This document shows positions 1 to 46,566 of a DNA stretch of 46,566 bases, piece by piece. A program made the translations under genes and the position numbers. The stretch is from IMG/VR virus record IMGVR_UViG_3300042923_000470, positions 1 through 46,566 of that record; one strand, 5' to 3'. The notes beneath the pieces were generated by a model, which saw nothing but the letters and a program-made list of their open reading frames with translations, searched no databases and had not been told where the DNA came from. Source of the stretch: a virus. Numbering within the stretch: the first letter of the stretch is position 1; every line of letters begins with the position of its first letter.

Positions 1-32
1 AGATTGTTGTACAAAGTGTGGGGAGGATAGAG
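1..32. repeat. Terminal direct repeat, left copy (circle overlap)
   Basis: These 32 bases are identical to positions 46535-46566. The gene starting at 46320 reads in the same frame from the right copy into the left one, so the repeat is best explained as the overlap of a circular or circularly permuted genome of about 46,534 bp, not as a biological terminal repeat. Confidence 0.9.
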
Positions 33-1138
33 AGCTAATGGAAGTGGAAAACGGTTGGGTATGTGAAGAGTGTCAAGAAGAGTATTACTTCGAATGTGAA
101 GATTGTGGTTCGGTACATCCTATTGATGATGCTAGGGTAATTGATGGTAAAGAGTTATGTGGTAACTGTGCTAGTAATTATACTGAATGTGACGATTGTG
201 GTGATATGCATCATAGGGATGATTGTGGGTCATACAGAGTCTATGATAATGGAATTATGCAGTTATGTGATAGTTGTAGAAGTGACAATTATACCGAATG
301 TGACGACTGTGATATCTTAGTAAGAGATGATGATATTGAGGACGACCTGTGCCCAAGTTGTAGAGAGCATCAGGAAGGAGAAAAAGGGACTTTACATTCT
401 TGGAATCATAGACCTAAACTTAACTTTTGTGGAGAGGGTAATCGTTTTCTAGGAGTAGAGTTAGAGGTTAGAAATCCACACGCAAGCTATGACGAACAAA
501 GTGTGTTAATAAAAGATATAGTGAGAGGAGAGGAAACACATTATTGTAAGGAAGATAGCTCAATAGGTGGTGGTTTTGAAATAGTATCTCATCCTGCAAC
601 TCTTGAAAAACACTTAAATACCTTCGGTTGGGACGACATAATAGGCAAATGTAAAGCAGAAGCTTACAAAAGCCATACTGGTGGTAAGTGTGGACTTCAT
701 GTACATGTGTCCAGAGAAGCTTTTGGGGATAATGAGGACGAGCAAGACAAGATATTAGGTAGATTATTATTCTTCTTCTCTAAATTTAGTAGTGAGTTAG
801 CAAAACTTAGTAGACGAGACTCAGAAAGACTAAATGAATGGGCAAGTTTTACACGAACTAATGCTGATAATGCTGAATATGACGTTAAAAGTCTTAAATC
901 TAGTGGTAGATATTACGCAATTAACCTATCAAATAAACATACTGTAGAATTTAGACTGTGGAGAGGTACGTTGAAATATAATACATTCGTAGCAACACTA
1001 CAAATAACAGACGCTTTAGTAGATATAGGACTTAATGAGACTTTATATGATATTGATTATCATACTTTTCAATACTTTACAAAGAAATACTTTAACACAC
1101 CAGAAATAAAAAAATACTTTGAAGAAAGAGGAATGTAA
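2..1138 (+). CDS. Zn-ribbon amidoligase (Amidoligase_2 family), 3' part of a gene spanning the circle junction
   Basis: The 5' end of this gene is at 46320-46534. Joined across the overlap it encodes about 450 residues: an N-terminal SH3-like segment, about eight CxxC knuckles (for example CEDC, CGNC, CDDC, CPSC) indicating several zinc ribbons, then a glutamine-synthetase-like COOH-NH2 ligase domain. Seen Amidoligase_2 motifs are FLGVELEV (an E-x-E metal/ATP motif), GGGFEIVSHP, CGLHVHV and HTVEFRLWRGT. Known members of this family form amide or isopeptide bonds using ATP; the phage substrates are unknown. The next gene is a class II glutamine amidotransferase and the one after it a full-length paralogue (1983-3353) of the same architecture, which suggests a three-gene functional unit. 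An in-frame ATG at 38 is internal. The family call is strong; the substrate is not known. Confidence 0.85.
   Translation, partial: DCCTKCGEDRELMEVENGWVCEECQEEYYFECEDCGSVHPIDDARVIDGKELCGNCASNYTECDDCGDMHHRDDCGSYRVYDNGIMQLCDSCRSDNYTECDDCDILVRDDDIEDDLCPSCREHQEGEKGTLHSWNHRPKLNFCGEGNRFLGVELEVRNPHASYDEQSVLIKDIVRGEETHYCKEDSSIGGGFEIVSHPATLEKHLNTFGWDDIIGKCKAEAYKSHTGGKCGLHVHVSREAFGDNEDEQDKILGRLLFFFSKFSSELAKLSRRDSERLNEWASFTRTNADNAEYDVKSLKSSGRYYAINLSNKHTVEFRLWRGTLKYNTFVATLQITDALVDIGLNETLYDIDYHTFQYFTKKYFNTPEIKKYFEERGM
23..41 (+). repeat. 19-bp repeat shared with the 44451-44469 RNA region
   Basis: GAGGATAGAGAGCTAATGG occurs here, inside the zinc-ribbon coding sequence, and again in the same orientation at 44451-44469 inside the noncoding, probably structured region. 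Flanking sequences differ. An exact 19-mer shared by chance in 46 kb would be unusual. Confidence 0.75.
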
Positions 1139-1139
1139 A

Positions 1140-1982
1140 ATGTGTATAATTGTAGCTAAAAATAAAGGTATTAAAATGCCATCTTTTGAGATATTAAAGA
1201 ATTGTTGGAACAGTAATAGTGATGGGGCAGGAATGTCTTGGGTAGAAAATGGAGTTGTTAAGGCTAAAAAAGGCTTTATGACATGGAATCACTTCTCTAA
1301 ACACTTAAGAAAACTGGAAAAAAGAGTTGATTTAGAGAATACTGACGTAATAATGCACTTTAGAATCACTTCTGTTGGTGAAACACTGGCTAAAATGACT
1401 CATCCTTTCAGAGTTGATGCTAATGATGATAAAACACGAACATTATTGAATATGGAAGGTAAAATGTTCATGTTTCATAACGGAACAATCTCTAGCATAA
1501 GAGCTTTAGAGAAGAAATACTCAGATACATTTGCTTTTGCTAAGTCAATAGCGTACCCAATGTACAAAACTGACAGAAACTTCCATCTAAAACCTAATTT
1601 TATTGAGATTATGGAGACAATTATTAATGGAGATAAGTTAGCTTTCATAACTACAAAAGGAATTAAGCTAATCGGAGATTTTAATGAGAGTGAAGGAGTT
1701 AGTTATTCTAATTATGGCTACGAAGATTGGAGTCAATTCTACACAAAAAAGTACACTTACCTCAGCGATACTCCTACAAAAATGGAATATCTTGCATCAG
1801 TGAACCGAGTTCAACCAGAATTACCTCTGATATACATGGATTATACTATAGACAACATAGAGAAATTTAAGCTTGACTTTTACTATGAAATAGAAACTAT
1901 AGGAGAGTGGGAAATGGCTTTTCCAGACCATAAAGAGAATTTTATGTTAATATATGAATTAGAGCAAATGGGGGTATTGTAG
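1140..1982 (+). CDS. Class II glutamine amidotransferase (Ntn hydrolase)
   Basis: The start is placed at ATG 1140, two bases after the previous stop, because this gives MCIIVAKN. Removal of Met would then expose the catalytic Cys2 required of N-terminal-nucleophile amidotransferases; an in-frame ATG 21 bases upstream would bury it. Further class II signatures seen are NSDGAGMSW, IMHFRITSVG, the THPF element and FMFHNGTIS. These enzymes hydrolyse glutamine and release ammonia for a partner synthetase. The gene lies between two amidoligase paralogues, so the simplest inference is that it supplies ammonia or an amidated product to them. At 280 residues it is a stand-alone domain; the C-terminal 100 residues show nothing recognisable. 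The family is confident; the partner is inferred from context. Confidence 0.85.
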   Translation: MCIIVAKNKGIKMPSFEILKNCWNSNSDGAGMSWVENGVVKAKKGFMTWNHFSKHLRKLEKRVDLENTDVIMHFRITSVGETLAKMTHPFRVDANDDKTRTLLNMEGKMFMFHNGTISSIRALEKKYSDTFAFAKSIAYPMYKTDRNFHLKPNFIEIMETIINGDKLAFITTKGIKLIGDFNESEGVSYSNYGYEDWSQFYTKKYTYLSDTPTKMEYLASVNRVQPELPLIYMDYTIDNIEKFKLDFYYEIETIGEWEMAFPDHKENFMLIYELEQMGVL

Positions 1983-3353
1983 ATGAGATTTGTTGTAGGT
2001 GATAAAGTAAGAATTGTTTCACAAAGACCTGAACATTACAATTTTATAGATGAGATGGAACAGTATTTAGGAAGAGAATACACTGTTAGAAGTGTAGAAG
2101 GAGTGCATTACTATTTAGAAGGGTTAATTTATAGTTGGAACGAGGAATTTATAGAAGGTTTTGCAACTGGTGAGCCTGCCCCACCAATAATGGAAAGCTG
2201 TACTCGTTGTGGTAATAGACATTTAGCTTCTGAGTTAACTTTTATTCCTTGGAGTGGTAATCTTTGTCCTAATTGTGTTGAAAACAAAACTTTTGTATGC
2301 TCTGATTGTGGACGTAGAGCAATAGGCGACCCATCAAGGACATTATGTGAAGATTGTAGCTTTTATTGTAGGGATTGTGGTACTGTAATTTCAAGAGAGC
2401 AAGCTAGGTCGCATAATAGTAGATGCGAGGTTTGTTTTGATAAACCTAGAATACATGATTATAATTACAAACCTATTTTTACTAAGTTTGGAGAGAGTCC
2501 TGATAATAGGTTCTTTGGATTAGAGTTAGAAATTGATGGAGGAGGACGAGACGTAAATAAGTATGCTCAGATAAACGAATTATTTCCAGAACAGTTCACC
2601 TATGCAATGTATGATGGTTCTCTTGATAATGGTTTTGAGATAGCTACTCAACCTGCGTCGTTAAAGTTCTTAAAGGCTATTGATTGGAATGAGTTTGCTA
2701 GACGAACAAAAGACTTAGGTTACAAAGCAGACCAAACAGCTACGTGTGGATTACATGTTCACATAGACTTAAAAGCATTTGGGTTAACAGAAGATGCACA
2801 AGAACTTACATTAGGTAGACTATTCTACTTCTTCTCTAAGTTTCAAGAGTACATCATTAAATTTAGTAGACGTAGGAGAATGAGTTTTGACAGATGGGCA
2901 AGAATCACAGGTGTAAATACTGTAAATGCTGTAACTGCTGTAAAGAATCTAAAAGATTCTGGTGACAAGTACCATGCACTTAATTTAAGCCATCAAGGAA
3001 CTGTTGAGGTAAGGATATTTAAAGGAACAACTAATCCAAAGAAGATAAAAGCAACATTAGACTTCTGTGACGCTTTGATTGATATTGCAAATACTTGTAG
3101 TTTGCAAGACATTCAGACTAACGAATGGGAATACTTTATAGAGAACTTCTTTCAAAAGAAGAGCCTTCTAACATATCTTAAAACAAGAGGGCTTTTAGAA
3201 AAACTACCAGAACAAGTAGTAACAGCACCTAAACCCTATACAGTAGAATGGATGTCAGAAGAAGTATTATCTCCTAGGTGTGTGGAGATAGAACCTCCAT
3301 CTCCATTTGAAGAGTTTTTAGAAAATGAAGGCTTAATAGGAGATTTCTTTTGA
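1983..3353 (+). CDS. Zn-ribbon amidoligase (Amidoligase_2 family), second paralogue
   Basis: The ATG immediately follows the preceding TAG. Of 456 residues, 1-60 form a beta-rich SH3/KOW-like segment (VGDKVRIV). About residues 70-155 hold CxxC pairs (CTRC, CPNC, CSDC, CEDC, CRDC, CEVC) typical of zinc ribbons. About 170-400 is the amidoligase domain with RFFGLELEID, CGLHVHIDL, HALNLSHQGTVEVRIFKGT. Arrangement and motifs match the gene crossing the junction, so the two arose by duplication, but they have diverged throughout. The C-terminal 55 residues are proline- and acid-rich and have no counterpart in the other copy. Expected activity is ATP-dependent ligation of an amine to a carboxylate; the target is unknown. 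Confidence 0.85.
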   Translation: MRFVVGDKVRIVSQRPEHYNFIDEMEQYLGREYTVRSVEGVHYYLEGLIYSWNEEFIEGFATGEPAPPIMESCTRCGNRHLASELTFIPWSGNLCPNCVENKTFVCSDCGRRAIGDPSRTLCEDCSFYCRDCGTVISREQARSHNSRCEVCFDKPRIHDYNYKPIFTKFGESPDNRFFGLELEIDGGGRDVNKYAQINELFPEQFTYAMYDGSLDNGFEIATQPASLKFLKAIDWNEFARRTKDLGYKADQTATCGLHVHIDLKAFGLTEDAQELTLGRLFYFFSKFQEYIIKFSRRRRMSFDRWARITGVNTVNAVTAVKNLKDSGDKYHALNLSHQGTVEVRIFKGTTNPKKIKATLDFCDALIDIANTCSLQDIQTNEWEYFIENFFQKKSLLTYLKTRGLLEKLPEQVVTAPKPYTVEWMSEEVLSPRCVEIEPPSPFEEFLENEGLIGDFF

Positions 3354-3475
3354 GTAAAGATTACTTCTCTAGGGAAAAGATGTTTCGTAAAAAGACTAAC
3401 CTAGAGAGGATAATCACCAAAGGTCGAAAATTAAATAAGAGGAGGAAAAAGCATGGTAGTAGGGACAAGGGTTAG
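3350..3475 (+). CDS. Small basic peptide, 41 aa
   Basis: A TTG start overlaps the TGA stop of the amidoligase gene (TTGA) and has AGGAG seven bases upstream, which suits translational coupling. The product is very rich in Lys and Arg (for example NKRRKKHG) and could bind nucleic acid. It overlaps the start of the next gene in another frame. TTGA and GTGA start overlaps also occur at other genes of this genome. No family is recognised, so it remains a candidate small gene. Confidence 0.45.
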   Translation: MSKDYFSREKMFRKKTNLERIITKGRKLNKRRKKHGSRDKG

Positions 3476-3677
3476 TTGCCCACCGAATGAGCATGGATTA
3501 GAGGACTTAGCTTTAATAGATACCAAAGAAGCTAAGGCAATGATGAAGAGAAGGATTGGTGTAGTTGAGTACATACCGAAGCATAGAAGGTTCTTATGTG
3601 TTAGGATGTTTTCCATAAGTGGAAAAAAGACTTATATAGAAAGTTGTGATGAAAATACCTTGACAAAATTGACTTAG
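3453..3677 (+). CDS. Hypothetical SH3-like protein, 74 aa
   Basis: A strong GAGGAGG site lies just upstream of the ATG. The start VVGTRVSCPP resembles the VGDKV-type beta-barrel openings of the neighbouring amidoligases and the proteins at 45264 and 46320, so it may be a stand-alone version of that SH3-like module. Two KxxR-rich strands follow. The last 18 bases of the gene overlap a consensus promoter. Function unknown. Confidence 0.7.
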   Translation: MVVGTRVSCPPNEHGLEDLALIDTKEAKAMMKRRIGVVEYIPKHRRFLCVRMFSISGKKTYIESCDENTLTKLT

Positions 3678-3688
3678 TGTGATATAAT
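3660..3688 (+). promoter_or_regulatory. Consensus sigma-70/sigma-A promoter
   Basis: TTGACA at 3660-3665 and TATAAT at 3683-3688, separated by exactly 17 bases, match the housekeeping consensus perfectly. It would drive the short leader with an inverted repeat and then the genes from 3757 onward (small membrane peptide, thyX and the replication block). Confidence 0.85.
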
Positions 3689-3696
3689 AGTGTAAC

Positions 3697-3736
3697 GGAC
3701 TTCTTATAGCTTATTGCAAATGAAGTCCTATTTTTA
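3697..3736 (+). terminator. Leader hairpin with T-rich tail, possible attenuator
   Basis: GGACTTC (3697-3703) pairs with GAAGTCC (3722-3728) and is followed by TATTTTTAT. It starts about 9 bases past the -10 element, so a transcript from the 3660 promoter would meet it almost at once. The stem is short and the loop is long (18 nt), so it could be a leaky terminator/attenuator or an mRNA 5' stabiliser. Confidence 0.45.
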
Positions 3737-3756
3737 TCTAAAAGAGGTGTTGATTA

Positions 3757-3849
3757 ATGAAAATAATAATAGTGTGGGCATGTTTAATATATATAATTTG
3801 TTTATTTAATTATGAAAGGTGTGTTAATAATGAAAGTAATAGCAATTAA
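3757..3849 (+). CDS. Small membrane peptide, 30 aa
   Basis: ATG is preceded by AAAGAGGTG at good spacing. The product begins MKIIIVWACLIYIICLF, a single hydrophobic helix, then a short polar tail. It overlaps the start of the next gene. The same arrangement, a tiny single-helix gene overlapping the start of a related gene, recurs at 45145-45273 / 45264, which supports its reality. Function unknown. Confidence 0.5.
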   Translation: MKIIIVWACLIYIICLFNYERCVNNESNSN

Positions 3850-4294
3850 AGATGGGTTTGGTTATCGAAGTTTTAGGAAAGGTAATGTTTTCAATGCAGG
3901 CAAGCATTTTGTACTTGATGATTCGTATAATAGAATATGTGATGTAGGAAGTATGTATTATAGAGAGTGTTTTAAAGAATATAAAGAGGAGGAGATAAAA
4001 ATGGAATTTAAGAAAAGTGATTTACAAGATGGAGATACTGTTTTTTATGGAGATGGTGGTAAAAGAATTGTTAGAGGCAGTAGTTTACTCGATGAGAGAG
4101 GGGTTGCACGCCTTAGCTTAGATAGAATTAACGAGGATTTGACTCACAAGGACTCACCTACTTTAAATATTGTGAAAGTAATTAGAACAACTGTAGAGAC
4201 TTTATTTGAGAGAGAAGAAGTTAAAGAGGTTACGATGGATGAGATTGCTAAGTGGCAAGGAGTGAAAGTAGAGAATCTAAAGGTGGTGAAATAG
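3830..4294 (+). CDS. Hypothetical two-domain protein, paralogue of the 45264 gene
   Basis: ATG 3830 is preferred over the in-frame ATG at 3812 because AAGGTG lies eight bases before it. The 154-residue product has an N-terminal beta-rich part and a C-terminal part (MEFKKSDLQDGDTVFYGDG ... FEREEVKEVTMDEIAK) that aligns with MKFGKKDLEQGDIVEY ... FEREEVKVTMTIEEIEAK of the protein encoded at 45264-45824. Both end in a small helical segment. Known function: none. The stop codon overlaps the GTG of thyX by one base. Confidence 0.75.
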   Translation: MKVIAIKDGFGYRSFRKGNVFNAGKHFVLDDSYNRICDVGSMYYRECFKEYKEEEIKMEFKKSDLQDGDTVFYGDGGKRIVRGSSLLDERGVARLSLDRINEDLTHKDSPTLNIVKVIRTTVETLFEREEVKEVTMDEIAKWQGVKVENLKVVK

Positions 4295-4935
4295 TGGAAA
4301 TTAAGATTTTAGATTACACAAACATACATCCTCTAATTGAGGCTTGTAATCAACCTTATCAATCAGAAGGTGGAGCAGGTTTAGTAAAAAGAGTTTGGGA
4401 TAGTGGTCATAGAAGTATAGCAAGACATGGAATGATTAGCTTTGAAATTAAGGGTGTCAGTCAATCATTATTAAGACAACTAAGTAGACATCCACATATT
4501 AACCTAACTGTTAAGAGTAGTAGATATTGTGATATGACTGAGGAAATCCGTAACGGAGTTGTTCCACCATTTGCAAGAGAAAAAGAACGAGAATTGTTAA
4601 TTCTTGCTTACGATAAAGCCTGTAAATTATATGAGGTTTTACTAAACTCAAAAGACTACACAACTGAGCAACAACACGAATTAGCTAAGTTAGTGATTCC
4701 TCTAGGAGCTACATTAACACTAACGTTAAGTGGTAATTATCAAGCAATGTATGAGTTCTTACAATTAAGAGTATGTGAAAGAGCTGAATGGGAGATAAGA
4801 AATTTAGCTAAGAAACTAGCTATACTTTGTAAATCTTGGTTACCTGCTATATTCGATAGTTTAGGTTGTAAAGGTGCTGAATTAGGGTATTGTCCAGAAC
4901 ACGATAGCTGTGGGAGGTTTAAAAATGTGGATTAG
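4294..4935 (+). CDS. thyX: Flavin-dependent thymidylate synthase ThyX
   Basis: ThyX makes dTMP from dUMP with methylene-tetrahydrofolate, FAD and NADPH. The GTG start at 4294 overlaps the previous stop (TAGTG) and follows AAGGTGG; it gives MEIKILDYTN and 213 residues, the usual length. The signature region is SRHPHINLTVKSSRY (about residues 63-77). It keeps the RH-x-x7-S spacing, but the third residue of the usual RHR motif is Pro. The C-terminal YQAMYEFLQLRVCERAEWEIR is the conserved substrate-binding region, and a CPEHDSCGRF tail follows. With dUTPase, NrdJ and the DUF3310 protein it forms the phage nucleotide-supply set. Confidence 0.92.
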   Translation: MEIKILDYTNIHPLIEACNQPYQSEGGAGLVKRVWDSGHRSIARHGMISFEIKGVSQSLLRQLSRHPHINLTVKSSRYCDMTEEIRNGVVPPFAREKERELLILAYDKACKLYEVLLNSKDYTTEQQHELAKLVIPLGATLTLTLSGNYQAMYEFLQLRVCERAEWEIRNLAKKLAILCKSWLPAIFDSLGCKGAELGYCPEHDSCGRFKNVD

Positions 4936-5119
4936 AAAACAAGATGGTAATATGAGCGTTATTGAAAAAGAGTTCTTTATAATAGACACATCGATTTATG
5001 GAGACGAGAGTATAAAGCTTGGTGAGTATGCTTGTATAAAAAGAGCAAAACAAGTTATGTCAGACTTGTGTGAAAATCTTAGATTTGGAAGTAAAGTGTT
5101 TGTCATGCCAAAAGAATAA
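4925..5119 (+). CDS. Hypothetical protein, 64 aa
   Basis: The ATG at 4925, with GGGAGG nine bases upstream, is preferred to a start at 4910 that has no separate ribosome site. The gene overlaps the end of thyX by 11 bases. The product (MWIRKQDGNMSV ... FVMPKE) is a small alpha/beta polypeptide without recognisable motifs. Confidence 0.6.
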   Translation: MWIRKQDGNMSVIEKEFFIIDTSIYGDESIKLGEYACIKRAKQVMSDLCENLRFGSKVFVMPKE

Positions 5120-5131
5120 AGGAGACTTAGA

Positions 5132-5620
5132 ATGTACGAAGTAAAGTTTGTATTACAAAAACCAACAATGAGAACCAAACGTAGACTCTTAGAAGTTAAG
5201 TTCTATATGGTTTATAAGACATTATTAGGAATAGGCGACATATTTAAGCTAACTGCGTTTTTAGAAGCATTGGCTATTTTTTATGAGGTAGATAAGACAA
5301 AATTGACAATTACCGCTAATATGCTTAGGAAAATGGGAGCTAAACCTACTAAATTTGAAACTGTTATAGCTTGTAGGTTACTCGGAATGTCCTATGTAAA
5401 TATTAAAAAAGCTGTAGGAGTAGATATGAGGACAATAACAACTTATATTAAGAGGTATATAGAAGAAGATGAGCCAGAACTTAGACCTGTATTACAGCCT
5501 GTACTACATGAGTTTATAACAGGCTTCTTTGTAGCATTAGAAAAAGGATTTTTAGAACCTTTTAGAAAAGCTGAGTTGTTTAACGATCTAAAGATTGATT
5601 TAGAGGAGGATGAAGAATAA
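5132..5620 (+). CDS. Helix-turn-helix DNA-binding protein, putative
   Basis: AAAGGAGACTTAGA precedes the ATG. Of 162 residues, about 75-115 (FETVIACRLLGMSYVNIKKA followed by VGVDMRTITTYIKRY) have the spacing of a resolvase/transposase-type helix-turn-helix. The C-terminus is helical and acidic (DLEEDEE). Its position at the head of the helicase/replication block suggests a regulator or replication accessory protein; no specific family was recognised. Confidence 0.6.
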   Translation: MYEVKFVLQKPTMRTKRRLLEVKFYMVYKTLLGIGDIFKLTAFLEALAIFYEVDKTKLTITANMLRKMGAKPTKFETVIACRLLGMSYVNIKKAVGVDMRTITTYIKRYIEEDEPELRPVLQPVLHEFITGFFVALEKGFLEPFRKAELFNDLKIDLEEDEE

Positions 5621-5751
5621 TGGACTTCGAAGAGGCTTTTTCGAAACTATCCGAAGAAGAGAAAGTTATTGTTAATAAAAAATTAGATGAGATGCTAGAA
5701 GGTATATTAATTTTAGTAAAAAGTGTTGAAGATAAGGAGGATGAAGAGTAG
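5620..5751 (+). CDS. Small acidic protein, 43 aa
   Basis: The ATG overlaps the TAA of the preceding gene (TAATG) with GAGGAGGATGAAG upstream, and its own TAG overlaps the GTG of the next gene. The product starts MDFEEAFSKLSEEEKV and is a charged amphipathic helix ending in DKEDEE. Tight coupling on both sides supports it despite its size. Confidence 0.65.
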   Translation: MDFEEAFSKLSEEEKVIVNKKLDEMLEGILILVKSVEDKEDEE

Positions 5752-6128
5752 TGGCTAAGACATTAATGGAAGTTGTAAAGTTAATTGATGGTGTGACACA
5801 AAGCGTAATTAAAATGACTGAGCTATTTGAAATGATGTTACCCACCTCATTAGAATCAGACCAGTTTATGCTTGAAGAGATGTGCGGTGGCGAGTTTAAA
5901 CATACTGATTGGAGTGAGTTTTTAAGTATACCTCAAGTTGGTATTTGGTCAGAAGCACAAACGTATAGCAGAGTTAAAGCTAAAGCAAGAAAAGCACAAA
6001 GTAATATGGACGTAACAAATAGTCAAAATGCTAAGACTATTATGTCTATAGTTGAAAAAAGAGAAGGAGAGGATGTGAGAAGGGTTGTCTTGACAAGGAT
6101 ACCTGAGAAAGAATATGGTGATAGTTAG
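5751..6128 (+). CDS. Hypothetical protein, 125 aa
   Basis: The GTG start overlaps the previous stop (TAGTG) and follows AAGGAGGATGAAGAG. The product is mostly helical with a Lys/Arg/Gln-rich central segment (SRVKAKARKAQSNM). It overlaps the helicase gene by 14 bases. No family recognised; its location suggests a helicase partner. Confidence 0.65.
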   Translation: MAKTLMEVVKLIDGVTQSVIKMTELFEMMLPTSLESDQFMLEEMCGGEFKHTDWSEFLSIPQVGIWSEAQTYSRVKAKARKAQSNMDVTNSQNAKTIMSIVEKREGEDVRRVVLTRIPEKEYGDS

Positions 6129-7710
6129 CATAGAACAATTCTTTATATACTTTAAAGCAAAAGACACTATAGCAAAGGAGTTGAATGCCACCTATGTAAA
6201 AAGTAAACGTTGTTATCGTATTCCATTGAATCTATATTCTCTTAGAGAATTGTACAAGGTATGTGAAGGAGATAACAAAACTCTTATAGCAGATTTGGGA
6301 CTACAATTCAAAAAGAAATATGATGAAATGTTAATTATAAAGAGTTTAGATTGCGGTGGTTTTGATGCAAGGCTTAGACCTTATCAGAATCAAGATGTGA
6401 ACTACTTATCAAAACTACCACACAAAGCAATCTTTAACGAACAAAGAACTGGAAAGACTCCAACAACACTTATTACATTAAAGGAGAGTGGTGCTAAAAG
6501 AATATTAATTGTTTGTCCTTCAAGTCTTAAAGGTAATTGGAGTAGTGAGTTTGGCTTTTGGCTAGACCGACCATCCACTATTATCGAAGGGCCAGCTAAG
6601 AAAAGAGTTAAATTACTTGAAACGTTTAACGAGTACGACAACACAGTAGGAATTATCTCCTACGAAACTCTTAGAAATGATTTTAGTAAAGTCACATCTA
6701 AATTTGATGCGATGATTGTGGATGAAGCACACAGGCTAAGAAATTACAAGACACAACAGTCTAAAGCCATACTAAAGATGGGTCAACAAGCCACTACAAG
6801 GTATGCTCTAACAGGCACACCATCAGTAAATCACGCAGTAGATGTGTATGGTATACTCAAGTTCCTCTACCCTGCTCAGTACCCTTCATATTGGCAATTT
6901 GCAGAAAGGTATTTCGACATGGAGGCATCCTTTTATTCAGAGATGCCAGACATAGGAACGCTAAAATCAAATAGAATAAAGGAGTGGTTGGGAGAATTAA
7001 ATTTGATATCTATACAAAGGAAAAGGAAGGATGTTATGACTTGGTTACCTGACATACAAGAACAAGTAATTGAATTAGATGCTGAACCACAACAGAGAAA
7101 AGAATATGAACAGATGTTAGCTACTTATGCAGTTGGAGAAGTTGATGCACAAAACGACTTAGTAAGACTTATAAGACTTAGGCAAATAGCCTTAGCACCT
7201 GAGTTATTAGGGCTTAAAGGTGCATCACCTAAGATAAAGTTTATACTAGAGTATATCGAAGATAACCCAGACACACCAATAATCATATTCTCAGCTTTCA
7301 CTAGCTTCTTAAACCTATTAGCAAAGAAGTTAAGTTGTGATTATGGTTTAGTAACAGGAGAGACAAGATTTCCTACTCATACAGTAGATAGTTTCCAAAA
7401 TGGAAGGTTTAATATACTACTATCTAATATAAAAGTAGGTGGTGTAGGACATACGATGGATAGAGGAGAAGTTACAATATTTACAGACAGGTCATTCTCA
7501 CCAATGGAGAACGACCAAGCACAAGATAGATTTGTTCCGACAACTGAGGGCAAGGCGAAAGATTCTAAGTTGATTATTGACTTAGTTCTAAAAGATTCAG
7601 TAGATGCAAGAGTATTCCAGATATTAAAAGATAAAAAAGATATTACCTCATTCGTAAATGACTACGGATTGAAAATATTATTAGGGGAGAGATTAGATGA
7701 ATCCATTTGA
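6115..7710 (+). CDS. SNF2-family DNA helicase/translocase
   Basis: This is a 531-residue superfamily 2 ATPase. Motif I is NEQRTGKTPTT (about residue 108), motif II is DEAHRLRN (about 203), motif III is ALTGTPSVNH, and the C-terminal RecA-like lobe carries NILLSNIKVGGVGHTMDRG and the QAQDRFVPTTEGK region equivalent to motif VI (QxxxR). Phage SNF2 enzymes act as DNA translocases or remodelers in replication and recombination. It overlaps the following ATPase gene by 14 bases. The N-terminal 80 residues precede the helicase lobes and have no clear domain. Confidence 0.88.
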   Translation: MVIVSIEQFFIYFKAKDTIAKELNATYVKSKRCYRIPLNLYSLRELYKVCEGDNKTLIADLGLQFKKKYDEMLIIKSLDCGGFDARLRPYQNQDVNYLSKLPHKAIFNEQRTGKTPTTLITLKESGAKRILIVCPSSLKGNWSSEFGFWLDRPSTIIEGPAKKRVKLLETFNEYDNTVGIISYETLRNDFSKVTSKFDAMIVDEAHRLRNYKTQQSKAILKMGQQATTRYALTGTPSVNHAVDVYGILKFLYPAQYPSYWQFAERYFDMEASFYSEMPDIGTLKSNRIKEWLGELNLISIQRKRKDVMTWLPDIQEQVIELDAEPQQRKEYEQMLATYAVGEVDAQNDLVRLIRLRQIALAPELLGLKGASPKIKFILEYIEDNPDTPIIIFSAFTSFLNLLAKKLSCDYGLVTGETRFPTHTVDSFQNGRFNILLSNIKVGGVGHTMDRGEVTIFTDRSFSPMENDQAQDRFVPTTEGKAKDSKLIIDLVLKDSVDARVFQILKDKKDITSFVNDYGLKILLGERLDESI

Positions 7711-8677
7711 TAGTCAAGTGAAAAAGGCTAAGAGAGAGAAGTTGAAAATGTCCATAGCGTTAATGGGGGCATCAGGAGCAGGTAAGACATTATCTGGACT
7801 ATTCATAGCTAAAGGGGTTATAAAAGCTAAGTATCCAGATTTAGACGAAACATCAGACGAGTTTTGGAGTAAGATTGGTGTTATTGATGCAGAGCATAAG
7901 AGAGCGTTGCTTTATGCAAATACCACAAGAGCCAATGAGTATATAGGAGAGTTTTTCCACATTGACTTTGAAGCACCTTTTTCAACTGAAAGATATGAGC
8001 AAGCTATCGATGCTATGATTAATGCAAAGGTTGAGATAGTTGTTATAGATAGTTTATCTCATGCTTGGGAAGGTGAAGGGGGTATCTTAGAAGTACAACA
8101 AAAACTTGGAGGCAGGTATCAAGACTGGAACGCAGTTAAGCCTTTGGTAAAAGCTTTCTACAGAACATTAACTGAGAAGAATATACACGTAATTTCTACA
8201 ATCAGAACTAAACAAGAATATGCAACTGAGACAACTGAGACAGGTAAAATGAAGGTAACTAAGCTAGGAACAAAACCTGTACAAAAAGATGATATTGAAT
8301 TTGAGATGCAAGTTAGTTTTATGTTGGATATGCAACATACCGCACAGGCTGTAAAAGATAATAGTGGTATGTTTGATGGAGTGCCTAGTGTATTAGATAC
8401 ATCGGTTGGAGAGTTACTCTACAAATGGCTTGAAGAAGGAGCTGACTTAACAGCAGAGAGAGAAGCTGAGAAACAAGTGTTAATTGAGAAATATAATAAG
8501 ATATTAGCTATTGAAAATGTTGTACTTAACGACCTTGCAGATAAGTTGATTAAAGGAGCTGATGCAAAATTTGGTTATGGTACAGACATTAATACTTATC
8601 CAATGAGTATGGTAAGACTAATAATAGATACACTATTGACAAAAGCAAATAGTAGTAAAGTGGAGGTGGAAGTGTGA
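7697..8677 (+). CDS. RecA-like ATPase (Sak4/AAA_24 type)
   Basis: GGGGAGAG lies before the ATG. The Walker A motif GASGAGKT is at about residues 24-31 and the Walker B strand IVVIDSLSH at about 114-122, after which the protein keeps a RecA-core length (326 aa). Proteins of this type in phages are single-strand annealing or RadA-like recombinases, often next to an SSB. Here a DUF669/SSB-like gene lies two genes downstream. Sak4 is the best guess; a generic AAA_24 ATPase is the alternative. Confidence 0.75.
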   Translation: MNPFDSQVKKAKREKLKMSIALMGASGAGKTLSGLFIAKGVIKAKYPDLDETSDEFWSKIGVIDAEHKRALLYANTTRANEYIGEFFHIDFEAPFSTERYEQAIDAMINAKVEIVVIDSLSHAWEGEGGILEVQQKLGGRYQDWNAVKPLVKAFYRTLTEKNIHVISTIRTKQEYATETTETGKMKVTKLGTKPVQKDDIEFEMQVSFMLDMQHTAQAVKDNSGMFDGVPSVLDTSVGELLYKWLEEGADLTAEREAEKQVLIEKYNKILAIENVVLNDLADKLIKGADAKFGYGTDINTYPMSMVRLIIDTLLTKANSSKVEVEV

Positions 8678-9150
8678 AGCACACAATTTTAGATTTAGGA
8701 TTTAAGGTAGCAGGACTTAAAAAGTTCTATGCAGATGAGCATGGAACTTACTATGTAGGATTTGATGGTGAGCAAAAAGTAATCCATTGGGTGGGAAGTG
8801 AATCATTAAACTTCAATCAGATGGAGGTTAATGGTGATATGATCGCTGTAATAATGGGTGCTGAGGAGGATTACAAAATCCTTAAAGATGAGCCTATGGT
8901 AGAATTACCTAAAGTGTATATTGCTGATGGTTGGAAACTTCTTAAAGCAAATGAGGGGTTGTTTAAAAACTACGTTCTCTTTAAAGAAGAGTTAGGTACG
9001 CTTAGATTTACAAGAATTGTTTACATTAGAGACATGATTCATGGTATAAATCAGATTTCAATCAACAAAGAAGTTGGAGAAGCGTTTATTGCAAAATTAG
9101 CAGAGTTAGTGAAATACAAAAAAGAAGAAAAAAAGGAGAGTGGTCTATAA
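8674..9150 (+). CDS. Hypothetical protein, 158 aa
   Basis: A GTG start overlaps the upstream TGA (GTGA) after TGGAGGTGG, and the stop overlaps the next ATG (TAATG). The protein is beta-rich in its first half and ends in a very Lys/Glu-rich tail (KYKKEEKKES). It sits between the RecA-like ATPase and the SSB-like protein, so a recombination role is possible, but no family is recognised. Confidence 0.65.
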   Translation: MKHTILDLGFKVAGLKKFYADEHGTYYVGFDGEQKVIHWVGSESLNFNQMEVNGDMIAVIMGAEEDYKILKDEPMVELPKVYIADGWKLLKANEGLFKNYVLFKEELGTLRFTRIVYIRDMIHGINQISINKEVGEAFIAKLAELVKYKKEEKKESGL

Positions 9151-9611
9151 TGGGCATAGTAATTGGAATACATGAGGATAAAGAATTTAAACAACTGGTA
9201 AATGGTGATTTTTATGAGTGCTTTGTAAGTGCTGTAGATGAGCCTGAGTTTGATACAAATAAAAACGCTTTCAAAGGTAGTGTTAACTACAAGGTAAGAG
9301 ACGATGTACATCCTGATTTTGCAGGAGCAGAAATTAGATATGACTACTTTAATGATGCACCAAACATGGGTTGGAAACTAAACGCTGTAGCATCTGCAAT
9401 AGGAGTGCCTGTAGGAACTAGCTTTGAAACATTAAAAGAGTTCTTTGATTTCATAAAAGCTAAGCCTTTGATGGTTAAAGTAGCATTAGAGCCTAGTCAA
9501 GACGGAACAAAATTGTATGCAAAAGCAAAGTCATATAAACCAACAGAGTTAGGAGAATTTGTAGCACCAGAAGGGAGTATGGAAGAAGATGATAGCGATT
9601 TGCCTTTCTGA
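9150..9611 (+). CDS. DUF669-like single-strand DNA-binding protein
   Basis: The 153-residue product has a beta-rich core (FYECFVSAVDEPEF, then GWKLNAVASAIGVPVGTSFE) resembling the DUF669 family, and an acidic tip EEDDSDLPF. That tip is the hallmark of SSB proteins, which recruit partners through a C-terminal DDxxPF. It directly precedes the primase-helicase and follows the RecA-like ATPase, consistent with replication/recombination ssDNA handling. Confidence 0.75.
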   Translation: MGIVIGIHEDKEFKQLVNGDFYECFVSAVDEPEFDTNKNAFKGSVNYKVRDDVHPDFAGAEIRYDYFNDAPNMGWKLNAVASAIGVPVGTSFETLKEFFDFIKAKPLMVKVALEPSQDGTKLYAKAKSYKPTELGEFVAPEGSMEEDDSDLPF

Positions 9612-9646
9612 TAAACTTTAAAAACTTATGAGAGGGGGAGAGTTAA

Positions 9647-12451
9647 ATGAAGTTTTTTCAACAGTTCTTTGCAAGTAGTGATTTTGACTCACCCAACACA
9701 AGTGGAGAGGTAGCAGTATGCTGTCCTTTCCCACACTCCTCCCCTGATGGGAGTCCTTATTTAGAAACAGTAGCATCAGCTCATATTAATTTAGATATGG
9801 ATTTGTTTCATTGTAAGGTCTGTAATAAGGGTTTATCAGAAGCCAGTTTTCTTAAAGAGTTTGAGCATATATCTTACAAGGATGCTAGAAAAATGCTTAA
9901 TAATATTGATGATAATATTAGTGAAAACTGGCAATCTGCTATAGATAATCTAAAAGGAAGTCCTAGTACCATAAGTAAAATAAAAGCATTAGGTATCACA
10001 GATGCAGTTATGGACGAACTCCAAATAGGTTATGAGGGACTTGGTGTTGGCTTTCCTGTATATTTATACAATACCTTAGTAGATGTAAGGACGTATAATG
10101 CACAAGGAACTCCAAAAGTTAAGAGCCGAACAGGAGCATCAGCAGGGTATATCATTCCTTTTGACATTTGGCGAGAGTCAACTAAACCTACACTACTATG
10201 TGCGGGGGAAAAGGATATGGCTATAGCAAGAAGTTTAGGCTATAACGCTATTACCTTTACTGGTGGAGAAGGCTCAATACCTAAACTGTTTAAAAAATCT
10301 TTTGAAAACAGAAAAGTTTATATATGCTATGATAATGACGATGCAGGAAAAGATGGGTCTAAAGCGATTGCTAAATGGTTAAAAGATTGTGGTGCTTTAC
10401 CTTACATCGTCAACGGTCATTACCTAGTATGCTCTGAAAAAGGCGAAGATATACATGATTATTTTCAGAAATATAATAAGACAGTTGAAAGTTTTAATGA
10501 GATTTTAAATAGCACACAAGAATTTTCAGAACAAGATTATCTCATGGAAAGTGAGAAACAAACTCCTCTAGTATCTTTACTGGATGCTACAAAAGGAGAG
10601 TATAGAAATAGGTACGTTACTTCAATGGTACAGGTGTCAGCCGTATTTGATAATCAGTTTGGCATACCTGACCTTGTGGAGTTTAGAAAGACAAAAATGA
10701 TAGACGAAGATAAGGATAGTATGCAAGTAGGAGAAGTTAGAGAATGGGTTTTAGATGAGGATAATCTACAAGATATATTAATCCTAATGGATAGTAATCT
10801 AAAAGAGGAACAAGTAGCTAAGAATTTAAGAAAGCTATGTAACATACCTGAGAAAGAGGGTGGTGTTAGGTGTAAGAAACAATCCTTTACTACGGTATTT
10901 AAGGCGGTTGTAACAGACTTAGTAGAGTCCGAAGTAATGGCAGAAGGGTACACACCTATAGAACTTGTTTGTTTCACAGTCGGTAAAAGACTTATGTCAG
11001 GTAACAAATACAAAATAACCTACAAAGCTATCCCACATCCATTACAACAACAGGAGATAATGTTGTTAGTTTCAGATGTTCAAGATGCACAGGATAGCAT
11101 AACAAAATTCTCGGTTAATGAAGAAGTGAAAGAAAGACTTGCAGTATTTCAACAAAAGGATGGACAGACAATAGAAGATAGGCTTGATGAGACGTTTAGA
11201 AGTACGAAGAACTATGTAGGTACTTTTGCAGATAAAAATATTACACAAGCAACAGACTTGTTTTATCATACACCATTAGAATTTAATTTCGCAGAAAGAA
11301 AAATGAGAGGTTACTTAGACGTAATGATCGTTGGAGAGACAAGGACTGGTAAATCAGCTACAGCAGAAGCTTTATTAAAACTATACAGATTAGGTACTTT
11401 CACATCACTTAAGACTTCAACTATTGCAGGTCTTATAGGCGGTTCAAATAAAGTAAATGGTAGTTGGAAAACAACTATTGGAGTTATCCCTAGAAATCAT
11501 ATGGGTGCAATTATACTAGAGGAGTTCTCAGGAGCTAAACAAGACTTTATAAAAAGCATGACAGATATTCGTTCCTCTAATCAAGTACGTCTAGTGAGAG
11601 TAAATGGAGAACTTAAGATTCCTGCTATGGTAAGAATGTTAACGTTATCTAATCAGCGGTCAATGAAAGATGGACAGACAAAACCTTTATATGCCTACTC
11701 TAATGGTATTGATGTATTATTAGAATTAGTTGGAGCATCAGAGGATATTGCTAGGTATGATTTTTTCTTACTTGTTGGTGAACCTGATGAGTATATTAAT
11801 CCTTTTAAAAATAGACGTCAAACTGTACCTTATGACGAACAGTCTTACAAAGACAGAGTTAGATGGGTATGGTCAAGAAAACCTGAGCAAATAATCTTTG
11901 CAGATGGTTCAGATGAGTATATTTGGGATGAGGCTCAGAAGCTAAATGAAAAGTTTAATTGTCATATAAAGTTGTTTGGTTCAGAAGCTGATAAGAAACT
12001 AGCTAGATTAGCTGTAGCAGTTGCAGGGTGTTGTGTATCTACAGATGATAGCTTTGACAACATTATTGTTACTAAAGAACACGTTGACTGGTCGGTTAAC
12101 TTTTTAGATAAGCTTTATGATAATCAGTTATTCAGATTAAAAGAATTTGTAGACGAGCAAAAGAAATATACTGAGATAGATGATTCAGTAATTAAAATGA
12201 CACAAGATATATACACACAACATACAACACTTTTAATTCAGTTAGAGATGTGCTCAGGTACAACAAGAGCTAATCTACAGGCAGTTGCAGGACTTGACAA
12301 TAAAGACTTCTCAATGATTATGAATAGGCTAACGTCTTTAATGTTAGTGCAATGGAAAGGGGATAGGATAATCCCATCAGTAAGGTTTAGAAGAGCGATG
12401 AAAAAGATTGATAGAAGAGTAAAATTACTAGGAAAGGGTGAGGTATTTTGA
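9647..12451 (+). CDS. Primase-helicase: zinc finger, TOPRIM and AAA+/MCM-like helicase
   Basis: A strong GAGAGGGGGAGAG site precedes the ATG. Of 934 residues, Cys/His ligands near 25-60 (VCCPFPH ... FHCKVC) form a DnaG-like zinc finger. A TOPRIM domain has its Glu in CAGEKD at about 186 and DNDDAG at about 228. A C-terminal ATPase has Walker A GETRTGKS (about 562) and Walker B AIILEEFSG. The ATPase is AAA+/MCM-like and not DnaB-like, an architecture found in some phage replicases. It would prime and unwind at the fork with the polymerase encoded next, whose TTG start overlaps this gene's stop. Confidence 0.88.
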   Translation: MKFFQQFFASSDFDSPNTSGEVAVCCPFPHSSPDGSPYLETVASAHINLDMDLFHCKVCNKGLSEASFLKEFEHISYKDARKMLNNIDDNISENWQSAIDNLKGSPSTISKIKALGITDAVMDELQIGYEGLGVGFPVYLYNTLVDVRTYNAQGTPKVKSRTGASAGYIIPFDIWRESTKPTLLCAGEKDMAIARSLGYNAITFTGGEGSIPKLFKKSFENRKVYICYDNDDAGKDGSKAIAKWLKDCGALPYIVNGHYLVCSEKGEDIHDYFQKYNKTVESFNEILNSTQEFSEQDYLMESEKQTPLVSLLDATKGEYRNRYVTSMVQVSAVFDNQFGIPDLVEFRKTKMIDEDKDSMQVGEVREWVLDEDNLQDILILMDSNLKEEQVAKNLRKLCNIPEKEGGVRCKKQSFTTVFKAVVTDLVESEVMAEGYTPIELVCFTVGKRLMSGNKYKITYKAIPHPLQQQEIMLLVSDVQDAQDSITKFSVNEEVKERLAVFQQKDGQTIEDRLDETFRSTKNYVGTFADKNITQATDLFYHTPLEFNFAERKMRGYLDVMIVGETRTGKSATAEALLKLYRLGTFTSLKTSTIAGLIGGSNKVNGSWKTTIGVIPRNHMGAIILEEFSGAKQDFIKSMTDIRSSNQVRLVRVNGELKIPAMVRMLTLSNQRSMKDGQTKPLYAYSNGIDVLLELVGASEDIARYDFFLLVGEPDEYINPFKNRRQTVPYDEQSYKDRVRWVWSRKPEQIIFADGSDEYIWDEAQKLNEKFNCHIKLFGSEADKKLARLAVAVAGCCVSTDDSFDNIIVTKEHVDWSVNFLDKLYDNQLFRLKEFVDEQKKYTEIDDSVIKMTQDIYTQHTTLLIQLEMCSGTTRANLQAVAGLDNKDFSMIMNRLTSLMLVQWKGDRIIPSVRFRRAMKKIDRRVKLLGKGEVF

Positions 12452-14505
12452 GAGAGTGGGAAAGATACACAGACTTAAGTAGTATGCTTTACTGGTTTGG
12501 CATCGACTCCCCAAAAGAGGGTGGAGCTGATACGGAAACTACTGGATTACATATAAAGTTCGACACTCCATTCTTAATGGTTTATGGTTGGATTGTTAAC
12601 GAAAACTTAGGAAGGGTTTGGGTTTTTTATCCCACTCCTCAGAATATGAAAGATTTTGCTTATGCAACTGAAAGAATGAGTAAAGTTTTCTTTTGGAATA
12701 CAAAATACGATATGCATATGATGGCTAACGGAGGTTATCCTTATAAGTTTGACAATCTATCAGATGGAATGTTATACGCTAGACTTGTGCTTAACTCAGA
12801 TGTGAAACAGAGTCTTAAACTCAAAGCTATAGCTAAGAAGTACATTGATAGCTCAGCTAGACTTCTTGAAGATGATGTTAAAAAAGAATTTTCAGCACTT
12901 AAGAAAGAACGTAATAAAGTGTTACTAGCTATGTTAAAACCTCATGGAAAATGGACAATGAAGAGGTTAGACAAAATACAAAAAGATATTATTGCAGAGT
13001 TTCCAGATGAGGTAAAAGATGTTTATGAAAACTGGCTAGAGAATTACCCAGAACCTACGTATGTAGATATTGACAGAGACTTGATGATTAAGTATGCAGG
13101 TAATGACGTAATTATAATGCTTGAGTTTATTGAGATAGCAAAACCTATTCTTAAAAATAGGATGCAAGAGGTAGTTTTAGATAGAGAGGAACGTCTTATT
13201 AAACCTCTTTATGAAATGGAGAGAGTAGGACTTAAAGTTGATAGAGAGTATCTACTTAGAAGTAAAAAAGTTGTTAAAGATTACATTGCACAGAAAAGAA
13301 TGTCTTTATGGAAGTTAGCAGGGCAAGAAATGACAGTAGGACAAGCAGTTCTTATTATGAAACTCTTAAAAGATAAGTGGGGTATAGAGGTAATATCCTC
13401 AGACCAAGCTAGTTTACAATTAGTTATGAATGAACATTCTGGTGATGTTAAAGAGTTTTGTGAACTTATCAATGAATTAAGGACATTAGAAAAATGGTAT
13501 GCGACTTACATTTTAAGGATACTTAAAAACTCTGAAAGAGATGGTAGAGCATACACTCAAATAAATCAAGCAGGAGCAGTTACAGGAAGGGTTAGTTGTG
13601 ACTTTCAACAGTTCCCTAAAGATAATCTATACGATGACGAGGGTAATGTTTTATTTGAGCCTAGAAGAGCTTTTACTATATCAGGTGGTGGGTACAATGA
13701 AATATACTACTTAGATTATTCTCAGATAGAGCTTAGAGTGCAAGCTGACTACACCTACAAATTAGTTGGAGGAGACTTAAACTTATGTAGAGCTTATATG
13801 CCTTTTAAGTGTGTGAGTACAAAGACTAAAGAAGTATTCGACCCTAGTAGTAAGGTACATTTAGCTAGATGGGATTCTGGAGAATGGGTAGATGAAAAAG
13901 GTGTTGAGTGGACTCCTACAGATGTTCATGGAGCTACAACTCATAATGCTTTTCCAGACTTAGAAGTAGGAAGTCCTGAGTTTAAAAAGCTTAGAGGTAC
14001 TGGAAAGACAGTAAACTTTGCTAAGAATTATGGCTCTGGAATGTTTGGTATTGTAAAGGCTATGAAAGGTAAGGTAGTTGGTGAGGGAATCTTAGAAGCC
14101 TTAAATCAAGGCTACTACAAGGCTTTTCCTAACGTAATAGATTATCAAAAAGCTGTAATAAAGAAAGTATCACAAAGAGGATATGTTGTAAATCAATATG
14201 GCAGAAGGTATTATATCACAAGTAATAACTGGGCATATAAGTTTTGTAACTACTTAGTTCAAGGCTCTTGTGCTGATATGCTCAAAGAAAAGATTATAGA
14301 AATATATGAGTTCTTGAAACCTTACAAAACAAAGCTTCAAATGAATATACATGATGAGTTATCATTTGAAACATGGGTTGGAGAAGAGCATTTAATACCT
14401 AAAATAAAAGCGATCATGGAAGAATGTGATTGGATAAATGTCCCAGTAGTAGCTGATGTAGAAGTAACTAGAACAAACTGGGCAGAGAAGGAGGATGTTG
14501 CGTAA
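12448..14505 (+). CDS. Family A DNA polymerase with 3'-5' exonuclease
   Basis: The TTG start overlaps the previous TGA (TTGA) and follows GGAAAGGGTGAGG. The exonuclease domain shows Exo I DTETTGL (about residue 28), Exo II WNTKYDMHMM and Exo III YAGNDV. The polymerase domain shows motif A LDYSQIELRV (about 423), motif B (O helix) RGTGKTVNFAKNYG (about 515) and motif C IHDELSFE (about 634). At 685 residues it is the usual size for phage Pol I-like replicases. No 5'-3' exonuclease domain is present. All catalytic residues visible in these motifs are intact. Confidence 0.95.
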   Translation: MREWERYTDLSSMLYWFGIDSPKEGGADTETTGLHIKFDTPFLMVYGWIVNENLGRVWVFYPTPQNMKDFAYATERMSKVFFWNTKYDMHMMANGGYPYKFDNLSDGMLYARLVLNSDVKQSLKLKAIAKKYIDSSARLLEDDVKKEFSALKKERNKVLLAMLKPHGKWTMKRLDKIQKDIIAEFPDEVKDVYENWLENYPEPTYVDIDRDLMIKYAGNDVIIMLEFIEIAKPILKNRMQEVVLDREERLIKPLYEMERVGLKVDREYLLRSKKVVKDYIAQKRMSLWKLAGQEMTVGQAVLIMKLLKDKWGIEVISSDQASLQLVMNEHSGDVKEFCELINELRTLEKWYATYILRILKNSERDGRAYTQINQAGAVTGRVSCDFQQFPKDNLYDDEGNVLFEPRRAFTISGGGYNEIYYLDYSQIELRVQADYTYKLVGGDLNLCRAYMPFKCVSTKTKEVFDPSSKVHLARWDSGEWVDEKGVEWTPTDVHGATTHNAFPDLEVGSPEFKKLRGTGKTVNFAKNYGSGMFGIVKAMKGKVVGEGILEALNQGYYKAFPNVIDYQKAVIKKVSQRGYVVNQYGRRYYITSNNWAYKFCNYLVQGSCADMLKEKIIEIYEFLKPYKTKLQMNIHDELSFETWVGEEHLIPKIKAIMEECDWINVPVVADVEVTRTNWAEKEDVA

Positions 14506-15102
14506 ATGAATTATAGTCAATTAAATAAAGAATACATGGCGAAATATAAGGCAGGTGATGAGTCCTACCTTTGGAAGTTAGTTGAATTGAATGAGAAGCT
14601 ATGTTATAGATTTGCACATAAATATAGTTGGATAGATGTAGAATTTGAGGACTTAGTAGCCATGATTAGACTTTATTTAATAAGGGCTGTACGAAGATTC
14701 GATATTAGCAAAGGTTTTGCTTTTATGACTTTTGCATATTCTGTAATTAACAATCAACTAAGACATTATAATAGAGATGCTAAAAGACGAGGTATAAACA
14801 CCTTATCCATAACAACTGAGATAAGTGAAAACGATACTTTAGAAGATGTGCTTGAAGCTGACGTACTAAATCCTTGTGACACTTATGTGGTAAGAGAAAA
14901 TGCTTTACGAATTAGAAAGGCTTTAAACTCTTTTGAAGAAGTGGATAGAGATATACTTATAGAGCTTGTAGTCAACAAAAAACCTCAGAGAGAGGTAGCT
15001 GAAAAACACGGCATTAGTCAAGTTCAAGTAAGTAGAAAACAAAGAATACTTTTAGCTAAATTAAAAATAAAATTTGAGAAAACAAAGGGAGATGTTGCGT
15101 AA
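14506..15102 (+). CDS. Phage RNA polymerase sigma factor (sigma-70 family)
   Basis: The 198-residue protein has sigma region 2 at about 30-100 ([20 protein letters not shown], then [18 protein letters not shown]) and region 4 with a helix-turn-helix at about 150-190 ([20 protein letters not shown]). There is no region 1.1 and no clear region 3, as in compact phage or ECF-like sigma factors. It is encoded in the middle arm, so a switch to late transcription is the likely role. The recognised promoter cannot be read from the sequence. Confidence 0.88.
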
Positions 15103-15533
15103 TGTTAGAGATAAAGATTAAATATTTTGATGAGAGTTTGGTAAAGATTGAGAAAGTTGAAAAAGGGGATTGGGTGGATTTAAGATGTGCTAAGAATATG
15201 CAATTTGAGAAAGGCAAGTTCTACTTAGTTCCATTAGGAATAGCTATGGAAATTCCAGAGGGCTACGAAGCACACCTTGCACCTAGAAGTAGTACATATA
15301 AAAATTGGGGTGTTTTACAAACTAATTCGATAGGAGTTATAGATAATTCTTACTGTGGAGATAATGACCAATGGTTTATGCCTGTATTTGCTACAAGAAG
15401 CTCTATTATAAACAAGAACGATAGAATATGCCAATTCAGAATAATTGAGAAGATGCCAGAAGTTAGCTTTGTGGAAGTTAAAGCCTTAGAAAATAAAGAT
15501 CGTGGCGGACACGGAAGTACAGGTGTTAAATAA
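15102..15533 (+). CDS. dut: dUTPase (trimeric type)
   Basis: It hydrolyses dUTP to dUMP and diphosphate, keeping uracil out of phage DNA and feeding ThyX. Trimeric dUTPase motifs are visible in order: [37 protein letters not shown] and the glycine-rich C-terminal RGGHGSTG. The 143-residue length is standard. TAATG overlaps occur at both ends of the gene. Confidence 0.93.
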
Positions 15534-15829
15534 TGAAGAGAAAAAGCGTATACGAACTAAGACAAATTGGAATTGAGGGTTGTAAAACAGAGGGTTCAAA
15601 GCATTATAAAAAAGCTGATGAAATAGAACCTGTGGATGTAATGTATGCTCACGATATGCTAGAAGGTTTTTGCTTAGGTAACATCATAAAATATGCTATT
15701 AGATTTAAGGTAACAAGAAACTTACAAGAATTGAAAAAAGTAGCTGATTATGCTCATATAATGTATGGTTTAGAGTTAGAAACTAATAAAATAGAGGAAG
15801 TGTTTAAAAATGAAATATCTAGCGATTGA
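15533..15829 (+). CDS. DUF3310 family protein
   Basis: The 98-residue product has the family pattern: HYKKADEIEPVDVMYAHDML, then FCLGNIIKYAIRFK and a final YAHIMYGLEL helix. DUF3310 proteins are common small phage proteins, sometimes labelled nucleotide kinase-like, and usually lie next to nucleotide metabolism genes as here. The reaction is not established. The end of the gene overlaps the resolvase by 20 bases. Confidence 0.75.
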   Translation: MKRKSVYELRQIGIEGCKTEGSKHYKKADEIEPVDVMYAHDMLEGFCLGNIIKYAIRFKVTRNLQELKKVADYAHIMYGLELETNKIEEVFKNEISSD

Positions 15830-16298
15830 CCCTAGTGGGAACTTCGAAGAGGGTAAAGGTGTCACAGGATTTGTACATTTTGACGAAGCTCTTAAAATAT
15901 ACACACCTAGACTTGTAGGAGCCAATGATTTTAAGTCAGCTATGGAATATTACGATGCTGTCTTAGATTTACTTATGGATGCTGACCAAGTAGTTATGGA
16001 AGGATACAGACTTTACAATCACAAGGGTATGAAAGCACAGACTCAAAGTAACTCTATTTTAGAAACTTCTCAGTTAATAGGTATTATCAGATATGAATGT
16101 TTCCAACGTGATATACCATTACATATACAATACGCAGTTCAAGTTAAAAATAGATGGTCTGATGATGTGCTTTTAGCCGATGGTAAACTAATTAAAAGAG
16201 GTAATAGATTTTACTTACCTAACGATACATTAATAACTAATCATGCAAGAGATGCTTATAGACACTTAGTAAATTACTTAAAATATGGAGGTAGATAA
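15810..16298 (+). CDS. RuvC-like Holliday junction resolvase
   Basis: The RNase H-fold signature is seen: LAIDPSG (first Asp, residue 7), VVMEGYR (catalytic Glu, about 69) and the C-terminal NHARDAYRHL (acidic pair near the last helix). Length is 162 residues. It would resolve branched recombination or replication intermediates before packaging, together with the upstream recombination genes and the YqaJ-type nuclease. Confidence 0.85.
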   Translation: MKYLAIDPSGNFEEGKGVTGFVHFDEALKIYTPRLVGANDFKSAMEYYDAVLDLLMDADQVVMEGYRLYNHKGMKAQTQSNSILETSQLIGIIRYECFQRDIPLHIQYAVQVKNRWSDDVLLADGKLIKRGNRFYLPNDTLITNHARDAYRHLVNYLKYGGR

Positions 16299-16300
16299 AT

Positions 16301-16864
16301 ATGGATAAAAGACAAATTATAAAATGGTTAAAGAGGAAAGAAGAGGAATCTCTAAGAACAGCTCGTAATAACTACAGTTTAGAAATGGATATGCAGAAAG
16401 AAACTGTGGAAAAAGAGTTAGGAGTCGATATGTTAGTGGATAACTTACATAAAAAATATTTAGAGATGGATAGGATAATAGACACTTGGAGAAGTTCTGT
16501 AACTAAAGAAGGCATCTCAGTACATGGCTCTTCTTGGTATTTCTTTGGCGGTATAAAACAAATGGCAAATTCAAAAAGCAGGATTTATGATAAAGTAACT
16601 AACGGTAATGAGTTTACAGATAACACTTCAACAAGAAAAGCATTGACTAAAAAACATGAAACTATAAGAGAAGGTATTAAGAAAAATTACACTAATTTAT
16701 TAGCTGTAGCACAGACTTTAACTGGTAAACAGTTACTTGAGTATGTTAAAAAGTTAGGCTTTGACGTATCTGAAATAGAGGTTGTTAAAGACCCTGTTAC
16801 AACAGCTTTAACAGTTCAATTAGATTCAAAATACCTTATTATAAATAAGGTTGGTGAGAAGTAA
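16301..16864 (+). CDS. Hypothetical coiled-coil protein, 187 aa
   Basis: The ATG follows GGAGGTAGATAAAT. The protein is mainly helical and highly charged at the N-terminus (WLKRKEEESLRTARNN), with a Ser/Gly/aromatic segment (HGSSWYFFGGIKQM) in the middle. No family recognised. Its position among recombination genes is the only functional hint. Confidence 0.65.
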   Translation: MDKRQIIKWLKRKEEESLRTARNNYSLEMDMQKETVEKELGVDMLVDNLHKKYLEMDRIIDTWRSSVTKEGISVHGSSWYFFGGIKQMANSKSRIYDKVTNGNEFTDNTSTRKALTKKHETIREGIKKNYTNLLAVAQTLTGKQLLEYVKKLGFDVSEIEVVKDPVTTALTVQLDSKYLIINKVGEK

Positions 16865-16865
16865 A

Positions 16866-17087
16866 ATGAAGAAATTTAAAGTAGACTATGCTATCTCAGA
16901 AGTTGTCAAAGGAGTTGTTAAAGTACACGAAAAAACAATAGAGGGCGATGATGTAGACGAGCTACTTGAAAGTATTTTTAAATCTTGCACAGATACTTAT
17001 GTTGTTATAAAAACTAAAAACTTTGAGTTGGTTTCACCAAGTACCTGTATAACAGGAAAAATAACAGAAAGAAGGAATAGGAAATGA
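16866..17087 (+). CDS. Hypothetical protein, 73 aa
   Basis: The ATG 16866 is chosen over an upstream TTG because GGTTGGTGAGAAG precedes it. The product is a small alpha/beta protein (MKKFKVDYAISEVVKG) that overlaps the next gene (ATGA). Unknown function. Confidence 0.6.
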   Translation: MKKFKVDYAISEVVKGVVKVHEKTIEGDDVDELLESIFKSCTDTYVVIKTKNFELVSPSTCITGKITERRNRK

Positions 17088-17938
17088 GATGTAGTTCATT
17101 AGGAACAATAATGGGATTGAATTTTCATAAGAACGCTTACAAACAATTTATGTTAGACACTGGTAAAGTTACAGACGAGCCTACCTCTATCGGAGAGAAG
17201 AAAATGGAGGCAGGAAAAGCAATGGAAGAAGTAATTATCCAGATGTATGAAAAAAGGTCTGGTAATAAAGTACATCATCCAGATGTACAAATACAGTATA
17301 GAAAAGGCAAATTAACTGGTCATATGGATGGTTTTGTTACCTTCATTACAGAAGATAAGTGTCCTTTAGAGATTAAAAACACTACTTTGAATTTAGGTTC
17401 TTGTGCTGAGGATATGGATAGGAATTATTATGCACAGGTTCAAGGGTATATTTATATCACAGATTCAGAAAAAGCTGTGTTTTGTTATCTTAGAAACGGT
17501 TGGGATTTATGCTACTTTGACGTTCCTAGAGACGACGAGTTTATAGAAGAAATGTTACTAGCTATAGATTGGTATGAGGATTGCTTAGAAAAAGGCTTCT
17601 TCAATGAGCCAGTAGTAGAGGTGGAAAGTAAAGAAATGCCCATTGATATTCTACTTAACGTAGGTTTACATGAGATGAGTAGAGAGTTTGCACAGTTGAA
17701 AACACAAAGCAAAGAATTAGAAGAACGACAAAAGGAACTAAAGCAAGAAATTACTGAGATTCTAGGAGATAATTATGGTAAGCTAAACGCTAGTGATTTT
17801 ACCTTAGCTTATCGTTCACAGTCTCGTAAAGGTGGTCTTGATGAAAAAGCCTTAAATGAAGTAGTTGATGTTGAGCATTATAGAAAAGAGCCAAGTGTAT
17901 TTTCAGTATTAGACATAAGACAAAAGGGGGACATTTAA
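17084..17938 (+). CDS. YqaJ-type recombination exonuclease (PD-(D/E)xK)
   Basis: Of 284 residues, the catalytic core of the lambda-exonuclease/Cas4-like nuclease fold is visible: MEAGKAMEE, GHMDGFV (Asp), PLEIKNTT (E-x-K) and YYAQVQGYIYIT (the Q-x-x motif). The C-terminal third is a charged helix (QLKTQSKELEERQKEL). In phages it works with a ssDNA annealing or RecA-like protein, here the Sak4-like ATPase, to process DNA ends. Confidence 0.87.
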   Translation: MRCSSLGTIMGLNFHKNAYKQFMLDTGKVTDEPTSIGEKKMEAGKAMEEVIIQMYEKRSGNKVHHPDVQIQYRKGKLTGHMDGFVTFITEDKCPLEIKNTTLNLGSCAEDMDRNYYAQVQGYIYITDSEKAVFCYLRNGWDLCYFDVPRDDEFIEEMLLAIDWYEDCLEKGFFNEPVVEVESKEMPIDILLNVGLHEMSREFAQLKTQSKELEERQKELKQEITEILGDNYGKLNASDFTLAYRSQSRKGGLDEKALNEVVDVEHYRKEPSVFSVLDIRQKGDI

Positions 17939-20904
17939 TGTTGTTAAGCAATAAGTTTTTAGATAAGTATAGGGGGAAGGCTAATCCCTTCCCTACAGCA
18001 TTAGGAGAGTTTGTATATTACCGAACATATTCTCGTTACAAAGAGGCAGAAGGTAGAAGAGAAATGTGGTGGGAAACAGTTCGTAGAGCTGTAGAATATA
18101 ATTGTAGTTTGGTTAAAGGTGTTAAGACAAAAGAAGCTGAGCAGATGTTTGATAACATTTATAACCTAAGACAATTTCCATCTGGACGTACCTTATGGGT
18201 AGGAGGAGAACAAGTTTCCTTAGACGTTCCAACAGCAAATTTTAATTGTGCTATGAATATCATCGACCAATTAAAAGCATTTTACGACACGTTCTACCTT
18301 CTTTTAGTAGGTTCAGGGGTTGGTATCAGAATACTTAAAGACGATGTAAAGAAGCTACCTAGATTCAGAACAGACTTTTCAGTACATATGAAACCTTACG
18401 AACCTGTGGTAAAATCAGAGAGGATACAAAAAACTTTTGTAGATGGTTTTAATAATACTTGGTATATTGTTGTTGGAGACAGTAAAAATGGATGGGTTGA
18501 TTCTTTAAAAGCTTTATTTGAAATATTAACTAATGAAACCAAGGCTGAGCATATAAATATTGCTGTTGATTTTGATAATGTACGCCCAAAAGGAGAATTA
18601 CTAAAAACATTTGGTGGTTTTGCATCAGGGCATGAAAGTCTACAAGAAATGTTTGAAAAAATAGCTACAGTAATTCAAACCTCCACTGGCGAGTTAAAAC
18701 CTATCGATTGTTTGGATATTATATGTATGATTGGTGAGAATGTAGTCGCAGGAGGTACGAGAAGGACGAGTATCATGGCTATGATAGATGAAGATGATAA
18801 TGAGTGCATCACAGCAAAGAACGATTTATATGACGCTGAGGGCGAGCTTAATAAGGCACTTTCACATAGACGCACTAGCAATAACTCTATACTATACTTT
18901 AAAAAGCCTACAATGGAGCAACTTAAATGGCAAGTTGAGCAAATGAGATATACTGGCGAACCTGCTTTTGTAAATATGGTTGCAGGTAGAAAAAGAAAGC
19001 CCAATATGGAAGGTGTTAATCCATGTCTGACAGGGGGTATGAAACTCTTAACTGTAGATGGGTATAAAACTTTTGAAGAACTTGTAGATACAGAGCCTTT
19101 AATTATAAGTAAAGACGGCGATGTATCAAAAAGTAAAGTTTGGTGTTCGGGTACTAAAGAGATTTATGAAATTAAAAGAGGCAATAAAACGCTTATCACC
19201 TGTACTAAAGACCATAGATTTATGACTATTGATAAAAAAGAAGTTGAAGCACAGTTTCTAAAAGGTGAAAGACTTATGCCTTATATTAAACCCCCTGTAC
19301 TAGAAGATGTTTTGATGGTTAAGTTAGGTTTTATACAAGGAGATGGTAATTTAAGTAGACTAAAAAGCGAAACTCACAAAGGCTTAGAAGTTAATTTTAG
19401 TCATAAAGATAGGGATGTAAAGGATTTATTTGGATACAAGGGTGTTGACAGGACATATTACACCTCTGAGTATAACGAAGTTCTGAAAGGGTTAGGTTTT
19501 TCAAGTGAAAATTTACCATTGAGACAACTTCCAAAACCAATAAGTAGATGGGAGGATTCAGAGCAAAAAGCATTTTTAAAAGGACTTTATTCTGCTAATG
19601 GTAGTGTTTTATCAAATGGTCGAGTTACTCTTAAATCAACTTGTTTAGAACTAATAACTGGTGTACAAGAGCTACTTACTAAATTTAGTATATTCAGTTA
19701 TATTACAACAAACAAAAGTAAACTTGTTAAATTTTCAAATGGAGAGTATGTTTGCAAGGAAAGTTATGACTTAAATATACAGGAGTACATGAGTCGTTTA
19801 GAGTTTTGTAATGCAATAGGATTCATACAAAGCTACAAGACAGATAGGTTAACGTATACTTTAATTGAACAGTCACCTAAAGTAACTTCTGTAAAGAGTT
19901 TAGATAAGGTAGAAAAAGTCTATGACTTCACAGAGCCTTTAACACATTGGGGAGTTGTAGAAGGTTTTATTGCACATAACTGTGGTGAAATCCTTCTAAA
20001 AAATAGACAGATGTGTAACCTAACAACTGTAAATGTTTTAGCTTTTGTCACAGAAGAGAATACTCTGGACTGGGATGGTTTACTAGAAGCTCAGAGACTA
20101 TCTGTTAGAATGGCTTTAAGAATGGCTAGTGTAAAATTAGAACTAGAGGGTTGGGATGATGCTTCTGAAACTGTAACAGGATGTTCTCTTACTGGTTGGG
20201 AAGATGCAATGAATAGATTAGATGCAAGGTACACACAAAGAAGTTTAATAGAGGATGCTTTAAATGAAGTGTCTAAAGAAGAAGCAGGGTATTACGCTTT
20301 AGAAATTGGAGTTACACCACCTGAGTTAGTTACTACTATTAAGCCAGAGGGTACAATTTCTCTATTACCTACTGTAAGCTCAGGTATGCATTTTAGTCAT
20401 TCACCTTACTACATAAGACGTGTTAGAATTAATAAAGACAATCCATTATCTAAAGCTATGAGAGCAATGGGTTTTGTTGTAGAGGATGATGTAACAAATA
20501 GTAATTTAGATGTAATCAGTTTTCCTGTTTTAGCACCAGAAGGAAAAACAAAATATGATATATCTGCGTTAGAACAATTACGTTTATATAGAAATATTAT
20601 GAAGAACTATGTAGACCATAATGCAAGTAACACAATTCATGTAAGAAAGCATGAGTGGGAAGGTGTTACAGATTGGCTTTATGAGAATTGGGATGATGTA
20701 GTAGCGGTTAGTTTCTTACCTTTAGATGATGCAGTTTATAAACAAATGCCATTTGAAGCTGTAACTAGAGCTGAATACAGAGATTTAGTTGGGCGTACAC
20801 CTAAGTTTGACCCAGAGGTACTTCGTAAACTAGAAGAAGTACATACAGAATTTGACATTGGAGATAATGATGAGTGTTCAACAGGTATTTGTCCTATTAG
20901 ATAA
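17938..20904 (+). CDS. nrdJ: Adenosylcobalamin-dependent (class II) ribonucleotide reductase with intein
   Basis: It converts ribonucleotides to deoxyribonucleotides with vitamin B12 as radical source and needs no oxygen. The precursor is 988 residues; removing the 319-residue intein leaves 669, near the size of monomeric class II enzymes. Redox and radical cysteines are visible: NFNCAM (about 103), NP-CGE (radical Cys, first residue after the intein), QMCNLTT, and the C-terminal pair CSTGICPIR that shuttles electrons. TIKPEGTIS is the finger-loop region. Host supply of cobalamin is implied. It is the last gene before the bidirectional terminator. Confidence 0.93.
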   Translation: MLLSNKFLDKYRGKANPFPTALGEFVYYRTYSRYKEAEGRREMWWETVRRAVEYNCSLVKGVKTKEAEQMFDNIYNLRQFPSGRTLWVGGEQVSLDVPTANFNCAMNIIDQLKAFYDTFYLLLVGSGVGIRILKDDVKKLPRFRTDFSVHMKPYEPVVKSERIQKTFVDGFNNTWYIVVGDSKNGWVDSLKALFEILTNETKAEHINIAVDFDNVRPKGELLKTFGGFASGHESLQEMFEKIATVIQTSTGELKPIDCLDIICMIGENVVAGGTRRTSIMAMIDEDDNECITAKNDLYDAEGELNKALSHRRTSNNSILYFKKPTMEQLKWQVEQMRYTGEPAFVNMVAGRKRKPNMEGVNPCLTGGMKLLTVDGYKTFEELVDTEPLIISKDGDVSKSKVWCSGTKEIYEIKRGNKTLITCTKDHRFMTIDKKEVEAQFLKGERLMPYIKPPVLEDVLMVKLGFIQGDGNLSRLKSETHKGLEVNFSHKDRDVKDLFGYKGVDRTYYTSEYNEVLKGLGFSSENLPLRQLPKPISRWEDSEQKAFLKGLYSANGSVLSNGRVTLKSTCLELITGVQELLTKFSIFSYITTNKSKLVKFSNGEYVCKESYDLNIQEYMSRLEFCNAIGFIQSYKTDRLTYTLIEQSPKVTSVKSLDKVEKVYDFTEPLTHWGVVEGFIAHNCGEILLKNRQMCNLTTVNVLAFVTEENTLDWDGLLEAQRLSVRMALRMASVKLELEGWDDASETVTGCSLTGWEDAMNRLDARYTQRSLIEDALNEVSKEEAGYYALEIGVTPPELVTTIKPEGTISLLPTVSSGMHFSHSPYYIRRVRINKDNPLSKAMRAMGFVVEDDVTNSNLDVISFPVLAPEGKTKYDISALEQLRLYRNIMKNYVDHNASNTIHVRKHEWEGVTDWLYENWDDVVAVSFLPLDDAVYKQMPFEAVTRAEYRDLVGRTPKFDPEVLRKLEEVHTEFDIGDNDECSTGICPIR
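19024..19980 (+). mobile_element. Intein with LAGLIDADG-like domain inside NrdJ
   Basis: This in-frame 319-residue insertion begins with Cys (CLTGGMKLLTVDG, splicing block A) and ends FIAHN, followed by Cys+1 of the host protein. Block B is TCTKDHRF (T-x-x-H) and block F is VYDFTEPLTHWGVVEGF. The homing endonuclease part has two motifs: LGFIQGDGN, intact, and LKGLYSANGS, where the usual Asp is Asn. The Asn may lower or change cleavage. The insertion point lies directly before the thiyl-radical cysteine of the NPCGE motif, so the reductase needs splicing to be active. Confidence 0.93.
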
Positions 20905-20907
20905 CAT

Positions 20908-20948
20908 AAAAAAGAGAGTCCTCTTAATTGGGGACTCTTTTTTTTTAT
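20908..20948. terminator. Bidirectional rho-independent terminator
   Basis: AGAGTCC (20915-20921) pairs with GGACTCT (20932-20938). A-rich on the left and T-rich on the right, it works on both strands. It lies between the converging nrdJ and endolysin genes. Confidence 0.9.
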
Positions 20949-20954
20949 GCTTTT

Positions 20955-21533
20955 TTACCCATTCCACCTGCTTCTACCTTTTCTTGTATCGATATGTGTG
21001 AATGTGTTATACTTTCCAACTCCACCATTAAGGTTAATCGTATTACAGTAAGCGTACACTACGCTAGGTAATACACCACTTACCTTAATGTCACAAGCTG
21101 TACCATATAGATGTTGGCTATTACTTGCACCTCCAACATTCTTGTTATGTTGTTTACATCTGATAGCTGATGTAATATGTACTGCTTTTCCAAAGTGATT
21201 TCTGACTTTTGTTAGCATTACCAATAAATCTTCATCAACTTTTACAGGATGCCCACTACAATACTTACCACACTTACAAGCAAATTCTGACTTCTTAAAG
21301 TTAGGATAATCATAAAACATTAATTCATATAAAGTGTTAACTCCTACAAACCCATCTATAACTAAGCCATGCCTTCTTTGAAAGTCTCTAGTAGCTTCTG
21401 TACACTCATCACCAAAAGAGCTATCAGCTCCCCACCTAGGCAGAGAACATCCTGCCTTAAGTAGTAATTCTTGATACATCTTCACTTCTGCGTTTTTCAT
21501 ACCCTTCTTAACTTTTAAATTCGTTACCAACAT
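20955..21533 (-). CDS. Endolysin: peptidoglycan-binding domain plus M15 peptidase
   Basis: Residues 1-75 form a PG_binding_1 domain (DSSFGDECTEATRDFQRRHG, then VIDGFVGVNTLYEL). Residues 80-192 are a peptidase M15-type zinc peptidase with SAIRCKQHN, SQHLYGTACDI (His and Asp zinc ligands) and THIDTR (third ligand). It would cleave the peptide stem of the cell wall at lysis. The binding domain is N-terminal. It starts three bases after the holin gene, forming a standard lysis pair. Confidence 0.9.
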   Translation of the reverse strand: MLVTNLKVKKGMKNAEVKMYQELLLKAGCSLPRWGADSSFGDECTEATRDFQRRHGLVIDGFVGVNTLYELMFYDYPNFKKSEFACKCGKYCSGHPVKVDEDLLVMLTKVRNHFGKAVHITSAIRCKQHNKNVGGASNSQHLYGTACDIKVSGVLPSVVYAYCNTINLNGGVGKYNTFTHIDTRKGRSRWNG

Positions 21534-21536
21534 ATT

Positions 21537-21728
21537 CTACCACTCCTCTTTGCTACTAGGGTTATTTAAAACCCCAATAGTAGTTAATATCTGAAAACTT
21601 AATCCTATAACTGTGTTGATCGTTTCACTCTGTGTTATATCAATTACGCCTACCAAAACTAAAATACTCATTATTTGGGATGCCAAAGCTCCCCAAAGTA
21701 CCGTACTTCTCCATCTTTCTTGTTTCAT
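21537..21728 (-). CDS. Phage holin (phi-LC3-like)
   Basis: The 63-residue protein has two predicted transmembrane helices (about 8-28, WGALASQIMSILVLVGVI, and 38-55, VIGLSFQILTTIGVLNNP) and a charged C-terminus. The VLNNPSS element is typical of the small Gram-positive holin families. Together with the downstream endolysin it times lysis. Confidence 0.85.
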   Translation of the reverse strand: MKQERWRSTVLWGALASQIMSILVLVGVIDITQSETINTVIGLSFQILTTIGVLNNPSSKEEW

Positions 21729-21800
21729 TCAAATCACTCTCCTTTTTTTTATTTTCTTTACTACATAATTTTATCCGAATGCGTAGATAGAATTTTTAAC

Positions 21801-23612
21801 TTACCCACACCAAGGGAATGCTAATATCTCACAATTTCTTTGTGTTCCTGTTTTGTTCATTATTTTTATACTTGTACTTCCATAGATATAAAATTTAGAA
21901 CCAGTATGGACACTAACATCAAATGGAATTGTTAATATTTCTATCAATGTGCTATTTGCGTTCAACATAGATACTATCGAAGAACCATTTAGATGCACCA
22001 TACATGTACATGTAGTACCATGAATATCTATTTGAATTAAATAAACACCTTTTCTATTTGGATTATTCTCGTAGTTTGGTGTAAATTCTGCTTCAGTATC
22101 AACTACTAATAGTTTTCTTAATGGGCTCACTATCCCTTTTGTAATTGCTACACCATTTTTAGTTATTCCAAACCAATCGCCACTAGATTCATCAACATCT
22201 ACCCATGATGTTAGTGAGATAGTTGAACCTCTTAATTTTAAGTAACTTGTTCCGTATAGATTACTACTAGACGGTTCTATTGAACCTTTGAATCTATTGT
22301 AAGCTGTATTAGGTAGGCTAAATAAAAACTGTTGTTGATGTGGTAATAAACTTCTGTCACCAAATACACAGTTCATATCCCATGTATCTGTGGTTGTTGT
22401 TAATTCTGAGATGTCAATATTATCATTAAAAGTTTGTAGGGCGTTCTGAAAGAAATATAATTCTTTAAGTTTAATATTAACACACGAACCTATAAACTTT
22501 AACGCTTTGGCTTCCCCAACTTGATATGAAGGGTCTTGTGAAACAATATATCCTGATAACGTAGTCCTAGAACAATTCTTAAGGGTAATCACCGACACTC
22601 TTGCCTTATCATCTGTATAAAATCTATTACCATTGTTCATATAGCGACCAGTTATTGTAAATAAATCACAATACTCTAGCCATAAACCATACGTTGACTT
22701 ATTTGCTGTTTCAACATGACATTGGTCAAAACTTATATTACTATGTCTAAGAGCAGAGGAATATCCGACCGCTCTAAAGAAATAAGTATTTGCATAACTA
22801 CCTTCCCAATGACAGTGGTCAAATTTAATTTGGTTAGTAATCTCTATAGAATTAGGTTTTATGTCAACACATGCACCCAAATACTCATTGCTAAAATGTT
22901 CAGGGAAAATTGTTCCTGTTGGCGAATCAAAAAAGCATTTATCAAACTTTGAGTCATACATGAGATTGATACAAACTGCTTCTGGTACACCTCTGAAATA
23001 ACAATTAACAAAATTACCCATATGCACAAAATTTGTTTTATTATTATACTCACCAAATTCAATCCCTGCCTTACCTTGAACCGTACTTTCAACCCACATA
23101 TTATCTATATATGGTTTTGATTTTAATATTTTCAAACCACCATTACTACCGTTAAATATTAGTTTTGATAGCGTCCTTCCATCACCTACCATATTTATAT
23201 TACCTATAAGCGTTATATCGGTAGAAGATATCCAATTTCCAGTTGGAAAATATGCTGTTTTATTATTAGCTACACACCATAATAAGAAACTTTTAATTAA
23301 TTCCCCTTCATCTTCCCCTATTCCGTTTCCATTCCAAGGGTGGTTTTTTATGTTTTCCCAATTATTTAGCAGATTTTGTGCCAAGTCCGCTTCAACAATA
23401 TCAACTCTTTCCTCGAATTGAGCTGTGCTTGTACCTTCTAAATCTTCCATCATTGTATTAAAAGAAGTAACTCTATCAGAGTGCTCTGCTATTCTAACTG
23501 TCTCATTACTTTCTCTAAATTCTTCATTACTTTCTCTCTGGTTCTCTTTAAATATCATCTCTGCGTGAAGTGCATTAGATGTTAAGACTTTATTATTCTT
23601 ATATATCTTCAA
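21801..23612 (-). CDS. Tail spike protein with right-handed beta-helix (pectate-lyase superfamily)
   Basis: AAGAGGTGATG precedes the ATG region. The N-terminal 90 residues are a charged coiled coil (NEEFRESNETVRIAEHSDR). From about 110 to 400 repeated short strands (YFPTGNWISSTDI, NMVGDGRTLSKLIFNG, FDHCHWEG, FDQCHVET) fit a beta-helix that often depolymerises surface polysaccharide. The last 150 residues look like a jelly-roll tip. It is the second of two adjacent spike genes, so the phage may recognise two glycan types. Confidence 0.82.
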   Translation of the reverse strand: MKIYKNNKVLTSNALHAEMIFKENQRESNEEFRESNETVRIAEHSDRVTSFNTMMEDLEGTSTAQFEERVDIVEADLAQNLLNNWENIKNHPWNGNGIGEDEGELIKSFLLWCVANNKTAYFPTGNWISSTDITLIGNINMVGDGRTLSKLIFNGSNGGLKILKSKPYIDNMWVESTVQGKAGIEFGEYNNKTNFVHMGNFVNCYFRGVPEAVCINLMYDSKFDKCFFDSPTGTIFPEHFSNEYLGACVDIKPNSIEITNQIKFDHCHWEGSYANTYFFRAVGYSSALRHSNISFDQCHVETANKSTYGLWLEYCDLFTITGRYMNNGNRFYTDDKARVSVITLKNCSRTTLSGYIVSQDPSYQVGEAKALKFIGSCVNIKLKELYFFQNALQTFNDNIDISELTTTTDTWDMNCVFGDRSLLPHQQQFLFSLPNTAYNRFKGSIEPSSSNLYGTSYLKLRGSTISLTSWVDVDESSGDWFGITKNGVAITKGIVSPLRKLLVVDTEAEFTPNYENNPNRKGVYLIQIDIHGTTCTCMVHLNGSSIVSMLNANSTLIEILTIPFDVSVHTGSKFYIYGSTSIKIMNKTGTQRNCEILAFPWCG

Positions 23613-23637
23613 AGATACATCACCTCTTTCTATTTAT

Positions 23638-23661
23638 AAGAGTGAGAACTACCTCACTCTT
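23638..23661 (-). other. Intergenic hairpin between tail spike genes
   Basis: AAGAGTGAG and CTCACTCTT form a perfect 9-bp stem with a 6-nt loop. No T-run follows on the transcribed strand, so it is more likely an mRNA processing or stabilising stem than a terminator. Confidence 0.6.
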
Positions 23662-23688
23662 TATTGCGCACTTTATTACAAATATGTA

Positions 23689-26031
23689 CTAATTAACTGA
23701 TGTTAAATAATATTTTAAAACCCCTCCATTTGCTATGCCTTTGAAAGTGTATACCTTACCTGCGACCGTAGGAACGTCAGCACTTAAAGAGATATTGTTG
23801 CCATTTTTAAATACTGAGTAAGCGTCAACAGCTAGAAACGAGACTACTTGTCCAACGTATACGTTATCAAATCTAACAATATTATACAGATTTCCAGCAC
23901 TTCCAGAAGGTAGTATGTATAAATTTCCTTTGTTTAAACTCGGAGTTTGATTACTATTATCTGCTACCCCATCCAATATAGGTGTTGTTGCAAAATTATA
24001 CTCAATTACATTCCCAACAGAAGCGAAATAAGTGTTTGAAAGGTCTACATAAATGTCTTGAATTGACTGTCCTATAAAAACATTGTCATTTCTAATTATA
24101 TTTTTATAATTCCTTCCACCAATATAAATACCATAAGTACCTCCTGTTATTTTATTTCCAGATATTTCATTACTATGACTCTCTTCAGCAAGGCTTGTAG
24201 AAAGTATATTTATACCTTTACCTGTTATATTTTTTATAATATTCCTCTTGATAGACGAATAAGAAATTGCCTTATTTAATAATATTCCGTCAACACCTCC
24301 ATCAATCTCATTATCTTCAATTACTATATTTGTTTTATTTAAGAAAGATGTAAGTACATTATTGCTAATATTTTTAAACTTATTTCTTCTTATTTTAAGG
24401 TTGTCTCCAACTGTCCATGCAGAACCATTTATTCCGTAATAATACCCTTCTATATAATTATCATTTATTACCATATCGTTACACTCTTCAAGTGAAAAAC
24501 AATTTTGAGTAGTAAGCGTTCCTGTGAAAATAAATTTATTATTAATTAATTTTCCTTTTCCAGTCTTATCTAGATGACCTACCTTTACTCCTACTTGTTT
24601 TGTTTCTATGTAATTATCTTGAAAATCCCATTCGGCGTTAACACTTATGCCCCCAACGTTAGTTTGATAACAGACATCTTTAATAATATTTCTTCTACCA
24701 ACAATTTTACTTGTATTTTTTACAGATCCTATACTACTATTTCTTATGTTTTTAATAATACAGTCATTAACATAAACCGTTCCGTTAGAGTTGTTTAAAA
24801 CACCTTCTCCACAAATCTTTGAAAGGTTTATATTTTCAAAATAGATTTCGTCAGAAGCACCACTCACAACAACTCCATGAGAGTACCCTCCTGTTATTCT
24901 ATTATCATAAACCCCTTCTACTGCAAAGTTTTTAAATTTTATGTTTACGCAATTATGTATTACAAAATGTACACCCTCGCCATTTTTATGGTATTCAGCT
25001 CCATCAAGAGTGCTTAATAAATCATTAAATTTAATTTTAGATAAAAACCCATTCCCATCAATTATTAAATCACTTAGTCCATTTAAAACTATGTAGGATT
25101 CGTTATATATACCTATTGGGATTTTCACATACCCACCACTTGTTATTGTTGAAAACATTTCTCTTAATGAGTTATATTTTTTAGCATCATACGTCACAAG
25201 TTGTGTCAATTGTGCGTCAGTTGCGTTTAACCTATCGCCTAAATTAGCTGATGTACCTCTCGCCTCTATGACTTCAAGGTTTGTATCACTCATTAAGGCA
25301 TCATCGTAGACTTGTTTAGCTGACATAACAGCATCTACGATGGCTTCTAATTCGCTAGGATAAGTATCATCACCATCTGTAATCTCATATATGTACTTAG
25401 GGTCTTCTTTTTCCTCTAGTGTAAGAGCATCATATTCAGCTTGAGTCTTATATACGTAGATAGGTCTTGTTAAATCATTTGCTACTCTAGTAACTTCGTT
25501 ACTAAGCCTAGTATCTTCGTTCTCTTCCATGTCTAAAAGAGTGTTTAAGTTAAGAGATACTTCGTCAGCTTTTGATTGTAAGACCATATCTGCTTCTGAA
25601 TTAAATACGCTTATAGCGTTGGCTATTGTTTCGTTAGACACCATACCGCTATTTATCAATTCTAGTAGAATCGGTAGTTTCTCACTGGCTTCTATTACAC
25701 CTGCTGATAAATCTGCTACTACAACAAATGAGAATGTGATTGGATTAGTTAATCTTACTGTATCTTGGTATAATGCAATCTGGCAGTCTACTTTACCTGC
25801 TGATGCTAATATACCTGTTTCAATAGTTAACTTACCACCTATAACCTCATGCATTTCTGGAAGTGCATTAGGTACTACGAATGTTACAAATATCTGCTCC
25901 GTTGTTAAAGTTTGTTTAAAGAGGAATGTAAATGTACCTCCGTTTGCATCACCTTGAACAAAGGACATATGTGGAGCTGACACATATCCTTTTTCAAAAT
26001 CTACTGTTATATTATAATTTTTTGTAATCAT
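23689..26031 (-). CDS. Tail spike with BppU-like N-terminus and beta-helix
   Basis: Of 780 residues, 1-130 resemble the baseplate-upper-protein (BppU) N-terminal domain (YNITVDFEKGYVSA, LTIETGILASAGKVDCQIAL). About 140-300 is a helical linker. About 300-680 is a long parallel beta-helix with NxIxxN-type rungs (FENINLSKICGEGVLNN, IIKNIRNSSIGSV, IEDNEIDGGVDGILL). The C-terminus is a small beta domain. The 5' end overlaps the membrane protein gene upstream. Host surface glycan binding or degradation is likely. Confidence 0.85.
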   Translation of the reverse strand: MITKNYNITVDFEKGYVSAPHMSFVQGDANGGTFTFLFKQTLTTEQIFVTFVVPNALPEMHEVIGGKLTIETGILASAGKVDCQIALYQDTVRLTNPITFSFVVVADLSAGVIEASEKLPILLELINSGMVSNETIANAISVFNSEADMVLQSKADEVSLNLNTLLDMEENEDTRLSNEVTRVANDLTRPIYVYKTQAEYDALTLEEKEDPKYIYEITDGDDTYPSELEAIVDAVMSAKQVYDDALMSDTNLEVIEARGTSANLGDRLNATDAQLTQLVTYDAKKYNSLREMFSTITSGGYVKIPIGIYNESYIVLNGLSDLIIDGNGFLSKIKFNDLLSTLDGAEYHKNGEGVHFVIHNCVNIKFKNFAVEGVYDNRITGGYSHGVVVSGASDEIYFENINLSKICGEGVLNNSNGTVYVNDCIIKNIRNSSIGSVKNTSKIVGRRNIIKDVCYQTNVGGISVNAEWDFQDNYIETKQVGVKVGHLDKTGKGKLINNKFIFTGTLTTQNCFSLEECNDMVINDNYIEGYYYGINGSAWTVGDNLKIRRNKFKNISNNVLTSFLNKTNIVIEDNEIDGGVDGILLNKAISYSSIKRNIIKNITGKGINILSTSLAEESHSNEISGNKITGGTYGIYIGGRNYKNIIRNDNVFIGQSIQDIYVDLSNTYFASVGNVIEYNFATTPILDGVADNSNQTPSLNKGNLYILPSGSAGNLYNIVRFDNVYVGQVVSFLAVDAYSVFKNGNNISLSADVPTVAGKVYTFKGIANGGVLKYYLTSVN

Positions 26032-26276
26032 TTAACCCCTCCTAACGCTATTATGAAGCCTACTATACCAAGCCCTACTGTAATAAAAATACCTAAAACC
26101 CAGTAAATCATTTGTATAAATCGTTCAACAAATTTATTCAAATCATCTCTTAAACCTTTTATATTGTCTGCCATTCCTTGTACTAAAGTTTCATGTCTCA
26201 CATTATCGCTCTCCAAATCTTTTATTCGACATTCATGGTCATGTAACATTTCATTTTCGTTTATCATCAGCATCAA
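26028..26276 (-). CDS. XhlA-like membrane-associated protein
   Basis: The 82-residue protein has an N-terminal coiled coil (about 12-50, HECRIKDLESDNVRHETLV) and one C-terminal transmembrane helix (WVLGIFITVGLGIVGFIIAL). This is the layout of hemolysin XhlA/XpaF1-type phage proteins that help holin function. It overlaps both neighbours by 4 bases. The start could also be the ATG three codons in. Confidence 0.75.
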   Translation of the reverse strand: MMLMINENEMLHDHECRIKDLESDNVRHETLVQGMADNIKGLRDDLNKFVERFIQMIYWVLGIFITVGLGIVGFIIALGGVK

Positions 26277-29200
26277 CCTCCCGTACTCTTCTTGTAAGAT
26301 TTTTCTTTTGCTTTACGAGCTTCTCTGATGCCCCCACCGCTTCTTTTAGGTGATGAACCTTCTTCGCTCTCTCTTAATTCTGCTACTGTTGGTAGTGTTT
26401 TACCTGTATCTTGTCTATACTTCTTATACAACGCTTCTAAGTCGTTAAGCTCATCATACGTATTACTTAACTCTGTTGTTGCAGGGTTGACATTAGCTAC
26501 TGCTGAGGGTATTGCTCTAAAGTTGCTTGGCATCTCTGCTCTACCTATTGGTTTGCCTATTATTTGTTCTAGTAAATCTAATGCGTAAGTACCTTTATCT
26601 GTAACCCCTCCAAGAGCCTCGTCCACAGCATAGCCTGTTTTGGGGTCTTTTATTACCCTGTTATCTGTCAGCTCTTCACCTTCAAATTTTTCAATAGGCT
26701 GTCCTGTAAACATTCTCTGATTAGATATCAATTCATAAGGCATTTTTACAACTGGTGAAGAAGAATTAACTAATGTTTGTAAAGGATGCTCTAATATACT
26801 AAAGGCTTCTGATTGTGGTAAACTAACCTTCAACATTTTTACATTACCATCTTTACCTTTATAAAGAGGAATCCACATACCATCTTCTGCATAATCAGGC
26901 GTATTCTCATCATTAAGACCAAATTCTTCTTGACCTCTATTCACAAGTCTATTTAGGTTAGCGTATTCTTTTTGATTCTTCATCATGTTTTTAAGTTGAA
27001 AAGCTGTGTTCTTTTTAGCAAAAGTGTAAAACGGAAATAATCTTCTAAGAAGCGTGTTCTCTATATCGGTTAAATCTGCATAGTCAAATAAACAATACCT
27101 TACAAAATCCCCTGCATCATCAGCACTTTCTAAACCAACTTTACTAAAATTCTGTTTAGCCCATCTCCAAGTTGCGAATCTATTACCATCATCCACAAAC
27201 TGTCCTGCATGGTAGTTCATCTGCATTATTTTCTGAATCCCTTTAGCATCTTTTATCTTACCAGATGCATCTGTTACAATTTCTTTCATCTCATTTCTTA
27301 CTTTAGAATCTGAAACCATACCATCTTTTACGAAGTCTAAAATCTCATCATACAGCTTTGCTTCTTTAGTTGATAACTTTGTTCCTTCTGCTACCTTCTT
27401 CATTATCGTATTTTGGAAAATACCATAATCTTGAAATCCTTTTACTTGATACTTAATTACATCTTGTACTGGTATTCCTGCTAAGTGCATATTTGTAGAT
27501 GCTCCGACATAGTTACGCATATGATATCCCATAGAAAGTAATTTAGAACCTTTCCAGAAACCCATTAACTTATCGTGCCATTTAGCAATTTCTGATATAG
27601 AAGACTTTTTAGCTTTATCAAAAGTCAATAAGTCTGAAACGTGCTTATCCATAACTAAGGCTTGACCTTTTTTAATGTTTTCTCCAAATATTTCTGGAAG
27701 GTCGCTACTGTTTTTAATAAAGTTAAATTTAGTTTTGAAATCATCTATATTTTTTATAACTACTTTACCCTGTGCTTCAAGAGCATTTATATCTGCAACA
27801 GCTTTTACGTTTAGACCATCTACATAATTAATGAGTTCTCCATCTGGTGTAGAGATAGCTTCTCGTAAAATACTTAATTTTTCAACTTGATTTGTGGTTT
27901 TATTAATTGAATCTTGCATAATTTCAAATACATTCTCTTTAAACAGTTGTTGCCCTAAAGCTTTATTTACTCCCCAAGGAGACATTTCATACATACTTTC
28001 CTTAAAGGTACTAGGGCTTCCTTGAAAACCTGTTTCTTTACGCATAACTCCATCTATCTTAGCTTCTGGGTCAAGTGATTTATGTATATATCCTGCTTTA
28101 TTACCTACCTTGATATCATTATCTGTCATTAGTTTTCTTACTTCTGCTTGTATTCCTTTTAGTTCATCAGCACCTTTTACAATCTCGTCTGTTACTGGAA
28201 AGTCTAAAGCCTTCCTAGGTACTTGAATGCTTCTATTTAAAAGGCTTGCTTTATCCCATTGTGGGACTTCTACTCCATCAATCATTGCTGTCTTCGGAAT
28301 AGATTCGCCTGTCTCTCTGGCTAATTTAAGAGCATCTTGAATATCTGTAACAAGTTCTTTATCATCCAATACAATTTTAAAACCTGTTCCTTTAGCTACT
28401 TTTTCTATTCTAAAAGGTTTATCTCCACCTTGCTTTAATCCTACGTCTACAATACCATCTGTGTTACCCTTTACTGAGAACTGGTCGTTAAGATGTTTTA
28501 CTAAACTATTCACATCTTTAGTCGGCATATCCTCTAATAAAAACTCCATACCCTCTTTACCATACTGTCCATTACGAAGCATTTTTGATACTATGTCAGA
28601 GGCTTTGAAAGTATCTGTCTGCTCTGATGCTATATACCTTGCTATCTGCTCTGCTGTTTCTGGTGAGTATTTCTTCTGTAGATTTACTAATTTAGAAGAC
28701 AATTCTTTTTGTTTGAATCCCATACCGCCTGTCATTTCTTTTACTTTTCGGTAAAGGTTTTTTGGAACACCTTTTGTAGAGTCCATTGCTCTTGTTGCTT
28801 GATTTCCTATCTTTGCTAATGATTCTATTGTGTCAGCATTAAGCACTTTCTTAGCTCCTGCCTTTATAATACTGCCTGTGCCTTTTACGACGGGTTTCGC
28901 TAATGCTTTCACACCTCCCATAAGAGCTGTGTCTACAGAGGTGGCTTTTAAGCCCAACTTAGCTCCTTTAATACCATCATCAACCATACCAAAAGGCAGT
29001 ACAAAGTTAAGAGGGTCTAGGGCTATTTCAGTTCCAAGACCTGCCCAGAATCCTACATCCTCTGATTTCTTACCAGTTATTTTTCCAACTATATCCTTAC
29101 CAGATATATCAACTTTACCTGATAAGCCTTTCCACGCGTCTTCAAAAACATTATCTTTCTTGTCTGTATCTATTAACATCGATGCGAAAGCATTTCTAGG

Positions 29201-29467
29201 TCTATCAATTACTTCTAGTAAATCCCTAAAAACACCTTGGTCTTGCTTTAAGTTTAAACCCTTTTCAATAAAGTTTCTATCATCTAATGCTTTTGTAGTG
29301 TCTACTCCAACAGATTTAAACTTTGTTTTATAATTAGCTACTTGATTATAAGGGTACTCTAATTTTGGTGCTTCTGCTTTTTGTGATGTACTGGACACCC
29401 CTTTACGAGCTTGACGAAGTTTACTGCCTGTAGATTTTGTCCTAGCTTCTCTTAGTTTACTAGCCAT
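26273..29467 (-). CDS. Large internal virion (DNA ejection) protein
   Basis: A 1064-residue protein with basic termini (SKLREARTKSTGSKLRQARK; KRSGGGIREARKAK). A recognisable region near 690-850 (LLSMGYHMRNYVGASTN; ENTLLRRLFPFYTFAKKNTA) recurs in very large structural proteins of Gram-positive podoviruses. It is predicted to sit in the capsid and form part of the ejection channel. No lytic transglycosylase motif was found. Position after the tail-hub genes supports a virion role. Confidence 0.75.
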   Translation of the reverse strand: MASKLREARTKSTGSKLRQARKGVSSTSQKAEAPKLEYPYNQVANYKTKFKSVGVDTTKALDDRNFIEKGLNLKQDQGVFRDLLEVIDRPRNAFASMLIDTDKKDNVFEDAWKGLSGKVDISGKDIVGKITGKKSEDVGFWAGLGTEIALDPLNFVLPFGMVDDGIKGAKLGLKATSVDTALMGGVKALAKPVVKGTGSIIKAGAKKVLNADTIESLAKIGNQATRAMDSTKGVPKNLYRKVKEMTGGMGFKQKELSSKLVNLQKKYSPETAEQIARYIASEQTDTFKASDIVSKMLRNGQYGKEGMEFLLEDMPTKDVNSLVKHLNDQFSVKGNTDGIVDVGLKQGGDKPFRIEKVAKGTGFKIVLDDKELVTDIQDALKLARETGESIPKTAMIDGVEVPQWDKASLLNRSIQVPRKALDFPVTDEIVKGADELKGIQAEVRKLMTDNDIKVGNKAGYIHKSLDPEAKIDGVMRKETGFQGSPSTFKESMYEMSPWGVNKALGQQLFKENVFEIMQDSINKTTNQVEKLSILREAISTPDGELINYVDGLNVKAVADINALEAQGKVVIKNIDDFKTKFNFIKNSSDLPEIFGENIKKGQALVMDKHVSDLLTFDKAKKSSISEIAKWHDKLMGFWKGSKLLSMGYHMRNYVGASTNMHLAGIPVQDVIKYQVKGFQDYGIFQNTIMKKVAEGTKLSTKEAKLYDEILDFVKDGMVSDSKVRNEMKEIVTDASGKIKDAKGIQKIMQMNYHAGQFVDDGNRFATWRWAKQNFSKVGLESADDAGDFVRYCLFDYADLTDIENTLLRRLFPFYTFAKKNTAFQLKNMMKNQKEYANLNRLVNRGQEEFGLNDENTPDYAEDGMWIPLYKGKDGNVKMLKVSLPQSEAFSILEHPLQTLVNSSSPVVKMPYELISNQRMFTGQPIEKFEGEELTDNRVIKDPKTGYAVDEALGGVTDKGTYALDLLEQIIGKPIGRAEMPSNFRAIPSAVANVNPATTELSNTYDELNDLEALYKKYRQDTGKTLPTVAELRESEEGSSPKRSGGGIREARKAKEKSYKKSTGG

Positions 29468-29484
29468 CTAAACCCTCCTCTCTA

Positions 29485-30381
29485 TTATTTTTTCTTTTTT
29501 GATAAATTAATGACAGGGAATTTTTCATTAATAACAAATTTCTTAGTAGTAGCTTTTTTAGCAGGTGTTGGATTAACTGCTCTTCTAGCCTCTGATGTTT
29601 TTGAAAGATTGTTTTCATAAGCTGTTTGCATAGCGTTTATCTCTGCATTACTGAATCCAAGACCGCCTAATTCACTACGATATTGGTAATACAATCCATC
29701 TTTTTGGCTATTGTTACTAAAGCCACTGTAAGTCTGTCTAAACCAATCTGCATCTGCTTGTTGTGCGGCTGTCAATTTCTTAGCTGAACTCCCCGAACTT
29801 TTTCTACCAGAACCACCACTACCACCAGAGCCGCCACTTATTGAAGCCATCATCTTCTCATATTCAAATTGCTCTCTAGCAAGTTTGTTCGCCCAATCTT
29901 GTTGTGCTACACTTAATCTCTTATTAAAATCTGAATCTATAAGCCCCTGTGCCTTAGTTAAATTATCTGAATATAACTGGTCTGCATAAGTGTTAGATGC
30001 AGTTCTATACTCATTGCCTTGTGAATCTAATCCTGATTTTTGCTGAGATAAAGTATTATATATATTAGCTAAGTCTGAGTTTCTGCCTAGATTTAGTGAC
30101 TGTTCTCCTAAACCTTGCATACCTCCTGTGATTCCCTTTCCTGCGGTATTGTACTGTGATTGCCTAAACTGGTCGAAATAATCTAAGTCTTTTTTCCTAG
30201 ATTCACTATAAGCATTTTGTTCATACGTTTTTCCTTGTTGAGCTAACGTAGCTAGTTGAGTGTCTAATTGTTTTTGTGCCACTTGTTGTGCATACTCTTT
30301 TGTAGCGTTTATGCCATACTGCTTATTTATATCGTCAAGTGTTAGTGCATTAACTCCTAAACTATTTGTGTAATCTGCCAT
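29485..30381 (-). CDS. Putative internal virion/ejection protein, Gly/Ser-linker containing
   Basis: A 298-residue, Gln- and Asn-rich helical protein with a flexible linker near residue 185-200 (SGGSGGSGGSGRKSSGSS). The N-terminal half (YAQQVAQKQLDTQLATLAQQ) is predicted coiled coil. The position just upstream of the large internal virion protein suggests a partner in the ejectosome. No firm family assignment. Confidence 0.6.
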   Translation of the reverse strand: MADYTNSLGVNALTLDDINKQYGINATKEYAQQVAQKQLDTQLATLAQQGKTYEQNAYSESRKKDLDYFDQFRQSQYNTAGKGITGGMQGLGEQSLNLGRNSDLANIYNTLSQQKSGLDSQGNEYRTASNTYADQLYSDNLTKAQGLIDSDFNKRLSVAQQDWANKLAREQFEYEKMMASISGGSGGSGGSGRKSSGSSAKKLTAAQQADADWFRQTYSGFSNNSQKDGLYYQYRSELGGLGFSNAEINAMQTAYENNLSKTSEARRAVNPTPAKKATTKKFVINEKFPVINLSKKKK

Positions 30382-30397
30382 CTAAATCCCTCCTTTC

Positions 30398-31030
30398 TTA
30401 AACTCCAAAAGCATTCCATAATAGTCTATAATTCGGACCATTAGGTACGCCTCCAAAATGCACAAACCTCACTGAATCCCTTCCATTTACTCCATTTAAT
30501 ACGTAATTCATAGCCCCAGAACTTATCCAACTTTGATGCCCCATAGCACATATTGAACCTGAGACATTGTAGCATGCCTCAATAAAAGGTTCAGGAAAAG
30601 CAATAGTATAATCCAATGAGCCTGTTGTAGTTATAAAATCATAAACACCCCATTGAAAAAGTAACCCATCTATAACTTTATAACCTGTGCCTCCTGAAAA
30701 TTTACTATCAATCTTCGTATCTAATACATCTTTTAATGCGTTTTTTTCTGTAATAATTTTTGTGTCTAGTAAATTATATTCTGCATCTAATCTAGCCTTC
30801 AACGTAGAGTAAGTAATAAGTCCATTTGCATTAACTCTTGCTTGGGCAGACTCTACACTTGAGTCTCCATTTACTATTATTGTATTTAACTGCGTTTGTA
30901 CACTTGTTGCTTTATCATCTATGTCATTTATGGCAACTTTAAATACATCTCTATCCCTGTTGTAATCTAATGCATAAACTTTATCTCCATCTGAATATGT
31001 TTGCAAACTTGCCTCTGGTATCTTAGCCAT
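30398..31030 (-). CDS. Tail fibre protein with gp53-like C-terminal domain
   Basis: The 210 residues comprise a helical stalk (about 35-115) and a C-terminal beta domain from about 117 (YKVIDGLLFQWGVYDF ... YTIAFPEPF) that resembles the gp53-like tip of tail fibres. The stalk is too short for a long fibre, so it may be a short receptor-binding or adaptor fibre. Confidence 0.65.
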   Translation of the reverse strand: MAKIPEASLQTYSDGDKVYALDYNRDRDVFKVAINDIDDKATSVQTQLNTIIVNGDSSVESAQARVNANGLITYSTLKARLDAEYNLLDTKIITEKNALKDVLDTKIDSKFSGGTGYKVIDGLLFQWGVYDFITTTGSLDYTIAFPEPFIEACYNVSGSICAMGHQSWISSGAMNYVLNGVNGRDSVRFVHFGGVPNGPNYRLLWNAFGV

Positions 31031-31041
31031 CTAATCACCTC

Positions 31042-33045
31042 CTATACTCTAGGCTTACTAATTTTGGCTGTTAAACCATATCCTAGTAGACCTGTCGAAC
31101 TAGCTTCATTTTGTATTACTCTGAACTTTACTCTATGTCCTGTGCCACTAAGCCTTACTATATGTTTACTGCCTTCTCTTGCACCTAGTTGAGAATTACT
31201 TAACTCCCATGTTCCGAAAGATGTAGAAGAACCAAGTAATATAGAAGCCGTATCGTCTACTCCACCTAATGTATAAATAACCTCGTTGTTTACTATAGAC
31301 ACTTCATATTCTTCTGGTGTGATAACTGCATGATCGTCAATATAGATGTAAAGTTTTAATTTAATATCATCATCAGGAGAATGTTGGAAGCTGAAATAAA
31401 TTTCCTTTGGTTTCTTTCTATGGTAAGGAAGTCCACAGTCTTGACTTTTTGACTCCCATATGGTATCATACATCAAACCATCGTCGCTAAATAACGTTTC
31501 ATCAAAAACATAAATATCTCCTGTTGTACTGTTCTGTGCGTACATTTCACCATTAAAAGTATATATCCTTTCAAAATTCATCTTTTCAGAAGTATCTACT
31601 ACCCAAGCTTCTAAGTCTTGGTGGTAGTACCTAAACCTCTTTTTTTCATTAGGATATACTAGGTGGTATTGGTTATCATATTGAATAGCACTTGCATTTT
31701 TATCTTTTGTAATTAAATTTTTTATTTTAGAGTCTATAGGTTCTACATTAAGCCTGTTGTCATTATTATACAATGATTTTAATTTAAACACGCCTTCTCT
31801 TGATAAAAAGAATACGTAATTACCTACTGCCCTTGCTGAAAAAGGTGCTATACAACCAATACTTGTGTTGATAGACTTCTTACTAAAGTTGGTAGGGTTT
31901 GTGCCTGACAAACTCCAAATATTATCTTCTGTAAAAACTACAAGCACTTCATAAAATTTAACTATGGATGTTACTTTAGCTTGTTTTATATCCGAGAATG
32001 TTAAGCTGTTAAGAGCAGGTATGTAGTTAGGCTTATATACATCTGATACATACATAGCATTTTGATTTGTGCTGTCTCCGAATAAAATCAGCTGTTCATA
32101 GTACATCATAATTCTATTACAAGTGTTAATCGTACTATAGTCAACTTCTTTGTTTTCGTCTTGTGCCGAAGATTTATAATCTGCTAATATATATATTTTA
32201 TGGTTTAAAGTCTCTGTGTCTCCTGTGGGTCTTATCGTTGTACGTATATCATAGAAGCCTACTTCTGATGGCATGAATCCCCAATCTGTAGTAGTACCAA
32301 AATCCACTCCCATACTCCACTCTGCTACTCCCACTTTCCTGTACTCCCATTTTATATCGACTACCATAGAGCTAGGTTTACTGTAAATGGCTTTAAACGT
32401 AGTCTGCGTACTTACTACACCTATAGCTTTATCCGCTATAATACCTTCATTAATCAATACAGAACCAGACCCTATTGCTATATACTCGTTAGGATTTGTA
32501 GCTAAAGCATTTACACCTACTTTTATTACCTCTGTAGCTGTCGGTTTGTAAGGCTTAATCTCTTTTAAATCAGTACCATCATACTCTAATAGCCTTGTGC
32601 CTGTTGCAAAGAACATAATATCACCGTACTGAACTGCTTCTATAGGTCTAGTATTTTGAAATACATATGCTGAATCTGCTGTATGAGTATCTGTAGTTTG
32701 GTTATACGTTTTAACATCTAACTTCACATACGTTTCTGGAACACCTTCTACGGTCTCTACGCTTTTATATAGGCTTCCATTACAAGCAATTAAGTTATGT
32801 ACTATATTATTTAGACCATAATATTTAAAGTAGCCTTGTGGCTTCGTTTTTTCCATATTGATATACTTTTTAAAACCATGTCTCTTCTTAGCCCCGCCAC
32901 CAAATTCTAAGTTAGCATTTTGTAAGAGTCTCCACTCATTATCTTGTAGGCTTTCTTCTGGGTCTACTGAGTTCATACCTCCTGAGAAATTAGTGAATGA
33001 AAAGAACTGTTTAGCTGAACCAAATTTATACGTTTGTCTTGCCAT
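31042..33045 (-). CDS. Tail hub/nozzle protein (stabilisation-type beta-propeller)
   Basis: The start MARQTYKFG at 33045, two bases after the preceding stop and with GGGGGTTGG upstream, is preferred to an upstream in-frame ATG inside the previous gene. The 667-residue protein opens with FTNFSGGMNSVDPEESLQDNEW, typical of podovirus tail tubular/nozzle proteins, followed by beta-propeller-like repeats and a C-terminal beta domain. It would seal the portal and form the tail tube. Confidence 0.75.
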   Translation of the reverse strand: MARQTYKFGSAKQFFSFTNFSGGMNSVDPEESLQDNEWRLLQNANLEFGGGAKKRHGFKKYINMEKTKPQGYFKYYGLNNIVHNLIACNGSLYKSVETVEGVPETYVKLDVKTYNQTTDTHTADSAYVFQNTRPIEAVQYGDIMFFATGTRLLEYDGTDLKEIKPYKPTATEVIKVGVNALATNPNEYIAIGSGSVLINEGIIADKAIGVVSTQTTFKAIYSKPSSMVVDIKWEYRKVGVAEWSMGVDFGTTTDWGFMPSEVGFYDIRTTIRPTGDTETLNHKIYILADYKSSAQDENKEVDYSTINTCNRIMMYYEQLILFGDSTNQNAMYVSDVYKPNYIPALNSLTFSDIKQAKVTSIVKFYEVLVVFTEDNIWSLSGTNPTNFSKKSINTSIGCIAPFSARAVGNYVFFLSREGVFKLKSLYNNDNRLNVEPIDSKIKNLITKDKNASAIQYDNQYHLVYPNEKKRFRYYHQDLEAWVVDTSEKMNFERIYTFNGEMYAQNSTTGDIYVFDETLFSDDGLMYDTIWESKSQDCGLPYHRKKPKEIYFSFQHSPDDDIKLKLYIYIDDHAVITPEEYEVSIVNNEVIYTLGGVDDTASILLGSSTSFGTWELSNSQLGAREGSKHIVRLSGTGHRVKFRVIQNEASSTGLLGYGLTAKISKPRV

Positions 33046-33046
33046 A

Positions 33047-33424
33047 TTACCAACCCCCAGTGTAAGGAGAAGCACTAAAATCATTATAAATAATGCGATC
33101 TGTTGGTGCATATGCTTCTGGGATTACATAATTGGATTTAAAAGCATTTAGATTAGTAGCAAACCTACTTTGCCATTGGTTTGCTTCCTCTAAAGAAGCA
33201 TCATTTTGTTTAACTCTACCCGATGCAAATACGGCTAACAAAGACCTTTGATATGTTTCTGGTATAGCTAGGTAGTAATCATCTACTTCTGTAAATGGAA
33301 AGTTAGCAGGGCATTGTGTGTTTATCTCAGCTATTGCATCATTTATATATTCAAGTATCTGTGGGTAAGGCAGAACTTCGTCTGTTTGGTAAATTACTAA
33401 ATTTATTAATGTCTTTATCTCCAT
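33047..33424 (-). CDS. Head-tail adaptor-like protein
   Basis: ATG 33424 has AGGAGGAG five bases upstream and is preferred to an in-frame ATG 18 bases earlier. The 125-residue helical protein (MEIKTLINLVIYQTDEVLPY ... QSRFATNLNAFK) matches gp6-like adaptors in size and position between capsid and tail hub genes. The family call is from position and pattern. Confidence 0.6.
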   Translation of the reverse strand: MEIKTLINLVIYQTDEVLPYPQILEYINDAIAEINTQCPANFPFTEVDDYYLAIPETYQRSLLAVFASGRVKQNDASLEEANQWQSRFATNLNAFKSNYVIPEAYAPTDRIIYNDFSASPYTGGW

Positions 33425-33440
33425 ATACTCTCCTCCTATC

Positions 33441-33479
33441 ATTAAAAATAATAGGCATAGCTTTTACCCTATGCCTATT
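33441..33479 (-). terminator. Terminator downstream of the capsid genes
   Basis: On the minus strand, a perfect 11-bp stem (AATAGGCATAG / CTATGCCTATT, loop 8 nt) is followed by ATTTTTAAT. The short U-run suggests partial termination, which would make capsid transcripts more abundant than tail transcripts. Confidence 0.75.
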
Positions 33480-33486
33480 CATATTA

Positions 33487-33780
33487 TTATTCTATTGCGT
33501 TGATTATCTCCATAATTCTGTTAGCATGAATTTCTGGCACTTTGTAGGGTTGACCATCAACTTTAACTCCGACAGTAACTCCATTTACATCTAAGTAAAA
33601 TGGGTCGCCTATCTTTCCTGCTAAAGCTTTTGGTATTCTTACCTCTACCATTTTACCTGCCAAAGCTTCTTTTACCCCTAAAGCTAACTCAGCATTTAAC
33701 TGAGAAGCTGACTTCTTACCCGCCTTTAAAGGTGTTTCTGGACTTTCTGTTACACTTGCACTTGTGTTTATATTAGCCAA
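33487..33780 (-). CDS. Small head protein, 97 aa, unknown (possible decoration protein)
   Basis: Encoded just after the major capsid gene. The N-terminus is Ser/Thr/Pro-rich and flexible (INTSASVTESPETPL), the rest a compact alpha/beta domain (VRIPKALAGKIGDPFYLDVN, VTVGVKVDGQPYKV). The position suits a decoration or cement protein, but the sequence is not diagnostic. Confidence 0.65.
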   Translation of the reverse strand: MANINTSASVTESPETPLKAGKKSASQLNAELALGVKEALAGKMVEVRIPKALAGKIGDPFYLDVNGVTVGVKVDGQPYKVPEIHANRIMEIINAIE

Positions 33781-33796
33781 ATATTATTCCCCCTTA

Positions 33797-34756
33797 TTAT
33801 CCTTGTGTTGGAACTGATTGATAATCATAAATTGCAAGCGGTGTTAATACTTTAACAGCATAACCGTTTACTTTCCAACCAACAGATTGTCTTTGATTAA
33901 GTGCATCGTCAGTACCTGCTGAACCTAATCCTTTTTTGATAACTTGAACATTACCGTTAGCTTCTAATTCAATATCTCCATAAGCTTCGTCACCTAATAC
34001 TAAAGAGTGATGAACCATTACAGCAGGAGTGTTAGTATTTACAGCAGATTTAGCATTTAAAACTTCCATGAATCGTAGGTCGTAAATGTCTGCAACCATA
34101 TTCTCTTTCAACGGTGCGTTAGTGTTACCATATTGCATATACTTCTCTAGTTTTGCATCGTCCATCAAATCAAACATAACAGATGGTGAAACTAAACAAA
34201 GGTATTTACCGATTCCTCTTACTGGTTTGATGTGGTTTTTCTTCATAGCCAAAGCTATCTTTCTAAACTCATCAATCTTAGGAATTTCAACAGCTGTTAA
34301 TAAATTAACATTCGCTTTCAGACCTGCAAAGTAAGAACTAGCACCTGCAATCATTGCATCCCTTGCGATAATATCTAATGATTCTTGTGCTTGGTAACCA
34401 AGTTCAATAGTGTATTCTGTAATAACATCATCTAGTTGCTGTACATCCACTTTATCAGTGAAGAACATTACATCACCATATTGTGCAATGGTAGCAGTAA
34501 TACTAGACCCACTTGCGAACTTACCATCAGGTGTAACACCCTCAGTAAGTGGAGTTGTGTTTGGTGTTAATTTTACGAAACGTCTAAAGTTAATAGTGTC
34601 GCCATAATTCTTAGGTAATTTTTTCTTCTTTGCAAATTTTCTGTGATGGAAGTCAGTTTGTCTTAACATTGTTAAAAGGACTTTATCGTAGAAAGCATCA
34701 GGCTTCAAACCTGTTCCTGTTGCGTTAATTGCAGTAATAGTATTCATATTTGCCAT
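33797..34756 (-). CDS. Major capsid protein (N4-gp56 family)
   Basis: The 319-residue protein matches the N4 gp56-type HK97-fold capsid family: LLTMLRQTDFHHRKFAKKKK, GDTINFRRF, TEGVTPDGKF, QYGDVMFFTDKVD and the C-terminal YDLRFMEVLNAKSAV. The MANMNT start with AAGGGGGAATGTAAA upstream is clear. It follows the scaffold gene. Confidence 0.9.
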   Translation of the reverse strand: MANMNTITAINATGTGLKPDAFYDKVLLTMLRQTDFHHRKFAKKKKLPKNYGDTINFRRFVKLTPNTTPLTEGVTPDGKFASGSSITATIAQYGDVMFFTDKVDVQQLDDVITEYTIELGYQAQESLDIIARDAMIAGASSYFAGLKANVNLLTAVEIPKIDEFRKIALAMKKNHIKPVRGIGKYLCLVSPSVMFDLMDDAKLEKYMQYGNTNAPLKENMVADIYDLRFMEVLNAKSAVNTNTPAVMVHHSLVLGDEAYGDIELEANGNVQVIKKGLGSAGTDDALNQRQSVGWKVNGYAVKVLTPLAIYDYQSVPTQG

Positions 34757-34774
34757 TTTACATTCCCCCTTGGA

Positions 34775-35491
34775 TTAAAGAACGTTGAATCTCTTTAGGG
34801 CATCCTCCACATCAGCATCCACGTTATAACTCGTATCCGTTTCTATACCTCCATGTGGAATACCTGTAGTCTCCATACGTTTCTTTTTAGTATCTAATCT
34901 TTTTTGTAACTCAGACTCTAATACTTTATCGAAATTAAAACCTTTATAAACTGCTTGAATATCAGCCACTTGCATTAAATCGATATTTGCTTCGTTACAT
35001 TGTTTAAAGAAGTCTTGGACTTCGTATGCTCCCAAACCTAGGTTCTCAACTGCTGTACCCATTCTGGTATTGAAGCTCTCTTTTTCTCTTTGTGTTTCTA
35101 ATTGTTCTAGCCTTGACTGTAATTGTAAGAACTCAGGTGTAGTACCTTGTGCTTCTGCTTGCTCTTCTAGTAGTTTATTCTCATAAAACTCAACTACTTC
35201 CTCAGTGCTTTTTCCACTAGTCTCAGCGATCTTTTCAATAAGTTGTTCGTATCTACTCAGCTCTTGTGTACGCTTAAACAAATTGTCATTTTCTTGTCTC
35301 ATTCGTTTAAAAGCATTTTCCTCTTTGGTAGGTTCTTCTTCGGTTTCTTCTTCCTCTTCAACTTCTGTTTCTTGTTCAGGCTCAGTATCCTCTTCTGGAA
35401 GGTCTGTTTCCTCAACTTCGTCAACTTCGGTTTCATCAACCTCTACCTCAAACTCTGCTTGTACTTCTTCTAAAATTTCATTAATATCCAT
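34775..35491 (-). CDS. Capsid scaffolding protein
   Basis: The 238-residue protein has a very acidic N-terminal third (Glu/Asp-rich: EEVQAEFEVEVDETEVDE) and a helical coiled-coil remainder (LQSRLEQLETQREKESFN) ending in a short tail. Composition, length and position directly before the major capsid gene are typical of scaffold proteins. No protease motif is seen. Confidence 0.8.
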   Translation of the reverse strand: MDINEILEEVQAEFEVEVDETEVDEVEETDLPEEDTEPEQETEVEEEEETEEEPTKEENAFKRMRQENDNLFKRTQELSRYEQLIEKIAETSGKSTEEVVEFYENKLLEEQAEAQGTTPEFLQLQSRLEQLETQREKESFNTRMGTAVENLGLGAYEVQDFFKQCNEANIDLMQVADIQAVYKGFNFDKVLESELQKRLDTKKKRMETTGIPHGGIETDTSYNVDADVEDALKRFNVL

Positions 35492-35627
35492 AAAATCATC
35501 TCCTCCATATCGCCCTTGAGTACGTTAACAGTTGGCGAATTGTTAACGGTATGTTATAAGGATTGGCTCTCACCATTATGAGCTTCGGACACTCACCCTT
35601 AAAAATAGACATAAATACCCTACTTAT
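35492..35627 (-). promoter_or_regulatory. Structured 5' leader of the scaffold/capsid transcript
   Basis: Starting at the promoter, about 130 nt of untranslated leader contain an 8-bp inverted repeat CGTTAACA/TGTTAACG (35523-35548, loop 10 nt) and a second stem around 35560-35585. AGGAG lies directly before the scaffold ATG. It may stabilise the mRNA or allow feedback; the leader matches no riboswitch class that I recognise. Confidence 0.5.
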
Positions 35628-35656
35628 ATTATACCACACTTTTCGCCATTTGTCAA
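35628..35656 (-). promoter_or_regulatory. Consensus sigma-A promoter for capsid genes
   Basis: On the minus strand TTGACA (35651-35656) and TATAAT (35628-35633) are spaced by 17 bases. It lies immediately after the portal stop codon, so capsid genes have an internal housekeeping promoter in addition to readthrough from terminase/portal. Confidence 0.85.
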
Positions 35657-35657
35657 G

Positions 35658-37430
35658 TTACATCCCTGCTTGTCGTTCTTGTGTATTATCCATGTTCGTA
35701 CTACCTAGTTTTTGAGCCTGTGGCTGTAGTAACTGTACCCCTGACTCTGCTAATTGGTCAATATTTAAACCCTTTTCTATAGCATCTGGACTATTCATAG
35801 CTTGAATTGAATAAGCAATAATTTGTTTCATCTTATCTAACTGGATTTGTTTCTCTTGGTCTCTCATACGTTTCAATATAACATCTTTTTTAATAGCTGA
35901 TATATCTGACATAGAAATAGCTTCTTCCATTGTGATAAGAGGTACTTCTGGTTGGAATTGCATCTGCATCTGTAGTAAATTCTGCATATCCTGAGCTTCT
36001 TTTGCCTGTGAATGAGCTGTCTTAGTAGTAACATCGATAAGGAAATCAAAATCTAAGTCTGCATAATCACTACCAAAGAACTCTAAGAAAGAAAACTCTT
36101 CTTCTGAATTTGGGTCTGTGTTTTCTAATCTAATTAAACGTTTTGTATCGTAATGAACTGTCATAAATTTAATTATCAATGCTGACAAATGACTTACAAA
36201 TATTTCCAATTCATACATTGCATCTTTATCTCTAATTGTAGACCTATCAATAAGTGAATTGATTCCTGATGAAGTCTGCACAGAACCAACTGCGTTGCCT
36301 ACATAAGCATCGTTAAGACCTGCTAGTTCCTTTATTGCTCGTTCTGTATCTTCTCTAAGCCTAAATAATGAAGCAGGTATAGCAGGAGGGTCAACAAATG
36401 TTATTGAACTCTTTGCATCCATATTAGATGAGAATGTATAACCACTTGCATTACCGTATTTAGAAACTACTCTAGGGTCAATACCAGAGCCTGTGTTAAC
36501 TACTTTGATTGGATTGCTTAGTAATGTACCAATAGTTGCGACTATGGACTCTACTTTGTTTACTAATTTCTGGTTATCTAATATAACTTCACAAGTAGAT
36601 TTACCCCAGAAGTCATGAGTCTGCTTCCATTCCCTGAGTATTACAAATGGATAAGTCGCAGGTTGTAAATCATTGATAACGTGTAGCACCTTACCACCAG
36701 ACATATAAGTTACTTTAATACCGTAACCACCATCTTTATTAGGAATCTTTTCATAGAAAGTATAGAAATCTACTGCTCCATCTGTTTGGAAACTGTCATA
36801 GTCTCTAAATAAAACTTCTCCTCTATCTTCTGCTGACATACTTGTCTTAAGTTCATCTGTTCCTTTATTAAATAAAGGCTGTGTTTTAATCCAGTTTTTA
36901 GTCTTTCTCTCAGATATAACTACATATCGGCAATCTTCTAGTGTAAATGCTGTAGGGTCTGGGTAGAAGTTCATAGGCGGAATTACTGTAGTAGTAATCT
37001 CTCCCTCTGCTCTGTAGTTTGAACCACCTACAAGTTTTGTCTCATCCCATCCAACGTGAAGAATACTTGTACCAAATAGTCTTGAATCTGAAATAGCATC
37101 TCTAACCTTGTATTTTAATTCTAATTTGTCCCATAGGTATTCATATACTTTCTGTAAATCATTTACTGACTCTACGTCTGTCGGAGAAAGTGGTCTTAGT
37201 TTACCAATTAAACTCTCAACTGAAATAGAAGCAGTTTTGTATGTATGAACATAATGAACGTAATTTGTTACTGGTTTAGGAATCCAAGGTGGCATATTAC
37301 TATTCTTTACATTCCACTGATCGCCCCTATCAAACGCATCTAACTCTTTAAACATCTTATCTCTCTTTTCTTGCCTTGAGTTTTTAGCATCATCAAAGAG
37401 TTTCTTTAATCGCTTTGTTTCATCAGCCAC
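35658..37430 (-). CDS. Portal protein (podovirus, P22-like)
   Basis: The 590-residue protein has portal features: DQWNVKNSNMPPWIPKPVTN near residue 35, IPPMNFYPDPTAFTLEDCRY, the WKQTHDFWGKSTCEVILDNQ element and a helical C-terminal barrel region. It forms the dodecameric DNA channel. Order terminase-portal-scaffold-capsid supports the call. Confidence 0.88.
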   Translation of the reverse strand: MADETKRLKKLFDDAKNSRQEKRDKMFKELDAFDRGDQWNVKNSNMPPWIPKPVTNYVHYVHTYKTASISVESLIGKLRPLSPTDVESVNDLQKVYEYLWDKLELKYKVRDAISDSRLFGTSILHVGWDETKLVGGSNYRAEGEITTTVIPPMNFYPDPTAFTLEDCRYVVISERKTKNWIKTQPLFNKGTDELKTSMSAEDRGEVLFRDYDSFQTDGAVDFYTFYEKIPNKDGGYGIKVTYMSGGKVLHVINDLQPATYPFVILREWKQTHDFWGKSTCEVILDNQKLVNKVESIVATIGTLLSNPIKVVNTGSGIDPRVVSKYGNASGYTFSSNMDAKSSITFVDPPAIPASLFRLREDTERAIKELAGLNDAYVGNAVGSVQTSSGINSLIDRSTIRDKDAMYELEIFVSHLSALIIKFMTVHYDTKRLIRLENTDPNSEEEFSFLEFFGSDYADLDFDFLIDVTTKTAHSQAKEAQDMQNLLQMQMQFQPEVPLITMEEAISMSDISAIKKDVILKRMRDQEKQIQLDKMKQIIAYSIQAMNSPDAIEKGLNIDQLAESGVQLLQPQAQKLGSTNMDNTQERQAGM

Positions 37431-37444
37431 TTAATCACTTCCTC

Positions 37445-37855
37445 TTAATAAATTTTCTTACTATATTTCTTAACCGCAGTTTTCTTTTGTGTCTCTGGAA
37501 CTTTATATATTGGTGCACCTTTTTTCCCTATCCTATCATCCATGTACTCTGACTCACCAGACTTTTTATAATACCTATAGTCTTTATAATAATCTATTTT
37601 TGTGCCTATCTTTTGATTCCCTTCATTCCAATTAGTCTCTACTCCATCTTTTGCACCTTTTATTTTACTTTTATCTATACCTGTAGCGTATTTCGTACCT
37701 TGTTTTAAGGTGTTCTTAAAGTTCTTTGTATCTGTAGCCTTTTTAGGGGTTGTTTTACCTTTAACCTTCTCTTGTAATCCCATTACTTCATTTACAAGAC
37801 CTTTACCTTTTGTCTGACTACCCATTCTTCCTTGTGCTAATGTATCTTTTTTCAT
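37445..37855 (-). CDS. Hypothetical basic protein, 136 aa
   Basis: Lys-rich, low-complexity and probably disordered (GSQTKGKGLVNEV, KKTAVKKYSKKIY). It lies between terminase and portal. Possibly a packaged or DNA-binding head protein; no family recognised. Confidence 0.6.
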   Translation of the reverse strand: MKKDTLAQGRMGSQTKGKGLVNEVMGLQEKVKGKTTPKKATDTKNFKNTLKQGTKYATGIDKSKIKGAKDGVETNWNEGNQKIGTKIDYYKDYRYYKKSGESEYMDDRIGKKGAPIYKVPETQKKTAVKKYSKKIY

Positions 37856-37867
37856 TTAGACCACTCC

Positions 37868-38077
37868 TTATAATTCAATTTTCTTAAACTGTTCGTCAAA
37901 CCATTTTTTTATCTCTGGGTCTAAATATTCAGCCACTTCCTCTGGGTCTACTTTACTTATCGAGGATACTGGGGGTTGGATAGTTTCGTGGGTGTGGGTA
38001 ACTTTAACTTGAATATTACCTACAATCTGGTATAGTCCAACTACTACTATTAATAATAATCCTGTAATTTCTAACAC
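37868..38077 (-). CDS. Single-helix membrane protein, 69 aa
   Basis: An N-terminal transmembrane segment (LEITGLLLIVVVGLYQIVG) precedes an acidic soluble tail (DPEEVAEYLDPEIKKWFDEQ). It overlaps the preceding gene by 7 bases. A virion membrane or superinfection role is conceivable; nothing specific is seen. Confidence 0.6.
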   Translation of the reverse strand: MLEITGLLLIVVVGLYQIVGNIQVKVTHTHETIQPPVSSISKVDPEEVAEYLDPEIKKWFDEQFKKIEL

Positions 38078-38355
38078 CTTCTCACCCCCTTCATTACGTT
38101 AATGTACTTCTTCTTTTCCTTTATCTTAAGATTGTTAAATTCTCTTTCTGTTAGAAGACGTTCAGCACTTCCCCTTAAATACATGCTTTCTGGCATAATG
38201 CCTTTGTTTAACAACTTAATTAAACGTCTGCAAGTGTGTCCACTTCTTAAATGTGCGTGATTTTTATATTCTAACTCTTCGTTATATACAATCCACCCAT
38301 CTTTTACTGCCTTATATTTAAGAGTAATACCAATCATCTCCTCTATCATATTCAT
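38071..38355 (-). CDS. Hypothetical protein overlapping the terminase 3' end
   Basis: The likely start is the ATG at 38355 (AGGA eight bases upstream), inside the terminase gene; ATG 38337 is an alternative. The 94-residue protein is basic (SGHTCRRLIKLLNKGI, EKKKYINVMKGVRRC). It is in the position where small terminase or accessory genes sometimes occur, but the sequence does not show it. Confidence 0.55.
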   Translation of the reverse strand: MNMIEEMIGITLKYKAVKDGWIVYNEELEYKNHAHLRSGHTCRRLIKLLNKGIMPESMYLRGSAERLLTEREFNNLKIKEKKKYINVMKGVRRC

Positions 38356-39687
38356 CTCTATCATCCTGTAATGCTTCTGGAAATTTAAAATCATTCTTCT
38401 TTTTATAAGTATTCCAAGAACCATAAGCCATTAACGTTAATTTATCAGGGTCGTCTGGTAGAAGCTGAATCATGTACCTTAAACAGTCCATTGCGTGATT
38501 ATCTTTGTCTATCGGTTTCTCCCCTAAATTCTTATCGTTAGCTAACTCTGGAACTGTGTAAGAATATGCTACGCCTTCTCGTACCGTGTTTGTACAACTT
38601 GAGAAGATTTTAAGCTTACTTAAATTAAAGTAGGTAAAAACTTTTGCTATACCTGAATCAATTTTGTTGTTTCCGCCTTGGAAATATATTCCATATTCTC
38701 TATAATGGTCAAATAACGACTTCAGGTCACTTTTAGAACGTGCGTTTCCACTCGGGTCACCTACTGGCTGATACATCATTAGTCCTTGTGGTACTTTATC
38801 TAACATCTCGTTCATTTTTTTAGCATGATGATTTACTGGCTGTCCAGTTTCGTAGTGCTCATCATAAATGTAAACAATACCTGTGTACGGGTCTATCGCT
38901 CCCATCAACATTACTGTTGGGTCACGGATACCAAAGTCGGCACTGGCTAGCCTTTTCCAATCTCTAGGTATTTCAAATGGGTCTACTACGCTTTTAATGA
39001 AACTAGGGTAAACCATTCCATCAGAATAATCGAATGAGCCAAATAAGTACCTTTGCACCCACCATTCTGGTTTATTTATGGAGTTTTGCTCTATAAAATC
39101 ACTTGGTAGATACTTATTTTCATGAGAAGCTATAATATAGCTAGAGAAATACTTGTTTGGGTTTTCAACGTAGTACATATCACTGTTATGACCTACGATT
39201 AGCTCTGACTCTAATACAAATTTAGACCTAATCCAGTTTACATCTGGATTTGAACATACAATCCCCATCAATTTAGACTCTAAAATTATCGGAGTTCCGT
39301 TATCATCTAAAAGGGGTCTGCCTTGTTCGTCTTTAGCGTACGTGATTGCACTCTGATTTCTAAGTCTGTTTTGAAGCTGAGTAAAAATACTGTACTTTAT
39401 CCCAGATGCTTCCTCAACATAGAAGCAACTTAAGTTTAAAGACCTAATTTTTACCTCATCATCACTTGGGAAAAATAGAACTGTGTGGTTATTGTAAATC
39501 GTCATTGTGTATTTAGCTTTATTGTAATCGGTTATTAAATCTTCTGGCATCTGAATTAAAAACTCTTTCATAGCTGTCTGTTCTAACTGTCTCATCGTTG
39601 GAGCTGTAATGAGTGTAATACCGTTAGGAACGCTGAGAATGTGGTCTATCACCTCGGCTACTGCCATCGTGGTCTTCCCGCTACCAT
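38318..39687 (-). CDS. terL: Large terminase subunit, exon 2 (ATPase plus nuclease)
   Basis: Spliced to exon 1 (40487-40649) this gives 510 residues. Exon 2 begins AT|GGT AGC GGG AAG ACC, completing a tyrosine codon and the Walker A motif FGGYGSGKTT. Downstream, SCFYVEEASGI is Walker B. RLASADFGIRDPTVM starts the RNase H-like nuclease with its Asp, and KDNHAMDCLRYM is the last acidic site. The enzyme cuts and pumps DNA into the prohead. Read without splicing, only a Walker A-less fragment starting at ATG 39667 would be translated. Confidence 0.9.
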
Positions 39688-40486
39688 CAATTATATTCTA
39701 TTAGGGTCGTTAATCCTAACACGTTCTCTTATGAACTGCTCATAGTCACCTATGAGATTAGACTATATCATACGATTAAAAAATCGTGACACCGCTTCCA
39801 CCCACTTGGGTGTACGTCTTTCGACTAGTCGTTGCACCTTCGCCAATAATAACCTCCTGCTGTTTTTCTAATACCTCTTGTTACAGCAGAAATTCCTGTC
39901 CAACCAATACCTGTCTGCTTTTCAGCTTCTTTTAAAGAAGGAAAAACATTAATAACTAAACCATCTTCGAGTTGTTCTACTCGTTGTCTATTAGGACATT
40001 CACATTGTAGTCCCATTGTTTTAGCGTGTCGAATATTCTCCGAAGCTGTAACCCACTCTAAATTAGAAACATTGTTGTTTTTCTTGTTTCCATCTTTATG
40101 GTTTACTTGTGGTTTGTTATCTGGATTTGGAATAAACGTAGTGGCTACAAGTCTATGTACTTTCATTGTTTTTACAATAGACTTATTTCTAAACTTCACA
40201 ACATTATACCCATCGCTATCGGTACTGTGTGAAAGAATTGTTCCCTCTCGTCTTGTTCCATACCTAGGTATTGATTTAATCACAGCGTCTTTGCTAACTT
40301 CATATAGCTCTTCCCAATGCTTTACTGGCGTAAACATAAGCATCATCTCCTTACTTATATTATATCCATGTTTTGGGTTATGTAGTCACAAAAACATTTA
40401 TTATTTTCGCTTGGCTCAGGATTGTCTTAACTTAGTAGTTAAGGTTTCCCCTGAATTCAATGTCTTTAAGGAGGACAGGTTTGTTT
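39688..40486 (-). mobile_element. Group I intron in the terminase gene
   Basis: On the minus strand the 5' exon end GGAGGAT pairs perfectly with the internal guide GTCCTCC a few bases inside the intron, ending in the required U-G wobble (P1). The conserved P4-type stretch AATCCTGAGCCAAG, the R segment GTGCAACGACTAG and the S segment ATGATATAGTCTAA (P7 GACTA/TAGTC) follow. The last intron base is G. Removing these 799 bases restores one open terminase frame. The HNH gene fills a peripheral loop, and its stop codon lies in the P7 strand. Confidence 0.92.
39825..40337 (-). CDS. HNH homing endonuclease encoded in the group I intron
   Basis: A 170-residue protein with NUMOD4 at the N-terminus (KHWEELYEVSKDAVIKSI), HNH_3 (KVHRLVATTFIPNP, VNHKDGNKKNNNVSNLEWVT, catalytic His/Asn) and an IENR1-like C-terminal repeat (AEKQTGIGWTGISAVTRG). 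ATG 40337 is the start with nine bases after AAGGAG; an earlier ATG abuts that site. It should cut the intron-free terminase gene of related phages and so spread the intron. Confidence 0.88.
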   Translation of the reverse strand: MFTPVKHWEELYEVSKDAVIKSIPRYGTRREGTILSHSTDSDGYNVVKFRNKSIVKTMKVHRLVATTFIPNPDNKPQVNHKDGNKKNNNVSNLEWVTASENIRHAKTMGLQCECPNRQRVEQLEDGLVINVFPSLKEAEKQTGIGWTGISAVTRGIRKTAGGYYWRRCND

Positions 40487-40649
40487 ATCCTCCGAATAAC
40501 CCTCTAATGTGGTGAGGGTCTTTGTGGAAAGCTGATTGGTAAGGCTGTGGAGTGTATAAAAGCTCAAATGCCCCACAGTCTGAACAAATTGCGTAACCTT
40601 TTCCATCTGGTTGTTTTAATTCACCTACGTGACAATTTCTACACTCCAT
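40487..40649 (-). CDS. terL: Large terminase subunit, exon 1
   Basis: AGGAGGTACAGACT before the ATG at 40649 is a strong start. The exon encodes 54 residues (MECRNCHVGELKQPDGKGY onward) with a CxxC...CxxC zinc knuckle, a conserved LLYTPQPYQSAFHKDPHHIR, and ends LFGG plus the first base of a codon. Unspliced RNA hits a TAA at the very next codon, so splicing is required for packaging activity. Confidence 0.88.
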
Positions 40650-40816
40650 TAGTCTGTACCTCCTAGGGTGAAAATCTCTGCGTTTTGGAGGTTTTCTTGT
40701 ACTATTAATAAGCTTGCATCCTCTACCGTGTCAAATAGGGTGGTATTATATAAAGACTTCCTCGGGTGGTAATCTTCCGAGTAAAAATATTGCTTGTTTA
40801 AAATTATGTAATACAT
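40649..40816 (-). CDS. Hypothetical protein, 55 aa, coupled to terminase
   Basis: AAAGGAGAG lies before the ATG at 40816, and the TAA overlaps the terminase ATG (TAATG). The product starts MYYIILNKQYFYSEDYH and contains an acidic helix (FDTVEDASLLIVQENLQN). It is probably the first gene of the late operon. Function unknown. Confidence 0.65.
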   Translation of the reverse strand: MYYIILNKQYFYSEDYHPRKSLYNTTLFDTVEDASLLIVQENLQNAEIFTLGGTD

Positions 40817-40916
40817 TTACATTAATCACTCTCCTTTAAAAATGAATTTTGTGTAAAAGATAATTGATCACTTCCTTTACTATGGTTTTCGATAGTTAAA
40901 AAATTAACAATGTATC

Positions 40917-40942
40917 TTAAAAAATAAAGACCACTGGGGTCT
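40917..40942 (-). terminator. Terminator after the tRNA cluster
   Basis: On the minus strand AGACC/GGTCT (loop CCAGT) is followed by TTATTTTTT. It would end the tRNA transcript before the terminase operon. Confidence 0.8.
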
Positions 40943-40966
40943 GGGTGTTAGAGTTAATTACTTAAA

Positions 40967-41038
40967 TGGTGGCAAAAGGGGAGTCGAACCCCATCTTTCG
41001 GAAGATGACCGATAGCAATACCATTATACTATTTCGCC
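40967..41038 (-). tRNA. tRNA-like gene with abnormal anticodon arm (isotype undetermined)
   Basis: A perfect 7-bp acceptor stem (GGCGAAA/TTTTGCC), discriminator A and encoded CCA, a tRNA-Gly-like D-arm and a TTCGACT T-loop are present. The anticodon arm does not fit: the canonical register gives stem TCGG/CCGA with loop TCATCTT (position 33 is C, not U), while the stronger stem CATCT/AGATG leaves a 6-nt loop. The T-stem has only four pairs. Probably degenerate or specialised. Confidence 0.6.
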
Positions 41039-41213
41039 TTAATTAGTTTTCCCTGTTTATAACCCTTACTCCACAGGAGCTACCCCGAATACCTAATGGC
41101 ATCTAGTAACTGTATATTGGTGATCATCGACACATCATTAATCCAATATACGTTTTGTTTTTATAGGGAGCTACCCTAAAGGAAATTTATATCTTATTAC
41201 TTAAATTTCAATT
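41039..41213 (-). other. Inter-tRNA spacer with hairpin and duplicated motif
   Basis: The 175 bases between tRNA genes hold a 9-bp inverted repeat (GTATATTGG 41112-41120 / CCAATATAC 41143-41151) and two copies of GGAGCTACCC (41077-41086 and 41167-41176; on the minus strand GGGTAGCTCC, like a tRNA D-arm). No complete tRNA is seen. They may be remnants of deleted tRNAs or processing signals. Confidence 0.5.
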
Positions 41214-41298
41214 TGGCTGTCCTATCTGGGCTCGAACCAGAAACCTTCTCCTTAACAGTTTTCAAGACTGTCGCAATAATCCACTCTGCCAACCTTCC
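41214..41298 (-). tRNA. tRNA-Ser(TGA), apparently chimeric or degenerate
   Basis: The anticodon arm ACAGT-CTTGAAA-ACTGT (anticodon TGA), the serine-type D-arm (GCAGAGTGGATTATTGC), the T-arm TCTGG-TTCGAGC-CCAGA, discriminator G and CCA are clear. However, 5' strand GGAAGGT and 3' strand TAGGACA of the acceptor do not pair (one of seven positions). The variable arm is not a clean hairpin. It looks like the 5' part of one tRNA joined to the 3' part of another. Confidence 0.65.
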
Positions 41299-41301
41299 TT
41301 A

Positions 41302-41386
41302 TGGTACTTGAGGAGGGAGTCGAACCCTCAATCCTTTCGGCGTACGCTTCTAAGGCGTATGCATATTCCAGTTCTGCTACTCAAGT
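41302..41386 (-). tRNA. tRNA-Leu(TAG)
   Basis: Acceptor ACTTGAG/CTCAAGT pairs fully. Anticodon stem TACGC/GCGTA encloses loop CTTAGAA. A long variable arm, T-arm GAGGG/CCCTC and encoded CCA complete a normal class II tRNA. Confidence 0.93.
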
Positions 41387-41390
41387 ATAA

Positions 41391-41466
41391 TGGTCGAGAG
41401 AGTGAGACTCGAACTCACGTTTACATGCTTCCAAGGCACGTTTCTTTCCTATTAGAAGACCTCTCG
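41391..41466 (-). tRNA. tRNA-Pro(TGG)
   Basis: Acceptor CGAGAGG/TCTCTCG, starting with C1 as is usual for proline tRNAs. D-stem TTCT/AGAA, anticodon loop CTTGGAA in stem CGTGC/GCATG, T-arm GTGAG-TTCGAGT-CTCAC, discriminator A and encoded CCA. Confidence 0.93.
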
Positions 41467-41481
41467 ATTGTGGTTTTTTAT

Positions 41482-41559
41482 TGGGGTGACCGAGGAGATT
41501 TGAACTCCCATTCACTAGATTCACAGTCTAGCCGCTTAACCATTTTGCGTACAACCAAC
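41482..41559 (-). tRNA. tRNA-His(GTG)
   Basis: Anticodon stem CTAGA/TCTAG with loop CTGTGAA (anticodon GTG), T-loop TTCAAAT, discriminator C73 opposite an extra 5' G(-1), both histidine identity features, and encoded CCA. The acceptor stem is weak, with three G-U pairs and one mismatch. Confidence 0.85.
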
Positions 41560-41573
41560 ATGTCCCTACATCT

Positions 41574-41602
41574 ATTATACCACATAATGGAGGAAATGTC
41601 AA
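41574..41602 (-). promoter_or_regulatory. Consensus sigma-A promoter for the tRNA cluster
   Basis: On the minus strand TTGACA (41597-41602) and TATAAT (41574-41579) are 17 bases apart. Transcription would start about 15 bases before tRNA-His and run leftward to the terminator at 40917-40942. Confidence 0.88.
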
Positions 41603-41862
41603 GAGAAACTTTTAAAGTGGTAAGAGAGAGAGAAGAGAAGAGAGTTGCTAGTACTACAACCGGCGAAGTTGAAATGTAAATCTATACCAATTTAATTTCC
41701 CCACACCGGTCCGTATCCCCATATACCCATATGCGTATATACTTATATAAAATAAAATATGTATGTGTATTACTATACTAATACAGTGGTACACATAGTA
41801 TACAGTACCACATCACATAGACTACCCATACCACACTATGATTGTGAATAGTTTAACTAACT

Positions 41863-41878
41863 TGTTTCACGTGAAACT
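41863..41878. promoter_or_regulatory. parS-like ParB/Spo0J binding site
   Basis: TGTTTCACGTGAAACT matches 15 of 16 positions of the bacterial chromosomal parS consensus (TGTTNCACGTGAAACA) and includes the full 14-base palindrome GTTTCACGTGAAAC. No ParA or ParB gene is visible in the genome, so host ParB (Spo0J) would be the binder. A perfect 14-base match is far rarer than chance would give in 46 kb. Confidence 0.85.
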
Positions 41879-42197
41879 ATACCACACCTACCAACACAGA
41901 CCTGAGTTCGTTAGTTAATTAACAAACAATGTACCTACCAACACTGGACTATCCTTGTTAATTATATATCAATGATACATCTTAGTTACAAGTTTAAGCC
42001 ACTTTAATTAATTCTAGGTACTAATGCCTACCTAAGAATCTAAACGTCTTAAATAGCCCTTGTTTTGCGTCTATTATCCTCTAATCTCCTAAATATTGTA
42101 TATTTTCTCAATACCAACTAAACATATTGACTTACTAAGTTGTAACAAACTTGTAAATTCCATAATTTAGGTGTTCGATTTTGGAACACTTCCATAA

Positions 42198-42279
42198 TTC
42201 GACATATTTTTTCCATAAATTTCCTGTAAATATTTGACAATTTACAATATTTGTAAATAATTTGTCGAAATTTGACATA
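42198..42279 (+). promoter_or_regulatory. Candidate early promoter flanked by four Spo0A-box-like sites
   Basis: TTGACA (42234-42239), 16 bases, then AATAAT (42256-42261) form a plausible promoter. Sites resembling the Spo0A box TTTGTCRAA lie at 42261-42269 (TTTGTCGAA, exact, right after the -10), 42233-42241 (TTTGACAAT, reverse, overlapping the -35), 42271-42279 (TTTGACATA, reverse) and 42198-42206 (TTCGACATA, reverse). The last three match 8 of 9. The arrangement would suit repression. Because the region is A+T-rich, single boxes could be chance. Confidence 0.5.
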
Positions 42280-42593
42280 AAATTGTAAAAATAGCCCAAT
42301 TTACAAGGTTGAAAGTTAATCATGATTAAAAAAATCCTATATAAAAATACAAGAAATTCAAATATACTATAATGAAGTAAAATTTTTGTGAAGAAAAAAG
42401 TATGTAAACGCTTTTTTTTTTTTTGTTGTTTTCCCTATATATCCTGCTTGTTTTTTTATGTAGTGGATTTGTATATACATTTTGCACTTTTTTGAAAATT
42501 TTTTATTTCCTCCTTTCCCAATCCTACCACGTATGCCTATGACATTTTGCCAAGCATACTTGTCAACATATATTCTATATATACGTTTTTTCT

Positions 42594-42606
42594 AAAAACC
42601 GTCACA
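42594..42606 (-). repeat. Inverted copy of the TGTGACGGTTTT motif
   Basis: AAAAACCGTCACA here is the reverse complement of the motif found twice at 43894 and 43968. It is located 18 bases upstream of the -35 of the promoter at 42624, suggesting an operator or activator site. Confidence 0.6.
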
Positions 42607-42623
42607 TATTCCGCATATTTATC

Positions 42624-42653
42624 TTTACATTCGAATATACTATATGTTATACT
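42624..42653 (+). promoter_or_regulatory. Sigma-A-type promoter for the rightward early operon
   Basis: TTTACA (42624-42629), 18-base spacer, TATACT (42648-42653). It precedes the AGGAGG-led gene at 42685 by about 30 bases. Confidence 0.6.
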
Positions 42654-42684
42654 AAATTTAACAAAAACTTAGGAGGTTACAAAG

Positions 42685-42924
42685 ATGAAAAGAAAACTAC
42701 TAATCATTATTGTCATTATCGTACTATACCTTAACTACTCAGTGGACGACCCAAGGATTCAAATTAACAAGAGGTACACGATTACGCAGACTTCTGATAC
42801 CTATTTAATGGGACAAGATGATAAGGGCAATCATATTGCCTTAGAACGTAACAATAACGAACAAGTTGGGCAAGGCATTTACGCTACTATAATAATAGAT
42901 GAGGTGTACCTAGTTCATCAGTAG
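42685..42924 (+). CDS. Small exported or membrane-anchored protein, 79 aa
   Basis: TTAGGAGGTTACAAAG precedes the ATG. Residues 4-17 (KLLIIIVIIVLYL) are a hydrophobic signal or anchor; the remaining 60 residues are polar and beta-rich (YTITQTSDTYLMGQDDKGNH). First gene of the rightward arm, so probably expressed immediately after infection. A host-membrane or superinfection role is possible; no family recognised. Confidence 0.7.
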   Translation: MKRKLLIIIVIIVLYLNYSVDDPRIQINKRYTITQTSDTYLMGQDDKGNHIALERNNNEQVGQGIYATIIIDEVYLVHQ

Positions 42925-42931
42925 GTTTTTA

Positions 42932-42955
42932 GAGTGTTCTTTCATTAGAACACTT
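42932..42955 (+). other. Hairpin between the first two early genes
   Basis: AGTGTTCT and AGAACACT form an 8-bp stem with a 6-nt loop; no T-run follows on this strand. A 10-base palindrome GCCAATTGGC lies 8 bases further on. Possibly an mRNA processing stem or protein-binding site. Confidence 0.5.
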
Positions 42956-42999
42956 CATAAAGCCAATTGGCTAAACTAAAGAAAAGAGGAATTTAAAAA

Positions 43000-43740
43000 A
43001 TGAAAATGAAAACTAATGAACTGTTCGCAGAGGCTACAAAGTTGAGACTTAATAATGATATCAGAGGTTATGTTGAGTTGATGCACGCCCCAATCATTTC
43101 CAAAGTTAAAAAGATGCTCATCGTTAATAACTACGATGCTTTTAAGATTTTAGATGAGGACACGAAGCAAGACATTTACATCAGTTTACTTGAGCAATGC
43201 CTAGATTTTAAATGCACATTCAAAGTCACACGAACCAATGAAGAAGGATTACCTTATCCAGTTGTTTATTCAGTCGATAGTATCAAGCAAGTTAACGTCT
43301 TAGATGATGCAATCTTATTCTTTAAACTAGCATCCAGATGCAAGTATCAAATAACTAAGAAGTTGACTAAGGAGTCCAAGCTACAATCATATATGAGTAT
43401 TGACGCTACCTTGAGCATGGATAATCTGGATTCCACTTTCTCAGATAAGGAGCAAGACCTCAAGGACACGCTAGAAAATATTCGTGCCTTAAGGGAAATT
43501 GATGGGACATTCGAGATTAGCTTATTACAATCGGTTTTGACTCCTTCACAGTATTCACAGGTTATCAGCGTTCTAAATGGAGATACCGACGAACTTCACA
43601 GGCAAACAAGACAACGTATTCAAGCTAATCTAAAGAAGAATGATGTTAGTCGCTCAGATTTCGAAAACTTATTACCCGCAATGGAATACATCAATTCACT
43701 CAACGGAATACAGAAAACATTATCACGCAACATAGTGTAA
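43000..43740 (+). CDS. Divergent sigma-factor-like protein, putative
   Basis: AAGAGGAATTTAAAAA precedes the ATG. The 246-residue protein has a sigma-like layout: a helical pair with DEDTKQDIYISLLEQCLDF (region 2-like), a SIDATLSMDNLDSTF / DLKDTLE linker common in sigma factors, and a C-terminal LTPSQYSQVISVLNGDTDEL with HRQTRQRIQANLKK resembling region 4. It is encoded at the front of the early operon and followed by a strong terminator. Similarity is weak, so another helical DNA-binding protein is possible. Confidence 0.5.
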   Translation: MKMKTNELFAEATKLRLNNDIRGYVELMHAPIISKVKKMLIVNNYDAFKILDEDTKQDIYISLLEQCLDFKCTFKVTRTNEEGLPYPVVYSVDSIKQVNVLDDAILFFKLASRCKYQITKKLTKESKLQSYMSIDATLSMDNLDSTFSDKEQDLKDTLENIRALREIDGTFEISLLQSVLTPSQYSQVISVLNGDTDELHRQTRQRIQANLKKNDVSRSDFENLLPAMEYINSLNGIQKTLSRNIV

Positions 43741-43748
43741 TAAATAGT

Positions 43749-43776
43749 AAGCCATTCTTAATTGAATGGCTTTTTT
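43749..43776 (+). terminator. Rho-independent terminator
   Basis: AAGCCATTC / GAATGGCTT (9-bp stem, 6-nt loop) runs into TTTTTT, right after the sigma-like gene. Confidence 0.92.
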
Positions 43777-43893
43777 CACGTCTAAAATAACCCACAAAAT
43801 CAATTCTAAGCCACCATATCGCCAATTCTAGCCACTTTAATTATTGTACCTAAGTATTAGTATTACTCACTATTTAAAAAAGCTTTATTTAAG

Positions 43894-44014
43894 TGTGACG
43901 GTTTTATCCATAAATCCCCCTAAGTATAATAAGGGAACAAAATGAAACAAAAACATTTTAAATTGAGTGTGACGGTTTTAGTTAAAAAGTCCCCTAATAG
44001 TAATAAGAGGATAA
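43894..44014 (+). repeat. Two tandem imperfect repeats with the TGTGACGGTTTTA motif
   Basis: TGTGACGGTTTTA occurs at 43894-43906 and 43968-43980, 74 bases apart. Each copy is followed by a similar CCCCTAA...TAATAAG-AGG block (CCCCCTAAGTATAATAAGGG in the first). A third copy lies inverted at 42594. They are candidate operators, phage-sigma promoters or replication iterons; none codes for protein. Confidence 0.75.
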
Positions 44015-44094
44015 ACAAACAAAGCGTAATTGTTAGCAAGTGTTTAATCCTTAATAAAATAAAAAGGAGCTGATTCATGTAGCTACTCAAACGC

Positions 44095-44185
44095 AATTTG
44101 TAGTAAATTGTAAAAACTTTTGAAATTACAATTTCTCATGACAAATTTTCCCAAATTGTAAAATTAAGAGAATTTACAATATTAA
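44095..44185. other. Cluster of TTGTAAA/TTTACAA elements
   Basis: Three exact 7-mers (44108-44114, 44156-44162, 44173-44179), embedded in AAATTGTAAAA or AATTTACAAT context, match the elements in the control region 42151-42306. Their placement on both sides of the first operon suggests binding by one protein. A+T-richness makes the exact count uncertain. Confidence 0.45.
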
Positions 44186-44220
44186 AAATTAAATATGGTA
44201 TGTGTTTTTAATTCCTAATT

Positions 44221-44560
44221 TTTTATGACCGAACGTCATATCTCCTGTGATACAGATATGATTACTAGCTCATAGCAGTTAGGCAACACTTTCCGACCAT
44301 CATACAGAGCGAGAACCGAACAGGCTAGAACACAGGTCTGCCTTAATAGGTCAAATGCTACCACCGTACTCTGCTTAAAATGCTAGGAGTCCGAGTGATT
44401 GAGCCTTTCAAGGGCGAGGGATACTGAACTGCAAAGGGACAGGGTATGCCGAGGATAGAGAGCTAATGGGGAGTTTCATAAACAAAGCAGATACATGGAG
44501 TATACTGCTTCTAGTACCGAGCAATTAGAGCGATATTAGAAGGGGTGGATTCCCTAATAA
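44221..44560 (+). ncRNA. Probable structured noncoding RNA or long leader
   Basis: This stretch of about 340 bases has no open frame of note and is visibly richer in G and C than its flanks. Strong helices can be drawn: TCATATCT/AGATATGA (44236-44261), AAGCAG-ATAC/GTAT-A-CTGCTT (44485-44510), CTAGTA/TATTAG (44511-44539), ACTC/GAGT, CAGGC/GTCTG and AGGG/CCCT. It lies between the upstream terminator and the PC4-like gene. It does not carry the group I intron core seen in terminase, and I recognise no Rfam family. Confidence 0.6.
44451..44469 (+). repeat. 19-bp repeat shared with 23-41
   Basis: This is the copy, inside the structured region, of the sequence found in the zinc-ribbon coding region at 23-41, in the same orientation. 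Confidence 0.75.
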
Positions 44561-44584
44561 AAATAAGAGGAGAAGTGATTTATT

Positions 44585-44902
44585 ATGGCAACAGAATGGA
44601 AATGTATTAAGCAATTAGGTAGTGTGAAAACAGGAGAAAAAACTGACGTGAAACTAAGTGTAGACAGCGATGGTGAGCGAGCAATTTTAAATATAAGACA
44701 ATATGTGAATGGTACTACGCCAACAAAGAAGGGTTTCTCAATTGATGTAGAGAACGAGGAATTAATGACATTAGTTTACAACGCATTAGGTCTAATGTTA
44801 GACAAGCCAGTCAAAGTAGCACCACCAGTATTAGTTCCAGAGCCAGAAAAGATGAGCAAAAACGCTAAGAAAAGATTAGCAAGATTAGGAGTGAGCGTTT
44901 AG
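44585..44902 (+). CDS. PC4-like ssDNA-binding / transcription cofactor protein
   Basis: AGAGGAGAAGTG lies upstream of the ATG. The 105-residue protein matches the PC4/YdbC-type beta-sheet domain: VDSDGERAILNIRQYVNG and TPTKKGFSIDVENEEL, the latter equivalent to the family's PTKKGI segment. The basic C-terminus (KNAKKRLARLG) may add nucleic-acid contacts. It would bind single-stranded or melted DNA in early transcription or replication. Confidence 0.8.
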   Translation: MATEWKCIKQLGSVKTGEKTDVKLSVDSDGERAILNIRQYVNGTTPTKKGFSIDVENEELMTLVYNALGLMLDKPVKVAPPVLVPEPEKMSKNAKKRLARLGVSV

Positions 44903-45148
44903 ATGCGGAATTTAAGACAAGATTTAGAGTCGTTAGACAGGTCAGGTAATGCAGTTATAGGTAGTCCTATGGCTAAAGAGTGGTTAGAAAGAGCTATAAT
45001 AGCAGAAGAAGCCTTACAAGATACAGCTATTCAGATAAGAGATATTGCTGATGAAGTTAGAGCCATAAGAGATGCAAAGCGAACAGTGAACACTACAAGC
45101 ACAATAGATTTAGTAAAAGAGCTTAGAAACAGAGGTTATGACGTATGA
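44903..45148 (+). CDS. Hypothetical helical protein, 81 aa
   Basis: ATG directly follows the upstream TAG. The product is helical (MRNLRQDLESLDRSGN ... DEVRAIRDAKR). The stop overlaps the next ATG (ATGA). Unknown function. Confidence 0.65.
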   Translation: MRNLRQDLESLDRSGNAVIGSPMAKEWLERAIIAEEALQDTAIQIRDIADEVRAIRDAKRTVNTTSTIDLVKELRNRGYDV

Positions 45149-45273
45149 AAGAAAAACAACGATCACTTATTAGTAAGGAGGATATACACCTAGCTATCAC
45201 AGGAGCTTTAGTATTGCTTGCGTTTTATGTAATAACAATCTTAATATCGAAAGGAGCAGTTAAATGGGTTTAG
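45145..45273 (+). CDS. Small membrane protein, 42 aa
   Basis: The ATG overlaps the upstream TGA, and the end overlaps the next gene by 10 bases. A polar N-terminus is followed by a transmembrane helix (AITGALVLLAFYVITILI) and a basic end. It occupies the same place relative to its neighbour as the 30-residue peptide at 3757, although sequences differ. Confidence 0.6.
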   Translation: MKEKQRSLISKEDIHLAITGALVLLAFYVITILISKGAVKWV

Positions 45274-45824
45274 AGATAGGAGCTGAAGTAAGGGTTACAG
45301 AGGATTTTAAGCATAATGGAGTTTCTTTTAAGGCAGGTAGTATAGGAGAGGTCAAGCATGTTCATGAACATACCTATAGTATGGATTGGGACTTCTACGA
45401 TGAAGCTTTTCATAGTTGTGGTGGATTTTGCGGAACTAAGTATGGGTTTTATATAGATAAAAGTACTGTAGAAAAATTAGAAAGGGTTGATGAGATGAAA
45501 TTTGGAAAGAAAGATTTAGAACAAGGAGATATTGTAGAATATGCGTGTGGTGAGAAAGGAAAACTTATTAAGGATTTATTTACTGATGCTAAGGGAGGGT
45601 ATAGTTACCTAGCTAATTTTAATGAAGGCTTAATAAACAAACTTAGCTCTGGGTACAGTATTAAGAAAGTTTACAGGACAAGCACTGATAGCAAAATGTG
45701 TTTATTCATACCAAACGATTATTACAAAGTAGTCTTTGAGAGAGAAGAAGTGAAAGTTACAATGACTATCGAAGAAATAGAAGCAAAACTGGGTTACAAA
45801 ATAAGCATTGAGGGGGAGAAATAA
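45264..45824 (+). CDS. SH3-like two-domain protein, paralogue of the 3830 gene
   Basis: AAAGGAGCAG precedes the ATG. Residues 1-75 are an SH3-like barrel (IGAEVRVTEDFKHNGVSFKA ... HSCGGFCGTKYGFYIDKS) closely matching the N-terminal segment of the amidoligase at 46320 (HSCNGNCEDGYGYYLPKG). Residues 80-186 match the C-terminal region of the 3830-4294 product. The protein is thus a mosaic of two modules used in the same locus. Function unknown. Confidence 0.75.
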   Translation: MGLEIGAEVRVTEDFKHNGVSFKAGSIGEVKHVHEHTYSMDWDFYDEAFHSCGGFCGTKYGFYIDKSTVEKLERVDEMKFGKKDLEQGDIVEYACGEKGKLIKDLFTDAKGGYSYLANFNEGLINKLSSGYSIKKVYRTSTDSKMCLFIPNDYYKVVFEREEVKVTMTIEEIEAKLGYKISIEGEK

Positions 45825-46306
45825 TGGATAAGCAAGAAGCAATCAAACAAGCAGAGCTAATCAAAGCTGAATTAGCTAAATTACAAGCTATCATCGAAGC
45901 ACCAGACAGTAAGGTATGGACTCCTGAGCTATGTGCCAGGTATTATGTTATATACAATGGAAAAATTGCATTTAGTATGTGGGATAACGATGGTACTGAT
46001 AAACGTAGGTTTGCACTTAACAATGTATTCAAAACAAAAGAAGAAGCCGAGTTTGCATTAGAGAAACGCTTAGTAATAGCTGAGTTAGAGAGATTAGCTA
46101 TGGAAAATCCTGTTATTTGGAGTAATAGTAGTGATAGTAAGAGCTATATGTACTACAGTATAGGCGATAACGTGTTAAAAGTAGATTCTTTAAATACTAT
46201 GCAAGTACAAGGAGCTATTTTCTTTGCAAGTAAAGCGTTGTGTTTAGAAGCCGTTGAAAAGGTAGGAGAAGCGAGAATTAAGAAATATTTATTCAATATA
46301 AAATAA
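45824..46306 (+). CDS. Hypothetical protein, 160 aa
   Basis: The TAATG overlap follows GGGGGAGAA. An N-terminal coiled coil (KQEAIKQAELIKAELAKLQA) precedes a mixed domain in which FKTKEEAEFALEKRL and FFASKALCLEAVEKVG are two related aromatic-[KT]-x-E-A helices. Such short repeats occur in many hypothetical proteins of Gram-positive phages. Confidence 0.7.
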   Translation: MDKQEAIKQAELIKAELAKLQAIIEAPDSKVWTPELCARYYVIYNGKIAFSMWDNDGTDKRRFALNNVFKTKEEAEFALEKRLVIAELERLAMENPVIWSNSSDSKSYMYYSIGDNVLKVDSLNTMQVQGAIFFASKALCLEAVEKVGEARIKKYLFNIK

Positions 46307-46319
46307 GGGAGGATTAGTA

Positions 46320-46566
46320 ATGTTTAGTGTTGGAGATAAAGTAGTTTGTATAAGTGGTTATCACCCTGTTATAGTTGGGGATAAAGGTATTGTGTGTGAT
46401 ATACATCAGTATGATGGTGGGTTTATTGGAGTTAAGTGGGATAGGGTTGGAGAGCATTCATGTAATGGTAATTGTGAAGATGGTTATGGTTATTATTTAC
46501 CTAAAGGTAGGCTTAAAAAAGTTATGGAGAAGCCAGATTGTTGTACAAAGTGTGGGGAGGATAGAG
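46320..46566 (+). CDS. Zn-ribbon amidoligase, 5' part (continues at position 2)
   Basis: AAGGGAGGATTAGTA precedes the ATG. The visible 82 residues comprise an SH3-like segment (MFSVGDKVVCISGYHPVIVG ... YYLPKGRLKKV) and the first zinc knuckle CTKC. The frame runs across the overlap into the gene ending at 1138, giving a protein of about 450 residues. The SH3-like segment is shared with the protein encoded at 45264, showing domain reuse. Confidence 0.85.
   Translation, partial: MFSVGDKVVCISGYHPVIVGDKGIVCDIHQYDGGFIGVKWDRVGEHSCNGNCEDGYGYYLPKGRLKKVMEKPDCCTKCGEDR
46535..46566. repeat. Terminal direct repeat, right copy (circle overlap)
   Basis: Identical to positions 1-32; see the left copy. It marks where the linear representation was cut within a gene. 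Confidence 0.9.

Follow-up and report, generated by a model that had tools for sequence, protein, structure and literature searches.

What do two amidoligases (ALs) and a class II glutamine amidotransferase encoded side by side in a phage genome do together, and what might they modify? The three genes lie in IMG/VR virus record IMGVR_UViG_3300042923_000470, which was analysed over its full length of 46,566 nucleotides (referred to below as the window). From the fold, the catalytic residues, the gene coupling and the duplication of the ligase, we propose that the first ligase (AL1), the amidotransferase (GAT) and the second ligase (AL2) constitute a cytoplasmic, glutamine-dependent amidation unit of the early region, with a probability of about two in three; this figure refers to the enzymatic coupling and not to the substrate.

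Genome and gene organization

The window is a circular phage genome with a true circle of 46534 bases. Comparison of the window ends revealed a terminal repeat of 32 bases (1-32 identical to 46535-46566), and joining 46320-46566 to 33-1138, which skips the repeat, gives a single open reading frame of 450 amino acids that is broken if the repeat is kept. The circle rests on this overlap and the restored frame, because the junction pattern gave no match when searched in other contigs. The sequence-only reading had placed an amidoligase across the circle junction (46320 to 1138), and the restored frame, with its start ATG at 46320 on the plus strand, is indeed that of AL1.

GAT follows at 1140-1982 (+; 280 amino acids), its likely start being the ATG at 1140 (MCII...) rather than the TTG at 1119, and AL2 at 1983-3353 (+; 456 amino acids), with its ATG immediately 3' of the GAT stop codon. 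Since only 0-2 bases separate the AL1 stop from the GAT start and the GAT stop from the AL2 start, the three genes are very likely co-translated. Promoter-like matches within the trio occur at chance level only. A perfect consensus promoter (TTGACA-17-TATAAT with an extended TG) is present just 3' of the trio, at 3660-3688 (+).

The core genes (terminase, portal, capsid, helicase, primase, polymerase and dUTPase) match those of the Paenibacillus larvae podovirus-like phage API480 with 29-49% identity and in largely conserved order. The relatives and the G+C content of 35% suggest a host in the Bacillota. Both AL and GAT are absent from API480, the nearest annotated relative, so the function of the trio is dispensable. 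The trio falls within the accessory region on the early side, before the helicase gene; at this place API480 has ardA together with many small genes. The neighbours of the trio are genes of early DNA metabolism (thyX, helicase, primase, polymerase and dUTPase). The endolysin comprises an M15 peptidase and a peptidoglycan-binding domain.

Elsewhere in the window, a class II (B12-dependent) ribonucleotide reductase (17938-20904, +) contains an apparent intein with a LAGLIDADG homing endonuclease at residues ~398-681, and four tRNA genes lie at 40967-41558 (-), one of which is predicted as a tRNA-Asp whose anticodon, ATC, is unusual. An 18 kb IMG/VR contig (L264) from record set 3300042922 encodes a capsid protein 100% identical to that of the window; the same record set also contains the AL-GAT contigs L016 and L018.

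Family, fold and active site of the amidoligases

Both ligases score above the gathering threshold (22 bits) of Pfam Amidoligase_2 (PF12224), AL1 as the joined protein with 28.7 bits (E 1.6e-6) and AL2 with 40.1 bits (E 5e-10), which bears out the earlier assignment of a second amidoligase to 1983-3353. They share 36% identity, and both match phrog_16683 (E 1e-53 and 7e-56), a family of phage proteins to which no function has been assigned. The YbdK NCBIfam cut-off was not reached, and single-sequence scans of viral contigs gave no match.

An AlphaFold2 model of AL2, built with 40 relatives, has a pLDDT of 82, with the catalytic part mostly >90 and the N-terminus at low confidence. Foldseek searches with this model matched YbdK (1r8g), gamma-glutamylmethylamide synthetase (7cqn), glutamine synthetase and Dop/PafA, with E-values against the PDB of 7.5e-5 for YbdK and 5e-4 for glutamine synthetase; these enzymes have the same ligase fold at ~10-14% identity. 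The catalytic domain of AL2 (residues 170-405, 2490-3197) is thus predicted to be of the glutamine-synthetase/YbdK fold. Its catalytic-domain residues are E181-x-E183, D211-x-S213, E219, G256-x-H258-x-H260, R297, N334, T340 and E342-x-R344. The corresponding domain of AL1 spans residues 214-448 (425-1129), with E-L-E at 225-227.

The E-x-E, D-x-S, G-x-H-x-H and E-x-R motifs conserved in Amidoligase_2 are present across 248 ligases. In AL2 numbering, E183, D211, E219, G256, H258, N334, E342 and R344 are identical in all 248 and E181 in 247, while position 213 is S in 239 and T in 9, and position 260 is H in 236 and N in 12.

The class II glutamine amidotransferase

GAT misses the gathering cut-off of Pfam GATase_4/6 (18.8 versus 23 bits) and matches PF13230 at E 8e-4, below the curated cut-off; 14 of 42 GAT relatives match GATase_4 at E <= 0.001. 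The sub-threshold score was treated as divergence, because the class II fold and residues are present. The AlphaFold2 model (pLDDT 81) matched the glutaminase domain of GFAT/GlmS and PurF in Foldseek, which identifies GAT as a class II enzyme with a predicted GlmS/PurF glutaminase (Ntn) fold. Profile alignment places R75 (HFRI), HPF and H113-N114-G115 of GAT on HTRWATHG, NSHP and HNGII of GFAT, respectively.

The candidate nucleophile Cys2 (codon 1143-1145) directly follows the ATG at 1140, as expected of the class II amidotransferase with Cys2 that had been described between the ligases, and in a set of 42 GATs no variation is seen at C2, R75, N114, G115 or D129. Conservation of the active sites among homologues had been set beforehand as one of two tests that could refute the system: E-x-E proved near-invariant in the 248 ligases, and Cys2 is retained in 42/42 GATs. 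Such conservation makes it very probable that the ligases and GAT are enzymatically active and subject to strong selection.

Coupling of ligase and amidotransferase genes

Co-occurrence of the genes in other phages, which the sequence-only reading had suggested as a check, was examined in IMG/VR with 80 ligase loci and 80 GAT loci from an independent query, the partner being sought within about 6 kb, and in a bacterial sample of 80 ligase loci, mostly from Ruminococcus and other Oscillospiraceae. Related contigs in these samples are not independent, but widely differing hosts and types of phage are represented. GAT was present at 72 of the 80 viral ligase loci (in two of the other eight a contig edge lies just 3' of the ligase), a ligase at 79 of the 80 viral GAT loci, and GAT at 79 of the 80 bacterial ligase loci. 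Ligase and GAT are on the same strand in all pairs, the ligase comes first in 226/229, and the median gap in viruses is 5-13 bases. Across the 160 viral loci, AL was found in 152, GAT in 135 and the next family (terminase-like) in 45, with no third gene comparably conserved around the pair. Amidoligase-GAT pairs are among the most tightly coupled phage accessory genes, and the second outcome that could have refuted the system, a failure of the genes to co-occur elsewhere, did not arise.

In GenBank, the ligase query matched 25 of 50,697 phage records. An adjoining GAT was seen directly in six loci (L003, L004, L005, L006, L008 and L262), and other Marvin-type mycobacteriophages have a GAT match at the same place; C. 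difficile phage AR1086-1 is the exception to this pairing. The pairing reaches phages of Bifidobacterium, Acinetobacter, Stenotrophomonas and Alcaligenes, and a Mycobacterium plasmid. C. difficile-type phages of ~130 kb and similar contigs (L007, L024, L033, L035, L039 and L041) have a ligase and no GAT nearby, so the ligase can exist without GAT.

Several further loci were inspected individually. A plasmid of Mycobacterium paragordonae has a class II GAT gene (L252:4699-5640) that adjoins an amidoligase and does not appear in the listed gene table. Two proteins (L259:5001-5894 and L255:5001-6215) match both GAT and gamma-glutamyl cyclotransferase (GGCT) profiles and appear to be GAT-GGCT fusions. 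A candidate AL-GAT fusion of 723 amino acids (L231:1674-3842) in a metagenome-assembled genome was not counted, since its ligase part probably carries a frameshift at the end, with the GAT ribosome-binding site and ATG-TGT retained. Co-evolution of AL and GAT, assessed from distance matrices, was rejected as evidence, the tree-distance correlation being no higher than the genomic background.

Two ligases beside one amidotransferase

The AL-GAT-AL layout of the window also occurs in L018 and, more widely spaced, in L013; L021 and L043 have an AL-AL-GAT layout, and L090 has two ALs and two GATs. In L013, L018 and L021 the two ligase copies are mutual nearest relatives in the tree, which indicates that the ligase was duplicated several times. 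For the window, the relation of AL1 to AL2 was left unresolved in a 111-row tree, and a smaller tree of 38 rows groups the two as sisters (84% SH-aLRT); duplication within the phage is the favoured origin, as judged from these trees. All duplicate copies retain the active site, which argues against a dead ligase partner. The recurrent and apparently independent duplication of the ligase beside one GAT suggests two substrates and one ammonia source.

Zinc ribbons and SH3-like segments

The zinc ribbons that had been noted on the ligases are real. N-terminal to the catalytic domain, AL1 contains eight CxxC pairs (residues 75-192; 33-361, with the first pair at 46542-46553, before the junction) and AL2 six (73/76, 95/98, 106/109, 122/125, 129/132 and 148/151; 2199-2435), which from their number would provide about four and about three zinc sites, respectively. 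Across 41 homologues, eleven of the AL2 cysteine positions show conservation of 90% or more, and the size of the array differs among ligases. A profile of the AL2 zinc-ribbon region matched LIM domains, the best being that of CRP1 (1b8t, E 1.4e-4), and the amidoligase matches in a Foldseek search of viral models included one phage protein with the name 'LIM domain containing'. The array is termed LIM-like and not LIM, because the canonical spacing (a 2-residue link between zinc sites) is absent in AL2, where the links are 7 and 3 residues. A strict tie between zinc ribbons and GAT was considered and discarded, 15 ligases of GAT-selected loci having no CxxC pair.

The SH3-like segments noted earlier held up in part. 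The N-terminal domain of AL1 (residues 1-68, 46320-46523) matches phrog_22041 at E 5.1e-7, and Pfam SH3_12 only at E 0.064, below the cut-off; the SH3-like part of AL2 is weak (phrog_7488, E 6e-4). By eye, the AL1 segment resembles the N-terminus encoded by gene 45264-45824, which lies upstream and in its C-terminal part resembles gene 3812-4294, as in a shuffled family of small phage domains. The segment is therefore no special feature of the ligases, since a similar one occurs in a neighbouring, unrelated gene.

The sequence-only reading took these modules to dock on a specific protein or nucleic acid. Protein would be the more natural partner for the ribbon arrays, given their profile similarity to tandem protein-binding modules of the LIM type. 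That the trio amidates a carboxylated base of phage DNA or tRNA is highly improbable: the trio does lie among the early DNA-metabolism genes and many zinc ribbons do bind nucleic acid, but the annotated genes include none for base hypermodification and the array is LIM-like rather than of a nucleic-acid-binding type.

The same arrays bear on whether the trio might amidate or otherwise modify carboxylates of host or phage proteins, either Glu/Asp side chains or the C-terminus, so as, for instance, to put a host defence factor out of action. The match to a protein-binding module, the conserved cysteines in arrays of differing size, the membership of PafA/Dop, which act on proteins, in the fold family, and the antirestriction gene ardA in the corresponding early region of API480 are all consistent with such a target. 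However, no conserved partner protein is known, neither GAT nor AL2 (the two scanned) matched a PADLOC defence model, and many of the ligases linked to a GAT have only few zinc-binding pairs or none at all, which indicates that docking is dispensable for the pair. We regard a protein target as possible but doubtful. A more specific version, in which the zinc-ribbon domains are exchangeable docking heads and the two ligases with their shared glutaminase amidate acidic residues of two host proteins early in infection, is decidedly unlikely.

Proposed mechanism and candidate substrates

Based on what is known of the enzyme families, the amidation unit would work as follows. Removal of the start methionine would expose Cys2 to give an active Ntn-type GAT, which would hydrolyse glutamine to release ammonia. 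Each amidoligase would use ATP to convert a substrate carboxylate to an acyl phosphate, and attack of ammonia on the latter would yield a primary carboxamide. The single GAT would supply both ligases, probably of different substrate, and the variable LIM-like zinc-ribbon arrays may recruit GAT or the substrate. The ligases had been expected to form amide or isopeptide bonds; amidation (COOH to CONH2) would be the likelier of the two because the partner enzyme produces ammonia, and isopeptide ligation is correspondingly disfavoured.

A peptide-modifying role, with host wall peptides, host proteins or the virion as targets, had been suggested for the trio, and these targets are guesses; no experimental substrate for AL-GAT pairs was found in the accessible literature. 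An export signal is not obvious in the trio proteins, which points to a substrate in the cytoplasm. Our tentative first choice is a cytoplasmic peptide precursor of the cell wall: amidation of one of its carboxylates (on D-isoglutamate or diaminopimelate) would alter the wall while the infection proceeds, for instance as protection against a second phage. A wall role has been proposed in the literature for the phiEco32 and RIO-1-like cassettes (PMC5498523, PMC10580990), and related cassettes have D-Ala-D-Ala-ligase and ATP-grasp neighbours, which was counted in its favour. The identified hosts of AL-GAT carriers are all bacteria, which was also counted for a wall substrate, yet host range does not discriminate as a test of the wall reading. 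The wall is not the substrate of the whole ligase family, because related ligase folds occur in the eukaryotic giant virus Catovirus (Foldseek against viral models), whose hosts lack peptidoglycan. As a guess, the candidates rank as wall precursor, protein, small metabolite and nucleic acid, with something else for the remainder.

Comparison with known systems

The amidoligase-GAT pairing pointed out in the sequence-only reading supports a functional unit but is not new: it has been known since about 2009 and is on record for phiEco32, LUZ24-like phages, RIO-1, Marvin and OM43 phages. An AL with a class II GAT is described as a 'peptidoglycan modification cassette' of phiEco32, LUZ24-like and RIO-1-like phages (Iyer et al. 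2009 and Hardies et al. 2013, as cited in PMC5498523 and PMC10580990), and a cassette has been reported from UFV-P2 (PMC3890496). As in the window, the early region has a PF12224 ligase and a class II GAT side by side, and profile comparison shows homology to the UFV-P2 AL (E 1e-9), the UFV-P2 GAT (E 1e-11) and the phiEco32 AL (E 9e-11). In contrast to the window, phiEco32-type cassettes also contain genes for GGCT, ATP-grasp and COOH-NH2 ligase: the window ORFs gave no match to the ATP-grasp and COOH-NH2 ligase of UFV-P2/QDWS535, and the best match of the GGCT profile to the window had an E-value of 0.23. The window thus holds the core pair and not the full cassette. The UFV-P2 and QDWS535 ligases start at the catalytic domain, whereas the window has two ligases with zinc ribbons.

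These differences also bear on an auxiliary role in nitrogen or amino-acid metabolism, in which glutamine nitrogen would be passed to small amides or gamma-glutamyl metabolites that feed phage replication. For Phage-ZRK32, whose genome encodes AL, GAT, GGCT and glutathione synthase, such a role has been proposed, and gamma-glutamyl cyclotransferase is included in, or fused to, some modules. For the window it is unlikely: homologues of GGCT, ATP-grasp and the COOH-NH2 ligase are lacking, bulk metabolism needs neither large docking arrays nor duplicated ligases, and zinc-ribbon loci also occur in Ruminococcus chromosomes and elements.

The OM43 phages MEP401/MEP402 and Mycobacterium phage Marvin (gp105/gp106) have an adjacent AL-GAT pair in the same order, and differ in having a single ligase, with 23-32% identity. 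The closest ligases, with up to 38-40% identity, are found in Ruminococcus/Oscillospiraceae loci (L169-L248), which share the zinc-ribbon array (6-7 CxxC). Their GAT is of another class II subtype (MCCLFG...), their context is chromosomal or that of an element, and there is as a rule one ligase per locus. MurT is a relative of the Mur ligases and GatD a class I amidotransferase. The two-component, glutamine-dependent logic of the trio resembles that of peptidoglycan amidation by MurT-GatD in Staphylococcus aureus (PMC3267633), with no homology between the proteins.

What sets the window apart as a variant is the minimal AL-GAT-AL arrangement together with multi-zinc-ribbon ligases. The latter are shared with rumen and gut Bacillota loci, and Iyer et al. 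2009 may already mention zinc ribbons; in two papers found for amidoligase together with zinc ribbon, the only amidoligase mention located was the citation of Iyer 2009. The compact AL-GAT-AL unit offers a clean test object: its active sites are intact, its zinc-ribbon domains can be removed and the remaining genes of the cassettes are absent, and three small soluble proteins suffice for asking what is amidated.

Follow-up and report, generated by a model that had tools for sequence, protein, structure and literature searches.

Does the window, by which we mean the whole 46,566-bp stretch of viral DNA analysed here, carry a switch that lets host sporulation decide between lysis and dormancy? 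The question is raised by a cluster of Spo0A-box-like (0A-like) sequences over a candidate early promoter, with a parS-like site nearby. Phages phi29 and Nf are known for a Spo0A-Spo0J system of spore entrapment (Meijer 2005 and Castilla-Llorente 2009, as cited in the available part of PMC9437464). The window resembles these phages in its 0A-like boxes over a candidate early promoter, in the parS close by and, by suggestion, in both a Spo0A shut-off and Spo0J capture. Unlike phi29, it is 46.6 kb long, encodes a family A DNA polymerase, a primase-helicase, a terminase large subunit and a portal, and adds a palindromic operator array to the boxes. Members of the phi29 lineage (Salasmaviridae) have a protein-primed type B polymerase and a genome of about 20 kb. 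By its polymerase and its size, the window falls outside that lineage.

Genome layout and relatives

The same ~30 bases were seen by eye at both ends of the window, which is therefore probably a complete, circularised phage contig. Its leftward genes encode terminase, portal, capsid and tail-end functions (Pfam/PHROG), and its rightward genes a helicase, a primase, a family A polymerase, a sigma factor and a ribonucleotide reductase. The early/late layout around the region between them is shared with relatives of the virus.

41560-42684, no strand: divergent intergenic region between tRNA/late genes (minus strand) and early genes (plus strand), from the ORF, tRNA and PHROG/Pfam layout
42685-42924, plus strand: first early ORF, 79 aa, without a Pfam or PHROG match

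Several other features of the genome were recorded. tRNAs for Asp, Leu, Pro and His (ARAGORN) occupy 40967-41558, with a weak fifth tRNA at 41225-41291 (Rfam); tRNA was the sole family found in an Rfam scan of the window. The phage sigma factor gene lies at 14506-15102, and the top PDB sequence matches of its product are chain 8x6g_H and the sigma factor 1l0o. An HNH endonuclease gene at 39825-40346 shares 96 bp at 82% DNA identity with an Enterococcus phage endonuclease.

The window belongs to a podovirus family, in which its closest named relatives are the Paenibacillus larvae phages API480 and SV21 (terminase 47-49%, portal 45% and primase 41% identity). Across core replication and structural genes, the window is about 29-50% identical to these two phages and to the plasmid NZ_CP019718.1, with which it also shares the divergent early/late layout and the lack of an integrase match. 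A twin contig of 18 kb, which belongs to a different IMG/VR record, shows 100% identity to the window across the 1,121-bp control region. A primase profile search returned 117 relatives in IMG/VR, 80 of which were listed, together with 21 genome-assembly loci, of which seven are close. These seven come from bins assigned to Thermoclostridium, Clostridiales, Clostridium and Clostridia (four) and to Nealsonbacteria, Gastranaerophilales and Bacteroidia (three), and binning errors are possible. The final comparison set held 60 relatives, or 61 genomes counting the window. For 54 of the 61, junction counts were made in the DNA that precedes the terminase gene, over a distance of at most 3 kb. Two host searches by DNA match, over 398 genomes each, gave short or diverged matches only, in tRNA regions, HNH regions and conserved genes. 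No CRISPR-like array was present in the 10 loci listed by the first of these searches.

Boxes, palindromes and promoters at the junction

The sites that bear on control of the early genes are as follows.

41574-41602, minus strand: perfect extended -10 sigma-A-type promoter TTGACA-N17-TATAAT, 12/12, ahead of the tRNA genes
42198-42206, minus strand: 0A-like box TATGTCGAA, 8/9
42224-42247, no strand: palindrome Op1, CTGTAAATATTTGACAATTTACAA, 11/12 arm positions, covering the -35
42233-42241, plus strand: 0A-like box TTTGACAAT, 8/9 under the degenerate consensus only, holding the -35 TTGACA
42234-42261, plus strand: candidate early promoter TTGACA-N16-AATAAT, 11/12, by sequence match
42241-42257, no strand: inner inverted repeat TTTACAATATTTGTAAA within the promoter spacer, from the sequence
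42261-42269, plus strand: exact 0A box TTTGTCGAA
42271-42279, plus strand: 0A-like box TTTGACATA, head-to-tail with the exact box in a 10-bp register
42283-42306, no strand: palindrome Op2, TTGTAAAAATAGCCCAATTTACAA, 12/12 arm positions
42624-42653, plus strand: alternative early promoter TTTACA-N18-TATACT, 10/12, with TG ahead of the -10, 31 bp to the first ORF
44108-44131, no strand: palindrome Op3, TTGTAAAAACTTTTGAAATTACAA
44156-44179, no strand: palindrome Op4, TTGTAAAATTAAGAGAATTTACAA, 48 bp from Op3

The boxes, the promoter and parS all lie where the original prediction had placed them. Its count of three 8-of-9 boxes beside the exact one holds only under the degenerate consensus TTTGNCRAA; when at most one mismatch from TTTGTCGAA is allowed, two of the four boxes are left. 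The whole window has 11 matches at that stringency, against 12.3 expected. The boxes at 42233 and 42271 are TTTGACA, that is, -35-like, and the former lies inside Op1.

The clustering of the boxes had been put forward as what sets them apart from chance, and here shuffling bore the prediction out. An equal cluster, defined as an exact box plus at least three further sites within 82 bp, never arose when the whole window (100 shuffles) or the intergenic DNA (2000 shuffles) was shuffled, and it arose once when the local 300 bp were shuffled 5000 times. When the exact box was not demanded, four sites were reached in 2 of 100 whole-window shuffles. Among 400 permuted consensuses of the same make-up, an equal cluster arose somewhere in the window for 5% and in the 41560-42684 gap for 1%. 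The cluster is not plain chance. The tandem TTTGTCGAA-A-TTTGACATA, counted as an exact plus a one-mismatch box, was absent from 100 genome shuffles and averaged 0.0006 per intergenic shuffle, and a 10-bp tandem pair was found for 1% of the 400 permuted consensuses in the window and for none in the intergenic region. We take its head-to-tail 10-bp register to be the arrangement in the Spo0A-DNA structure. By itself, though, the tandem pattern is no rarity, because 51 stretches of the viral collection have it, one of them being the twin contig.

The boxes do not extend to the family as a signature. In the non-coding DNA of 40 relatives TTTGTCGAA was not enriched (2 seen versus 0.95 expected); the 7-mer core was seen 9 times versus 8.5 expected, and the looser TTTGTCRAA 8 times versus 3.75 (sd 2.1). 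The junction non-coding DNA of 54 genomes held two exact 9-mers, including that of the window, and 14% of permuted 9-mers were found as often. Raw exact-box rates that ignore coding, a weaker control, look enriched (3 upstream versus 8 elsewhere). With no enrichment in the non-coding or junction DNA of relatives, a family-wide 0A signature was rejected. An association between parS and TTTGTCGAA was also set aside: among 120 viral-contig loci listed, two boxes were near and eight far (0.14 versus 0.09 per 10 kb), which is too few. As a separate observation, an exact TTTGTCGAA in SV21 (L007 44075) and TATGTCGAA in API480 (L006 21545) both stand upstream of a parM-like gene.

The best-supported regulatory feature of the junction is one that the original prediction missed, an array of TTGTAA-N12-TTACAA palindromes. 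Three exact copies and one with a single mismatch are present, all within two intergenic regions of the window: Op1 and Op2 bracket the promoter at 42234-42261, with the -35 inside Op1, and Op3 and Op4 lie in the next long gap. The exact pattern was absent from 100 genome shuffles, and 0.0015 copies are expected in the two gaps together. At up to one mismatch, four copies were observed versus 0.05 expected in the gaps, although four copies can be reached in a whole-genome shuffle. The spacings of the two pairs, 59 bp for Op1/Op2 and 48 bp for Op3/Op4, differ by 11. Most simply, the palindromes are predicted to be operators of a phage-specific regulator, and the 0A-like boxes are interleaved with this stronger, phage-specific signal.

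A candidate for the regulator comes from comparison with relatives.

5132-5620, plus strand: candidate regulator, a weak helix-turn-helix (HTH) protein, aligned with the syntenic pre-helicase proteins of relatives

A different palindrome, TGATAC-N7-GTATCA, occurs at least twice in 5 of 41 genomes (G018, G019, G020, G024 and G057). In the three that were checked (G018, G020 and G024), it is found near the early/late junction and directly ahead of a 143-aa pre-helicase protein, which aligns with the product of 5132-5620 at 19-21% identity, with nine invariant columns over eight sequences. The HTH scores of the window protein are weak, and no operator palindrome was found ahead of 5132 in the window, so the regulator is assigned to this gene by analogy. 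Repeated dyads in general were present in 16 of the 41 genomes versus two shuffled ones, the real number being nearer nine because about six second copies are probably contig-end duplications and the SV21 pair looks like chance; close relatives such as G012 and G051 had no convincing repeated palindrome. LexA boxes at the junction were dropped as a candidate: the raw count was 7 upstream versus 22 elsewhere, and with non-coding and motif controls they did not exceed the best control dyad.

The promoter between Op1 and Op2 is one of several candidates and lies about 417 nt from the first ORF. Competing candidates at 42547 and 42624 are nearer to that ORF, so that the early start may lie at one of them instead. 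A WalR-like direct repeat was noted at 42141, and a search of the window's non-coding DNA for other host-regulator motifs gave nothing beyond a Rex-like site with two mismatches at 41842. Further along, 43741-44584 is a long gap without a convincing ORF, the last part of which appears richer in G+C than the rest; as a possible structured RNA, 44220-44584 folds no better than its shuffles (z -0.94). The sequence GAGGATAGAGAGCTAATGG was seen by eye at both 44452-44470 and 22-40, perhaps a trace of recombination.

parS, a probable plasmid-like lifestyle and competing readings

The second half of the question concerns the partition site.

41863-41878, plus strand: parS-like site TGTTTCACGTGAAACT, 15/16, with the core GTTTCACGTGAAAC exact; about 1e-4 core matches are expected in the window

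As a sequence match the parS site is real, and it ends 320 bp before the first box, the distance originally given. It is a single copy in the phage genome. Exact parS found no match in API480, SV21, G002 or G003 and is confined, among the relatives compared, to the window virus and the twin contig. As a family trait, parS was rejected: a one-mismatch site is present in 3 of 56 further relatives, in all three inside an ORF. Of the four Clostridia bins with relatives, three contain the same 14-mer without a mismatch and the fourth contains it with one.

The relatives suggest what such a site may be for. One member of the family is a plasmid, unnamed1 of P. larvae strain Eric_V (NZ_CP019718.1), which is circular, 46,114 bp long and encodes ParM/StbA; it is 92-99.7% identical to API480 across the 26 kb compared, and its portal is 45% identical to that of the window. 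No integrase was found in API480, yet the phage lysogenises its host (available part of PMC6937236), and its gene annotated as 'DNA-binding protein' (L006 20425-21408) matches actin-like ParM families. Among 42 records, ParB_N and phage integrase (PF00589) were each found in none, and ALP_N in three, all of them P. larvae members. ParM in P. larvae podoviruses came up in no title or abstract opening found, in a search with most subscription journals outside its scope. Unlike the window, API480, SV21 and the plasmid carry ParM, and the two phages also have MazEF-type genes, while parS and TTGTAA-N12-TTACAA are absent from API480 and SV21, as is any 0A box at their junctions. The window has no match to integrase, ParB_N or ALP_N/ParM, that is, to a partition protein of its own of those kinds, yet has a host-type centromere; parS is therefore read as a borrowed partition site. 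It may be a borrowed centromere, which would serve spore entrapment too if the host sporulates. Binding of the site by host ParB is quite probable. A phage with ParB but no ParA has been described (available part of PMC10286716).

The explanation that we lean towards combines these elements. The site at 42234-42261 is probably the early-lytic promoter in the divergent control region of a phage that would persist as a circular, plasmid-like prophage, a state that we infer for the window virus. A phage-specific regulator, probably the HTH protein of 5132-5620, would bind the TTGTAA-N12-TTACAA palindromes, with Op1 over the -35, Op2 just downstream of the start and the second pair, Op3 and Op4, about 1.9 kb deeper in the early region. 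parS would recruit host ParB (Spo0J), which would allow the extrachromosomal genome to be partitioned along with the chromosome. Finally, in sporulating hosts, Spo0A~P of the host may contribute further repression through the tandem 0A-like site, which lies between the -10 and Op2. Host-ParB partition is likely and Spo0A input plausible within this explanation; taken separately, an early promoter under a phage-specific regulator is predicted with reasonable confidence, and Spo0A acting at the tandem site only tentatively. Some of the bins that hold relatives are not Bacillota, and parS is single-copy and absent from relatives; both points count against the explanation as a whole.

The boxes could also be taken at face value, with Spo0A~P shutting the early promoter at sporulation and Spo0J-parS pulling the silent genome into the forespore, as in the phi29 mechanism (described in the available part of PMC9437464). 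The tandem pair at the -10/start, the inverted core upstream and parS at its short distance all fit such a switch. The TGTCGAA core is also the one recognised by Spo0A of C. difficile (available part of PMC3485338), and the signal would therefore be readable in both Bacilli and Clostridia. What stands of the original proposal is that the cluster and parS exceed chance, that the region is the divergent control region of the early and late genes and that the closest named relatives infect a spore-former. What counts against it is that TTTGTCGAA is not enriched in relatives, that two of the four boxes are TTTGACA, that the same tandem pattern recurs in those 51 viral stretches, that parS is found only in the virus and its twin and that the stronger palindrome array was overlooked. 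We consider a phi29-like switch doubtful, and the switch as originally proposed, in a sporulating host, doubtful at best. Alternatively, the 0A-like boxes may be a by-product of the -35 core TTTGACA and the A+T-rich TTGTAAA/TTTACAA array, with the palindromes alone of consequence. The two TTTGACA boxes, one of them inside Op1, the permuted consensuses that give an equal cluster in 5% of cases across the window and the chance level of strict-consensus matches genome-wide argue for this reading. The exact 9-mer with its 10-bp tandem partner is rarer than this reading would suggest, both per intergenic shuffle (0.0006) and among permuted motifs in the gap (0 of 400). We hold the by-product reading to be a serious possibility, if short of an even one.

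Other readings turn on what the palindromes and parS do. The palindromes could equally be replication iterons, and the array a replication origin at which a phage initiator binds, with parS beside it. The A+T-rich intergenic DNA, the repeated dyads, the 11-bp difference between the 59- and 48-bp spacings and the ORF-poor stretch at 43741-44584 would suit an origin, but Op1 and Op2 sit on promoter elements, and the palindromes of relatives precede single genes such as that of the pre-helicase protein, which looks like regulation; an origin is quite unlikely. For parS, the alternative is that it is the centromere of a plasmid prophage and no route into the spore, with sporulation irrelevant. Partition of a plasmid prophage explains the site at least as well as spore entrapment does: one member of the family exists as a plasmid that encodes ParM, and the window, which does have parS, gave no ALP_N/ParM or ParB_N match. 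Both uses of parS, however, need host ParB only and can coexist, and the prophage state of the window virus is itself part of the reading, which we judge to be nearly an even call.

Candidate host-regulator sites at the junctions of relatives

One relative, G013, has CIRCE-like sites at 29508-29614, three in number and with 2, 1 and 0 mismatches of 18; its terminase gene follows about 1.1-1.2 kb downstream. An exact CIRCE scan picked up two further family contigs with a perfect copy: L418, whose terminase is 92% identical to that of G013, at 46-72, about 1.1 kb upstream of the terminase gene, and L419 (terminase 61% identical to that of G013) at 6877-6903, about 0.2 kb upstream. We assume here the usual name and consensus of CIRCE as the operator of HrcA. 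At up to three mismatches, the true arms gave four sites in the 61 genomes, three in G013 and one three-mismatch site in G038, and scrambled arms gave a mean of 0.92 and a maximum of 5 in 100 trials. Since scrambled arms reach up to five, it is the exact copies, together with the recurrence in L418 and L419, that give the CIRCE finding its weight. From these sequences, the junction appears to hold a host stress operator in one lineage of the family at least. HrcA operators in phages were mentioned in no title or abstract opening found, with most subscription journals outside the scope of the search.

These sites raise the further idea that the junction serves as a platform on which global regulators of the host dock and can be exchanged, with CIRCE in G013, L418 and L419 and the Spo0A tandem and parS here. 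We consider this unlikely, if somewhat less so than an origin. If it is true, a plasmid prophage would read the stress or sporulation state of its host directly, and the window virus would ride into spores on host ParB and not on a ParM of its own. There is a parallel in CtrA-controlled alphaproteobacterial phages, for which 'lytic deferment' has been described, and which like the window have sites for a host developmental regulator in a ~1 kb gap between divergent phage gene blocks (available part of PMC9437464). The regulator there is CtrA and not Spo0A, and both the phages and the hosts are others.

If the sporulation link is true, phage dormancy tied to sporulation would not be peculiar to phi29-like phages and would have arisen again in an unrelated, plasmid-living family. 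A single family would then show a phage switch that gains and loses host regulators, those of stress as well as those of development. Borrowing of the chromosomal ParB-parS system would likewise explain how a phage with neither integrase nor ParM is inherited. As a separate observation, a phage contig without a match to the family proteins searched (L385) has four CIRCE-like operators in tandem at 5375-5548, with a spacing of 49 bp.
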